A DNA stretch of 64,000 nt from Apteryx mantelli (Eukaryota; Chordata; Aves; Apterygiformes; Apterygidae), in the NCBI RefSeq assembly GCF_036417845.1, contig NC_089981.1:39686668-39750667 (forward strand), read 5' to 3'. Under the pieces are notes generated by a model, which had not been told where the DNA came from, ran no database searches, and was given only the letters and a program-made list of their open reading frames with translations. The translations under genes and the position numbers were made by a program. This document shows, piece after piece, positions 1 through 64,000 of the stretch. Within the stretch, counting starts at the first letter, position 1, and every line of letters begins with the position of its first letter.

Positions 1-3000
1 TGTTAGACACTAACACAAGATACCTTATAAAAATTAAAAGTTATTTATTACTACTACAACAATGAGCTTTAGGGCTCCTGGCTTGAGTCCTTCTTGCAAT
101 ATTTTGTAAGCAGAGTGTGAAACAGAAGCAGCACACTGAAACTCTGTGTGTCATCTTCTTCACAAAAAGCTCTCTACCTCTTATTACACTACCTACAACG
201 CTTAATGATCTTTGCAAACACACAGTGGACTAATACAGTTTTCAGTGTAGCTGAAAGAGAGAAGAGAGAATGTGTATGGTAGGCCCTAATGCTACTCAGC
301 TGTATAGCATTCTAAAAAAAAAGATGACAGCAAGTCTCCTGACGTACTCAGCAAGTGTCATTACGAATGTGATACAAAACAAATCCAAAAATAGATGACT
401 CTGTGCTTCAAAAAGAAAGAGAAAGAGACCTGCCTGTAATTTGCAATAAGGAAGTCACCTTAGCTTATCAGGAAAACAAGTCAGATTGCTGCTGGAACAA
501 GCAGCAATTTGTCACCAGACGGGTATGGGCAGGTTGTTGCTGGATGCGATCTGTTTTGAGCTGCACAAACATGTTTCTGTAATGAGCATGCACACTGGTT
601 TGCTTTTCTACAACATGGCAGTGTTGCTCAAATGTGGGCAGAGCAGTGAGAAGTATTCCTTAAAGCATTCCACAATGATGCACTAAATCCATTTCTGACA
701 GAATACCACTGCTGAGCAGACTGTAAACTCTGAGCACACGGGCTGCTTGTGTTGTCACTCCTCCCCTCAGCGATAGACCCAACCTACAAAGCATCAGACA
801 AACAAGTAGCTAGAATCTGTGGCAATTACTCCAAACACCAGTGATTTTTACTGCAGTAGAGTCTTGCAGTATCTGTTATCTTTCTTAAAGGCTTGATGCT
901 CATGGAATCAAATCATTGTGCAAGAATCTCATCTTCCATTTATGCTGTGCTGAGTGTATCTTACCCTCCACAATTATAAGCTCTACAATTACAGCTGGGA
1001 AGGGGGGACCCAAAGAAGCACAGAAGCTGAAAACTTTTAAAACAGTCAGAACATCTAGAACTTAATCCCAACTCAAACATCAGCTTGAAGTGTGGCCTTG
1101 GACAATTCAACTGAATTTCCTGTGCCATACCTATGCAATGCGTATAATGCTGTACTACTAGCAGCAATATTGAAATTAAATGAAGTCAAACCTCACTAGG
1201 AAAGCTGGTAACTCCAATACAAGCAAAGCTATCCCATAAAGTGCTTTTATTTTCGCTTTTCATTTCAGCTAGCTTCTATCAGCCTCTCAAAAAGGGATTC
1301 TCCCCCCGCCTTTTCTTTTTAAACACAGACCTGGCAGCGAATGCAGGTTTCGTGTTTTTGAGTCTTGACTGTAGCTTGTCACATTTATTACCACACACAG
1401 TCTTCCACATACCATTAGATTAGCATAGGAACAACGTGGCCAAACCTAGAGAGACCTGCAAGTATTTCAATTGTGTCCAAAGGTTAAGAATTACTAACTG
1501 GCCATTCAGACATACATACGACATAATGGCAGGAAAAACATCTGATCCTTCAATTGGAAAGCTTCAAATCTGCAGGAAAAACCCTCTCTCAGCCCTGTGC
1601 TCTTCATGGGATGACACTATAGAACCCATATCCATGCAACATTGGATGAGTAAATCCTTTCAGAGCTAGGTTCCCTTCAATTTTCTCACTGTTTGCTCAT
1701 AGTAACTCTTGTTCTTACTCCTATTCCCCTTTTTTGGGGAGGATTTTGAAGGAGAGGAAGAATTTTGAGCAATTTTCTACAATCGGTAACTCTTTATGGA
1801 TTTCCAAGCTCAAGTCTGTATTACACACCAGCTCTTCCAAAACATTTAAAGATAAAATTTCTTTTCAAAAGATCTTACCTTTCCACATTATATTCACAAA
1901 GCAAAAACACATTTAAGTATATGGGAGTTTTCTGTGTGTGTACAGTAAGCATAGGTTTAGGTTAAGCCGCTGTTAGTAGACTCCTACTGGTACCAGTTAA
2001 ACAGGTTTCTTAGCATCCATTATAATATGCTTTGCTATTAAAACTATTTAAAGCACATTTTATTACTAATTCCTTACTTTTATTTATGATAAAACTGTAA
2101 AGATGAAACCCCTCATTTTCAAAGTTAGAGCTGAAATAAGTGCCCAAATACATAAGCTGTTATGATCAAGAACAGCTGAGCTGCAAAGAAAAAATGACAA
2201 CAGAATAAAGGAGAAAAGTGCCAACCCAGATCAAAGTGAGTGAGTGAACAAACCTGAAAAGCCCTATTTAGCTAGGAATCTAAAGAGCTTCTCAGATAAA
2301 TAAGCGATTACACTACAATCTGAATGCAACATACCTTCATCCTAACACGACATTTCTACAATGAGGGCATTTTCACGATTACCAAGAGCTCCACTTCTTT
2401 AAGACAGGACTGCCAATGTTCTGTTTTACAGAAAACCACACAGAATACCTGTACATCCTGGTGACAGCCACAGTCATGGTTTCAGAGACTCTGAAGCCCT
2501 GAATACTCACATTTAGGAAGCAGTGCTCATATACCAGTTGGCCCAGGCTGACCACCTCCCATCCTGACTCCCAAATCACTCTGGCTACTGACCTATGTTT
2601 ATTTGCAACCAAAATATTTAAATCCTTTAGATTAAATTAATCTGAGAGAGAAAAACTGTGCACAAGGCACAATACAAGGGAATATGCTGTTTTTGTAAAC
2701 CAAAAGGCTCAAACAGTTGCACTTAAGCCCTACTCTATCCCAACTTTATCATTTCAATGCTCACTTTTTTGGGAAAGCTTTTTGATTTTTCTGCTCAGAA
2801 GAAGAAACTGGCACCAGATACCCACAATGAAACATATTTCTGATTTCACAGTAGTTGTAAATATATGATGGGCTAGATAAACCCTGACAAGTTCCCTCTT
2901 AATGTTAATGCTTGTGAAGGGAAAGGGCTTAGCAGCAAGACTCAGTTCTACAGAGACAGAAATTTTATTAGTAGGTTTCAGCATAATGCAAAGGCAGTTT

Positions 3001-5592
3001 CTCCGTAATCCCTTTCCTGAAACCTGGGACCAGAAAAAACTGGGAGAAGCTTACTCCTTCTATCTGGTTTTACAAGCAGTATACCTGTATAAACCAGCAA
3101 CCAACTCTCCTGTCACAAACATTCCACTAGCTAAATCCCAGATGATTAGTAATACAGAGAGTTTGCATGATGTTGTATTGCAAGATAAAAGATTTTTGAT
3201 AGGACACATTTGGGATGGCTTGAAAACTCAGTAGTGACTTCCTGAGTAATGTGGCTGGCCCAAACTCATACCAATAACACTTTTATATTGAGCCAAACTG
3301 CCACCTAGCATTTTAATGTTACATATTACCTAGCAAAGCTCTTTTAGAGAACTTTAAATGCTATATATTGGTTCCATTTCCTCAGGTCTCCAGTGATGCC
3401 ATAACTGTCAGGAACAAATGGTACTTGGCTATTCAGTTAGAGACACAAATATGAACATTTCTCAGGTCACTTTTAGAGAGTTGTCTATTAAGCATAAAGA
3501 TGAGAAACCTGGTGTAACCTCTTTTCCACGGATGTGCTACATTCAGCCAGAGCAAGCAATGACTCATTTCTTGACCTGTATTGCATACAGGGCTTCTGTG
3601 TGGCAGGGCAAATTTACAGTCTGAACCTGATTTCATGTATGTACTTTTAAATTAGCAGAGCTGTATCCAGAAGCATGGAGAACAGCAGACAATCCAGGCT
3701 CTCGGCCCTTTTCAGCTTCTGAATCCTTGTTTGTGTGCAAGAATTAAAAGAGCTGGTCACATCCACAGGGTGGAATGAATTAGTTACTTGAAAAAGAGCA
3801 TTTTACTGAAGATTGCTGCTCACAGCATTAGAAAGTGCTGAAAAAGCCTGCATTTCTGTAATGGGACTGTGTGTTTAAGAGTCCCCTCTGGATAATCTGC
3901 CTGTTAATGAGGCAACATTAGTTGCAAGTATCTCTGGAAACTTAAACTGGCTACACGTTCTGAAACTTAAGTAAAAACAGAACCATGGGAAAGAACCCCT
4001 AATTACCACATAGCGAGAGCACTGATTAAAACCATCAGGGCAGGGTTCCTCTGTTTCATTAAATAAATACACCAAGTTCAGCTTTATTGTTATTTTAGCT
4101 GATGAAGGAAAAATAAAAGTCTACCTCTGCACGCATGAAGTTACCTGAATTCAAAGACCCACTGGCAACAGACTTAAAGCAGTGCTGGATTTTCTCCTAA
4201 TGTTTGTATTTAAGTAGCCTAACTAGGGTTGCTTGGGTTAATAGGAAATACTGAAATACAGTTAACCTGTTAGCATTTTAGCATTCTATATGGAGCCATT
4301 TCTCTGGATCTTAGATGGCAGGGTGTAACTAATAAGCACAATGTTAAAATACTGTTTTAGTCATTTTTGAATCAAAAAAATCAGAGAAGCACTAGAGATC
4401 ATTATACAATGAATAATACCACCTCATTTATTCTCTAGCTTATTGTTTTGTTGCTGTTCTCTAGCTACTGCATTCAGTATTCAAAACTGATTGCCAAGAC
4501 CTTGAGCAAACGACTTCAGTGAGGTCATTTCTGGGTAGCAATTTTACAGAGGGTTTACTCCAATTAGAGGAAGACAGAGAAGAATTTTTGTGTAGGGAGC
4601 AAATTTGCTCTTGCTAGTAGCAAACTCAATTTATTTGCATTACAGGTTACTCCCCAAGACCCAAGAGACAGTCACTTTCTTGGGTATATCAAAATTTGCA
4701 GCCTGTAACTCATTGATAAATAAAACGTATCAGTCAGAAGAATCTCTCCTAACATTTCCAGAGCTTGTAAGTGTATTGAAAGGATAGTCTCCAGTCCTTT
4801 TCACCAGTACTGCCAGCCTCAGAGAGCCCCCCACATCCAGAGCTGATATGGCTGGCTAATGGCATTCAGCCTCTGAGGAACAACTTTCAGGATAATCTCA
4901 ACATTTTCAAGGAAGAGAAATTGACACTTCTGGTCAGTTATTTTTACTAATTATAGAAGATCTCAAGGTAAAACATAGCTGTGCAAAGTTAATAAAAAGC
5001 AGCTTTCAGTGTCCTAGGCTCCCCTCCACCATCGCTCCAAGAAAAGAGTTTATATAGCCCAGAAGCAAAATTTCTGAAAGACAGAAGAAAAGCAGAGTAG
5101 GTATACTGAAACTTACACAGTTACCAGAACTGTTATTTTAACTGGTATAAAACTCTCTTCAGCTACCTGCCTATATATTATTAGTCCCATAATTTTTGTT
5201 GGTCATGCTCCATTTTTAAGGGTACACATAAATCAGTACCTGTTTTCATGGGCAATCAGTGCAAGTAGGAAGGGCCAGCTGGTGTATAGAGCCATATTTT
5301 CAAAAGAAGTATTGAATGAGTCTCTGGTTCATGAATGCTCCACATTCCAATGCAGTAAGCTGAAAAACTAAAGTATTTGCCTTCCAGTACCCCACTTGCA
5401 TAGAACAGAGTGACTCCATTCTCAAAATGCATAGAAGCAGCACTCATGTAAATGATGGCAACTTTGCATGGGTCAGTATTTGCTAAAAAGTGAAGACAAA
5501 TCTCAGTCTGCAGCTATAACCAACAGACCACACTTCCCCATCTCCTAAGCTTAAAATGACCAGGCAGGTTTTGTTTTAAAATTGGCTGTTGG

Positions 5593-5657
5593 AGAGATGA
5601 AAGGGAAGAAAGAGAGGGGAATGGGGGGAGGGGGGACAAAAAAAGAAAAAAAAAAAA
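5593..5657. repeat. Purine-rich tract (GA-, G- and A-rich)
   Basis: An almost uninterrupted purine stretch that goes from GGGAAGAAAGAGAGGGG through G6-A-G6 to an A-rich end. Only isolated pyrimidines break it. It could adopt triplex or quadruplex structures. Confidence 0.8.
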
Positions 5658-6807
5658 TCACCGAAACCTGAGACTAGATCTCAGGCAGTAGTCATCTTCA
5701 TGGCCTTCAAACTCTTGATTCTGAAAAGGTGCCTGGGCAGTGAAAATGCAGATGTTCTCATACACTGCACTAATATTGACACCATGTCTGTTCAGTTGAG
5801 AGTGCTAAAGGTGTGTGCAAAAACAAGTGTGTAGTAATATTTAAAAGTCACACAGGAGACTAGGGTTTTTTGTTTGTTTTTTAAACATGAGTATTTCTAA
5901 CTGTACAAATTGGTATAAGGGAACTCAAGAAAGACTACTTATAGGAGGAGCAAGCTAGTGCTCTAGTGATGTTTTCATTTCTCTTAGGAGATTCCTTAGA
6001 GCAACTGATGTCTTAGTTTTTGTGCTCTGGCAGATAAGTAATTTTGCATTTGAAACCTATCTTTCTCTACACTTGTTCACTATGCAGAAAGCCACAATCT
6101 GGCCCACTACAAAAATTTATTTTATACCCCCATCTATCAGGAGCATTACATTTGCATTACAGATACACATGAGTTTTGGAAAGCACCCAAACAATCCTCA
6201 CTTTACAGTCCTGTGGTATCACTCCTGCTGCGGATGGATAGAAGATTTTTTTGCTCAGCATTCAGCTCAATAAAATTGGGTGAGTGTATTTCTTCCACTA
6301 CACACACACTGTCAAGACTAGGAACTCAGTAACACTAGTACATGCTGTTATGTCACTCTCCAGCAGAGAGAGTGCAACAGAAGTGAAAGCAGTAAGCCTG
6401 GACCCAATCAATACGGGTTCATTCTTGCTTTTGCCACAGCTGCATCACGTGACACTTTATCCTCCCACATTTATTTCTGTCTGACTGCATCGGAAGTTCT
6501 CTGAGCCAAGAATGATGCCTTATAAAATGCTGTCATTCAACTCAGGACCAGTATGCTCTGAAGTCAGGGTTTCTGGAGTAGATGCTTCTGTCATACAAAC
6601 AACAGCATGTCAAATCACCAAACGTCATGCGACACTAACACGTGATGTGAGGCACTGTGGAAATGATGGGGGATACGACTGTCAGTGATGACTAAGTATG
6701 GATGCATCGCAGTGACAGGGCATGAAGTTCTTTTACTCACCAGACTTCAGACGCTCTACAAAAGGTTAGAGGCCTCATTAGCTTCATTTAATACTTGAAT
6801 TAAAAAC

Positions 6808-6842
<35 letters not shown>

Positions 6843-6850
6843 AAAAAAAA
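6808..6850. repeat. (GA)n microsatellite with A-tract
   Basis: About 35 bp of GA dinucleotides with two AAG interruptions at the left, ending in nine A. It is a polypurine tract inside ABTB2 intron 1. Confidence 0.95.
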
Positions 6851-7857
6851 TTGCATGGCTGAAGAGTTATACAACAGCTTATTGGCACACATTCACAGAG
6901 AAGCCAAGTCTTCAGAAATCACACAGGAATCAAAAGACCTGCGATCATCAACCACTTTGGAGCAAGTCTCTTTAGCGCTGCCTCCTCTTTGCCACACTTC
7001 TGCCTCTTCATCCCTGGAGCTCTGCCGCTTCTTCCTTGCACTCTGCCTGGACAGCATTTGATAGCAGCTTCTAACCAGTAAGGCTTTCCCTAACCAGAAA
7101 GCCTTCAAGGTGAGGCAGAGATGATGGCAGACCACATGCTACAGCACCGAGAGGCATGCTCATCCTGCATTGAATTATTCCACCCAATACTTACTTGTAA
7201 AATATACTGAAACTTTAGGAAAAAGATATATTCTAAACTACCTCTTAATATTATAAAAATAACACAGACGTTCTTAGATAACAACTACTGACGTAGTCAA
7301 GCAGTATATAGAAAAATCTTTCAGTAGTCCCAGCTGAAAGCCAGTGCCTGGTTCCTAAAGAACAGAACACTCCCCCCCCCCAAAAAAAAATTCTAGCTAA
7401 AGAAAAAACATGGCAGACAGTATGTTTTCCTGGTGTTCATAACCAGTTGCTTCCAAAAGAATGAGAGAACCTGCAAGCTTTACCGTGCTCCCTCACCTCG
7501 TGCCCCAGGAAGGAGCTCAGCAGAAAGGGATGCCCAGTTATGACTGAAGTTTAACGAGGCGTTGGTGTGATCTCAGATTCCAAACAATTCCACTAATATT
7601 CAAGGTTTTCCCCTAACACCATCAAAGTCTCAATTCAGTTATTCCAAAGTAACCTTCACAATCAGTTTTGGATAACAGAAGTTGCTTCTTATCATCATAG
7701 GTCCACAGACAAGATTGATGAAAGCCTAGGCAAAAAACAGCTTTTCTATAGCCTAAATAAAAGTACCTCTCCACCTGACACATGCAAGGGGATACACATC
7801 AGCCAAGGCTTAACTTGAGAATGTGCTCCAGTATCTGTACTAGCCTCTTAACCATCA

Positions 7858-7876
7858 CCATTCTGTGATTCTGTGA
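7858..7876 (+). repeat. Two copies of ATTCTGTG, possible orphan CR1 tail
   Basis: ATTCTGTG ATTCTGTG matches the 8-bp unit that terminates CR1 elements. The sequence before it does not show the usual CR1 3' body (no CCAACCTC-like stretch), so it may be an extreme truncation or coincidence. Confidence 0.35.
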
Positions 7877-8149
7877 TATGCAATTCCTTGCTGTAAGGAT
7901 GCACAGCACCCAACAAAATCCAATGAAATAGCAAGGATGGCAGCAAGACCACAGTCCAAGACATATACACCCCATACTTTTCTGGTGTTTTGAAGACTAC
8001 TGGCATTAAATCCAAAAGATATGTATACACAGAAGAGCAACAAAGAGCAACTGTGCTCATCAGTGACATACAGTAATCACAGGTTCACTATCCAGTTGGC
8101 AGGATGACAACAGAGAACAAAGGAGCTGATGCTCCTTTGCAATAACAAT

Positions 8150-9043
8150 TGTCTAATATCTTAATAATCAACCTAGACAATGACACAGTGCAGCCTCAGC
8201 AAGTTTGTGGGTGACACTAAATCAGGGAGAGCAGCAGACAAGTGGCTGAACTTCTATCCAGAGGGACCCCAACAGAGTTGAAAATTTGGCCAAGAAAAAA
8301 CACTTATGAAGTTCCTACAAGGAGAAGTGAAAAGTTCTGTGCCTAGAGTGGAAACGTATGGGCCGAGAAGCAACTAGCTGCATAGCAGTTCTGTTGAAAA
8401 GGCTTGGAGGTTACGGGGGCTGCCAGGCTGAATATGAGCCAAGAGTACACCCTCTGTGTGGGTAAGGCAAACCACATTCTGGTCTACATTAGTAGGAGCA
8501 CGGCCAGAAAACTGAGGGAAGCTGTTATTTCTTTCTACTAGGGAATGGTACGGTGCACCCAGTTTTAGGCGCCCCACTTCAAGAGGGCTCTGGGCAAACT
8601 GGAGAAAGTGCAGCAGAGGGCTGTCAGGGACCTAAGAGCACACAGCCCTTCAGGGAGAGGTTGGGGGAGCTGGGCTTGTGTAGCCTGGCTATGAGGCTGA
8701 AGGGCAATTTAAAAGCAGCCTACAACTACTGGAAGGGTGACTAACAAAGATTATGGAGCCAAATTCTTCTCAGGAGTGCCAGATGGTGCAATGAGGGGCA
8801 CTGGCCACAAACCGTGGCTTGGGAGATTCTGGAGAACTGGACTTCAGGAGTAAATTCTTCACTAAAAAGTGAACAGGTTGCTCAGAGAGGCTGTGGAATC
8901 TACTGTGTGGAAGTTTTCAAGATTTAGCAAAGCAAAGCCATTGCTGACCTGACCTAGTTCTGGCAGCAGTCCAACTCCGAGTGGGAGGTGGGCCTAGATG
9001 ACCTCCAGGACTTCCTTCTAACCAGCATTTCTGTGATTCTATG
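8150..9043 (+). mobile_element. Decayed, 5'-truncated CR1 LINE (copy A)
   Basis: The left part keeps a degraded version of the ORF2 region around the reverse-transcriptase active site (…AGCAAGTTTGTGGGTGACAC…, corresponding to SKFADDTK). Further right come the characteristic CACTTCAAGAGGG and CTGGGCTTGTGTAGCCTG stretches. The 3' end is diagnostic: GACCTCCAGGACTTCCTTCTAACC followed by ATTTCTGTG ATTCTATG ending at 9043. Frameshifts and stops are frequent, so the copy is old and inactive. The left boundary is approximate because the homology fades. It is inserted in antisense orientation to ABTB2. Confidence 0.88.
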
Positions 9044-9717
9044 TGACCAACTAATGCAGTTCAATCAGGCCTTCCAGCTCCCAACATATTCGCTTATACT
9101 CCTTCCCCCACCCTTTCTTTGATTTAATTTAGGAGACTGCAGTACTTTCACAATGAATGAATCAAAGGTACTTCAGAAAATTAAGCTGAGATCTGCTAGC
9201 CCATGCAACTTTGCTGATGTCAGTCAGGATGCTTGATGTAACAGGGCATTTATCCACAACATTAAAGAAAAAAAAAAAATCTATATGAAACAGTTCAAGT
9301 CCTTCCTTTCCTAAATGCTGCTTTTGTCTTTGCTTGTCGTAGCTGTGAAAAAGATGGGGGCAGGGGAAGGGAGGAAGCAGGTAATTCACTGCCCATAAAA
9401 ATAAACCTGATACTTATTAAGGGCCTGAACATTTTGAGCAGAATCAAATGCTTAAACAGTGCTTCAACACCATAGCCTAGTCTGTCTGAATGTTGTTTCC
9501 AAAGAGTGGTTGATTGCTTGCTTTAGGAAGTTGAGGCCAAAGAATAATGTCTCCCAAAGCAGCCAATTGGAAAAAAAAAAATCTGTGAACAGCTGTGTTA
9601 TTGCTGCACAACAGTTGTGGGAAAGCAGTGCAACGAGGTCAGATTCTGATCTGTTACATCAGTATAAACCGAGAGATGCTCTACTGCAGAGCGAGGTCAT
9701 TCTAGATGTAAAAAATA

Positions 9718-9755
9718 AAAAATAATAAAAACAAACAAACAAACAAAAACAAACA
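9718..9755. repeat. (AAAC)n / A-rich simple repeat
   Basis: AATAATAAAAACAAACAAACAAACAAAAACAAAC, a tetranucleotide-rich A tract within the ABTB2 intron. Confidence 0.85.
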
Positions 9756-12700
9756 GTCAGAGTCTGATCCATGATCTTTAGGACAGGCAGCAAAATAGAG
9801 CTCCTCATTAGCATAGCCACATGAATGGCAGTGTTCAAACAAAATTATTACTATGTTGCTTTTGACCTCAGCTACTAACTGTGACAAGCCATGCGTATTT
9901 TAAGAGAAGAGGCAATTCAGACCCCAAGAGATCTCATTCTGTTTCACCCCACATGCTTCTACTAACTGTTACATCCAGTTAAGGTTGTCAGTTTTATCAA
10001 CTACTGTGTTAAAGAACACCACAAACTTGACTGTACCCTGTCATTAAAATGAAAATGCTGGTCCAGTACCTTCCTTAAAAGTAATCATATCCACAGGATC
10101 AAGCTTTTATTCCCCTTTTTTTTTTTCCTCCCATGAACAGCAGATTGTAACACACTCCTATGCAATCATAGAGCAGGTTTCTGACCAAAACATTCTATCT
10201 CTTCAGAAAGTTATCTACTGACCCCCTTCCTCTACCTTAAAATTAATCAAAGTTTTAATAGTTGATCCTTTAGTATTTACCCACAGTATCCAAAAATCTC
10301 TGTGACAAGTTAACAGGATTATAATGTAGCTCTTGTGATATGATTAGGACTACACAAGGAATGTATAAGAAAGACTCTGCCACAAGGAACTTACAGTCTA
10401 AACACAGAATCATTTCTCTTGTAACTAGTGGTGGGATTTTTTGAGGGAAGGTGGAGGGAGAAGGTGGTATATTTCTCTTTTTCCCTCTGAAAGACTGGCA
10501 GAAAAGTCAGGGTTTTGTGTTAGCAAGGACTGAATAAAGTGAAAAAACTGATATCCCAGGACAATTAAGACAGAAGTTTACACATAGCAACTGTGGAACA
10601 GGATGACAGCAACATGCACAGCAGTTCCTCACTTGTGCAGGTATTTACACCGCCTCTTTCTACTCCAAAACGTGACTAAAAGGAGAACCAATACTTCAAC
10701 AGGAATCCCTTTTGGTTTTGCTCCCTCTTATAACTCAGTTTGACGCTCCACTTGTAGATGCAAATCCACAACATACTTCTTAGCATCCATGGCATTCTGA
10801 ACTGAAGAATAAATGCAAGAAATATTTTAAATAATAAATTAAGGTCAAGCTGATTAATAGGTTCCTTAACGTGTTACACTGATTTTGTTCCAAAATAAGC
10901 AGCTACTTTACGTAAACTGCTTAATTTCTCTTTGACAGCAATCACAAAAAGTAAAGGAAATCACTCCCACACAAGTCCTCTAAAGCTCATGCTATTCATC
11001 ACGTATCAAGCACAGAAAATAACCTGCTATCCCTGAACAACAGAAAAGTATCCTTAAATGAACTAGTCCTATACAATGAATGCTATATACTTTTATGGAT
11101 GTTCACCGAGTAAACTGATGCAAACTCCTTAGGAAGGGGCAAGAAAATAGTAAAATTAAGAAAGCAAATGATTCTAAAATTGTATCTATATTCGGACTCA
11201 AAATTTGAATCAGACTTTGTCTAGCAATCCCTAATTAAGGCACACAATCAAATACAACTTCTCCATCTTCTGGCAGAAATCACTGATGAAGTCAGATGAA
11301 GTTAGCCCATGCAAACTTCATGAATATTTTTAAGCAAGAAATATTTAAGAATCCCCTCCCCAAGGACTGACTAGCTCAAGGGACTTGACAACAAAGATCT
11401 TGCACCTCTAAGCAAAACACAGACTCAAAACACAAGTGGCAGTAGCTTCTCACCATTGTGGAGTATCAGAAAGAGCTATAATCCACAACAAATTGTTCAA
11501 ATCAGCATTACTCAATCACTCGAGCACTTCTTTGTTATGTGCTCTCATCAGTGCAATACTTGGCAGTGCTCACATGTAAATCAGCAGCAGCTTTTTGGAT
11601 CACCTCTTTTAATGTAGAATGAGCTCAAACTTTTCAGAATTATGATGCTTCGCTAGAATGCTTTTCAGAAAAAACAATGCTCTGCTAAAGACTCGGAGGC
11701 AGATGGTTTGGCTGAGACAGTTCGCAATTCGAAAATTGTCTCCAGCCCTCCAACTTTTATTGAAAATAAAAAATAAAACTCAGCAAGTCTTTTTAAGATC
11801 ATATTACACAAAAAAAAGTATCAAGTAGTGGAAGATACAGGGTCATGAAACAGACCTCCTCATTCACTGATCCCAGCCTCAGGGTTATATCCAACCTAGG
11901 TTATTTGATTCCTAAATGGGATTAATTGGTAGCTTCAGTCTTGTTCTTGGCAGATGCATCACCATCACATCCAGCAATATTTGGCACTGTAACACACAGT
12001 CCTCACCTTACTCCCGTTCATAGTTCCACTCTTCCATGCATTTGAAAAAGGAATACGTACACAGCTAAGGCAAGCAGGAAGCAGTTCTTACAGCCAAAGA
12101 AAAGCTATGGTTGGAATGAGCCTGGAAAACAAACCACCCTCTTGTATGGTTCCTTTCAGTCAGGACTGAAAAACACTGGCAGGCCTGTGAGAAAAAGTTT
12201 TAGTTTAGGATTTTGCTGTGGAATTTGCTGTGGCTTCTATCTGCCAATTAAGAAGAATGTGTCACTAGCATGACATTCATTTTTTATTGCTATTTTTTAA
12301 CTAAGAAGCATTCTCTCTACAAAGATTAAATTGAAAACCGATGGAGAAGTGATTTTCTCCCATCATCTGTCAAGGAAGCATAAGCTGAACAGTTGTACAT
12401 TATTCTTTAGGTACACTGGAAGCTTTGCAAGAAGTACAGTTCATTACCTAGAGATGATTGTGCTTACTGTCTCATTGACAGACAAGGAAACTGCTCTCCA
12501 AAGCAAATCACCCTGATATTCCCTGTTTCAACCTACAATTTCAAGTAAATACGTTGATAACTCTAACCCTATGATCTATCCAGATGCCTTCATTGGGATT
12601 CCAGCCAACCAAACACAGCCATTATCATCAATCCTGTTTTATTTTGCTGTTTTCAAGCCAAAATTTAAACTATGGCTGTAACTATCTGAAATAACAGAAC

Positions 12701-15110
12701 ATCATGACTGTATTCCAGAACTCTCCTTTTTATCTACATTAAATGCCAATGAAACAGTCACACAGAAGTCGTATTATGAGCAACTGTGCCACTGTTTGTT
12801 CAGACTTGCTACAACCACAAAAGAAGGCAAAGTGGAATTAGTCTAGATTCATGCCAGTTAGATGTCAGAGATGTATCGTCTGCTAAAGCTAAATGTCATG
12901 TCACTCATGCAATATATTTACTCTTGGACAAGTTTGGAAGGACACTCAGAAAAAACAACACTTTATTATTTCTTCTGCAAATAGGATTGTTTATTCCTTT
13001 TCAGGATCTGGTCAAACTCTTAAAAATTCATGTTTATCAATATTTTCAGAATACTGATAATGAAATTTCACTATCTGCTTTTTCTTCAGAGAGCAGCACA
13101 CAACACAGTACACAGCTGCACTGCAGCAAATAATTTGAGACCTTTGACTACTAAATGATCAAAAGAGAAAAACAATTTTTAATCTACTTAACTCTCTACA
13201 CTTATCTTCAACTGACAAGTACTTCACTTTTCTTCCAAAAAAGAAGTTCCACATATAAGCAGCAATGTACTTAGTTGTTTTATTGGCAAACATCATATTC
13301 TATTCTCTTATTGCTGATTTTCCCTATGTGCTTTTTCTCGCAAGAAACTGAGAAAATGAAGTCACAGTTAAAGAAAATTGTTTCAGATTAAAAACTCTTT
13401 TCTTCTCCTCTAGTAGTTTGTAATGTAGAAATGTTTCAGAGTGATATCAAGTGATCACCCAGACCCCAAATTCTCAGAGCTGTACCAGAAACTCCCAACA
13501 AGTTCTAAAGTGGTCACATTGTATGCTGTTATAATGTTCACCCTTTCCCTTCAAGATACTATTTCTAAGCCAGTCTTGAGAACTCATAAGTTCACACATC
13601 CCTCTGAGCTGCCAACCTGCTTTGTGCAAATATACCAAAGCCCATATTACTAACCCAGAATCTGGCACACAACATTGTCTTATCAGCTGTTTGCCTGTGA
13701 AGAGGTTTGCAGAGTTTAGATTGATACCAAATTTACTTGAGGTTGGATTAAAGTGTTGGGCCCATACCCTTGAATTCATAAATAAACTGTTCCTTGAGCT
13801 CACTGTCATGAAAGGGGACAAAGTAGGGTATCTTACAATGTCACTTTAGGAACAGAAGATGAACTGAAAAGTTGACTAGAAAAGAATATTGAAGAATTTA
13901 TAAAACAAGATTAACAAAACCATGTTAACATCACGTATTCAAAAGTCTACTCACATAGGGGAGTCTTGCCTGACTGCTTCTGCAATTACATCTGCTGAAC
14001 ATAAGCAGCATCCAATATCCCCCGTGAGTCTACTTTTATCTAGCATCTTCTCTAGCAAGATAAAAATTTGTGTTTATGAATGGTAATTTTTGAAAAGTTG
14101 GCTGCACGTTTCCAAGGATCTTGAACTGAAGACTGCTGTGCTTTCAGGAAATTAAGGATTTTTTTTCTCCTTCCCCCCATAAATAAGGGGCACTGTGCAT
14201 ACAGAAGAACTGCTTGACATAATATATAGAAATTGCACACAATCTTGTGTCATATAGGTGCTGATGCTAAGTGTGTAAGGTGACAAATGAATCAGGAGAA
14301 ATGGGAATGCCCAAATATTTGAAATGCTGCTGCACGGCTACAAAGCTAAAAACGAGATTCACAGAAGTACAATACTTAAGTAAGCCCCGTGGCTCCCCAG
14401 AGATACACTGATGCTCTGTACTACTCCTTGCCTGTGTTGTCATGCACTTCCTGATCAAGAAAGCAAGCAGGGGACTGAATTTACTTCATCTTGTGTTATA
14501 CATTCCATGTGTCCAAATGCCTAACAATAACTATACATGGGCACAGTCTCTGGCGGTATTCACGCAAAAGCTTTCTGCTACACACTATGCAAGAACTCAC
14601 AGCATTAAGACTCAGGACTGATTTTCTCAAATCACTAGATTAGCAAACTGATCTTCCTGGGCTGCTTGGGGAATCAGTAGCAAGACACAGTGCTAGAAGG
14701 TGATCCAGCTCTGCTAACCAAGCACGTTCTGTGCCCCTGTCTCTTCAGAGACTGTACATGGGGCCCTACTACAGCTATACTCTGAATTCTATACTTTTGG
14801 CTAGTGTACAGAATCCAGGACTTATTCCCCGAAAACTAAGCAAATCTCAAAGTAGTGGCAAGTTCTGGGGAGGAAGGGGGGCTGCCCCTTAACATGCAGA
14901 GACAAGACTATGTAGTTACTTCATATATGTCAGAGGCCTGATTCTCCTCTACCTTTACTCTTCTTTCACATCAGTGTGGCCAATTAAGCTAGGCTTGAAT
15001 CAGGCCCTTCACATATAAATGGATCATTTGAAACTATACACATTACTTTACATGGAAAAAATTCAAGTTTTTAAAAAAAAGAGCATATAAAATATAAAGA
15101 GACGTTTAAA

Positions 15111-15133
15111 ACATGCGCGCACACACACACACA
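15111..15133. repeat. Alternating purine–pyrimidine tract, (GC)n(AC)n
   Basis: Twenty-three nucleotides alternate strictly between purine and pyrimidine: ACATGCGCGC followed by (AC)n. This is a (CA)n microsatellite with a GCGCGC core and is a textbook Z-DNA candidate. Confidence 0.85.
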
Positions 15134-17312
15134 AGCCAGTTTTGCCTTACGCTGCCTGTTCAGTAGAACAGATAGCCTGTTCTCTGACTCTTTTTAACTG
15201 CAAACCTTAAACTAGTTGTGTGTATTTTGGACCATTTCCCATCCTACCATGATTTCCTGTCTGAGTCTGCAGCCCATGGCAACAGCAGAAAATTGGAGTA
15301 CAGGCTTTACAGATGATGGTAGGCCAAATGACTTGTGCCAATTTAGTATCTTCTTCCATAACATAGGCATTATCTAAGTCTTGGCTGTATGGCAATAAAT
15401 TCTGCTAATAAATTAGATTCATTTTAATTTATAATTGTGCTTGTGAAGCTGTGCCTTAGGGAAGCTGTGGCCTTTTGCAGTGAACACACAAAAACACATC
15501 CTTACACATACAACATTGTACTTTGAAAGCAAAATAATATTCTGAACTGCTGTCAAGGTAGAAGAAAATTCACAGTTTTATCACTCAATTGTAGCAGGTG
15601 ACAAGTCACTGGGGCTGTTTTAAAAACAAAACAAAAATAGTCCCCTTCTGAAATTTACCTATGTGTGGGACATAAATCATTCTGCAAAATAACCTATGAC
15701 AAAAGCTGCAATTCTACATGTCAGCAACAAAAATACAAGACCCAAGATTACATACACAGGGAACAGGCACCAGAAGCAACTCCAGAGTTGCTTTGCATTG
15801 GGAAATCTAGGGTTAACATGAATTTTCCTAGAGTAGCTTTAATAAAAGACACTACATCTGGCATTGCCCTCATAGAACAGGGAGGTAGAGGGGCAGGGAG
15901 ACCCACAAACACTTTTTTCAATGAATAATATTAAAAAGCACACACCATCACAGTCACCCACTCACTTGGGCATCTACAATACTACCTCAGTATACAGATG
16001 CTTGGAATCTTTCCTGCCCCCAGCACACATGCTGGGACATCCAGATTTTCCACAGAATTAAGTGTTATCCATGATCACCATCTAAGCTTCTCACACTTCG
16101 AGGTGTAAAGCCCTGCAGTTTTCATTACAGAATACTAAAACAAAACTACTGCAGACAAACACATGGTCTCAGTCCAAGTGATTTCAGTGGAAGCCCCCAG
16201 GCAACTGCTTAGAAAAGAACCCACTCTTTTCTGATGAGCAAAGTCATACCCTTGCTATTGGAATGCATCACAGACTAAAATCCATAAGCCACTGCCATAT
16301 TCTATAATGAAACCTTTCTGGCCTCACAGCGCTGGTAAATATAGTACTGTGTTCCAGCTTTCACTTGTTTTTTTTCTCCAGCTGAGTTCACAACTGTCTT
16401 CCATTTTCTCAACATTTTGTCCTTCTTTCCTGTTTAAATCGCATGAGATACAAGCATTATTCAGAACTAAGGGGTTCACAAACCTATCTTCTGGGAGAAA
16501 ACGCACAGTTCACAGTCCCTGCCCAGACATCTGTTTTCTTCAATAGAAATTAGATTTTATTTTTTCCATAAGACAGAAAAGTAAACACAATTTATAAAGA
16601 AGGAAGTGTAGACGCTCCAGAACTTTATAACATGTGGCATGGTGCTTGACATGGCTGAGCTGGACACACTCAATATGAGCCTTAGATTTTCTAAACTCAG
16701 ACTACGGAAACCCCAGAGGCACACAGAAATTGAAATTAACCAATGTGCCTTGCAGTAATTGTACCGAGTAATCACAGAACAACAACCAAATCAAGTGTCC
16801 TCCCTCTACCTTTCTTCTCTCTCCCTCGCACACCCAGTGCATATTAACGTTTCAGTTTGTCAGAACGTGGTTACAGTCAAAAGTATGACTTTGCACACTG
16901 AAAAGGTAGATTTATGCATATATGTTTGGAGTCATGTATGCGAGTCACTTGCCCAAGTTTTTGTTGCTGATATCCCTGATGAACAGGATGACTACACCTA
17001 CGCCAAATGCTTGAACTGAAAATCCTGCACACTTCTAACCACTGTGTTGAGTCACAGTAAGGATCAAACAGATCAACCTAACTTAACAATTGGATCTGAA
17101 TTTATGGGGCTTTAATGAGAGAAGTCTAGCTAAATTTTCTGATATCCCAATTAATTCATTATCCTCAATAAAAAGAATTTGATTCGTGATGTACTGAATA
17201 TTCACTAACAAAGTCAAAACAAGCACAGAACTTCGTGACACATAAAACATTTTAAATGACTTTTCTAATTACAGGTGTACTGTATCAAGAGAAGAAAAAG
17301 CCCAATAACAAC

Positions 17313-17339
17313 GGGGGGGGGGGGGTAGGGAGGGGAAGG
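17313..17339 (+). repeat. G13 homopolymer plus G-runs (quadruplex candidate)
   Basis: Thirteen G followed by TA, GGG, A, GGGG, AAGG. The run and the adjacent triplets give at least four G-tracts within 27 bp on the plus strand (the template strand for ABTB2). Confidence 0.9.
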
Positions 17340-18423
17340 AGTAGTACTTCCTATTCTGGAAACCAATCAAAGGCCCATTAAAGCTAATGGAGCCCTTTGG
17401 CTCCACCAAAATTAAACTTTAAGGTAAGCAGCTGTTCTCATTTGCCTTCTGAGCTTGCTCTCAGTAGCAGCTCATTGAGAACAATTCTGCTGACAATTTG
17501 AGAACTTACTGTCATCATCCTCAAGCATGTACAGTTCAAACAAAACTGATAATGCAATGCTCATCCAAGCCAAAATTTCCTCATATACTGCTAAAGCCTA
17601 AAAGAGCTTTTCATAACACTCTTGACAAAAATCCATGAGCCCATAGACAAGCTTTAGAAGTTTTCATATATTGACAAAAGGAAATGGTTTATTAAAAAAC
17701 CCTAATAATTACATCTTGGTTGTCTACGATTACAGTTCTTCATCTTCTTCCCCCCACTCCAAATTAAAGAAAAAAAATCACTTAAGTGAAAATGTCCAAA
17801 GACACCATATAAACTTGATATAACAACCGAGAAGTACTAGAAACCATATGAAGACTATGATAAAAATGTATTAGTTCAAGTCTGGAGAGATTTTTATGAT
17901 CTCTAGACTAAACAAAACTGCCAGTGCAAGTTGAGTGCAAAATGTGTGTGTGGGGGAAGGTAATATCCAAACTGAAGAGCAGAAATTCAGTATATAATTA
18001 AAAAGAAATTATATCCACCCCCATAGAGGAAATAAATTTGCCATTTACATTATTACAATATACATACATCCCTAACTTTTTTCCCTAGACTTGTGGTATC
18101 ATTTCAGGAAATTGCACAAAACTCAAAAAGAAGAAAAGAAGAAACCTCTGAACCATTTGTGTAGCAGAAGCAGATGAGCACTTCTGAGGACAAGTTTACA
18201 GTGTGAAACAGTAATGTTTCTTATGACTTGCCTTAATGACTCTTCCTAACACAACAGTGCACAAAACCCCTTCCAAAACGTTATCTGTGATAAAAGTCAT
18301 GTGAAAGCCAATACATTTGGTATGTTTTGCCAATCCCCTCCCATTGTTTGTTTGACAAACATTGATGTATAAAAATCAAAAAGATTCAGAAGCCAATGGA
18401 GCTTGAAATCATTCTACCCCCAC

Positions 18424-18444
18424 TTTTTTTTTTTTTTTTTTTTT
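18424..18444. repeat. T21 homopolymer
   Basis: Uninterrupted T tract in ABTB2 intron 1. A second T-rich stretch lies near 18704–18723. No LINE or SINE body is recognisable next to either. Confidence 0.9.
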
Positions 18445-19099
18445 AAATAACCAAACCCTTCTCTCCCCAAACCATGCTACGAAAAGCCAGGCACTTTGAA
18501 GGAAACTTGGGAGCAGGAGCCAAAACCAAAGCACTCCAGATAAGTCTCTGGATATGAGGTAAAGATTCCTAATATTCAAGATGCTTTCCCTGCTGAAGGC
18601 CCAGATCAGCTGTCCATGGATGCTCCCTTCATACATCTTTGCCATATATATATTTTTTTTCCAGAACTGGAGGCAACTAAAATTGAGTATAGATTACAGT
18701 CTTTCTTTCTTTTTTTTTTTTTTAAATCCTTGCACTGCTTAAAAAGTTACATCTTAGATTTGGGTGGTAATCCACCAAGACCACTAGTCCCATTTCATAA
18801 ACATTCTACATAAAAATAGGATAGCATTACTGTTTTTCACATTTAACCATACCTATATCCCAGTCTTGAACCATATTGATCAAAACTTACCTGTAATTTT
18901 CAGTTTGCATCACATTAAAGTGCAACATGGTTCCATGTAGTTCTGCCTTTATGCTTATCTAACAACCCTGCCCATTGCTCTGAACATAGGAACTGGATGA
19001 ATAAGTATCTACAGATCTAGTTTTGCAGGTGGCAACAGAAATCGCATGGTAAAACAAGACTTGCTTAAGAGAATATTATCTAAGAATGTATAGTACAGG

Positions 19100-19115
19100 G
19101 TAAAAAAAAAAAAAA
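19100..19115. repeat. A-homopolymer
   Basis: A run of about 13 A following AGGGT. There is no associated retroposon body. Confidence 0.85.
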
Positions 19116-21302
19116 GTAGCTGTTGTGGTGATGCTAGTGCTTATAGTGAGGCAGAGAATTGAGTCATTTGTGCTCCTTCTTCAAATTTTAGCCCTTTCAT
19201 AGAAGGCTAGATAACAATTACTTCCTTCCCCCTTACCTACTAATCAGGGTTATCATGCAAATTTTTAGATGCTGAGTGACATTTACTGTACCTCATGTTC
19301 TCAGCTGTCCTGCTCTACTTCAGAGTCCATTTCCAAAGTCTGCGTACTCTGCTTATTCCAGCATAAACATGCAGTCATATTTTCTTCTTTATTCTTCAGT
19401 CCCCAGTTAACAGACTACAGAGTGGGGTGGAAATGAAAACAGTAGTAGTGTCCAACATGGACTGTAATATTATAAACACTAAAGAATGGGACAAGTAGAT
19501 TACGTCTTCCATAGTGTTCCTTTCCTCTCATCCCTGAAATAGCATAAACATTTACTTTGATCTTATATAACCCCATAGCAAATTAACCAGTTGTTATAAA
19601 TCTATATGCATAGACTGAAAAGCTAGTCTGAAATGTTTATTTGGCTCCAGTCCTTAGTCTCTAGCCCATGATTATACCACATATAGCCTTAATCATCTCA
19701 AGCACTTTGGTGTCATTACAGGACAGCCACAGGAATTATTTAAGCACATTTTCCAGAGCTGTTATCGTCTCTCCCCCCTTATTTCAATACTTTTTAATCT
19801 TTTGGGCAAGGACAGCCAAATGCAGTCTCCTCATTGACTGGTGTGGCACTGTAGCACTACAAAAAAAAAAGTTAAAGTTTTACTTTGGTCACTTGGACAT
19901 ATTCTCTCTAGCTTTCCCCTTTAAAAAAATAAAGATCAGGGCCTAGTCTTCAATTTTACTTTAACAAACTGAGCAGAAAGCCCATCAGATAGCTGACTTG
20001 TTGATGGTGCATAAGATAAGCAAACAAATGGAGATGCTTATTCTCAGTGTAAAACAGTATAACTAGCACTTGGGGGAAAAAACTCGCACAAAAATATATG
20101 CATAATATACACTGACCCAAAATGATTAAGCAGATGCTTTGCCTTTTCCTACATCTATCGTTCCATAGCCTCAAAGTACTTTACACAGATGAAATTAAAT
20201 GAAATCTTGCAACATCCTCCATAAGCTGGTATTTTGCTCAATTCAGGCATGAAACAGGAAAAGTAGCCTGGTTTTTATGAAAGGAATGGTCCATATGTAA
20301 TAATAGAATGACCAGAAGAAGATGGACAAGTGCTCAGACTTACAACTAACCTGTAAGTTATGAACACCAGACAGCTTTTGTTTAGTCGCTTGTTGGAGCA
20401 AGTTAAATATATTCACAACAATGTGTGTGATCTGATTTAATTATTGCTCATCTTTTTGGTTACAGTCCACACTGGGCTTCATTCAGCATCTATTTCAGGG
20501 AAATGTCTCCTGTTAAAACTGTAGTCTTAACTTTGTGTAGAAGCACAATCTAAACAACTGTCTGCTAGAGGACCATCACAAAAATCACCATCTAGACTGT
20601 AGTTCAAGAAATCACATAATTAAATAATAGGTTTTGATCAGACAAGGAAGTTATGATTCTAAAGGGATTTCATCTGACAGTAACACACGTAAGCAATTAG
20701 GTTCTTATAAACAGGGATTTTATAACTCAGAATTCCATTTAACTGAAGGTAAAGGACTTGTCCTTAGTTTCTTTTCCTAAAGAAGACAGCAGTTACAGCA
20801 TACCCTTCCCTCACAAGTCAGTTTAAACTATTAACTCTGTTCCACATACAATGCTCACAAAAGCAGCAACAACCACCCTAGCAGACTGCCACCAGACACT
20901 TTAATTCTAGGTCGACAAACAACCCTCAGCCATGCCCTACCCACAGCTGGCCTGGCCCAGCGCTGGTCTCTCCTCACTCAGAGTTGCCAGGCGTACCAAA
21001 TCACATTTGTTGTGGCCAAACATTTTGGACGGACTAGAATGAGATTACATTTCCAGCTTTTTTTGTGTCCTTTGTTAGAAGGCAAGCCTGGATGTGTTTG
21101 GGCAAAAGGCACAGACTTTGTTCATCAGCATTTGTACATCTTTTCCTCTATTTTTTGTTTCCTTTGATAAAGCCTCCAATGCAAACAACAGACTTCATTT
21201 AAAAGGCTTCCCTCACTCATAAAAGTACAAGATAGAGCTGACCTATATTAGACCTATATAGAGTTGACTTAGTTGCCCTAAACAAGATCATCATAGTCTG
21301 TC

Positions 21303-21321
21303 TTTTTTTTTTTTTTTTTTT
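21303..21321. repeat. T19 homopolymer
   Basis: Uninterrupted T tract followed by AAGG, in ABTB2 intron 1. Confidence 0.9.
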
Positions 21322-24300
21322 AAGGTCTTGTTCTGTAAGGGAAGGAAACAGAGTTCTGTTGAAATATTTTTGTCCCAATTTGTAAGTTAAAAAAGCATGA
21401 TGTCACCATTGTACTGGTTTTAACATTGCCTCAGGCTTGCTTACATTTAACCAGATGTCAAACTGGCACTTAGATGTTCAAAACAACATATAAATTTATC
21501 CCATTAAAACCAGAAGAACATCAGAAACGAACATTTTGATTGTTTTGTCTTTCTATCAGCCAGCATTCCCATAGTTCAATGTGAGCAAATAGATAACATT
21601 TTCTTATCTTGACTACTTATGGAGTAGAACTTATTACTTTAGATAGTTTTTCTTCAATGGCCAGAGTGTGAGACAGCAAGTAAGGACTCCTGAGTCTGTA
21701 ATGACGTGAAGATATTTATAGATAAGGACATATTGACTTGAAAATCCTAGGAGTTACTAAATACAGTATAAGAGCTAAAATGCAAACAAAAGAAATTGGA
21801 ATTGCTCTGATCTTGTTTTCCAAACATTCAGGAGAATAAAGATTGTCAAGGGGTTTGCTGGGCACTTTTGAGTAGTGGTTTTATTGCATTTAGAGACCTC
21901 TGTTTCTCTTCTTTTAAATTCTGCAGGTACAATGGCCAAATTACTCAGGTTAAACACCTGATGATTTTACATTTTACTTTAAGCAAGGACAATATAGCAA
22001 CTTTGTGAAAATCACAAGATTAATATTATTCTTGCCCTTATTTTTTCTGTTTTCTCACATTGCTTTAAGATGAGCTCGCTTTAAAAATGAACTTGCTTTC
22101 AGTTCAACCTTAAGATCTTGAGGGTCAAGCTTCCAACTGCAAATGAGCACTTCTAAGCTACACTTCTTCCTGAAGTTACTTAGATGCTCGAGTCCCATCC
22201 CTCCCCAACTTGCTAATTGTTTGAAAAGTGAATTTTACACAACCTATTGCAATAAGTATTCTCAATATTTTACTTCTAACACTCCGTACAGGATATAAAG
22301 ATGAACATAAACACTTCCCTTGCAGTATTGTACACATATGTGTTGCAACACCAAGATAGTGAGAGGGCTAGAAAAATGAAACAGATGAGGAAGGAAGCTC
22401 TAAATGGACCATTACCCAGACTAATTGAATCATACCAAGTACATGAGCAGAAACAAACTACTAAAACTTGAAAATGTTACAAAAACATTAATAACCAAAC
22501 AAGGTTTTCCTATGTAGAAAAGATCTTTCACCTCAACCTCTGTCCCCCCCAATCAACAAAACACAGTCCATTCATAATTCACTGCCTCCCTATGTTACTG
22601 TTGAAATTAATTTTGGAATAGCCCCAAAATAAGGATTAAGATTTCGGGACACTTAATAGTATTAACAACATCCTTGCAGTGAATGAGTGCTGATCTCTTC
22701 AGCAAAGACAAAGAAGTTTGTAACAGAAGAGAGATTGTTTAGGAAAGCTCGCTGACAACCATCAGCTCTTCCTGAACTAGATGAGTTTAGGTTTCAAATC
22801 ACATGAGAAATTAGATGAGTTACATGAAATAAACACTCTGGTGGCTCCATTCAGAAAGAAGAGCAGATCACATGCTACTAGACCTTCTGGATTAGAGATA
22901 AAAGAGAGAGAGGCTTTTATTTCAATTAAATTATTCCAGCATCAGGAGACATACACCTCAACCATACCATATTTTATGACTAAGAATATGAACAGTTAAC
23001 ACTCATCCCACGTTTTCTACGGATACAAGAAATGCAATAGCATGCCCAGGTGTTCATTGCTAAGTTCTGAGCCAAAACAGGTTTGATTTTTCATCTGAAA
23101 ATAAAAATCAAAACCCTGTTACAACTTACACTTTCATACACAAGGATGAAACTCTGTCCTGGTCTCAACAGCATGTACTCAGTTTAAACTCCTGGCTTTA
23201 GCAGTAACTCAAGGAGCAACAGTAGACTTCAACCTAAACACAACAGGGCACAGACTTTTTTCTCCAGAAGTTCCTTTTCACAGGCCTACCTCCCCAGCTT
23301 CACAGGGTTAAGTTGTCTCAAACACTGACTCCATTTAAAGTCCAACTATCATCATTTGCTGCTAGTAGGTACACATCCAAGGAGTTTCAGCACTTGATCT
23401 TTGATGAACAGAATTGAAAGGACCCAAATTCTATTGCCATGGTGTAATACCAGTGATGCAAATGATTAATTTAATCATTACATTGTTCGTTTTACTAAAT
23501 GAAAAAGATATATATAGACATATACATAAACCCACTACAAGAAAAAAAATACCCAGATATTTTAGCTCTACTTGATCTCCCCTTTAACATAAGAAAGATG
23601 TATATCTGCAGATGTTAGTAGCTTTAATGGTGCATCTGGTGGTTTGTATTCAGGAGACATGAGCATGTATATACAAGCACTAACATTTAGGCTTAAAGAA
23701 TTTGCCCCTGTGGGTTTGTGGATATATATTCATGTTCTTGAATGCGTAGGAGTAGAAGTGTTCAAGGTATGCTGGGAGTAGACTTGTACATGGGTGAACA
23801 AAGCCATATTTCAATTAGGGTCATAGCCATCACCAGCTCATTTAACATGGAAACATGTGCATAGTTTTTCCATGTTCCTGCCCAGGAAACCCCTGCAAGC
23901 AATAAATGCAAGCACAGTGCAATGCATTCAGCCAGACCAAATGAGCGAAAGCTACGTACCGGGGCCAGTGTATCAGACTCCTACCCATGGGCTGAAGAGT
24001 CAGTGGCCACTTTTTCAGGCCTTCTAAATTTTAAGCCACCTAGCTGGAATTACTGTGCTGACTGGGCTGCCAAACGTCCAGAAACCCCAAAGAGGCTTTC
24101 CTATACGTACTAGTGGAGGGGCTAAAAGCTTCCGTTTCCCTCGCCATGCACCCGGGCCTGCGTGCCACAAAACCAGAGGCCGAGCTCTGACAGCATTCCA
24201 GGCTGATTAAATTCACTCTCAGTTTCACGAGCGGGAAAGGTCCTCAACCCCCTGGAAGCTCCAGAGTTTTCCCATTCAGCGCTATGTCAGCAGAAGGCTG

Positions 24301-27300
24301 AATTCTTTACTCAGATCTACTAAACAGGCCAGTCGGATATTAGAGAAGGCCAGAGCAGAGATTAGATGTGGCCGTTTGGTACACAGCTATAACCCAAGTG
24401 GCTTCAAACTACTGCTTAAGCTGCATACAGTTGGACGCTGATGTGCCACAAAGGATGGACTTTTAAAAGTGATTTGCAGACTGCCAGTGGTATAGCTTGC
24501 AGCATTTCCACTCACTTAGCTTATGGATGACATTTGCAGCTCTCTTCCCCAAAACATCCCCCTCCCAATAACATACAGTTTTTCTGAGTAGTTGTGAAGC
24601 TGATAGCTTATTATAATTAATAAACCTCCTTAGCAGCACCCCAGATTGTTCAGTTAACAAAAGAACTTTCTATTTATTGAAATGTCATAAAATAATTTAT
24701 TTCTTTATTTTTCAGTGTTGGATTTCAGTACAGTGCCATGATTATACTGAAATAAAGAAGTTATTTCAGACCAGTTTGATAACTACAAAAAGCAATTTTT
24801 AGTAACTCTGGTATAGCTCTTAAAAAAAACCACCCAAAGTTAAGGTCAGCTATGATTTTTAACCTACACAGGTGCAGTGAGAAATATAAAAGCAAATGAG
24901 TTTAGTTATTGATGGTAAATCTAAAGTCCACGCTTGACACTTGTCAGCTGTGCCTCAGTGTTTAGGATCACAGACAGAAGAAAATTCATGCCTGTAATAA
25001 CTCTACCAAGTCTAAATCCGTTCTTTCTGTAAGGAAAGGTTATTTGTTTTCCCTCTCAACCCCATTCTAAAAATGTCTCAAGACACCAAGTAGAGCTTAC
25101 TTCAGACTCAGTGATTTGATTCCTCAGCCAATGTGCAGTAAACAGGCTAATTTGCTGATTAGCTTCTCCACAGAGAACTTGAAGTGCTTCAGGTAAGAGG
25201 TATGTGAACAAACAGTATTCCTGACTTAAGTTTCCAGGCTTCCCCCTCCCCAGCAACATCTGTCAACAGCTGGTTCTAGAGACCATCAAGATATGCTGAT
25301 GCATTAAGCAGCACAGCAGGTGTATTAACTGCTGCAGGATTCTTCAGCAGTAACCAGATAATTGAGTAAAACACAGTAAGTGCTGTAGTTTATAGGGTAA
25401 TAATACCAAAATATCTTTGAAGTGTTGACAATTCAGACTCTCATGAACCACACACTAGTCAATATAGCAACATCACGCAAAAGAATCGCGTTTCCAAGAT
25501 AAATTTATATTTCTCTGCATCTCCCAGACATTTTAAATGAATAGACTCTAATATTCCAGATCAGAACAGCCTCAGCCCCCCCATGAAACTACTGGATGCA
25601 TGCTCTACTTTAGCTATATCAAGCCAAAGCATGTCATACCTCTCCACCCAATTAAATGTAGAAAATGAGAACAGGTATTCCAAGTCACGACTTTTTTTTT
25701 TTTAACCTTCCAGTTGCTCTACTGATCAATAGCTACTTATCACTTTTGCTGCTTTTAAAGACGTTTCATTTTCTGTTATTTTCCAACTTACAATGCATTA
25801 TTTTTTACAACATTCCACCTAGACTCTGTCTGAAAAGACTCAGTCCTTAGAGGCATTAATACATCCAGAGAGCTTTACTGAACTTATGGCCACAAGCTCA
25901 GATGACATTCTTCCTTCCAAGACAGGCAGACTGAATTCCAAGCACAAAGTCAGAACTCACACTAACAGCAGAGTATGTCTTAGAGAAGTAGCAAATAGTT
26001 GATTAAAGAACAGCTTCACAAAAAGGAACAGAAAAACAAAAACACAACTGCAGATTATTATTGTTTATTTAAAAATAGAATTAACTCCCCTTTAAGCATT
26101 TAGAGTTTTAAATCTTACCCTTCACACACCAAGCATTGATTAGAACATGTTTGTCATAGTAAAGAAAAATAAGCTTTCAGCTTCTAAAAGCCTTAAGAAT
26201 TGTGACTAGACTACTCTCTTTGACGGGAGATTAGTCACAGAAGAACACAGGTCTAGATCTCAGTCTCTTGACAATTTACAAAGATTTATGCATTTACTTA
26301 CTATTTCCTGAACTCCAAGGTAGCCTGCTATCCTGATCTAATAAAGGAAACTATTTAATAGATCTTAATGCCAGAAAGGTCCATTATGATAATCCAGTGC
26401 AATCTTCTGCATATAGTATACTGCCATGGATTTCATCCAGAGATTGCAATGCTTGACTGGAGCTGGAACTTAACCTCCAAGAGCTTTTTATCTCTAGCAT
26501 CAAACTTAGTACTATAAAACAAAACCCTACAAACATATGCCAAGTTTGGAATTTACAAGTACTCCATTAAAATTTTCTTATCATATAAAGAAACAAAGAA
26601 GACAGTAAAGTGAGTTTTGCTGTTCCTTGTACTGGAACAAATTCAGTTATTTTACCACTAGATCTACCTCAGATTTTATTTAATGTACAAGACAAAAATC
26701 ATTTGAAAGCACTGTGGAGAATGATGCGACTATTACTAATATACAATTCCTAAACGGAGAAAGAATAAAGAAGTTATTTAGAGCTTTCTGTATCAATATA
26801 AAACCATTTGTAGTCTTATAACTGCAAGAAATGACATTTAGAAGATTCACTGACTTGTATCCGATAAAATATTAGTGACAGACTGTCACAATAAATCACA
26901 GTATGCCTTTAGGTGCATTTTATTCAGTTTTCAGACTTTAAAAACATGCATTCAATTATTGACAGAATTGATCAGAAAGACAAGAACAACAAAAGAGGCA
27001 ACAGAAGCCAACCCTTCTGTGGCCAATCACCACCCAGTATTCTACTATAAAAGCGTTATCATAACTGACCATTTGGTGTTTTGAATATTTATAAGCACTT
27101 CCCTGCACAGTCACTCATGTTTCCATTGAACACCAGCTTCCATCCATTCATTGCAATTTTTCCAAGACAGAGATTTCTCATCAGGGAAAAGAAGGAAAAA
27201 AAAAAAGTCAGCACTGTGAATGATTAACTCTTCCTTTCCATTTTACACACAGAAACTGTGCAGCAGATACACTAAATGGAGATCATGAACAGCTGAAGTG

Positions 27301-28980
27301 CATCTTTTTCTTTGTAGAACCATGATATTTTACTCCAGATTCCACAGACAAGGAACAGAAGATGGAACCGAGTCCTCTTTTTGGACTCAGCTATAAATAT
27401 TCCCGTGGTATATGAAGGATTATGACAACTGTGTTGGCAAGGCAAGACATCCCCATACCTTTACAATCTTGCATGAAAGAGCCTGTAGTTTAAAAAGCAA
27501 ATGTTTATGTTCGGCTTTTAAACTTACAGTTATGTTTTATACCAGTGCCGAAAGCGCACCCCAAAAGACTCTATCTTTTGCATTTAATTCACATACTTTC
27601 AGTAATATTGTCAGTAGACAGAGCACAGATAGCGTGTACAAGGGAGGGTTTGTGAGCTCAGTAATAGAAGCCATCCTCTTAAGTAGTTAGGATGACCCAA
27701 CAGAGAGAAACCGCAGTGTTGAGCAGTTACTGCACCTATCCGCTGGTAATGTGAATTGCTACGTTATTGCTTGGGGAAGGGATAATAGGAAGGTAATGCG
27801 GCTCATCAGCATGAGCTAAAAGTCGGCCTTTTTCTGACAAAGTATTTCATTAGTAACATTCACCTAAGGTATCATTTTTCCCCTCAAAGAAAATCTGCTC
27901 CTTCACTTATCCCTCATTATGAGGTTACATTTCAAAGAGACCAAGGCACTTGCTTTTATAAACAGTTAAATCAGAAAGGTTTTCTTCATAGAGCGTCTGA
28001 CCACAACAACAAAACCAGCGAAAGCCATGAAACTGCGTGGGGTACACAGAACCGCTTTCTGAATTCAATGCTTCTCTAAATTTTCCATGGAAAATTATGG
28101 TACTCCTCAGTGCGACACAACAACAACAAAAAACAAACAGTGCAGCTTCCTAACAGAACTGTCAAGATTCAAGTCTTTTTAATTGCTCCACAATCTCCTA
28201 AAAAGATGCCAGCATTCCTTTATCTGCTTATTTGCTTAACTGCTTAAAAAGTCTGCTTTCTAGTCAAGTGCCAGGATTAAGTATTTTAATGCTAAGTTAC
28301 TCTCATTATTGAGGTACCATCCCACATACTTAACTTGGCAAGCCAGGCGCAAATTCTTGTTTATTACATGAGCATAGCACAGCACAGCCTTGTACTAAAC
28401 TAGAAAGAAGTTTAAGTAACATCTAGTTATTAGTTTTTGTTCAGGAACTGAACTTTATTACTGAAATGAAAAAAAAAATCAAGTTGTTTTCCCTCTCCAG
28501 GCTGTATGGAGGAATAGCATCTTTAAGATGAAACTCTGCAAAATTCTCAGTATATTTTACTATACATTGGTGGTAGAGTGAAGTAGGTTTTGTTTAAAAA
28601 GAATAATGGTATTTTCTGAAGAACAGCTTGTTAACGCACGTTTCATATCATGGGTACAGAAAAGCATGCACACATGCCAATTATAGTAAAAATGCTCAAA
28701 ACAACAGCTGGTAGAAAGTTGGAAGAGACATTTGTTAGGACAACAGGGCTTGGTTTCCCACCACCTCTGCACCTTTTATAAACTGGTACACGTTAAGAAT
28801 AAAGCAGTATCACTCCTGCCTGGTAAAACTATGTCACACACACAAACCACTACCAAGATGCGATTCAGATGAAAAAAATCCCCAAAAGCAAAAAACCAAA
28901 AGCCCCCCACACAGATCCACAGAAATTACTTATTTTACTATAAAGCCTGTTGGTACGAAGACTAGCAATCACGAAAACTG

Positions 28981-28989
28981 GATCTTACC
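28981..28989 (-). other. ABTB2: ABTB2 exon 1 splice donor
   Basis: On the minus strand the exon ends G|GTAAGATC, matching the donor consensus GTRAG. It interrupts the glycine codon that follows CGKNAN. Homology to the family stops exactly here and a stop codon follows within five codons. Confidence 0.88.
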
Positions 28990-29853
28990 ATTAGCATTTT
29001 TCCCACAAATGAGATGTTCGTAAGGTTGCAGCACTCCCCAAAGTTCAGCATCGTTGTTGATAACCATCTCCAGGATTTCAGCTGAGATCTCCCCTCCTCC
29101 ACCATCAGGGCTCTGACTTGCCAGAACCCTGGCTTTGATCTCTTCTACAAGGTTTTCCATGCAAGAGGTTAAAGAGATGGCTGCATATTCATGGATCCTA
29201 ACTGAGATCCTAGTGTCCACCATCCACCTGAAAAACCTGCCCACAGAAAAGGTGAGGCCACATCTAGCTGATTTACCTTTCCTCAGCCCATCTCCAGCAC
29301 TCATGCTGTACAGAGAGAGAGCCTTGACAGTCGCCAAGACGCAGCTTTCCGATAATGACCAGCTCTGGATGAGCTTGATAGCACTCTGCACCTCAAACCT
29401 GGTGCACTTGGAGTGCATCACGCTGAGACGCTGAGCTTCCCTGGAGATCCTGATCAAGGCACGCCTCAGTAGCTGAGAGAGCCGCCTGACAGCTTCCTGA
29501 GTAAAGGTTCTGGTATTTCCATCTCCCTTCCCTTTTCTGAGTATTTTTCCAATGTCTTCATCAGTCCAGGGGTATTCCTCTAGATCCGGCAGCTTAGGAC
29601 ACTTGGAAAATATATCTGCAACTTCTGGGTCTTCTGGCAGAAGAGTGTTCACCGTATCCCAGCTGTTATTCCTACTGTTCATGGAGCCCGAGTAGTACCA
29701 CCAGTTGCCTCTGTGCTGAGAAGAGGTAAAAGCCTGGGAGTTGGACTTGGACGAAGAGAGACTAAGGGACCTGCAGGAATCCCCTGCCCCATAACCAGAG
29801 TCCAAAGTTAAATCCTCTAGGGTCTTCAGAGTAGAGCTGTATATCCCAGCCAT
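28989..29853 (-). CDS. ABTB2: ABTB2 first coding exon (ankyrin repeat and BTB/POZ protein 2, N-terminus)
   Basis: The frame encodes the N-terminal 288 residues of ABTB2 (BPOZ-2). Recognition comes from [16 protein letters not shown] near the start, the serine-rich [13 protein letters not shown] stretch, [33 protein letters not shown] and the end [16 protein letters not shown] chose the ATG at 29851–29853 (MAGIYSST). The frame stays open upstream, but only to a GTG at 29886, and family homology begins at MAG. The exon ends in a split codon, AATG|GTAAGATC, a consensus donor (phase 1); reading on gives KIQFS and a stop, which is intronic. Residues about 132–183 resemble histone H2B α2–α3–αC and residues about 197–280 resemble an H2A fold, including a GLTFSVGR start and a NNDAEL segment. 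In the family, the ankyrin repeats and C-terminal BTB domains are encoded by later exons, beyond this window. The protein is reported to be a CUL3-type adaptor that binds eEF1A. The paralogue ABTB3/BTBD11 is less likely, because the [12 protein letters not shown] and SMNSR regions match ABTB2 better. Confidence 0.93.
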
Positions 29854-30198
29854 AGGAAAGACGGGTAAGCCAACCGCAAAAGGCACAAAAGATGAGGCTG
29901 CGCCTACCGAGCCCGAGACGCCCGGCCCGCCAGCGGCGCGGGAGGACTTACAGCGCAGCGCAGCCCGGCGCCGCCCGCACGCCGGCTACCTCCATCCCGC
30001 AGGAAGGCGGCGCTCAGCCATCTTCTGCCTCGACGGAGACCGCCGGGCGGGCAGCCGGTGTCAGACAGCCCGGGGGCGCTGGGGGCTCGGAGGGCGCCGG
30101 GCGGCGGCGGCGGCGGCGGGGCCGCTCCGCAGGACACTTGCGGCAGCTTTGGCTCAACTTGTGCGCCGCAGCTCCGCCGGGCACCCGGGCACCGCGGC

Positions 30199-30206
30199 AT
30201 GCAAAT
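30199..30206 (+). promoter_or_regulatory. Perfect octamer (POU) motif
   Basis: ATGCAAAT, the consensus site for POU-domain factors, sits inside the GC-rich ABTB2 island and is the only short AT-containing element in this part of it. It lies about 345 bp upstream of the ABTB2 start codon. Function is inferred only. Confidence 0.4.
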
Positions 30207-30224
30207 GACCTGCGGGCAGCGGCG

Positions 30225-30229
30225 CCAAT
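30225..30229 (+). promoter_or_regulatory. CCAAT box
   Basis: CCAAT within GCGCCAATCGG, an NF-Y type context, 19 bp from the octamer. It is an inverted box (ATTGG) relative to ABTB2 transcription. Such boxes commonly lie 60–100 bp upstream of initiation in CpG-island promoters, which would put the start near 30130–30165. Confidence 0.45.
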
Positions 30230-31025
30230 CGGCGGCTCCGCCGGGGAGCGGCTCCGCCAGTGAAACGCGAGCGGGGCGGGGAGCAGGCAGCGCCGCGCGG
30301 GGCGGGGCGGGGCGGGGGCACAGGAAGGGGGGGGGCGGCGGCCGGGCGCGGGGCGAGGGGAAGCGAGGACAGGCCGGGAGCGCCGGCTGCCCGAGCGGCC
30401 GCGCTTCCATGCGCTTGCAAAGCGGCGCAGAAGCGAGCGCTTCCCGGGGCCGTCCCGCCGGGCGCGCAGGCTGCCCGCTCCGCGCGGAGGCGCTGTGCCG
30501 GGGGCGGGAGCAGGCCGCTCCCCGTGGGGGCACAGCGCAGCCCCGGCGGGAGCAGCGCACCGCACGGCCCGGCCGGGCGTCAGGCGCCGGCACCAACGCG
30601 GGGAAATAGAGATGCCCTTGTGGCCTTCTCCTTCCGTCCACGCCATCTCCGCTTTCAGGAGCCCTTCAGAAAGGGGCTCGAGTTTTTCCCCGCTTTTCTT
30701 TCAGTTCCCCTGCTCGGCGGCGGAGCGGAGCTGCCGGCTCCCCCGGGGACTTCGCACCGGCGAGGCCCCCCCGCGGGGTCACCGCGTGAATGGGGGATTG
30801 TGCAGGCGGCCACGACACCGGCGTGCGGGTCCTGAAAGGCGTCTTTGTGAGGCAGTTTACACAGCCCCGACCTTGGACCGTGAGCTGGGCATGAAACGGA
30901 GGCGCTTGCTTCATCGCGCCCTGCCCTCCGCCCAGGCGGTGGCCCTCCCCGGAGCGGCGGCTGGGGGCGGGCTGCGCGGGCCGAGGGCGCCGCCTGCCGG
31001 CGCGCACGCTGCGCTGCGCCGGCGC

Positions 31026-31060
31026 GGTGCGGAGCGGTGCGGAGCGGAGCGGAGCGGAGC
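31026..31060. repeat. Pentamer array GG(A/T)GC ×7
   Basis: Seven consecutive 5-bp units read GGTGC, GGAGC, GGTGC, then GGAGC four times, followed by GAGC. It lies at the distal edge of the ABTB2 CpG island. It is a short, probably length-variable minisatellite. Confidence 0.85.
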
Positions 31061-31145
31061 GAGCAGCCCCGGGCACGGCCCCGCGGGAGGCGAGCGGGCG
31101 GCGGCAGGAGCCCTGCGGCCCCCTTCGGTCATCGCGTTCTTCCGA

Positions 31146-34100
31146 TTCGGCATTTAAATATACAGGTCCTTTCGTTTGGTTGCTTTTAACGTCTTTTGGC
31201 AAGACGGAAACGCTGCAAAGACCACAAACAAGACCCCTGCTATTTATGGCCATCAAACCATAAAAGCTTCAAGACAGGTAACTTTTGCAAACTGCGGAGT
31301 CCTAGACGACATTATTAACAGCAGAGGGCCAAGGACCGCCACAGAGAGCGAAGGTAGTCAGAATCCATTTTGTTAATGGTCGGTCCCTTTTCACAGGTCT
31401 CCGTGTAGGAAGCTGCAGTGACTGCAAATACTTATAGTTTAGCATATTTAAAGCACTGATTTCAGGTTTATTTTTGTTCAACAGCACCGAAATGTTTCCA
31501 GTACTTTTATTTACAAACAGTGTTTTACTCCCGCTTTGTAAGAGACACATGAATTCTGTGCTCATCCTCTTTCTCTAAAATTATGCTTAATATTTAAAAC
31601 CCCTGGAAGGAAACTTCAGTCATCAGGTTGGGCGCTCGTTAACTTAAACCACTACTGCGATGACCCGCACAAAAGCGGCAGTTCTCTCTGCCTTCCGTAG
31701 GTGGCATCCTTAACCACCCTTTGGTTATGACAGCTTGTCTGTGTCTTGTGCTTATGCATCGTAAATGCATTTTCTTCATTCTTCAACTAAACATACTCTA
31801 ATCAAAGGTACCAAGCACACTAGTATTATTTCCTGTTGTCCTTGGTAGCATCAGGCCAAGAGCTTTCACTTATGAGTTTAGACTACTTCTATCAGTAAGC
31901 TGACTGCGGTGATACCTACCTAATATGGCAGCAATGAGCATCCCAGAAAAGTCAAAGCATCTGATAGTTAAAAAGTGCCTGGAAAGTGTATTTAAAATTT
32001 AGAACTCCAAGGTAAGCATTTTACAGTCACACTCATGGAGCAGACGGAGCAGCAATCTATTCTCACAGTGTTTGTGGTATTTTTCTATTAATGGAAATTT
32101 GCAATGGAAAAAGCAAGAGTGCATTTACATACACTTAAAGCAATTTGACCTAAAGCATCATACCTTCCTACAAATGGTGTATCTAACAAATATTTTGAAC
32201 AGATATCACTGTTGACCACCTGTTTCCATGGTATAGGCAATTTATTGTTCCGCAGATTTTTTTCTATTTAAAAACTGAAGTTATTTCCTAGTTCAAAAGT
32301 ATATCTTACTCTGATGGGATCTTGTTTCCTATTTCTTTTTACCATACTATACATGGTGCTTAGTATCAATGAAAAACATATCAGAGCAACTATACAAATT
32401 AACACAATATTTGAGAACATTTGAAAAAAATCATAGCTTCAGTATTTTGCCCTTTTTGCTCCCAATTTTTGTCCTTGTACTTACAGGCATGAGCAGCTCC
32501 CATTTATACTAGTAGTACACCCTGCTAACTACTTTGTCCAACCTCCCACTAGTTAACTCTCAAAATTGCTTTTTCCACATTACATCTTCTTTTATCTTTC
32601 CTAGATCTAACCCAACTGTAATACAGCTCTTTGCTTTTTCATAGCTTCTGTCCTTGAAAGCATGAACATGAAGCATGAATTGTCCAGTAGAACCAGGCAT
32701 CATACTCTCCTTGAAGAGATTTCAATTCACTTAAAAATCTTAATACTTCGGCACTTCATTTGTTCTCCACTGTCAGTTCAGATACAGTTATTTACTACAT
32801 GGTTCTAATCCTCAGGTGTTATTTTACAGATCAATGCCATTTCTGCTGTTTTGTTGTATTTTTCAGTCTTGAACACTATTTTTTAATAAGTTCAAGCCCA
32901 GTAAAGACAACACAGCTGACAGTATTCATGGTAATAGGTACCTGAATGCAAGACAAGTCATTATTGAGTCAAAGAACACAGTTGTAAGTCTCACACATTC
33001 AGTGCATTCAAGCAATACACTTTTTCTAGAAGATGATCTTTCCACTCTTACCACTGTACTTAATCCTGTATTTTCTGTATCATGGACTACTGCAGATTTT
33101 TTTTTACCCCCAACTTTTGCCAGGTTCCCATATGCTGTCTAGGCCTATTCAGATCACTGCTGCTAAAGTCATGTGGATTTGCCATGTCACAGGGCTGTGT
33201 CATGTCCCTCTGCATTTCTCCACTGCCTCCTCAGAACAGGGTACCTTCTTAATTCCCTGTCCATACCTTTGAAATCATACACAGAGGTCTCTTTTCTCCA
33301 CTCTTGGCTTCACATTGAATGCTGTATAAATGGGAAGCAGTCAGCAAAACCAGTCTGTTACCATCTCTTTCTCACTAAAAAGAGTTTGTTCTTTGTTCTG
33401 TGCTGCCCCTTTGCAGATGCTTTCTCTAGAATCCAGCCAGCCCTACCTCTTAAGACTACCTCCTACCTCTTAAGACTTTTTCTATCATAAATATTAGCAT
33501 AAATTGCCACTGAGAACAGCTACATAGCTGGCCAGTGGGAACTTGATATTATTCAGAAAAAATGCAGCTATGCAAGTACTTGACTTATTTACACAAGTCA
33601 TTTCTACTCTTTCCCTTATCCCACTTCTACAATACTCCTGCGCAGGTTGTTATTCCTATTCCAAGTACTTTAACAATACAAAAATCATCCAACTTAATAG
33701 CAGTGTCTGCTTTCTTACTCCTCTCCCACAGTGTTTTCTCAATATTAGGAACTACACTACTTTCCAGTTTTGAAATTGCATGAGGAAATACTACATGTGA
33801 AATAATAATTTGGCTGATAAATTCTTTTTTCCCTCCACTGCAAAAGTATCACCAACCTTTTCCAAAGGCAGACAGAGAGCAGAACAGAAGCTGCCCAAGA
33901 AAGGAAGAGGTATTCCTTACTGCAGATTTAAACTTGAAGCTTCAAGATGTCTAGCACAATAAAAATAATACTTTCTGCAAAAAGGGAGAACCAAATAGAT
34001 AAGAGTTCTCTGCTAGCACTTCTTAATTTCCAGTGCACACTCTTTTGTTATTACATTTCTTATCCACAAGAGAACAAGTTTGTCATATGTTCCAAGGTTT

Positions 34101-37100
34101 CCTGTTCTCCAGTGTTATTTCACTATCTATGTCAAAGAACTAGGATTAGATGATTTTGTAATAGTTTTCCAAGAACAGCTAAAAAAGCCACAGGGATTAG
34201 AAGGGAACATTCAAATTTGTTTTCTTTATAGGAGGGAGAAGAAAGCAGTTCTCTTTCAAACCAGAGACATGTATTTGTAACTAATCTGTAGACTCTGTTA
34301 GGGAAACTACAGGATGTTTCCAGAAAACAATTCCCATACTGGCTAACACAAACTTACCAAGCCAAACAATCAAAATTGCAAGTCAGACTTCAAAATGCAG
34401 ATGAGAACAACTAACATTCCTTGATTTGTAAAACATGATAAATATTGGGCTCTTTTTGCATACGTTTCAACTTCAACCATTAGGTATCACATATCATTTT
34501 CATATATTAGAAGTTAACTTTCTATATATAGACAGATTTTCTCATAAACATTTCTCTCTAAAATTAAAGTTTTAAGAAAGTACAAGGTACCAGAAGACAT
34601 TCAGGAACATAGGCATAACTGGTAAAGGGCATAACAGTGGAAAACCAAAATAAACAGATATATGGCAGTGTAGAACCCCCATTGTAAAGATGTAAGATAC
34701 AAACATTATTCTAGATCTGATATGCTGCAGATTTTGGTTTTAAGACTCCAAATCGGAAATGCATGAGAGCACTATAATTCTCTGATACACAGATAGCAAC
34801 TAGGCTGATAGCATCAAACCTATTAAAAAACAAGTGATTTCTTTTAAGGAAACACAAATGTTAATGCAAATGTAAAGCCCCCATTAACTTAATCTGTGGC
34901 AAAGACTCCAAAACCGTGCTTTTTAAAATAATCAATAGCTGTAATAATCTGTTACTTCTTCCAACCGCACAACTTAATGTATTTCTGGAAAACAACATTC
35001 ACTTAGGCACAAATGAGCAGTATAAACATCCCTTACCAGTACATCCTATGTGAGCTCACTTTAATCACCTGAAGTAAGGAACACTCAAGCTTTCCACCAG
35101 AAAAAATTAATATCACAACTATCCTCAGCACAGAGCTCAGAATAACCATTCAGGTAGTGCAGACAGAACATCTGTAAGGAGAGCCATTTAGAAACCTTAT
35201 TTACTGCAGCTGTGTGTGGGGATGTTAATTAGCCAAAAGGCACAACAGCTGGCTAGGCCCTTCCACACATGTGAGCTGCTGCAACAGTTATTGTTAGAAA
35301 TTTCTTTAGGCTACTGTCTCTATTTGAGCCAGTGCTAATGTAGCAGTTGTTCAGCATTGGTCTTGCTTGGAAATTTTCACTAGGAAATGAGGAAAAAATA
35401 TCCTGCTTGCCCACTGTAAAAAGCTGGTATTCTCCTTATGTAACTACCTAAATGTAACTACAGTTTATCTGCAATGTGAAGTTAAGAACTAATTTTTTAA
35501 TAAACTGTAGCTCTGATAGCAGTTGCTATCTAACATATGAAAATCAGTCTATGAGCCCATACAACAGAAGGTGTGGAGAGCAGGTAGGGATGAATCATGG
35601 CCAGAGCTGGTAAATCATGTATCAGCTCTAAATCAAATACAAAAAATGTTTACTGCAGTTAAGGAAATATATTTTCTGTATTTTCACAGCAACACTGAGG
35701 TAGACATCATGTATATCTTATGTGTTTTCTACAGTACAGCAAATTCTCCATCCAGCAAGGGCCTTCAATTTATTGTCTAATGGAAGTTGAGGACCCAGTT
35801 CAACAAATTACTACTCACTGCTTACCTCACCAACAAGTGAGTAGTGATGGAAGTACCAGTTGTATCTTCCCAGTTGGAGAGACTTTTTTTTTCCTAATAT
35901 GCCATGAGAAGTCAGCCTCTTCCTCCATTCATTTTGAAAATCAAAATGAATTCAGTATGGCCTTTTCAAAGCTTACAAGCCTTAAATTTCAGAATATGTT
36001 AGTTGGTAATTCATAGGTAAATTTATTAGCTAGTAGGAATTAAAATTTAAAAAGAGAATATAGAATCCCATGAACATGGAATCTCATGCCAAGCCCTTGT
36101 TACTTTAAAATCCTCAGAAACAACACTGTCTCTTTTATCAACTTTCCAGGTAGTTAGAATTAAATCTCACTGCAATCTTATACAGACAGTACTTTGGAGA
36201 AATCTCCAGGCTTATTAGTAATAAATGTCAATTTTATTTTCCCTCTGTCTTAATTTTAATTTAGCATAGACTAAAACAACATTCTGCTATTAAGAATTCC
36301 ACAAAAAATTACTGTTGCAAAAATCATGCCTACATTTTTCTTCTCTATCACTAGTCTAATTACCTGTCCTCATGCTCAGATTGTCATAGTTCAGCAGAAC
36401 TTCTCATTCAAAAAATCACTGTTTTCATTTTTCTTAGTAAGATAAGAGTTTGCTTAGCATAAGAAATCAGCACAGGTTATCTTTACTATTATTTGTAATG
36501 AGAGATAAGGTGCCATTTTTCAAAGTGATTACTAACTGTGGAGAAATAAGAGGTCATGTCTATTATGATCAAAAGTGATTGGTAAGCAAGGCCATTTTAA
36601 TGAATTTCCTTGGTGGAGATTTTACCTGACAGCCTGCTTCTGACACACATTTTCAGAGATGAAAAACATGAGAAACATTTAGAACTCCCCCCCAAACTCC
36701 TTTTTGCTTTCAAAAGCTGCCTTTTTGTACTAGATCTAATTAGAGAGGTAAGGAACCTGGAGTAAAATCTGTGTGCACATGTATATAAAGACTTAAGAGA
36801 ACAGTTTGCTGAGATGAAATAAAAGTGTTTTTCTGATGTTGCTATATAGACCAGCAATGGCCAGCTTTGGCTGTACTGTGTTCCTCCAGAATTCTTTCAA
36901 AACAACTAGCATGCATGAGTAAATTTAGGCATATAAGCCTTCATATGTTATTTAATATTGATAATTCAGATTGTCAAGTAATTAAAGTATCATGCAGTAT
37001 TTTCTCCTTCAGTTTTTTTAATATTATGAGAATTTTTTATAGGAGGAAGTCCAGAAGGGAATCCTCAATTAATACTATTGTGTAAAAGGCTATTAATGAA

Positions 37101-37340
37101 GGGCGTGGCTTAGCAAGCATATGAATCCAGAGGGAATACTAGCTGTACTATGGCATAGCAGTGAAAGATGAAAAGATGCAAACTCCAAAGATGGAGCTTT
37201 AGAAGCTCCCTTCTTCCTTTTACTTTTTTCCAGGGATATGATTTTGATCCTGAGCCTAGCATAGGTATCAGATCTGCAGAGGAAACTTTCTTCAGTACTA
37301 CAGCATCGTATAGCACAAAGCCCATGCTCTCCTGCATGAA
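31146..37340. other. Intergenic DNA, no gene recognised
   Basis: AT-rich single-copy-looking sequence between the ABTB2 CpG island and CR1 copy B. Open frames are short (up to about 105 codons, 33173–33490) and show no family resemblance. A small 20-bp tandem duplication lies at 33441–33480. Nothing else distinctive was seen. Confidence 0.75.
33441..33480. repeat. 20-bp tandem duplication
   Basis: CCTACCTCTTAAGACT occurs twice with a period of 20 bp; the last four bases of the units differ (ACCT versus TTTT). Confidence 0.85.
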
Positions 37341-38177
37341 ACCAGGGTCTGATCAGCCAGAAGGAACACAGAGACACTGTTCAAGTGTGCAGAGATGGGG
37401 TTAGGAAAGCCAAAGCCCACCTGGAGTTGAATCTGTCGGGGGACACGAAGGGCAACAAGAGGGGCTTCTACAGGTACACCAGCAGCCAAAGAAAGATTAG
37501 GAAAAATGAGCCCACTGCTAAATGAGGCAGGGGACCTGGTGACAGAGGACATGAAAAAGGCCGAGGCACTAAATGCTTTCTCGCCTGAGTGTTTACTGGT
37601 AAGACTGGCCTTCAGGAATCCCAGGCCCCTGAGACCAGGGAATAGTCTGGAGCAATGAAGACTTACCTGTCATAGAGGAGGATTGAATTAGGGAACATTT
37701 AAACAATAAAACATTAGGGAACAAAAAAACTTGGCCTTACACAAGTCCATGGGACTTGATAGGATGCAACCATGAGTGCTCAGGGAGCTGGCTGATGTCA
37801 TTGCAAGACCACTCTTGATTATCTTTGAAAAGTCATGGTGATCGTGGGAGGTTTCTGACAACTACAAGAAAAATGTCACACCCATCTTCAACAAGGAGGA
37901 TCTGGGGAACTACAGACTGGTCAGGCTCACTTCGACCCCTTGGAAGGGATGGAGCAAATAATCCTGGAAACCATTTCCAAATATATTAAGGACAGAAGAC
38001 AACTGGGAGTAGAAAGCACTGATTTGTGAAAGGGAAATCATGACTGACTAACCTGACAGCCTTCTATGATCAATTGACTAGCTTGGTGGATGAGAAAAGA
38101 GCAGTTATGTTGTTTATCTTGACTTTAGTAAGGCTTTTGACCCTGTCTCCCATAACATCCTCATCATAGACAAATGG

Positions 38178-38546
38178 ATGAAGTATGGGCTAGATAAGTG
38201 GACAGTGAGGTGGACTGAAAGCTGGCTGAGCTGCCAGGCTCAAAGGGTTGTGATCAGTGACACAAAGTCCAGCTGGAGGCCAGTCTCTAGTGGTATACCC
38301 CAGGGGTTGATACTGGAGCCAAGGCTGTTGAAGATCTTCATTAATGACCTGGATGATGGGACAGAGTGCACCTTCAGCAAGTTTTCAGACGATGCAAAAT
38401 TGGGAGGAGTGGTCGACACATCAGGTGGCTGTGCTGCCATTCAGAGGGACCCCAACAGGCTGGAGAAATGGGCAAGCAGGAATCTCAGGAAGCTCAAGAA
38501 AGAGCAACGGCACAGCCTGTCCCTGGGGAGGAATAACCCCATGTAG
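38178..38546 (+). pseudogene. CR1 reverse-transcriptase fragment (ORF2 remnant)
   Basis: The longest surviving open piece of copy B (122 codons) covers the ORF2 part from KYGLDKWTVRWTESWL through the SDD active-site block to ASRNLRKLKK. It matches residues about 644–755 of the intact ORF2 in the same window. Ala to Ser before the catalytic Asp pair, and stops either side, show it is not functional. Confidence 0.9.
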
Positions 38547-39049
38547 CAGTACAGGCGGGGGGCCAACCGGCTGGAAAGCAGCTTTGCAGAGAAGGACCTG
38601 GGGGCCCCGGTGGACAGGTTGAACATCAGCCAGCAATGTGCTCTCATGGCAAAGGTGGCCAACAGCATCCCGGGCTGCACTAGAAAGAGCGTTGCCAGCA
38701 GGTCAAGGGAGGTGATCCTTCGCCTCTACTCAGCACTGGGGAGGCCACATCTGGAGTGCTGTGTCCAGTGCTGGGCTCCACAGTATGAGAAAGCCATGGA
38801 CAAACTCAAGCAAGTCCAGTGAAGGTCCACAAAGAGACTGGAGTATCTGCTGTACGAGGAGAGGCTGAGAGAGCTGGGGCTGTTTAACCTGGAGAAGAGA
38901 GGGCAGGGCAGGGGAGGAGAGGGGAGATGTTATCAATGTGTATAAATACCTGACAGGAGGGAATAAAGACGGAGCCAGACTCTTCTCATTGGTGCCCAGT
39001 GAAAGAACAAGAAGCAATAGGCACACGCTGAAATACAGAAAATGCTATT

Positions 39050-39053
39050 TAAA

Positions 39054-39085
<32 letters not shown>
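39050..39085. repeat. (TA)n microsatellite with T-tract inside CR1 copy B
   Basis: About 12 TA units followed by nine T, located where the intact CR1 encodes the C-terminal NMRKNFFT segment. It has grown from within the retroposon sequence. Confidence 0.9.
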
Positions 39086-39086
<1 letters not shown>

Positions 39087-40439
39087 CTGTAAGGCTGGTC
39101 AAACACTGGAACAGGTTGCCCAGAGAGGTTGTGGAGTCTCCGTCTTGGAGATATTCAAAACCTGACTGGACACAGTCCTGGCCAATCTTCTCTAGCTAAC
39201 CCTGCTTTGAGCAAGGGGTTTGGACTAGACAATCTCCAGAGGCCCCTTCCAACCTCAACAACCCTGTGAACCTGTGAATCCTGCTTGGGCCTCACACTGG
39301 TTCATCTGGGTGAAGATGAACTTTCCAAAGCCAGGTCCTCTGCCTATGTTTGTAATCCCATTTTTCACTAGTATTTTTAATACTGCTACTGAATCCTCTC
39401 ATTTTTAAACATCCCATTTTAATTTAGTTTTCAAAATTAAACTTATTCACTGGCTGAAACATTAACATAAACAGGCCTCATGTGAGACATTGATAGAACA
39501 AATTACATATATAGATTGTAATGGAGGTGTGTCACGCTTCCTGACACGTGTATACTGAAATGGTGTTCATGTCCTCAGCTCTGTTTTATTAGCCAGTAAT
39601 ACTTTACTGAAAATAACATTATCAAGAGCCAACCACTATACTCAAGGAGTTAATGGAAAGAACAACCATATAAATGGACAATTATAGTTAAAGACTCTTT
39701 ATTTGTCATAATCCTTAACTGTATTAGGAAACCAAATAAAGTATCATTCTCTGACACTGCTATAAAATGGATGCCCCAGAGTATATCATTCCATGCTGAG
39801 AACAGTGTTTAGATACAATGGCAAACACTGCTGAAAAGAATTAGACACAAGACAAATGATGAGGGGAAATGCAAGGGCAAAACCCAGATCTTAAGAGTGT
39901 CTTCTACCTCATCTGGAACCATGCAGAATCTTAAGACAACAGCTACAGTATTTTTGTACTGATGTACCTCAGTCTACCAGCAGCTTCCTAACTGATACAG
40001 GATCTCATTCAACAAGGCTCTTACTAACCCTGAGGGCTACCACTCCATCTTATCAGTTTTCCTGGGTTGCTGGGGACAAGTAACAATGGAATCACAATCT
40101 ACACTGGTCTTGTGCACAAATTCTGCTCCCATCTGGTTGGGGCTGGTCAGAACTTTATTTTCCCAGGAAATACTTTGTAGGATCAAAAGGGTTCACTGTA
40201 TCACACTAACCCATTGTAGTGAGAACACCTGTGGAAGATCTGGAGAGGAGTCAGTGACTGGCAGAGTATGTGGTAGCAGGCCTAGCGTTTGAAACTACAC
40301 GCTGACCAAATTCCCATCAGGGCCAGGCATGTATATTTTGTTTTGTCAACAATGTCTAGCTGCTTCCCAGACAGTAGCTACTCAAGGTTAGCACAGCTGA
40401 GATAAGGAAATAGTTCTAGTAGATTTAAGGGGCCCTTAG

Positions 40440-40740
40440 GATACAACGAGTTGAGTCCCACCTGGGCATCTGACCTGTTCGTCCAACCCATGCCTCCAGC
40501 AGCCTCTCATCGACGATCCCCTCCACGCAGTTCCTGGGGCTCCCCGTGCAGATGGGAGTGTAAGTCCTTTATTAGATCTATCCTGTTTAACCCCTCATGA
40601 ACTCTGAGTGTCTCTCTTTGCCAGTATCCAACCCTCTCTTGCCCTCCTTGTGGTCACATCTACCAATTCACCCCCTCCTGCTACTGGTTGTATGGAAATA
40701 CCACAGCAACACTATTTAGTCACACTTAAACTGCTCCAGG
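40440..40740 (-). mobile_element. Possible solo-LTR-like fragment
   Basis: On the minus strand an AATAAA (40573–40568) is followed at once by a GC- and CpG-richer segment (CACGGGGAGCC … GTGGAGGGGATCGTCGATGAGAGG) inside otherwise AT-rich DNA, an arrangement like the R–U5 part of an endogenous retroviral LTR. I could not identify clean TG…CA ends, target-site duplications or a primer-binding site. It could equally be a conserved noncoding element or a decayed exon. Confidence 0.28.
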
Positions 40741-42535
40741 ATCTCTGTTGAATATGCATTAAGTCAATTCACTGCAAAAAGAAGAATACTCTGGGAAAAG
40801 ATTAATACCAGCTTTGCCATTGCTGTGTGGATAATTACTATTTGATGCACCTTACATAATGGGTGTGCATGAGAACTTTGATGAGGCGCTGCATGTGGCA
40901 CAGTTTCAGAAAGATCAGGTCCTATGATACAGCACTGTCACTGAAAGTTGCCCTGCCTCACAGAGCGATCAACAAGATCAACAAGAGTGCAATGTCTTGC
41001 ATAAGTAACTGCTCAGAATAGTTGCAGGATTGCCCAGCATCTGAACTGCACAGTAATGAAGCCATTGACTTACTCTTCATAAAACAAGACATACCTGGTT
41101 TCTTTCCCTATCTCTAGCACAAAGTCTCTGGAAGAGGTAGCACCCCTTTTTGTTCACAAGATATTTGCAGGACAAACACAGTATAGTGCACTATTGCTCA
41201 CACATGCTTCACAAAGACAAAGCCTGCAATTTTGCGTAAGAAGAGGACGAGGTTTAAAACTTGCTTGTAGGTCATGTTCCCAAAGGAGCATCTGACGAAG
41301 TAGCCCATCAAAAGGTGTCCTGCCTTTTGATGAGGATGGCAACGTGTCATGGTCGTGCCTACTGACCTAGGTATCTCTGCAGTAACATGTTCCTGAGCAG
41401 GAAGAAGCAACTGCAAGAAAAAGCAAGAAAAAGCAAGTAAGACAAGTAGAGGAAGATGGAGCAAGAGTAAGGAAGAGCTAGCTGATGTGTATTATAAGAT
41501 GTGCGGTTTGGTAATGGAACTTCCCTGCTGTATCTTTATAGCCTATCCTGAGTGAGGAGTGAATAAAAACTGTGGTACTGCTTCAGGTACCCCAATTTGA
41601 AGTGGAATACGCCTTTCTGTCTGCTGTTTAGCTGGTGCACAGCACAACAAAGTGTGTCTACCACAGTGGACTACCAGGCCTCCTGTGCTCACTGTGGGTT
41701 ACTCTTAGGTGTGCAGCTGCCTTGGATGCTTGCTGTAAAAGGAGCAAACCAGCATTCCCTGTGCTGAGTGAGCACATCTGTCACTGTGCACACAATATTC
41801 CAGTGAGAAACAGAAATCCTGGGTTGAAGGTTAATGAGAGAAGACACATTTGTGTTAAGTTGCCTTGTTTGTGTTCTGAGATGGCCCTACACTAAAAAGT
41901 GAGTAATGCCTGCCCTGTGTTACGCGGTATACTCTGTAAGGCCTGGAATCTTATTCCTCCCATCTTTGCTAGAGTGCCATGTGTGAACTACGGAGGGTGT
42001 CAGAGTGACAGGACCATGGAAAGATGTCTTCTGGAACTGGTAACCTTGGGAAGGGGGTGGATAGGAAAGGTGCATGAAAGCATTGAGAGGGAATGACAGG
42101 AGGTGTGATGACTATTGCTTCACCAAGGTGATGTCACGTAATTTATATAAACTACATTCCAGCATGTTGTCAATGTTGTTTTCAGAGGATGTATGGGTGG
42201 TATGGGGTTTGTAGTCCAGGGAGCACTACATTTTCTGATCTGCACAGAAAAGATTCCAAAGAGGCATATACACACATGTGCATGTATGGATGCTTGTCAG
42301 GGCCATTCCTTGCCAGGAGATGCATACATCCTACTGTGTTTAATGCAGTCACACACTTTGCGTTTGGCTGACAATAATCAAAACTGTGATGTGGCTGAAC
42401 AGGGCCCAGGAGGAGCAAGGTTAAGGTCTCTCATTCCTTTTTGTGGTGCTTGTTTCCTCTTTGGTAATGTCTACCTACTGTTACAAAGCATAGACCCCTA
42501 AACACTGCCCCTGCTGTCACACTGCCTGTCTTACT

Positions 42536-42563
42536 ATTTAAATTAATAGTAATTAATTTAAAT
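42536..42563. repeat. Perfect 12-bp inverted repeat with 4-nt spacer
   Basis: ATTTAAATTAAT, spacer AGTA, then ATTAATTTAAAT. The arms are fully complementary and entirely A+T, so they could extrude as a cruciform. No associated gene or transposon ends were found. Confidence 0.9.
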
Positions 42564-43177
42564 TAGTTTAAGTCTGAATCTAGCATTTGAACTTGGTTCT
42601 TCCCATATTCATGAAACTGTTTTAGCCACTAACTGTTCAGTGTTCTGCTTTGGTCAATAACATATTGAGCCAGCAAAGCAGTAAAGGGCAAATAAGAGAG
42701 TCTGTTGTAATACAATCACCATAGCACTCATCAGATAGGTAGGAGAGAAAAGTTCAAAGACATTTTTGTGAAAAAAAGTGCAATGAATCAGTATTTCCAA
42801 CGACAACAAAATAATTAGTAAAAAATGCTAAGCATGCTAGAATAAGGAAAAAAACCCCACAAAACAACAGCTTTATTTGCAGAATTACCTCTTCATGAAC
42901 AGCTTCCTAACTTTTTCTTTCCAGACCCATAATTTTCTTTTCTCTGATAAACTCAAGAGATTTTAGCCATTTCCAGTATTCACTAGAAAACCTTGCCTAC
43001 CTGCACATAAACCTAGAATAGAATTTCATAAGTTTCAGTTTTTGGTGTTTGTCTTATAGTCTGAATAACAATAATGATCGGTCCATAAGGATGGCCAAAG
43101 AAATGTAAATTTGAATATGTAATGTTGCTGCCATTGGGATATATTCAGTCATATATACATATACTCCTTGAACCCAG

Positions 43178-43207
43178 GAATTAATGAATGAATTAATTAA
43201 TTAATGG
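43178..43207. repeat. (AATT/AATG)n short tandem repeat
   Basis: GGAATTAATGAATGAATTAATTAATTAATGG, an imperfect tetranucleotide repeat in intergenic DNA. Confidence 0.8.
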
Positions 43208-46000
43208 TTTCTGCATCTTCTTGCTTGGGCAAACTCTCCAATTCACAATTTTGAAAACTTCAGACCTAAGACTGAAACAAAAACTTGTTGTGCTTCTGTC
43301 TCTCCAAGATTCTGTAAGACACTTTCAGCAAAATATTTTTACTTTATATAACATCCTACCAGTATAGTAACTAGTATTCAGAGAAGAATCACCACTGAAT
43401 TATACTGCCTATATGAAAAAAGTTAAGAAAACTTCTTCAATGAGAAGATTAAATCTCCATGTGTTGGAGCAGGAATTTGTAGTTTGACACTTATTGCCCT
43501 AGTGAGTGTACTAATTAATGAAAACTTCCCGAAGTTATATGCCAGTGAAAAAGTACCTTACGTAATGTATTGTTGATCTTTTTCAAGTATTCTTCTTCCC
43601 AGCTTCTATGCAAATTAGCTGTAATTTACCATCCCACTATTCTTGCTGTGAAAATGTTGAACATGTATACCACCATGTTTTTGCTACAGCAGAAGAGCAT
43701 GCATACTTCCAACCCAACACATCAAATCATGTAAAAAACACAGTGGCGAAACAAGCACTTAATAAGGTCCTTAAACTCATTGTCAGTTTAATACATGCAC
43801 ATGTAACTGAGCTGTTAATTGGCACTATTGGCTCAAGAATCCATGTGGTCAATACATCAGTCTTAACAAACGTAACACCAGTCATTTTATTTTATACCAA
43901 ATTCCAATTATGACACGGGGTTGCTTGATAGCATGTAACCCAGGAATACTTTTCCAACGAGGAAACCACTGATACAGGTCAGTTTGTTATTGCTGCTCAG
44001 GATAAAACATATACTGTTTGTACATGAAGGGTAGATAATTACCATCTCCCTTTTTTTCCACTCACATCACTGAGAAGGCATACCTGTGACACATCAGCTG
44101 TAATGGAAGTATCACAGTGCTGGATAATGTCCTATGCACAGCACATCTCAGTAAGTAGCTCTAACAAAAATATGAGAGTAGTCTGTATGATTCAATAAGA
44201 GCGGGCCATATGCCAGGATTATGAGGTATGGGATCCATCAGTACTCAATGAAATGATGAATCAGAGGCGTATGAGAGGTTGAAAAAATGATGAGACTGCA
44301 TGATGAACAGTGGGTGGATGTCATAGGGTAAGTTGGTAGAGTTAGAACTGGGTCACAAAAAAAAACCCCAACCCTTGCTCAAATGCATTAAAATACATGG
44401 AGATAAGCCCAGGTCAGAATTTAGTGGCCTGGATCTATTGCCAATCTGTAGAAGAATGCTTGGCAGTAACTTTTAAGTAGAATGTAGCCTTTTGTAAATA
44501 CAGTGTATTAGTTACAATCACAGTAACACCTAAGCAGAAAAAGGAGCAGAAAAATCAATAAGGAAGAATATGGTAAAAAGCTTTTGGAATCTGCCATACA
44601 GGCAGAAAAAGACACCTAAATCTTCCTTATCTTGAAACCTATTTCCAGATTCCAAGAAAACATATGAACAGCAATACCAAACAGAAGAGGTATCAGCCCA
44701 CCATAAAAACAAATAAAGAACATCCCCCCCTCAATCTATGCTAACAAAAGAACCAAGAAAAATGTTAACCTCCTCTGCCTGATAATATAACCAGAGGACT
44801 GAATTGCTGAGAACCAGCAATTGAAAAATAGCTATTTTGGCTGCCAGCGAATCAAAAGGGGGTGGTGATCAAAACCTGGCTTAATTTACATGGTTGGTAT
44901 CATGTAGTACTCTTTCTTGTACCTGTAAAAATTTATCAAATACAGCTAGATTATAAGCTTTGAAAAAAATGAAGGCAACATATTCAGTAAAAAAATGTGT
45001 ATTCCTCTCAAAATTATTTAGGAGCCCATGTCATGGATCAAGACTCAATTGTGCTTTTCAAACAGAACAAAAACTGCTTCTAAACCAAATAAAAATAGGA
45101 AATGTGTATACGTGGAGCTGGAGAGGAATCCTAATAAATTATTATAGATTTTTTAGAAGATTTTAGGATATCTTTTAAGTTTGATGCTTTGTAAGTTATG
45201 TCTAGCTTAAGTTAAGCCAAAAAAGAAATGCCAAGAGAAAAAAGAAAGAAAAAAAGGTGATAATAGGTATAATACTGTAGAAACGGTGAAATTTTCACCA
45301 ATAATAGCTAATGCTATTATTGAACATGAGAAAATTAAAATTAAAATTAAATCTAGTCTGTCCAGTGACAGTGTGAAAAAGTATATAAATCTACTTGTTA
45401 AAATTCTATCAATGCACCTAATATTAAAGAATGTAGTGTCTCTCTGGCACTGAGTTCACTTTCACCACATTGTGTCATTGCACCTAGTGATGGGAAATAC
45501 CGATTTCTTTACAGTTTACAATCTGAAACTTGGGTGAGATTTACTACTAGCATGCTGGCCACCCATTAGTGTTTCTTATGATCATAGATCTTATTTATTT
45601 TCAGTATTAAATTATCCTTCCTTCTGTTAAAACCATAAATAGGATATTACATATGTATTTTTAATTTTTGTACTGCATTATTTTAATTGATTTGCTATAG
45701 TGAATAGTTAATCTTTTTAGCAGACTTCATTTAATATCAATCCTTTGGTTTCTTTGACACAGGTTCCTTGGAACTCTCTTGGTTTCCACATGATGTCTAG
45801 AGGCCAGTACTTGGTAAATTCAGTCCTCACAGACTGGCTGTTAACATGCATAATCTTGGGAATGCTGTAACTAAACAGGGCTTCGATTGCAACTCTTCCA
45901 GGAGACTCTGCTCCAACACCAGACATAAGAACTGCCAGGAGGGAGGTTTTCTTCCCCATGTTTTCAATACAATGGGAGAAAGAGACATTATCGTGCAATT

Positions 46001-46086
46001 AATGACTGCTATAATACATATATATGTACATATGCATATAACACACATATATGATAATACATATATAATGACTTCTATAATACATG
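46001..46086. repeat. Direct repeats flanking an AT-alternating tract
   Basis: AATGACTGCTATAATACAT (46001) and AATGACTTCTATAATACAT (46067) lie 66 bp apart. The DNA between them is alternating TATA/CATA-rich sequence. It is probably a local tandem duplication. Confidence 0.8.
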
Positions 46087-49000
46087 CAAAGTACTGGATA
46101 TTGCATGTGCATCCTCCATGTTGGTCCTGTCCTAATTTTTGAGTGTTTGATTTTGTGACATTATAGCCTTTTTGCTAGAATGAGATACATGTTTATTTAG
46201 CTGAGCTGAAGCTTTCATATTTGTTCTGAAACCTTTCTTTGATTATTAGAATTAGGCAGCACAATTTAAGTTTCTATTTTGGCTTTTTTAATGGAAATCT
46301 TTCTCTAGTCATTGTTGTGATAAAACAAAAATAGTTAATCTGCATTTCATTTTTATCCCTATATTGTTCTTTAGCAGTTTCCTGGCAATGTAAATGACTT
46401 GTAAACCTCTTGTAAACATCTTGTAAATGGCTAGTTAGGGGAGAGGGAAGGGGAGGGAGCAGTGGAGGCAAGAATTAATAGCTAGAAAGAAACATAATCA
46501 GTATAATTAACTTGGTAACTTCTGGTCAGCTTCCAGAAAAAAACAAACCAACCCATGATTTGTTACAGTTTCAAGACACCTCTCACTGCTTCTTGGATAT
46601 CATGAAGAAACAAGTCTTGTGCTGATCTGTCTAAATAACTGTTTTCCCTTCTGACAAATTCTGTAAACAGACACACATTTTTAAAACATAGATCTTCATA
46701 CACAGCAAAACTGAGTATTTTTAGGATGCCTAAAATTTATCCAAATATCTAATTAAATTCTGTAAAGACCACTATAGTTAAGGCAGTATTTTTTCCTTCA
46801 TGTATTAGATGCTTCTATAATTTCAGTCTACCCATTTGAGGCAATTAATTTTCTATAAACTTTTTCCAAAAACCTTGGAAAATTGAGGTCGAATTTGCTA
46901 AAGAGAATTTTGGCTTTAAAAACAGGCACATCTAAACACACAGAAAAACCCTTGCTCTGTTTGTTTTCCATCCATCTGTCTGCAGTTAAAACACTCAGGG
47001 GCTTGTCCAGGGCCTTTTATTCTACTTCAGCAGAAATTAGAAGCAGTCCCTGGCAATTGTGTAAGTCTTAAACAAAATAATGGCTACCTTTGCAACTTAT
47101 AATGATACATAACTAGTCAATTGGAAAAATTGCTTTTATCAGAATGACTGGAACAGCAACCGAAATGCTGCTATTACACAAGACAGCTGGGGGCAAAGGG
47201 TATCAGCAAGCTGCTGGCCATATGGCAGGCGCTGTGACAGACCAATTATTCTAGGCTAGAAGCGCTATTTTATATTTATCTAATATTCTACTAACACTGC
47301 TGCAGTTCACTGTGACTGTGCCCCTTGCTTCATTGAATCTCATAAGAATTCTGGAATTTTTTGTATTCTTTCTTATTGTCAAAATTAAGATACGTAAGTA
47401 GATGGTATACAGACTCTTTCCCAGTACTCTAGCCTCAGCTTCTATTATGATATAGAATATATTGAAAATGACAGCTACTTAAAATGGAAAACAAACAAAC
47501 AAAATCAATGGCTAAAATATTCACACCTTAATAAGAACAGTCAAACATTCAAATGTACTAAGAATCTACAACTCCTATCAATTCAAACAATACTAATTAG
47601 TATGCTAGTACCCTAGGATTAATTATTCCCATGTTCTATTTGAGACCATTTCAAGGGGCAACCCTCAAATCTTAGGTCTACTGCTATTATCCCTCTTAAA
47701 TAGGACAACTAAGGAGAAAACCACAATTCTTTTTCTATAATAAATCAGGTTTTTAAAATTGTGTTTCTTTCACAATTCATTGAAATTATCTTAGAAAATC
47801 TTTATTAAGTTCAGCAACTATTAATCAGCTCATTTAGAGATAATGAAAATGAATCAGTGACCAGCTAGCTTTCATGAAATATTTTGAAGTGTCTTTGTCT
47901 TTTTAGGACAAAAAGGTGAAAGATAAAACATTTTAAACTACAAATGGAGTACATACACGTTAAACTTAGAAACTAGTATTACTTGTAATGGGATCCTTGC
48001 AGGTACTCTTTGCATTGGGAATTTGCAACAATTACCTCCAGGTGATTCCATGGGAAACCTACTCATCATGTTAGCACACTAGATTATTATATATGTAAAA
48101 TGCTTAGTGATACTCTAGCATACAATTATCACGTGTACCTGTTACATTTGTCACATGCAATATAATAGTCATTCATGGATCTTGCAGATGTAGATTGCAG
48201 AAATTCACATCTGTCACAAACAGTCACTTGTTAAAGAAAAAAAACATTCTGGCTTTTATTTAGATACCTAAATGTTATTTAGATGCCTAATTTATATCCA
48301 TCAGATTTAAAAATTTTGATTTGGTGACTAGATTATATATGGAGAATTGCTAGCTCCTTGCCCATTGGTCTCAAAGATGGTCACATTTTCTCTTTTCATA
48401 TCTTACAAATGCTATATACCTTCTTCTTTGTCCTTTGTCCTTCTTCCTTGTTTCCTAGTGTTCACATTTGCAATCATTACAGCAAATCTGACTTGCTCAT
48501 TGCCATTCAACCAGCTGGTTTGTTTTTTTCCTCCATACGCTGCATATGATCCCACTGGTGTCTCTTCCGGTCATAACTGTGATACTACATTCAAGGGGAA
48601 ATTAAAAAACCACTCTTGTCAAGAACAATGTGTGATGAGATGTCAAATTTTATCAAAAATTTAGTATAATAAATGGTCAAAAACAAATTTAAAAGAATTC
48701 ATGCCAGAAATTAGTTCCAAAATTAACTGAAAGTTGAGCTATGAATCAGGCCTACATTCATCATTACTGTGGTTACTTACTTAGCAACCTAAATGTCAGT
48801 CATGCACTCAAAATGCTACTAATAAGGCTTTTTCTTTCAAAATGGAATGCTCAGATGATATACCAGTGTTGATACTATTAGGCAGAAATACAATCTCTTT
48901 CATTCACTTCACATTTTGTAGACCTTTAACAAAGTAGGTATCAGGCACACCTTCCCACTTGAAGCATGAAATTCTAAGTTTTAATCTGAAGTATTACAGT

Positions 49001-49914
49001 AAAATTTTGCAGCACAGTATTGAACTATTCTTTTTTGTGCTTGCTTATCGTAGAACATAACATATGATGGCATACATGTGAGTACCAGCTTCAGTTTAAC
49101 TAATTTTATTGGCATATTAATTTATTGTATGAATAATCTCTGTACACCAGTCCCAATCCACATTGAAGCATTTAGCTATAGACATATAACAATATATTTT
49201 CAAAAGCATGTATTTAATTTTCACTGGCAATAAAATAGGTAGCTTGATTTTCCAGACCTACCAGCCATCCAACATTTTAAATTGCCTTTAAATTTCTGAA
49301 AATTCAATTGGTTTGAAAAAACAGTTCATTTAGGATTCTAAAATACAGTCTTTCTGCATTATGGCAATGCAGATAACCCACTTACAAAATCTTGGAGCAG
49401 AAGGCAGACTAGGAGTTACAAGTTGATTACCACTGTGAAGATTCCTAGGAGCTCCAGCTTAATCAATTTTTTTTTAATAGAATCCTGGTCTATAAATACA
49501 CCTTATTATTTGCTGCAATTAGTAAGAGACACAGGAAAATAACAAATATAAGTACAGAAAGGTTGTCAGTTTTTCCCAACCTTTTCTACAGAACCACTCA
49601 CATTTTAGTGGGGAAAAAATCATCAGACCATTTTGTGCAGCATAGCAACCAAATTAGGTCAAAGATTAAATGCCCACTTTTATTTCCTCCATTTTATGTG
49701 CTTGCTTATGTACATAGGAATGTACAAGTGTGGTTTGTTGGTTTGATTTTTGCAGTCATTTTATAGACCACTTTTTAATGTCCTATGGATCAAAATAGGT
49801 CCTCATGTTAGTCTGAGTAATATTGAGCTGACTTCACAGAATCACAGAATCACTGAGGTTGGAAGGGACCTCTGGAGATCATCTAGTCCAACCCCCCTGC
49901 TCAAGCAGGGTCAC

Positions 49915-52848
49915 CTAGAGCACATTGCACAGGATTGCATCCAGGCGCATTTTGAATATCTCCAGAGAAGGAGACTCCACCACCTCTCGGGGCAACCTGT
50001 TCCAGTGCTCTGTCACCCTCACAGTGAAAAAGTTTTTCCTCATGTTAAGATGGAAGTGTCTGTGTTTCAGTTTGTGCCCATTGCCTCGCGTCCTGTCGCT
50101 CGTCACCACTGAAAAGAGTCTGGCCCCATCCTCTCGACACCCTCCCTTCAGATACTTGTACACATTGATAAGATCTCCTCTCAGCCTTCTCTTCTCCAAG
50201 CTAAACAGGCCCAGCTCTCTCAGCCTTTCCTCATAAGAGAGATGCTCCAGTCCCCTAATCATCTTTGTGGCCCTTCGCTGGACTTGCTCCAGTAGTGCCA
50301 CATCCCTCTTGTACTGGGGAGCCCAGAACTGGACGCAGTACTCTAGATGTGGCCTCACCAGGGCTGAGTAGAGGGGGAGAATCACCTCCCTCGACCTGCT
50401 GGCAACACTCTTTCTGATGCAGCCCAGGATACCATTGGCCTTCTTGGCCACAAGGGCACATTGCTGCCTCATGCTTAACTTGGTGTCCACCAGCACTCCC
50501 AGGTCCTTCTCAGCAGAGCTGCTTTCCAGCAGGTCAACCCCCAACCTGTACTGCTGCATGGGGTTATTCCTCCCCAGGTGCAGGACCCTGCACTTGCCTT
50601 TGTTGAATTTCATGACGTTCCTCTCTGCCCACCTCTCCAGCCTGTCCAAGTCTCTTTGAATGGCAGCACAGCCCTCTGGCGTATCGGCCACTCCTCCCAG
50701 TTTTGTATCGTCAGCAAACTTGCTGAGGGTGCACTCTGTGCCTTCATCCAGGTCATTGATGAAGAAGTTGAACAAGACTGGACCCAGGACTGACCCCTGG
50801 GGGACACCGCTAGCTACAGGCCTCCAACTAGACTCTGTGCCACTGAGCACAACTCTCTGAGCTCTGCCATTCAGCCAGTTCTCAATCCACCTCACTGTCC
50901 ACTCATCTAACCCACACTTCCTGAGCTTGTCTATGAGGATGCTATGGGAGACAGTGTCAAAAGCCTTGCTGAAGTCTAGGTAGACAACATCCACTGCTCT
51001 CCCCTCATCTACCCAGCCAGTCATTCCATCATAGAAGGCTATCAGATTGGTTAGGCATGATTTCCCCTTGGTGAAGCCATGCTGACTACTCCTGATCACC
51101 TTCTTTTCCTCCACATGCGTGGAGATGGCTTCCAGGATGAGCTGCTCCATCACCTTTCCAGGGATGGAGGTGAGGCTGACTGGCCTGTAGTTCCCTGGGT
51201 CCTCCTTCTTGCCCTTTTTAAAGACTGGGGTGACATTGGCTTTCTTCCAGTCCTCGGGCACCTCTCCTGTTCTCCATGACCTTTCAAAGATGATGGAGAG
51301 TGGCTTAGCAATAATGTCCGCCAGCTCCCTCAGCACTCGTGGGTGCATCCCATCAGGGCCCATGGATTTGTGGGTGTCAAGTTTGCTTAAATGATCTCTA
51401 ACCCACTCCTCCTCCACCAAGGGAAAGACTTCCTCTATCCAGACTTTCTCTCTTGCCACCAGGGTCTGGGGTTCCTGAGGGCTGGCCTGACCAGTAAAGA
51501 CTGAAGCAAAGAAGGCATTCAGTAACTCTGCCTTCTCTGCATCCTTCGTCACCAGGACACCCACCCCATTCAGCAAAGGGCCCACATTTTCCCTAGTCTT
51601 CCTCTTGCTGCTGATGTATTTGAAGAAGCCCTTCTTGTTGTCCTTGACATCTCTAGCCAGATTTAATTCCAAACGGGCCTTAGCCTTCCTCGTCGCATCC
51701 CTGCATACTCTGACAACATTCCTATATTCATCCCAAGTGGCCTGTCCCCCTTTCCACTTTCTGTAGACTTCCTTCTTCTGGTTGAGTTTTGCCAGGAGCT
51801 CCTTGCTCATCCATGCAGGTCTCCTACCTCCTTTGCTTGACTTCCTACTCATAGGGATGCACCGCTCTTGAGCCTGGAGGAGGTGATGTTTGAATATTAA
51901 CCAACTCTCTTGAACACTCCTTCCTTCCAGGGCCCTCACCCATGGGATTCCTCCAAGTAGGTCCCTGAAGAGGACAAAGTTTGCTCTCCTGAAGTCCAGG
52001 GTTGCGATCCTACTTGGTGCCCTGCTGCCTCCTCGCAGGATCCTGAACTCCACCATCTCATGGTCACTGCAGCCAAGGCAGCCCCCAACCTTCACATCTT
52101 CCACCAGTCCTTCTTTGTTTGTTAGTACGAGGTCCAGCAGCACACCTCTCCTTGTTGGCTCCTCCACCACCTGTGTCAAGAAGTTGTCACCAATGCTCTG
52201 CAGGAATCTCCAGGACTGTTTGTGCCTAGCTGTGTTGTCTTTCCAGCAGATATCGGGGTGGTTGAAGTCCCCCATGAGAACCAGGGCCTGGGATCGTGAG
52301 GCTACTTCCAGCTGTCTGTAGAAGGCCTCATCAACTTCCTCATCCTGATCAGGTGGCCTGTAGTAAACACCCACAACAGTGTCACCTCTATTAGCCTGCC
52401 CTTTGATCCTTACCCATAAGCTCTCAACTCGCTCTTCATCCACCCCTAGGCACAGCTCAATACATTCCAGTTGCTCTCTCACATAAAGAGCAACTCCACC
52501 ACCTCGCTTTCCTGGCCTGTCTTTCCTAAAAAGCACGTAGCCATCCATGACAGCACTCCAGTCATGCGAGCTATCCCACCATGTCTCCGTAATGGCAATG
52601 AGATCATGGCCCTGCGACCGCACAGATATCTCTAGTTCTTCCTGTTTGTTCCCCAAGCTGCGTGCATTGGTGTACAGGCATTTCAGGGAGGTGATCGAGC
52701 ATGCAGGTTTCCCAGGAGGGCTAAAAGAGGGTCCTCCATAGCCACATCCCATGCGCACTTCCCTGGCTGCATTCACCTGTTGGAGGCATCCTGACTTGAG
52801 CAGTCTTTTGCCAACTACCCTGTCACTATAACTCTCCCCTTCCCCCAT
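49915..52848 (-). CDS. CR1 ORF2: AP-type endonuclease–reverse transcriptase
   Basis: A 977-residue uninterrupted frame starting with ATG at 52846–52848. The N-terminal apurinic/apyrimidinic-type endonuclease (about 55–265) has N61 (TNARSL), E88 (ITETWWD), D194/N196 ([11 protein letters not shown]) and the SDH triad block at 261–263 (CSDHEMVEF). The reverse transcriptase (about 495–765) has the conserved YLDFSKAFD (D625) and the active-site FADD at 711–714, preceded by [21 protein letters not shown]. The C-terminal region (about 800–977) is the CR1-type tail. In the family the protein nicks target DNA and reverse-transcribes its own RNA at the nick, recognising the 3' tail. All catalytic residues I looked for are present and there is no stop or frameshift. 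The start follows the ORF1 stop by 5 nt. Upstream residues 1–50 have no obvious domain. Confidence 0.96.
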
Positions 52849-52853
52849 CTTTC

Positions 52854-53915
52854 CTAGTTTAAAGCCCTCCTTACCAGGTTGGCCAACCTGTTGGCAAAGA
52901 CCTGTGTGCCCCGCCTCGTGAGGTGGATCCCATCTCTCGCCATCAGTTGTCGATCTTCAAACAGGGTCCCATGGTCGTAGAAACCAAAACCCTGTTGCCA
53001 ACACCAGCGGCGCAGCCAGTCGTTAACCTGGAAAGTCCGTCTCCTCCTCCTCTCATCCATCCCCCTCACTGGCAGGATTGAGGAGAAGATGACCTGGGCT
53101 CCCAGACCCTTGACCACCATCCCCAGAGCTCTGAAATCCTGCTTGATGGTCTCCAGTTTGCCCTTGGTGTCATTGGCGCCCACATGGAAGAGCAGCAGTG
53201 GGTAATAGTCCGAAGCGTGGACAAGCCTTGGCAGTCTTTGCATGACATCTCTCACACGAGCCCCCGGCAGGCCACAAACCTCTCTAGACAAGGGGTCAGG
53301 TCTGCAGATAGATGCCTCCGTCCCCTGTAGCAGGGAGTCCCCCACAACAATCACCCGCCGCTTTTTCCGGGTGTTCCGGCAGGGCACAGGGTCTGTTGTC
53401 CCGGTTACTTCCCTGGCAGCCATGCCCATCTCCTCCTCATCCTGGAGGGCACTAAACCTGTTCTTCAGCTTCAGGTCTTCAGGAGGAGTAGGAGCCTTTC
53501 TCCTCCCACGAGCAGTGACCAGTTTCCAGCCTTCTTCTGTGATGTTATGATGTACCGTTTCACACGGCACAGAGCCCTCTGGCAACTCCACTGCTGCAGG
53601 GGGTTGGGACTCCTGGAGCTGTACAGTCTCCGAGAATACCCTGTCTATCTCTTGCTCTGCTTCTCGGATGCTGCGCAGCCTACTGACCTCCTCCCGTAAC
53701 TCCCTTACCTGACGACACAACTCGTCAACAGCAGCACACCTCCTGCAGGAGAGCTGGCTGCCAGCCCAGGCCTCCTGGAGAGGCCCCAAGCACTCCCTGC
53801 AGCCTGAGACCTGTAGAGCCGCATCTACTGTCAGAGGGTCAGTCTGGGTCCAAGCCTCTGACGCAGCAACTCCAACAGTCACTGGGGAACGCGCTGTGCG
53901 ACGTGTCACGACCAT
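52854..53915 (-). CDS. CR1 ORF1: coiled-coil protein with SGNH/GDSL esterase domain
   Basis: A 353-residue product from the only in-frame ATG (53913–53915, [10 protein letters not shown]). The frame stays open 49 further codons into the 5' UTR but has no ATG there; the first possible start is a TTG, so those codons are probably untranslated. The N-terminus has paired cysteines, C39-x2-C42 and C57-x2-C60, suggestive of a zinc-binding or knuckle-like fold. A charged heptad-like helix (about 63–95, [20 protein letters not shown]) looks like a coiled coil. The C-terminal half is an SGNH hydrolase: catalytic Ser194 in VGDSLLQG, Gly/Asn in HVGAND (G246, N248) and Asp328/His331 in RDGIHL. CR1 ORF1 proteins are known to carry such an esterase domain and to bind nucleic acid as part of the ribonucleoprotein. 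All catalytic residues are intact. Confidence 0.94.
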
Positions 53916-53972
53916 ACTTGAGGAAGTGTACACCACAGGGAACAGAAATGAAGGTCCCTTCGCACGTCCCTT

Positions 53973-54020
53973 CTGCGCAAACTGCTGCGCAAACTGCTGC
54001 GCAAACTGCTGCGCAAACTG
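53973..54020 (-). repeat. Four perfect 12-bp tandem repeats in CR1 5' UTR
   Basis: CTGCGCAAACTG (plus strand) repeats four times without a mismatch, followed by a diverged fifth unit (CTGCGTCTGTTC). It lies just inside the 5' end of the intact CR1, upstream of the ORF1 ATG, where the promoter of a LINE is expected. Each unit carries the palindrome TGCGCA. Confidence 0.92.
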
Positions 54021-54060
54021 CTGCGTCTGTTCGCTGCCTCTGTTAGCTGCGCCACTTGCC

Positions 54061-57000
54061 AAAGTGTATACAGAAATTTGAAAATAGGTTCACTATTGTT
54101 AATCCAGTGTCTTAATTAGACAACCACCCCTTCCTTTTTTTCTTGTCTTTTAAATTTCACAAAGATGTAGGAAAGTAATGTTGGTCCAGGCGGTTAAAAA
54201 TGTGAAAAATGATAGGCTTGGCTTGCTGGCTGCATGATAGTAGTAGCATACCTTTGTGTGCCAACTGGTAATACTTCCCTGTGGGATTTAATGATAGTGT
54301 TCCAATTTTATCTTAATTCCTGAAGCCTAGTTTTAGATGGTGCCACATACATGGTCTCAATAACTGTTTTGTGAAATTAAAAGGTATGCAATTAGCTCAT
54401 CTAGAACTTACTTGTTCTTAACTTCTAACTACACTCACCTGCATGGTATGACATCTGTGTGAACTGAGAAGAGCTCACTGGCTGAATAACAAATAGAATG
54501 AATTTAATTAAGTAATAGTGTACATGTAAATACATTTTAGTACAGCAATACTCTCAGCTATATAATAAATAGGTAGATAAGGCTAATACCATAGTATAAC
54601 TATTTTTTGTAGCAAAATACATAGACTTGTAGAACAATATTTCAAATTTTAATTATTATATGCTAATATCTTAAGCAGAATTATTCAGTTTTATAAGAAC
54701 TACAGCTAAATATATCTAATTATCTGAATTTCTCAACACTTACATGGTTTATATCTCATTTGTTTTATTCGTGATGTAATACAATGACATTCTTTGGTTT
54801 TGTTCTACTCTATTATTTTGACTCATTAACAGGCATAGTATTATTATTTGTACAAAAAAATCTTCCTCTTTCTACAGAATTAGAACATCACATAAAATTG
54901 CATTTGTTGTATCAAAGTATCTCTTGGATCAAGGATCTATATTTATACATACAAGCATCCAGCAAGCCAATTAAGCATTTGACTAATTTAAAGCACACAT
55001 GAGTAAGTCACACTAGATGGATGACCCATTTAAAAACTTATGAGCTTCTGATTTTAACAGGTAAAATTATTACTGTGTCTAATTTTAAATCTTTTCATAT
55101 ACCAATTGAAACATCAATGGCAAAATCAAGTTTCACAATATAGACTTTATTAACCGCTGTTAGGTAAATGCTTCATACACTGCTGTTAATAATACAGAGA
55201 ACAAATGTACAAAACATTAACAAGCTTACCTTCTTGGTGCTCTAACCTGAACATAAATAAAATTTAAAAAAAAGATTAACAAAAGAAAACTGTATTTATA
55301 TGATGCAAAATAATTTTAACAATGTAGTTTTTAGGAATAAAAATATAAAACTGAGATATCTGGAATGCTAAATATGTTTGAATATCTTATCACCTGAAAA
55401 GGGCTGCATTTTTTATTCTATTACTGTTCTTCCAAACTCTTTCAGTTATCTGAAGAGGTATATTGCAGCTCTCTTTCCAGTAGTAAATATGACATGCAGC
55501 TTCTTGATAATGATGATCAGCAGTACCTTTTAGGAAAATTAAAAAATTGTTGTAAAACCTAAATATTGATGAATGAAATTCTTTTAGGTAAAAATACTGC
55601 AAAATTTATTTTAATCCAGAATTGGTATATGCATCAACATTTACTAACCACATACACTATTAAGTTCGAAAACATGGCTGCTCTAGAATCACTGAAGGCT
55701 GTATAGTCTATGAATAATGAAAGAGGCAGAGAAGAAGAAAAATATGCAGTTTGAAACATATAAACTATTATCCTAAGACGTCTCTGTCTCTTAGGTTAGT
55801 GTCTTTCTCTAGTGATTTAAACAAATAACTCTAATAACTAATAACTCAAATAGCTCTAATAACTATAGTAGAGGACAGCTGAAAATGACAAAATAAAAGA
55901 GGTTTCCGGTCTGCCTTTTCCTGGTTTTCTTATATACATATTCTCTTAGAAGTCTGCATTATCTCTTCTCTCTGCTGTACATCTCAATATCTCATTCTGT
56001 CGACTGACAGCCCAACATGTGTGCTGTTTCCCATAAATGCCAGGCTTTTGCTTCCTAGATTCTTACCTGTCATTAAGATCATTCTCTGATTCCTTAAAGC
56101 TTGCCTTTCCTGAAGATGTTATGTCTTTCACAGTAATTGATCACTTCAATGTCTTCCATTAGATCTGATGACCAAAAAGACAAACTTAAAAAGGCAGCAT
56201 ATAACACAAGCTACTGAATGATAAATTTAAGCGTGGGAGCTTAAATAGTAAAATGTTTTCAAACATAACTTATAATGCATATACACAGATCCCCAGTTTA
56301 TTGTTACCTATCTCATATTCCATCTCTTTTTCTCACCATTTATGATGCCTAACATCTTAGTACCTGTCACCCAGATGCAGGTTGACTCTTGGTTGATTTG
56401 CCTTTAATAGCATGGACTTCATGTCTATCTAATTGCAAGTTTGACATATAAAATGGGTTTTGGTGTGTATTGCCACTTTGGAATCAAGACTGACAATCTT
56501 ATCACATGACTTCTGTCTACTGTTTTACAGTGGACATTATTTTGTCATTATTAATAATGCTTCTCTCATCTGTTTTTCTAAAATCTAAGAATAGGAACCT
56601 TTTTCTTCTAACTGTACTTGCCATACCTACTCCTCAATTCACTGTCACCTAAACGAACAGTCAAGGAGTAGAATATGTTCCTCTTCCAGTAATTTTTCTG
56701 TGCATTGATGCTTACACCAGGTGTGATAGCAGAAGGATGGGTGGAAAATCATTTGTAGAGGTTCCTGAAGTACTGTTGGATGTTTATAACAAGGCTAATT
56801 ATTATTTCAGGTTTCCAAAATAGTTTCATTATATAGTTTTATAATAGCAATACATGCAGTAGATAGACTCATTTTATGACTGAAAATATGATTCTTCTGT
56901 TAATAAAAATACATGTGATATTAATGAACTAAGTATGTGGGCCTGAAACAATGTATCTTTTTTTTTTCCCCTCTCTCTGGCCTCATTCTTTGTGGCACAG

Positions 57001-60000
57001 ATAAGAAACATATCTAGACTTTGCCTCTAGATAGATGGTTTGGATACTCTGGGAGATGTAAGTTTGAATCTCCTTAGCAGAAGGAGAAAAAATTAAGTCT
57101 CCCAATCCTGTTATAAGTGTTCTAGCCAATAATTAGCTACATCAAAAATGAGCAGTGCTCCTGTTTTCTGACCTTTTAGAATAAGAGTGAGTGTGGCCAC
57201 CATGCTCTGTGCTGAAGTTAAACGCTTTGGCTACGTAGCAGGGGTACTCTGAGTTCTATTCAACAGATACTGTAGAGAATGTGGGAATGCCTGTGAATCC
57301 CATTTGATCACAGGCAGGAGGTAGGACTGAGACAGGCAGGCAAGATGGCTGAGTACAGGTAGCAGGAAAGCTTTAGGTGCTTACTTAACTTAATTATCAA
57401 AGCAACAGATATTTTTGACCTTTTAGTCACTTAATTCTAGATCATTCTCTTGGCTGTTAATGACTGAATTGTGAGTAAACTTTATATACTCTGTGTGTGT
57501 GTGTGTGTGAGTGTGTGAGAGAGAGAGAAAGAAAGAAAGAAAGAAAGAAAGAGAAAGAAAAAATTGACTTAACATAGGGTTGTTTAAGCTCATTTTAAAC
57601 ACAGAAAGCAAAATACAAAGTATTATGACTTTTAATCTCACAAAATCTTAATTAAGGGTGAAGTGTGGTCTCGATTATGCCTCAGAAGGACATGCAGCGA
57701 CAGAGAACCAGTCTCCCCAGGTAAATAAAGATGATTAATTTGGAATTGTTTGAAGTTTGTTTACTTAATGCATATATAACAAGAGGATTACCCAGGCAAA
57801 TACGATGCCTCAGGAATCAAATATCAAAATAGAGGGCAGGAGGGAAGAAGGCAATAAACTAACATACCCAAAGCCAGGCATCTGTGGAATTTAGACCAGT
57901 ATTCACTGCTTTCTTCACTGAAAAGGTAGAAGATTCTTTATTTTTTCAGCAAGCTTAGATGAGAGAAAAATCACATATCTGTTCCACACATAACTTGGTC
58001 TTGGATATGACCTTTCTAATCAACCACAGTTGCTTTGATTTAGTGAAGCCAGAGTGCAAACAAATTTTTGAAAATACAGGACATAAATGTTACTACCTGC
58101 TCTTTCTTGGAATGTTTTGCATATTTTCCTTGCCAATATTTAATTTCTTCTCATTTTTATACATTTTATACACTTTTTTATACATCTGTATGTATAAAAA
58201 TACACATTTATACTTTCCTCCAGCATTACAGTTATAATAAGGAGGGCTTATTGTAAAAGTAAGAGAAGCAGTTTTAAAAGTTACTCTTATTTTGAAATGG
58301 GTAAATAGCAAACAACCGTATCTGCACACATTTGTTGACAGGAAATGTTAAACTTTAAAGGCAAAGCAAATAAAAACTCTCCATGAAAAAGTCTGGTGAA
58401 GAAAAAAAATCCATGCCTTGATTTTTACAAATATGTATCTACACTCCTATTTTAATTCCATAGGACTAGTCATTCAGTCTTTCCTTATGAAAGGACTATT
58501 TTTATAAAACAGTCATCTTAAAAACATAAAAGTTGTATGGAAGAACACCACTTAAGTTTGAATGAGTAAACTGCTGGTCATCTGAAATGGTAGTTAAATG
58601 TTCTCAGAAACGGCTGCTCATGAGGCCTACAAGCCTAGTTGCAGAACGGAATGTAGACTCTTGAAAATAAAATTTGCAGTGGGTCAAAACCTTGTTGTGA
58701 AGCTTGCATACTTTTTTCTTAGGCTGATGTTATAGAGGGTTTCCTGCTCTTTACCAAAACTATTTAGATCTTTGTGGATTTACTCCTGTCTGTTTTACTT
58801 TTACCAGCTTTCCTTTGAGTACCAGATGTGAGGTCTGAGTAAAGATTTTTCTCTGGTCTGATAGTGGAAGTCTGGTACATGGCGATGATCAGTGGTTGCA
58901 CAGAAGATGCAGAAGTGTGATACAATATATTTAGTATAAATATGTGTATACATGTATATATGGAACATCAGGTGATCTTTCTTGCTCTTCCTTATGACAT
59001 TGGGTATCATGTTGAGGATGAAAAGATTAGGAGAATTAGAGACAGGAAAAACATCCCAGGTGTGGCTGAATTGGAAAACAGGGAGTTTGCTGTCCTTATC
59101 TGAGAAAATACCATTAGTGATATTCCCTATGCAGAGCTGTAGCTGGGAGTTTTAACCCTCTTATATGTAACTACACATAGTATGAGTTAGGTTATTCTTT
59201 GAATCTGTTCAGAGAAAAATTGTAGAAACAATCCTGCACATAAGTATTTTCCCCATTTGATTCCCTTCTGACAGGCTGTCGGTGAACAGAGCCATTCTGT
59301 TTCATTGTTGTATTACATGTTCTGTGAAGAACCATGCTGGGATTCTTATCAAGGATAGGGAGGAGAAAAAAACAAAAAACACAACAAGCTTGCTGACTCA
59401 GTATAAACCAGGATCCTTGCAAACACATTCCCTTAATATCTGTTCATTTAGACAGGTCTCTTATCTTCTATGATTATATCCGATCAATGTCATTAGAGAG
59501 GGGCTAATAAGAGGAAAGGTATATATGATTTAATTTTCTAGAGTATCTATGGTCTAGGCAGTCTTTTCCACCTTTCTGGGTCTCAGGAAGCCCACAGAGA
59601 AGTATGAATCATGAAGTAAACATCCAAGAATAATTGGTAGATTGAGATCTTCATTTACCTTGCAAGTGCATAATGTCATGTAATCTAATAGTTTAAGATA
59701 GATTCTTGCTATTGCTGAAGGGTTTTGCCTCAAGATGGGAGGGCATGAGAAGACAGGTAAGAGAAAAAACAAGCAAATATGCTATGCTAGTGATATTGAC
59801 TTCCAAATACCATTCCATTTAACTGGAAGAATGTTTTCACTGAAAACTATTTACTTTATTTAGCTTGACCTCTCACTCTTCTATTGTGTATGGATCCTTG
59901 TTTCATTTTCATGTTCACTACTAGAAAGAAACATGAAATTTAATCAAAAGTGCTGACTTTGGAAATACATTCAAACAAGTGAATGCTGAATCATTCTTAG

Positions 60001-60930
60001 CTATACTACTCTTTAGTTTCAAAGCATATATAAAGGCCCCTTTCAAACTATACAACATTCAGTTGCAAAATGAATTTCTTTCCTGATGATGACTTGGTTT
60101 TGTGTCAGCGAGATCCTTTGTTGACTCACCTGATTTTGTTTAGACATGTATTTTGAAAACCATCACCTGGATTTCACTTCCATACTGGAGGTGGAAGAGA
60201 AACGGGAATAAAAATAACCACCCATTAACCATTTTTTTAATCCTAATTCATCCTTCAAGCACAAAACCAGGGGGGGAAAAAAAACCCAAAAAATCCCACA
60301 CAGTGTTATTAACATTAGATTAAAAGAGACAGAAACGTGTGCTGTAATACAGAAAATTCAGCCCTGAAAGACTGAGCTTTAAGAAACAGAATTATAGTTG
60401 CACAACAGAGTTGCATCTACCTCATCATTTTAAAACACAACCCTGGGAGTTTTCTTGTCCATAATTGTGGACAAAGGTTTTTTTTTTTTGTTTGTTTTTT
60501 TTAAGGTTACAAGCTCAGGCATCCAAAAAAATACTGTTTACTGTTGGGTGCCTATGGCTCATGACTAATTTTGATGTATCACTTGTGCCTCCTTTGAAGC
60601 ACAGATACACATGAGGATAGAATGAACTCTAACACACACCCGGAGCTTTTGATTTCACAACTGAAACATTTTTTCCTACTGAAACAAATCCTGCCTCTAA
60701 AGCTCTTTAAGTAATTGCTATTTTCATGGTGTCCTCATCATGTAATTCCCTGTACTCCTGAATAACTTCTCTCCCAGTTAGCAGCTTTAAAAAGCCCTGA
60801 TACTTCAAAATACGTGACAAGAATCAAGAAACGTACACACCCCCATATAGCTGATGACACACACTCAAATTTGAGTAGTAAGGGAACATTTCACAGCCCA
60901 AAGGGTAACAGGAAGACCTCTCTGCGCTCC
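54061..60930. other. Intergenic DNA upstream of CAT, no gene recognised
   Basis: AT-rich sequence with only short open frames (up to 92 codons). It holds a compound microsatellite (57492–57563) and a T/GT-rich tract near 60479–60503. No CR1, RNA gene or exon was recognised. Confidence 0.75.
57492..57563. repeat. Compound microsatellite (TG)n–(GA)n–(GAAA)n
   Basis: Three adjoining simple repeats: (TG)9 plus further TG units, then (GA)n, then about eight GAAA-like units and a final A tract. It lies about 3.8 kb upstream of the CAT start codon and is likely to be length-variable. Confidence 0.95.
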
Positions 60931-61153
60931 CCCTTGCCCGTATCGCGCCGCCCCCAGCACCGGGGCGGGGCGGGCACGCCCCCACAGGAGCAGGGCGGGG
61001 CAGGGCGCTCTAACCGCCACCGTCTCGCGCCCCCTGCTCGCGGCGCGTCACGGGCTCCCTTTGACCGGGGGGGGGGGCCACGGGCGCGCTGCTTTCCTGA
61101 TTGACGTTTCTTTGGCCCACTCAGAGCTCGCGTTGGCTCCTGGGCGGGGGGCT

Positions 61154-61158
61154 ATTGG
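61154..61158 (-). promoter_or_regulatory. CAT: Inverted CCAAT box of CAT promoter
   Basis: GCTATTGGCCG carries ATTGG, an NF-Y type site, directly next to a GC box (TGGGCGGGG, 61141–61149). The distance to the start codon is about 226 bp. Confidence 0.55.
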
Positions 61159-61383
61159 CCGAGGAGGTAGCGGGGGGTGGGCGCAGCGCTGAGGTAGAAG
61201 GCGTAGCGCGAGGGCTCCCGCTACCTTGTGGATGTTTACTGGGAGTGCCGCGGCGACAGCTGGGCGCTGCGGGTCACCCGTCCTGTCCCGCGCTGCCTCC
61301 GCGCCGCCAGCAAGCACCTCGAGCCGCCCTGCGCTTCTCTCCGCACCCGCCCTTCCTCCTTGGGGGTCTCCTGAGCTTGCAAA

Positions 61384-61449
61384 ATGGCTGACGGCCGGGA
61401 CAGCGCCTCGGACCAGCTGAAGCAGTGGCAGAGCCAGCGGGGCTCGCAG
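61384..61449 (+). CDS. CAT: Catalase exon 1 coding part (N-terminal 22 residues)
   Basis: ATG opens MADGRDSASDQLKQWQSQRG, followed by SQ, closely matching the N-terminal arm of vertebrate catalase (MAD-RD-ASDQ pattern). The start has a strong context (A at −3, G at +4). Homology stops after residue 22 (…SQ), where CAG|GTGCTC gives a GT donor; reading through yields GC-rich low-complexity residues. Catalase is the peroxisomal haem enzyme that dismutates hydrogen peroxide to water and oxygen. This exon encodes only the N-terminal arm, which threads between subunits in the tetramer; haem and active-site residues are in later exons beyond the window. Neighbour and orientation agree: ABTB2 lies divergently on the other side, as in the vertebrate ABTB2–CAT order. 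The donor sequence is weak, so the exact exon end is slightly uncertain. Confidence 0.9.
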
Positions 61450-64000
61450 GTGCTCGCTAGGGCTCCGCAGTCGGGGGCCGCCGGCGCAAGCGAAGCCCGC
61501 GGGGCTGCGCTCCTCGGCGCCGTGCCCGGCCCGGGGCGTTGACAGCGGGGCGGTAGCGGGCGCAGCCGTTACGGGGAGGGAGAGGGGGCGCGGCGGCAGC
61601 CGCCCTGCTGGGGGTGAGGGGAGGCGCCGGGCGGCAGCCAGGGCCGCGGCGGCGGTGCGGTGCCCCCGGGGCTCGCCGGAGCGGGGCTGCGGCCGCGCCG
61701 TGCGGCCTGAGGAGCCGCGGGGCAGCGGCCGGGGGGGCGGCGAGAGGCCGCGGGGAGGCGGGCGCCTGGCCCCGCGCCGGGGGACGGCGCGGCGCGAGGA
61801 GGCCGGCGGCCGCCCGGGAGCGCTGAGGGCAGGCGGCACGGCCGGCTCGGCTCGGCCGGGCTGCCTGGAGCCGGGCCCGCAGCCTCCCCTTACCGAGGAA
61901 GGCGGCTCGTCCCGCCCGAGCAGGGCTCTGAGCAGGGGCGGCAGACCTGCCCTAGGGTCCTCTGCTTTTAAAAACTTTATTCTTCTGTCTCTCGTCAGGT
62001 GTTGGTATTTCCATTTCTACTCTCGTATTGATAGTGTCCAGTGAAAATGTAACTGGGGAATAACATTAAATAACGCACATTCAGCTGGCATGTGGAAATT
62101 TGTTTACCAGATTTCAAAGTGGATTGCTGCAAGTGGTTAATGAGTGTCATACTGTGGATTATGTATTTTTATGATTTCAATCTTCTAAACATGTAGAATT
62201 AAATATATTTGGGTAAGCAAATAAATACAGCATTAGTTTATTTTCCTTCCTCTTCTTCAAATTACTCTGTCAGTTCCTACTATATATTGTCTCACAGGAC
62301 TGTGTATTTGGAATGAAGTACTTTCTCTGCTGATTATGCTAAGCACCCATCTTACAAAACACATGGAATGGCTTGGTTCCCACTGCTTGTATTTATTTAT
62401 TTATTTTTTAGTTCACTCTGTGCTGGAAGGTATTGTATGAAAACTACATTCCAGTGATTTGAGAAGAGCTTTACCAATAAAGACACGAATTGGGACTTCA
62501 TCATATCATTCTAGCAAGTTTCATAATGCTCTTTTAATTTTTGTACTTTGAATAATACTTTGTTACAGAAAAGCTGAAATCTGTGCTGAAAGCAGTGTTT
62601 ATACATTGGCTGAGGTTGACTTGAAGATTGGCAGGCAACCCAGAGTCTGTGTTGCACAAGGAGTCATGAGACCTTAAGATAGGCAGTAGGGAAGGCTTAT
62701 TAGAATTTTAAAATGACTTGTATAAGGTACAAGGTATCAGTAATGCCTGGAAGTATGTACTTTGATGTATGGTGTTTACAACAGCTGTGACTAAAATTCT
62801 CTTGGCTTTGTTTCCCTTCTTTCTGTCACAGGACCTTAGTGCTGTAATGAAATAAACATGCAGATTTGAAAGTTCTTATCTTTTAAGATTTTGACTGTCT
62901 GCAACTCCCAACCATATGAAAATGTAGCCATCAAACAAATTTAAATCTGAAAGTAGTATGAGAATTCTTAAAACTAGTATTTTTTTTCTTTCCCTATATA
63001 TTGATAAAACTCATTTTGTGTGCCCTGCCTAAACATTATCTGAAACTAAAGTGAATATATCCTACAATTTGAAAAAATGTTTGTACTTCTAATGTCAGCA
63101 TACATAAAGATCCTTTCAGCAGATCCGATTGACTGCCCTCACAGGAGATACTGTGCATCCACAAAACTCTTAAATTCTTGATGGCTTTAGTTTCAAAAAC
63201 TAATTGTGATTTGTAGCTACTTTATTTGTACTAGTTTTAGAAAATAACACTGCAGGAGAAACTAGTTTTCAGACAACAGTAAAGCATATTGATTTGAAAT
63301 GGGTTCTATTACCTTTACAAACCTTTATTCTTCTCTGTATACATATTTTAAAACCATTATGCAGTCTTTTTTTTTTTTCCCCCTCTCCCCCCCCCCCCCG
63401 AGATAATCACACTGAAGGTATTATTATAAGTGTAGGTGAACTAAAAGCTTCTTTTTAAAACAAAGGATAAATGTTTTTTCTTTCCAGTCTGTTTCTTACC
63501 ATGCTCTTGCAAGGGTTTTGTAAAGCAGAAGGTACAGGTGTATGTACATGCATGGTAGTTCTATCAGTGCCTACTTAAACCTCCTGGGTTACTTAGAACT
63601 TCATACAGAACTCCAGGATAAACAGGGCTCTAGTTTAACATAACTTTTGTGGAATGAGTGAAACTTGGTCTCTGCCTTAAGATGACATGCATATAAGTCT
63701 CTTTAAAAATGCTGTGGACTTGAGGAGTCTTAAGATCTATGTCCCATTTTTGAAAGTGTACCAGAATCCAATCCCCAAATTTGCTCCTCTTAGAATTTTA
63801 GTGTTCAGAATTTGTAAATGATGCTCAAGCTGTACGGACGATTCTTACATTGCACTGTCACAGGCTACCTTACGGCGAGGATGAAAGCGAAGCCCCTATG
63901 TAAAACAGGCGGGAAAGATGAAAATGTTTATAATGAATGGTATCGCAAGGAGGTTGGGAAAATGCAAAATCCTAGCTTGCCTTTCATGTGATGCATTGTT
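61450..64000 (+). other. CAT: CAT intron 1 (partial)
   Basis: GC-rich for the first 500 bp (tail of the CpG island), then AT-rich. There is no second catalase exon (no KADVLTT-like or later motif) before the window ends. It contains a T12–C5–C13 tract at 63367–63399. The open frames 61614–61826 and 61655–62044 are products of GC-rich sequence. Confidence 0.82.
63367..63399. repeat. T12 / C-rich tract with C13
   Basis: Twelve T, five C, TCT, then thirteen C. It is a polypyrimidine stretch in CAT intron 1; the complementary strand has G13 and G5 runs. Confidence 0.9.

Follow-up and report, generated by a model that had tools for sequence, protein, structure and literature searches.

The question raised by this locus is whether a LINE whose two open reading frames are both uninterrupted is an ordinary recent copy, the active source of its family, or a product of sequence assembly. 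The element lies on the minus strand of a 64-kb window (the whole stretch of DNA analysed here), between position 49835 and about 54060, and is a CR1 retrotransposon with ORF1 and ORF2 both open. It is very probably a young, full-length or nearly full-length copy of a CR1 lineage that expanded recently in kiwis and that would be named CR1-Y under the published classification. Its parts are arranged as follows.

49835..54060, minus strand: copy of a CR1 non-LTR retrotransposon, its 5' end falling at about 54053-54060 and its 3' end at 49835
52854..53915, minus strand: ORF1, 353 aa, with an SGNH/GDSL esterase domain (open frame, Pfam, motifs, ostrich record)
49915..52848, minus strand: ORF2, 977 aa, with an AP-type endonuclease and a reverse transcriptase (open frame, Pfam, motifs)
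49851..49914, minus strand: 3' UTR of 64 nt, for which two stems are predicted (sequence, fold prediction)
49835..49850, minus strand: 3' tail, two perfect ATTCTGTG units (sequence)
53916..54060, minus strand: 5' UTR, about 145 nt, a putative full extent reaching up to the AT-rich flank
53973..54025, minus strand: 12-nt tandem repeat within the 5' UTR, 4.4 copies of GCGCAGCAGTTT as read along the element

ORF1 runs from an ATG at 53915-53913 to a TAG at 52856-52854. Five bases separate its stop from the ORF2 start, an ATG at 52848-52846, and ORF2 extends to a stop ending at 49915; internal stops are found in neither frame. Chance can be ruled out as the origin of frames of this length, since 300 base-shuffled versions of the element yielded no open frame above 214 codons in the three forward frames, their maxima averaging 118. 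In Pfam searches, ORF2 matched RVT_1 (9.4e-34) and Exo_endo_phos (2.8e-15) and ORF1 matched Lipase_GDSL_2 (7e-10), each above its cut-off. Thus, ORF2 combines an AP-type endonuclease with a reverse transcriptase following it, while the Pfam match and motifs of ORF1 identify an SGNH/GDSL esterase, a domain whose presence in ORF1 is typical of the CR1 clade. A sequence search of the PDB matched 14 sequences, the best being reverse transcriptases of the LINE-1 and R2 types. All motifs searched for were found, YTNARS, ITETWW, MGDFNHP, GCSDHEM, DFSKAFD and FADDTK in ORF2 and GDSLLQG, GANDT and DGIHLT in ORF1; these correspond to the catalytic blocks of the endonuclease, reverse transcriptase and esterase. 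The ORF1 start coincides with that of an ostrich record (P0123), which begins at the same methionine as the 353-aa frame. The original prediction, made from the letters of this DNA, had called a CR1 with open frames of 353 and 977 codons and with the endonuclease, reverse transcriptase and esterase residues present; the first claim is confirmed by the frames, the shuffles and the Pfam matches, and the second agrees with the motifs.

The element is also set apart by its composition. GC content is 51-58% within it (four 1-kb steps, 50001 to 54000) as against 36% and 32% in the adjoining steps, the flanks being AT-rich on either side. CpG depletion says nothing about its age, the observed/expected ratio being 0.28 in the element and 0.25 in the first 49 kb of the window. 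At the 3' end, the two ATTCTGTG units, already listed as perfect 8-mers in the original prediction, are borne out at 49835-49850, and no run of A lies beyond them; CR1 3' ends are characterized, in the chicken CR1 paper (PMC2734521), by the consensus octamer ATTCTRTG without poly(A). A hairpin next to the tail is expected of CR1 elements; here two stems are predicted for the 3' segment (49836-49914; -26.5 kcal/mol), a fold no more stable than that of shuffled sequence (z -0.72; 48 of 200 shuffles fold as well).

The 5' UTR spans about 145 nt from the ORF1 start to the onset of the AT-rich flank and contains a single E-box-like word along with the 12-nt repeats. Full-length chicken CR1-B and CR1-F elements, as presented in PMC2734521, have the same succession of 5' UTR, ORF1, ORF2, 3' UTR and ATTCTRTG tail in about 4.2-4.5 kb; the 5' UTR of CR1-B, however, measures about 240 nt and carries two E boxes. 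Because of this difference in length, the copy may have undergone a small 5' truncation. Hence, the 5' UTR included in the original prediction is present, whereas its completeness is not confirmed: it is shorter than that of CR1-B, and no clear target-site duplication marks its outer border. A junction scan for words of at least 5 nt found none that abuts both ends of the element. The 4-nt word AAGT, noticed by eye at both junctions, is at about chance level by our estimate. The longest word common to both flanks, the 9-nt ACCTATTTT (54081-54089 and 49792-49800, minus strand), was considered as a target-site duplication and rejected, as it is separated from the 5' end by 20 nt and from the tail by 34 nt; its presence in both flanks is probably due to chance. 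The 12-nt repeat is part of the element, since an AQQF-type sequence precedes the ORF1 body in P0136 and in P0081 (Mycteria) as well; these are two of 360 fetched relatives, most of which end before the region upstream of the ORF1 body. In the ORF1 frame the repeat translates as AQQF, as it does in P0136. This frame remains open across the 5' UTR and past the 5' end of the element (52854-54089, minus strand).

The closest relatives of ORF2 are kiwi proteins. Among the best 120 of 978 matches to ORF2, identity is highest for a protein of Apteryx owenii (94% across 73% of the query), and the best 120 of 7998 scored matches to the last third of ORF2 include four further A. owenii records, one of them representing a cluster of 10 sequences. 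Our own alignments of ORF2 with A. owenii proteins gave identities of 93.7% over 713 columns (P0024), 96.2% over 494 (P0277), 94.1% over 425 (P0268), 92.5% over 411 (P0272) and 93.2% over 369 (P0271). The next named species, among the matches listed in either ORF2 search, is the crane Grus japonensis, at 88%. In a 29-row tree of the reverse transcriptase region, the window's ORF2 pairs with P0024 with support of 100/98. Turtle elements (Natator, Lepidochelys, Chelydra; P0036, P0039, P0040 and P0045 are among the turtle rows) form a separate, well supported clade in this tree; they share the ORF2 architecture and are 65-69% identical, in most cases along 90-95% of ORF2. For ORF1, the closest of the 120 matches listed out of 125 are ostrich sequences (79-81%), and no kiwi ORF1 is among these 120. 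Given the ORF2 kinship, the host is very probably a kiwi (Apteryx). A host among the other palaeognaths (emu, cassowary, rhea, tinamou), with the copy in a sister lineage of the kiwi CR1, is unlikely. Such a host would suit the ostrich matches of ORF1, and the protein database may contain few transposon ORFs from those birds; against it stand the identities to five kiwi records, the derived residues shared with them, and the poor fit of two intact ORFs with the reported near inactivity of CR1s in emu and cassowary.

CR1-Y is the closest family for almost all CR1s of palaeognaths, according to a survey of avian genomes (Galbraith et al. 2021, PMC8665684). Taken with the A. owenii kinship, this statement suggests that the present copy belongs to CR1-Y, a placement reached through its protein relatives. 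The likeness to the CR1-Y elements of kiwis comprises an endonuclease and a reverse transcriptase in one intact frame, an octamer tail and A. owenii proteins that are 92.5-96.2% identical; no defining difference was seen in this comparison, which goes by way of those proteins rather than published copies.

Sites at which the copy departs from conserved residues bear on whether it is one sibling among many or their source. A site of ORF2 was considered conserved if 90% or more of the aligned rows share the same residue, P0024 being left out of the profile. P0024 covers 369 of these sites, and there the window's ORF2 shows 20 departures and P0024 shows 25, with 14 common to the two. Three departures absent from P0024, H931, N935 and M936 at the C-terminus, are common to P0277. 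Across its full length, the window's ORF2 has departures at 33 of 489 conserved sites, 13 of them falling among the 120 sites of the endonuclease part, where there is no kiwi row to compare and traits of the subfamily are indistinguishable from decay. In ORF1, 2 of 60 conserved sites depart (four palaeognath records were left out of this profile); at residue 264 of a 402-residue reading of this frame, glycine stands in place of a cysteine, a change not found in the four palaeognath rows covering the site.

At 404 sites of ORF2 covered by at least four A. owenii rows, the window copy carries a residue other than that of their majority at 12 and a private one at 5. Private residues number 12 in P0024, 13 in P0268, 13 in P0272, 3 in P0277 (385 sites) and 16 in P0271 (369 sites), counts that may include annotation errors in that these records are predicted proteins. 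The window copy thus shows the second lowest share among the six rows. This rank would suit a currently active source element, or master, of many siblings that is still competent for retrotransposition, as would the open frames, the preserved motifs and the tail. Such a role, raised as a possibility in the original prediction, is nevertheless quite unlikely, given the 12 sites at which the copy differs from the A. owenii majority and the unproven completeness of the 145-nt 5' UTR. Furthermore, S311 replaces a glycine that P0024 and all 108 aligned rows have, and D373 replaces a glutamate present in 97% of 117 rows (a record can contribute as many as three aligned stretches, each counted as a row, so that a column may contain more rows than records). 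S311 and D373 also speak against full competence. The private replacements tell mildly against a master role and suggest an ordinary offspring copy. Most likely, then, an active lineage gave rise to the copy, which is not itself a unique master.

The same residues bear on the possibility that the open frames are an artefact of assembly, arising from repeat copies that were collapsed or polished into one sequence. Young multi-copy repeats are prone to such treatment. However, consensus collapse would tend to erase private residues that depart from the family majority, and these are retained here; the element is, moreover, bordered by AT-rich flanks on both sides. An assembly artefact is therefore highly improbable.

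The young age of this offspring copy, the preferred reading, can be approached through the survival of its frames. In a neutral-decay simulation (1000 runs per level, assumed mutation parameters, loss of start codons unscored), both ORFs were free of stops in 43% of the runs at 0.5% divergence and in 19% at 1%; when indels were included at an assumed tenth of the substitutions, both frames were intact in 7.3% and 0.3% of the runs, respectively. By a rough estimate, about half a percent of neutral nucleotide divergence would yield the five private replacements seen in 404 codons. These values favour a recent insertion, within a rough calibration and for a copy that was selected for being intact. 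The recent insertion proposed in the original prediction is thus plausible from the simulation and the few private residues, while no clear target-site duplication was found to accompany it. An old, inactive copy is rejected: a truly old CR1 in the same window has at least 21 stops in each forward frame.

Recent activity of this kind is in keeping with what has been published on kiwis. The 117-genome survey (PMC8665684) describes kiwis as having many intact CR1s and an expansion of CR1-Y before and during kiwi speciation, within the last few million years; the CR1s of emu and cassowary are described there as near inactive for millions of years. "Intact", as defined in that survey, means an endonuclease and a reverse transcriptase in one open frame and does not require ORF1, so that the published count may exceed the number of kiwi copies in which both frames are open. 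In chicken, intact CR1 copies are very rare, according to PMC2734521. Hence, the premise of the original prediction that few intact avian copies are described holds for chicken (PMC2734521) but not for kiwis (PMC8665684). Intact, recently active CR1s in kiwis being already known, the element described here is an ordinary copy and no surprise. It illustrates an intact CR1 from a lineage with published recent CR1 activity, and could serve as the template of a retrotransposition assay or as a presence/absence marker among kiwi populations.

The anatomy of the element suggests how such a copy would have been made. An RNA would be transcribed from an internal promoter in the 5' UTR; ORF1 would be translated first and ORF2, a few bases downstream, next. 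The ORF2 endonuclease would then nick the target, and the reverse transcriptase would prime at the 3' hairpin and octamer tail (target-primed reverse transcription). It seems conceivable, if unlikely, that this copy or a near-identical sibling is mobile in living kiwis and still segregating, in line with the polymorphism suggested in the original prediction, and that the promoter is the 12-nt array, varying in copy number between active copies.

Other features of the window include two further CR1 copies. One, 5'-truncated and decayed, occupies 37384-39276 on the plus strand; it matches the intact copy's 3' part at 73.9% identity and is the one whose forward frames each contain at least 21 stops. 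A third and older CR1 survives as small pieces at 8398-9043 (plus strand), with two 63-column matches at 76% and protein matches of 40-45%. A 338-codon open frame at 28969-29985 (minus strand), beside a GC-rich island, resembles the first coding exon of ABTB2; on the assumption that it is this exon, the element would lie about 20 kb upstream of ABTB2. This frame had no Pfam match above the cut-off. The stretch from 61001 to 62000 is GC-rich (76%) and is possibly the CpG-island promoter of a neighbouring gene. An Rfam search of the whole window at gathering thresholds returned no match. Five stretches of viral contigs matched the search pattern, none of them a relative; among genome contigs, 58 stretches matched, and a single locus, in a Eubacterium MAG record, proved to be a relative (39 query residues at 51%). 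Lastly, a CR1 ORF1 of bird or reptile type (P0127), 53% identical to the window's, is recorded as a Klebsiella pneumoniae SGNH hydrolase; it is probably host DNA in a bacterial assembly.
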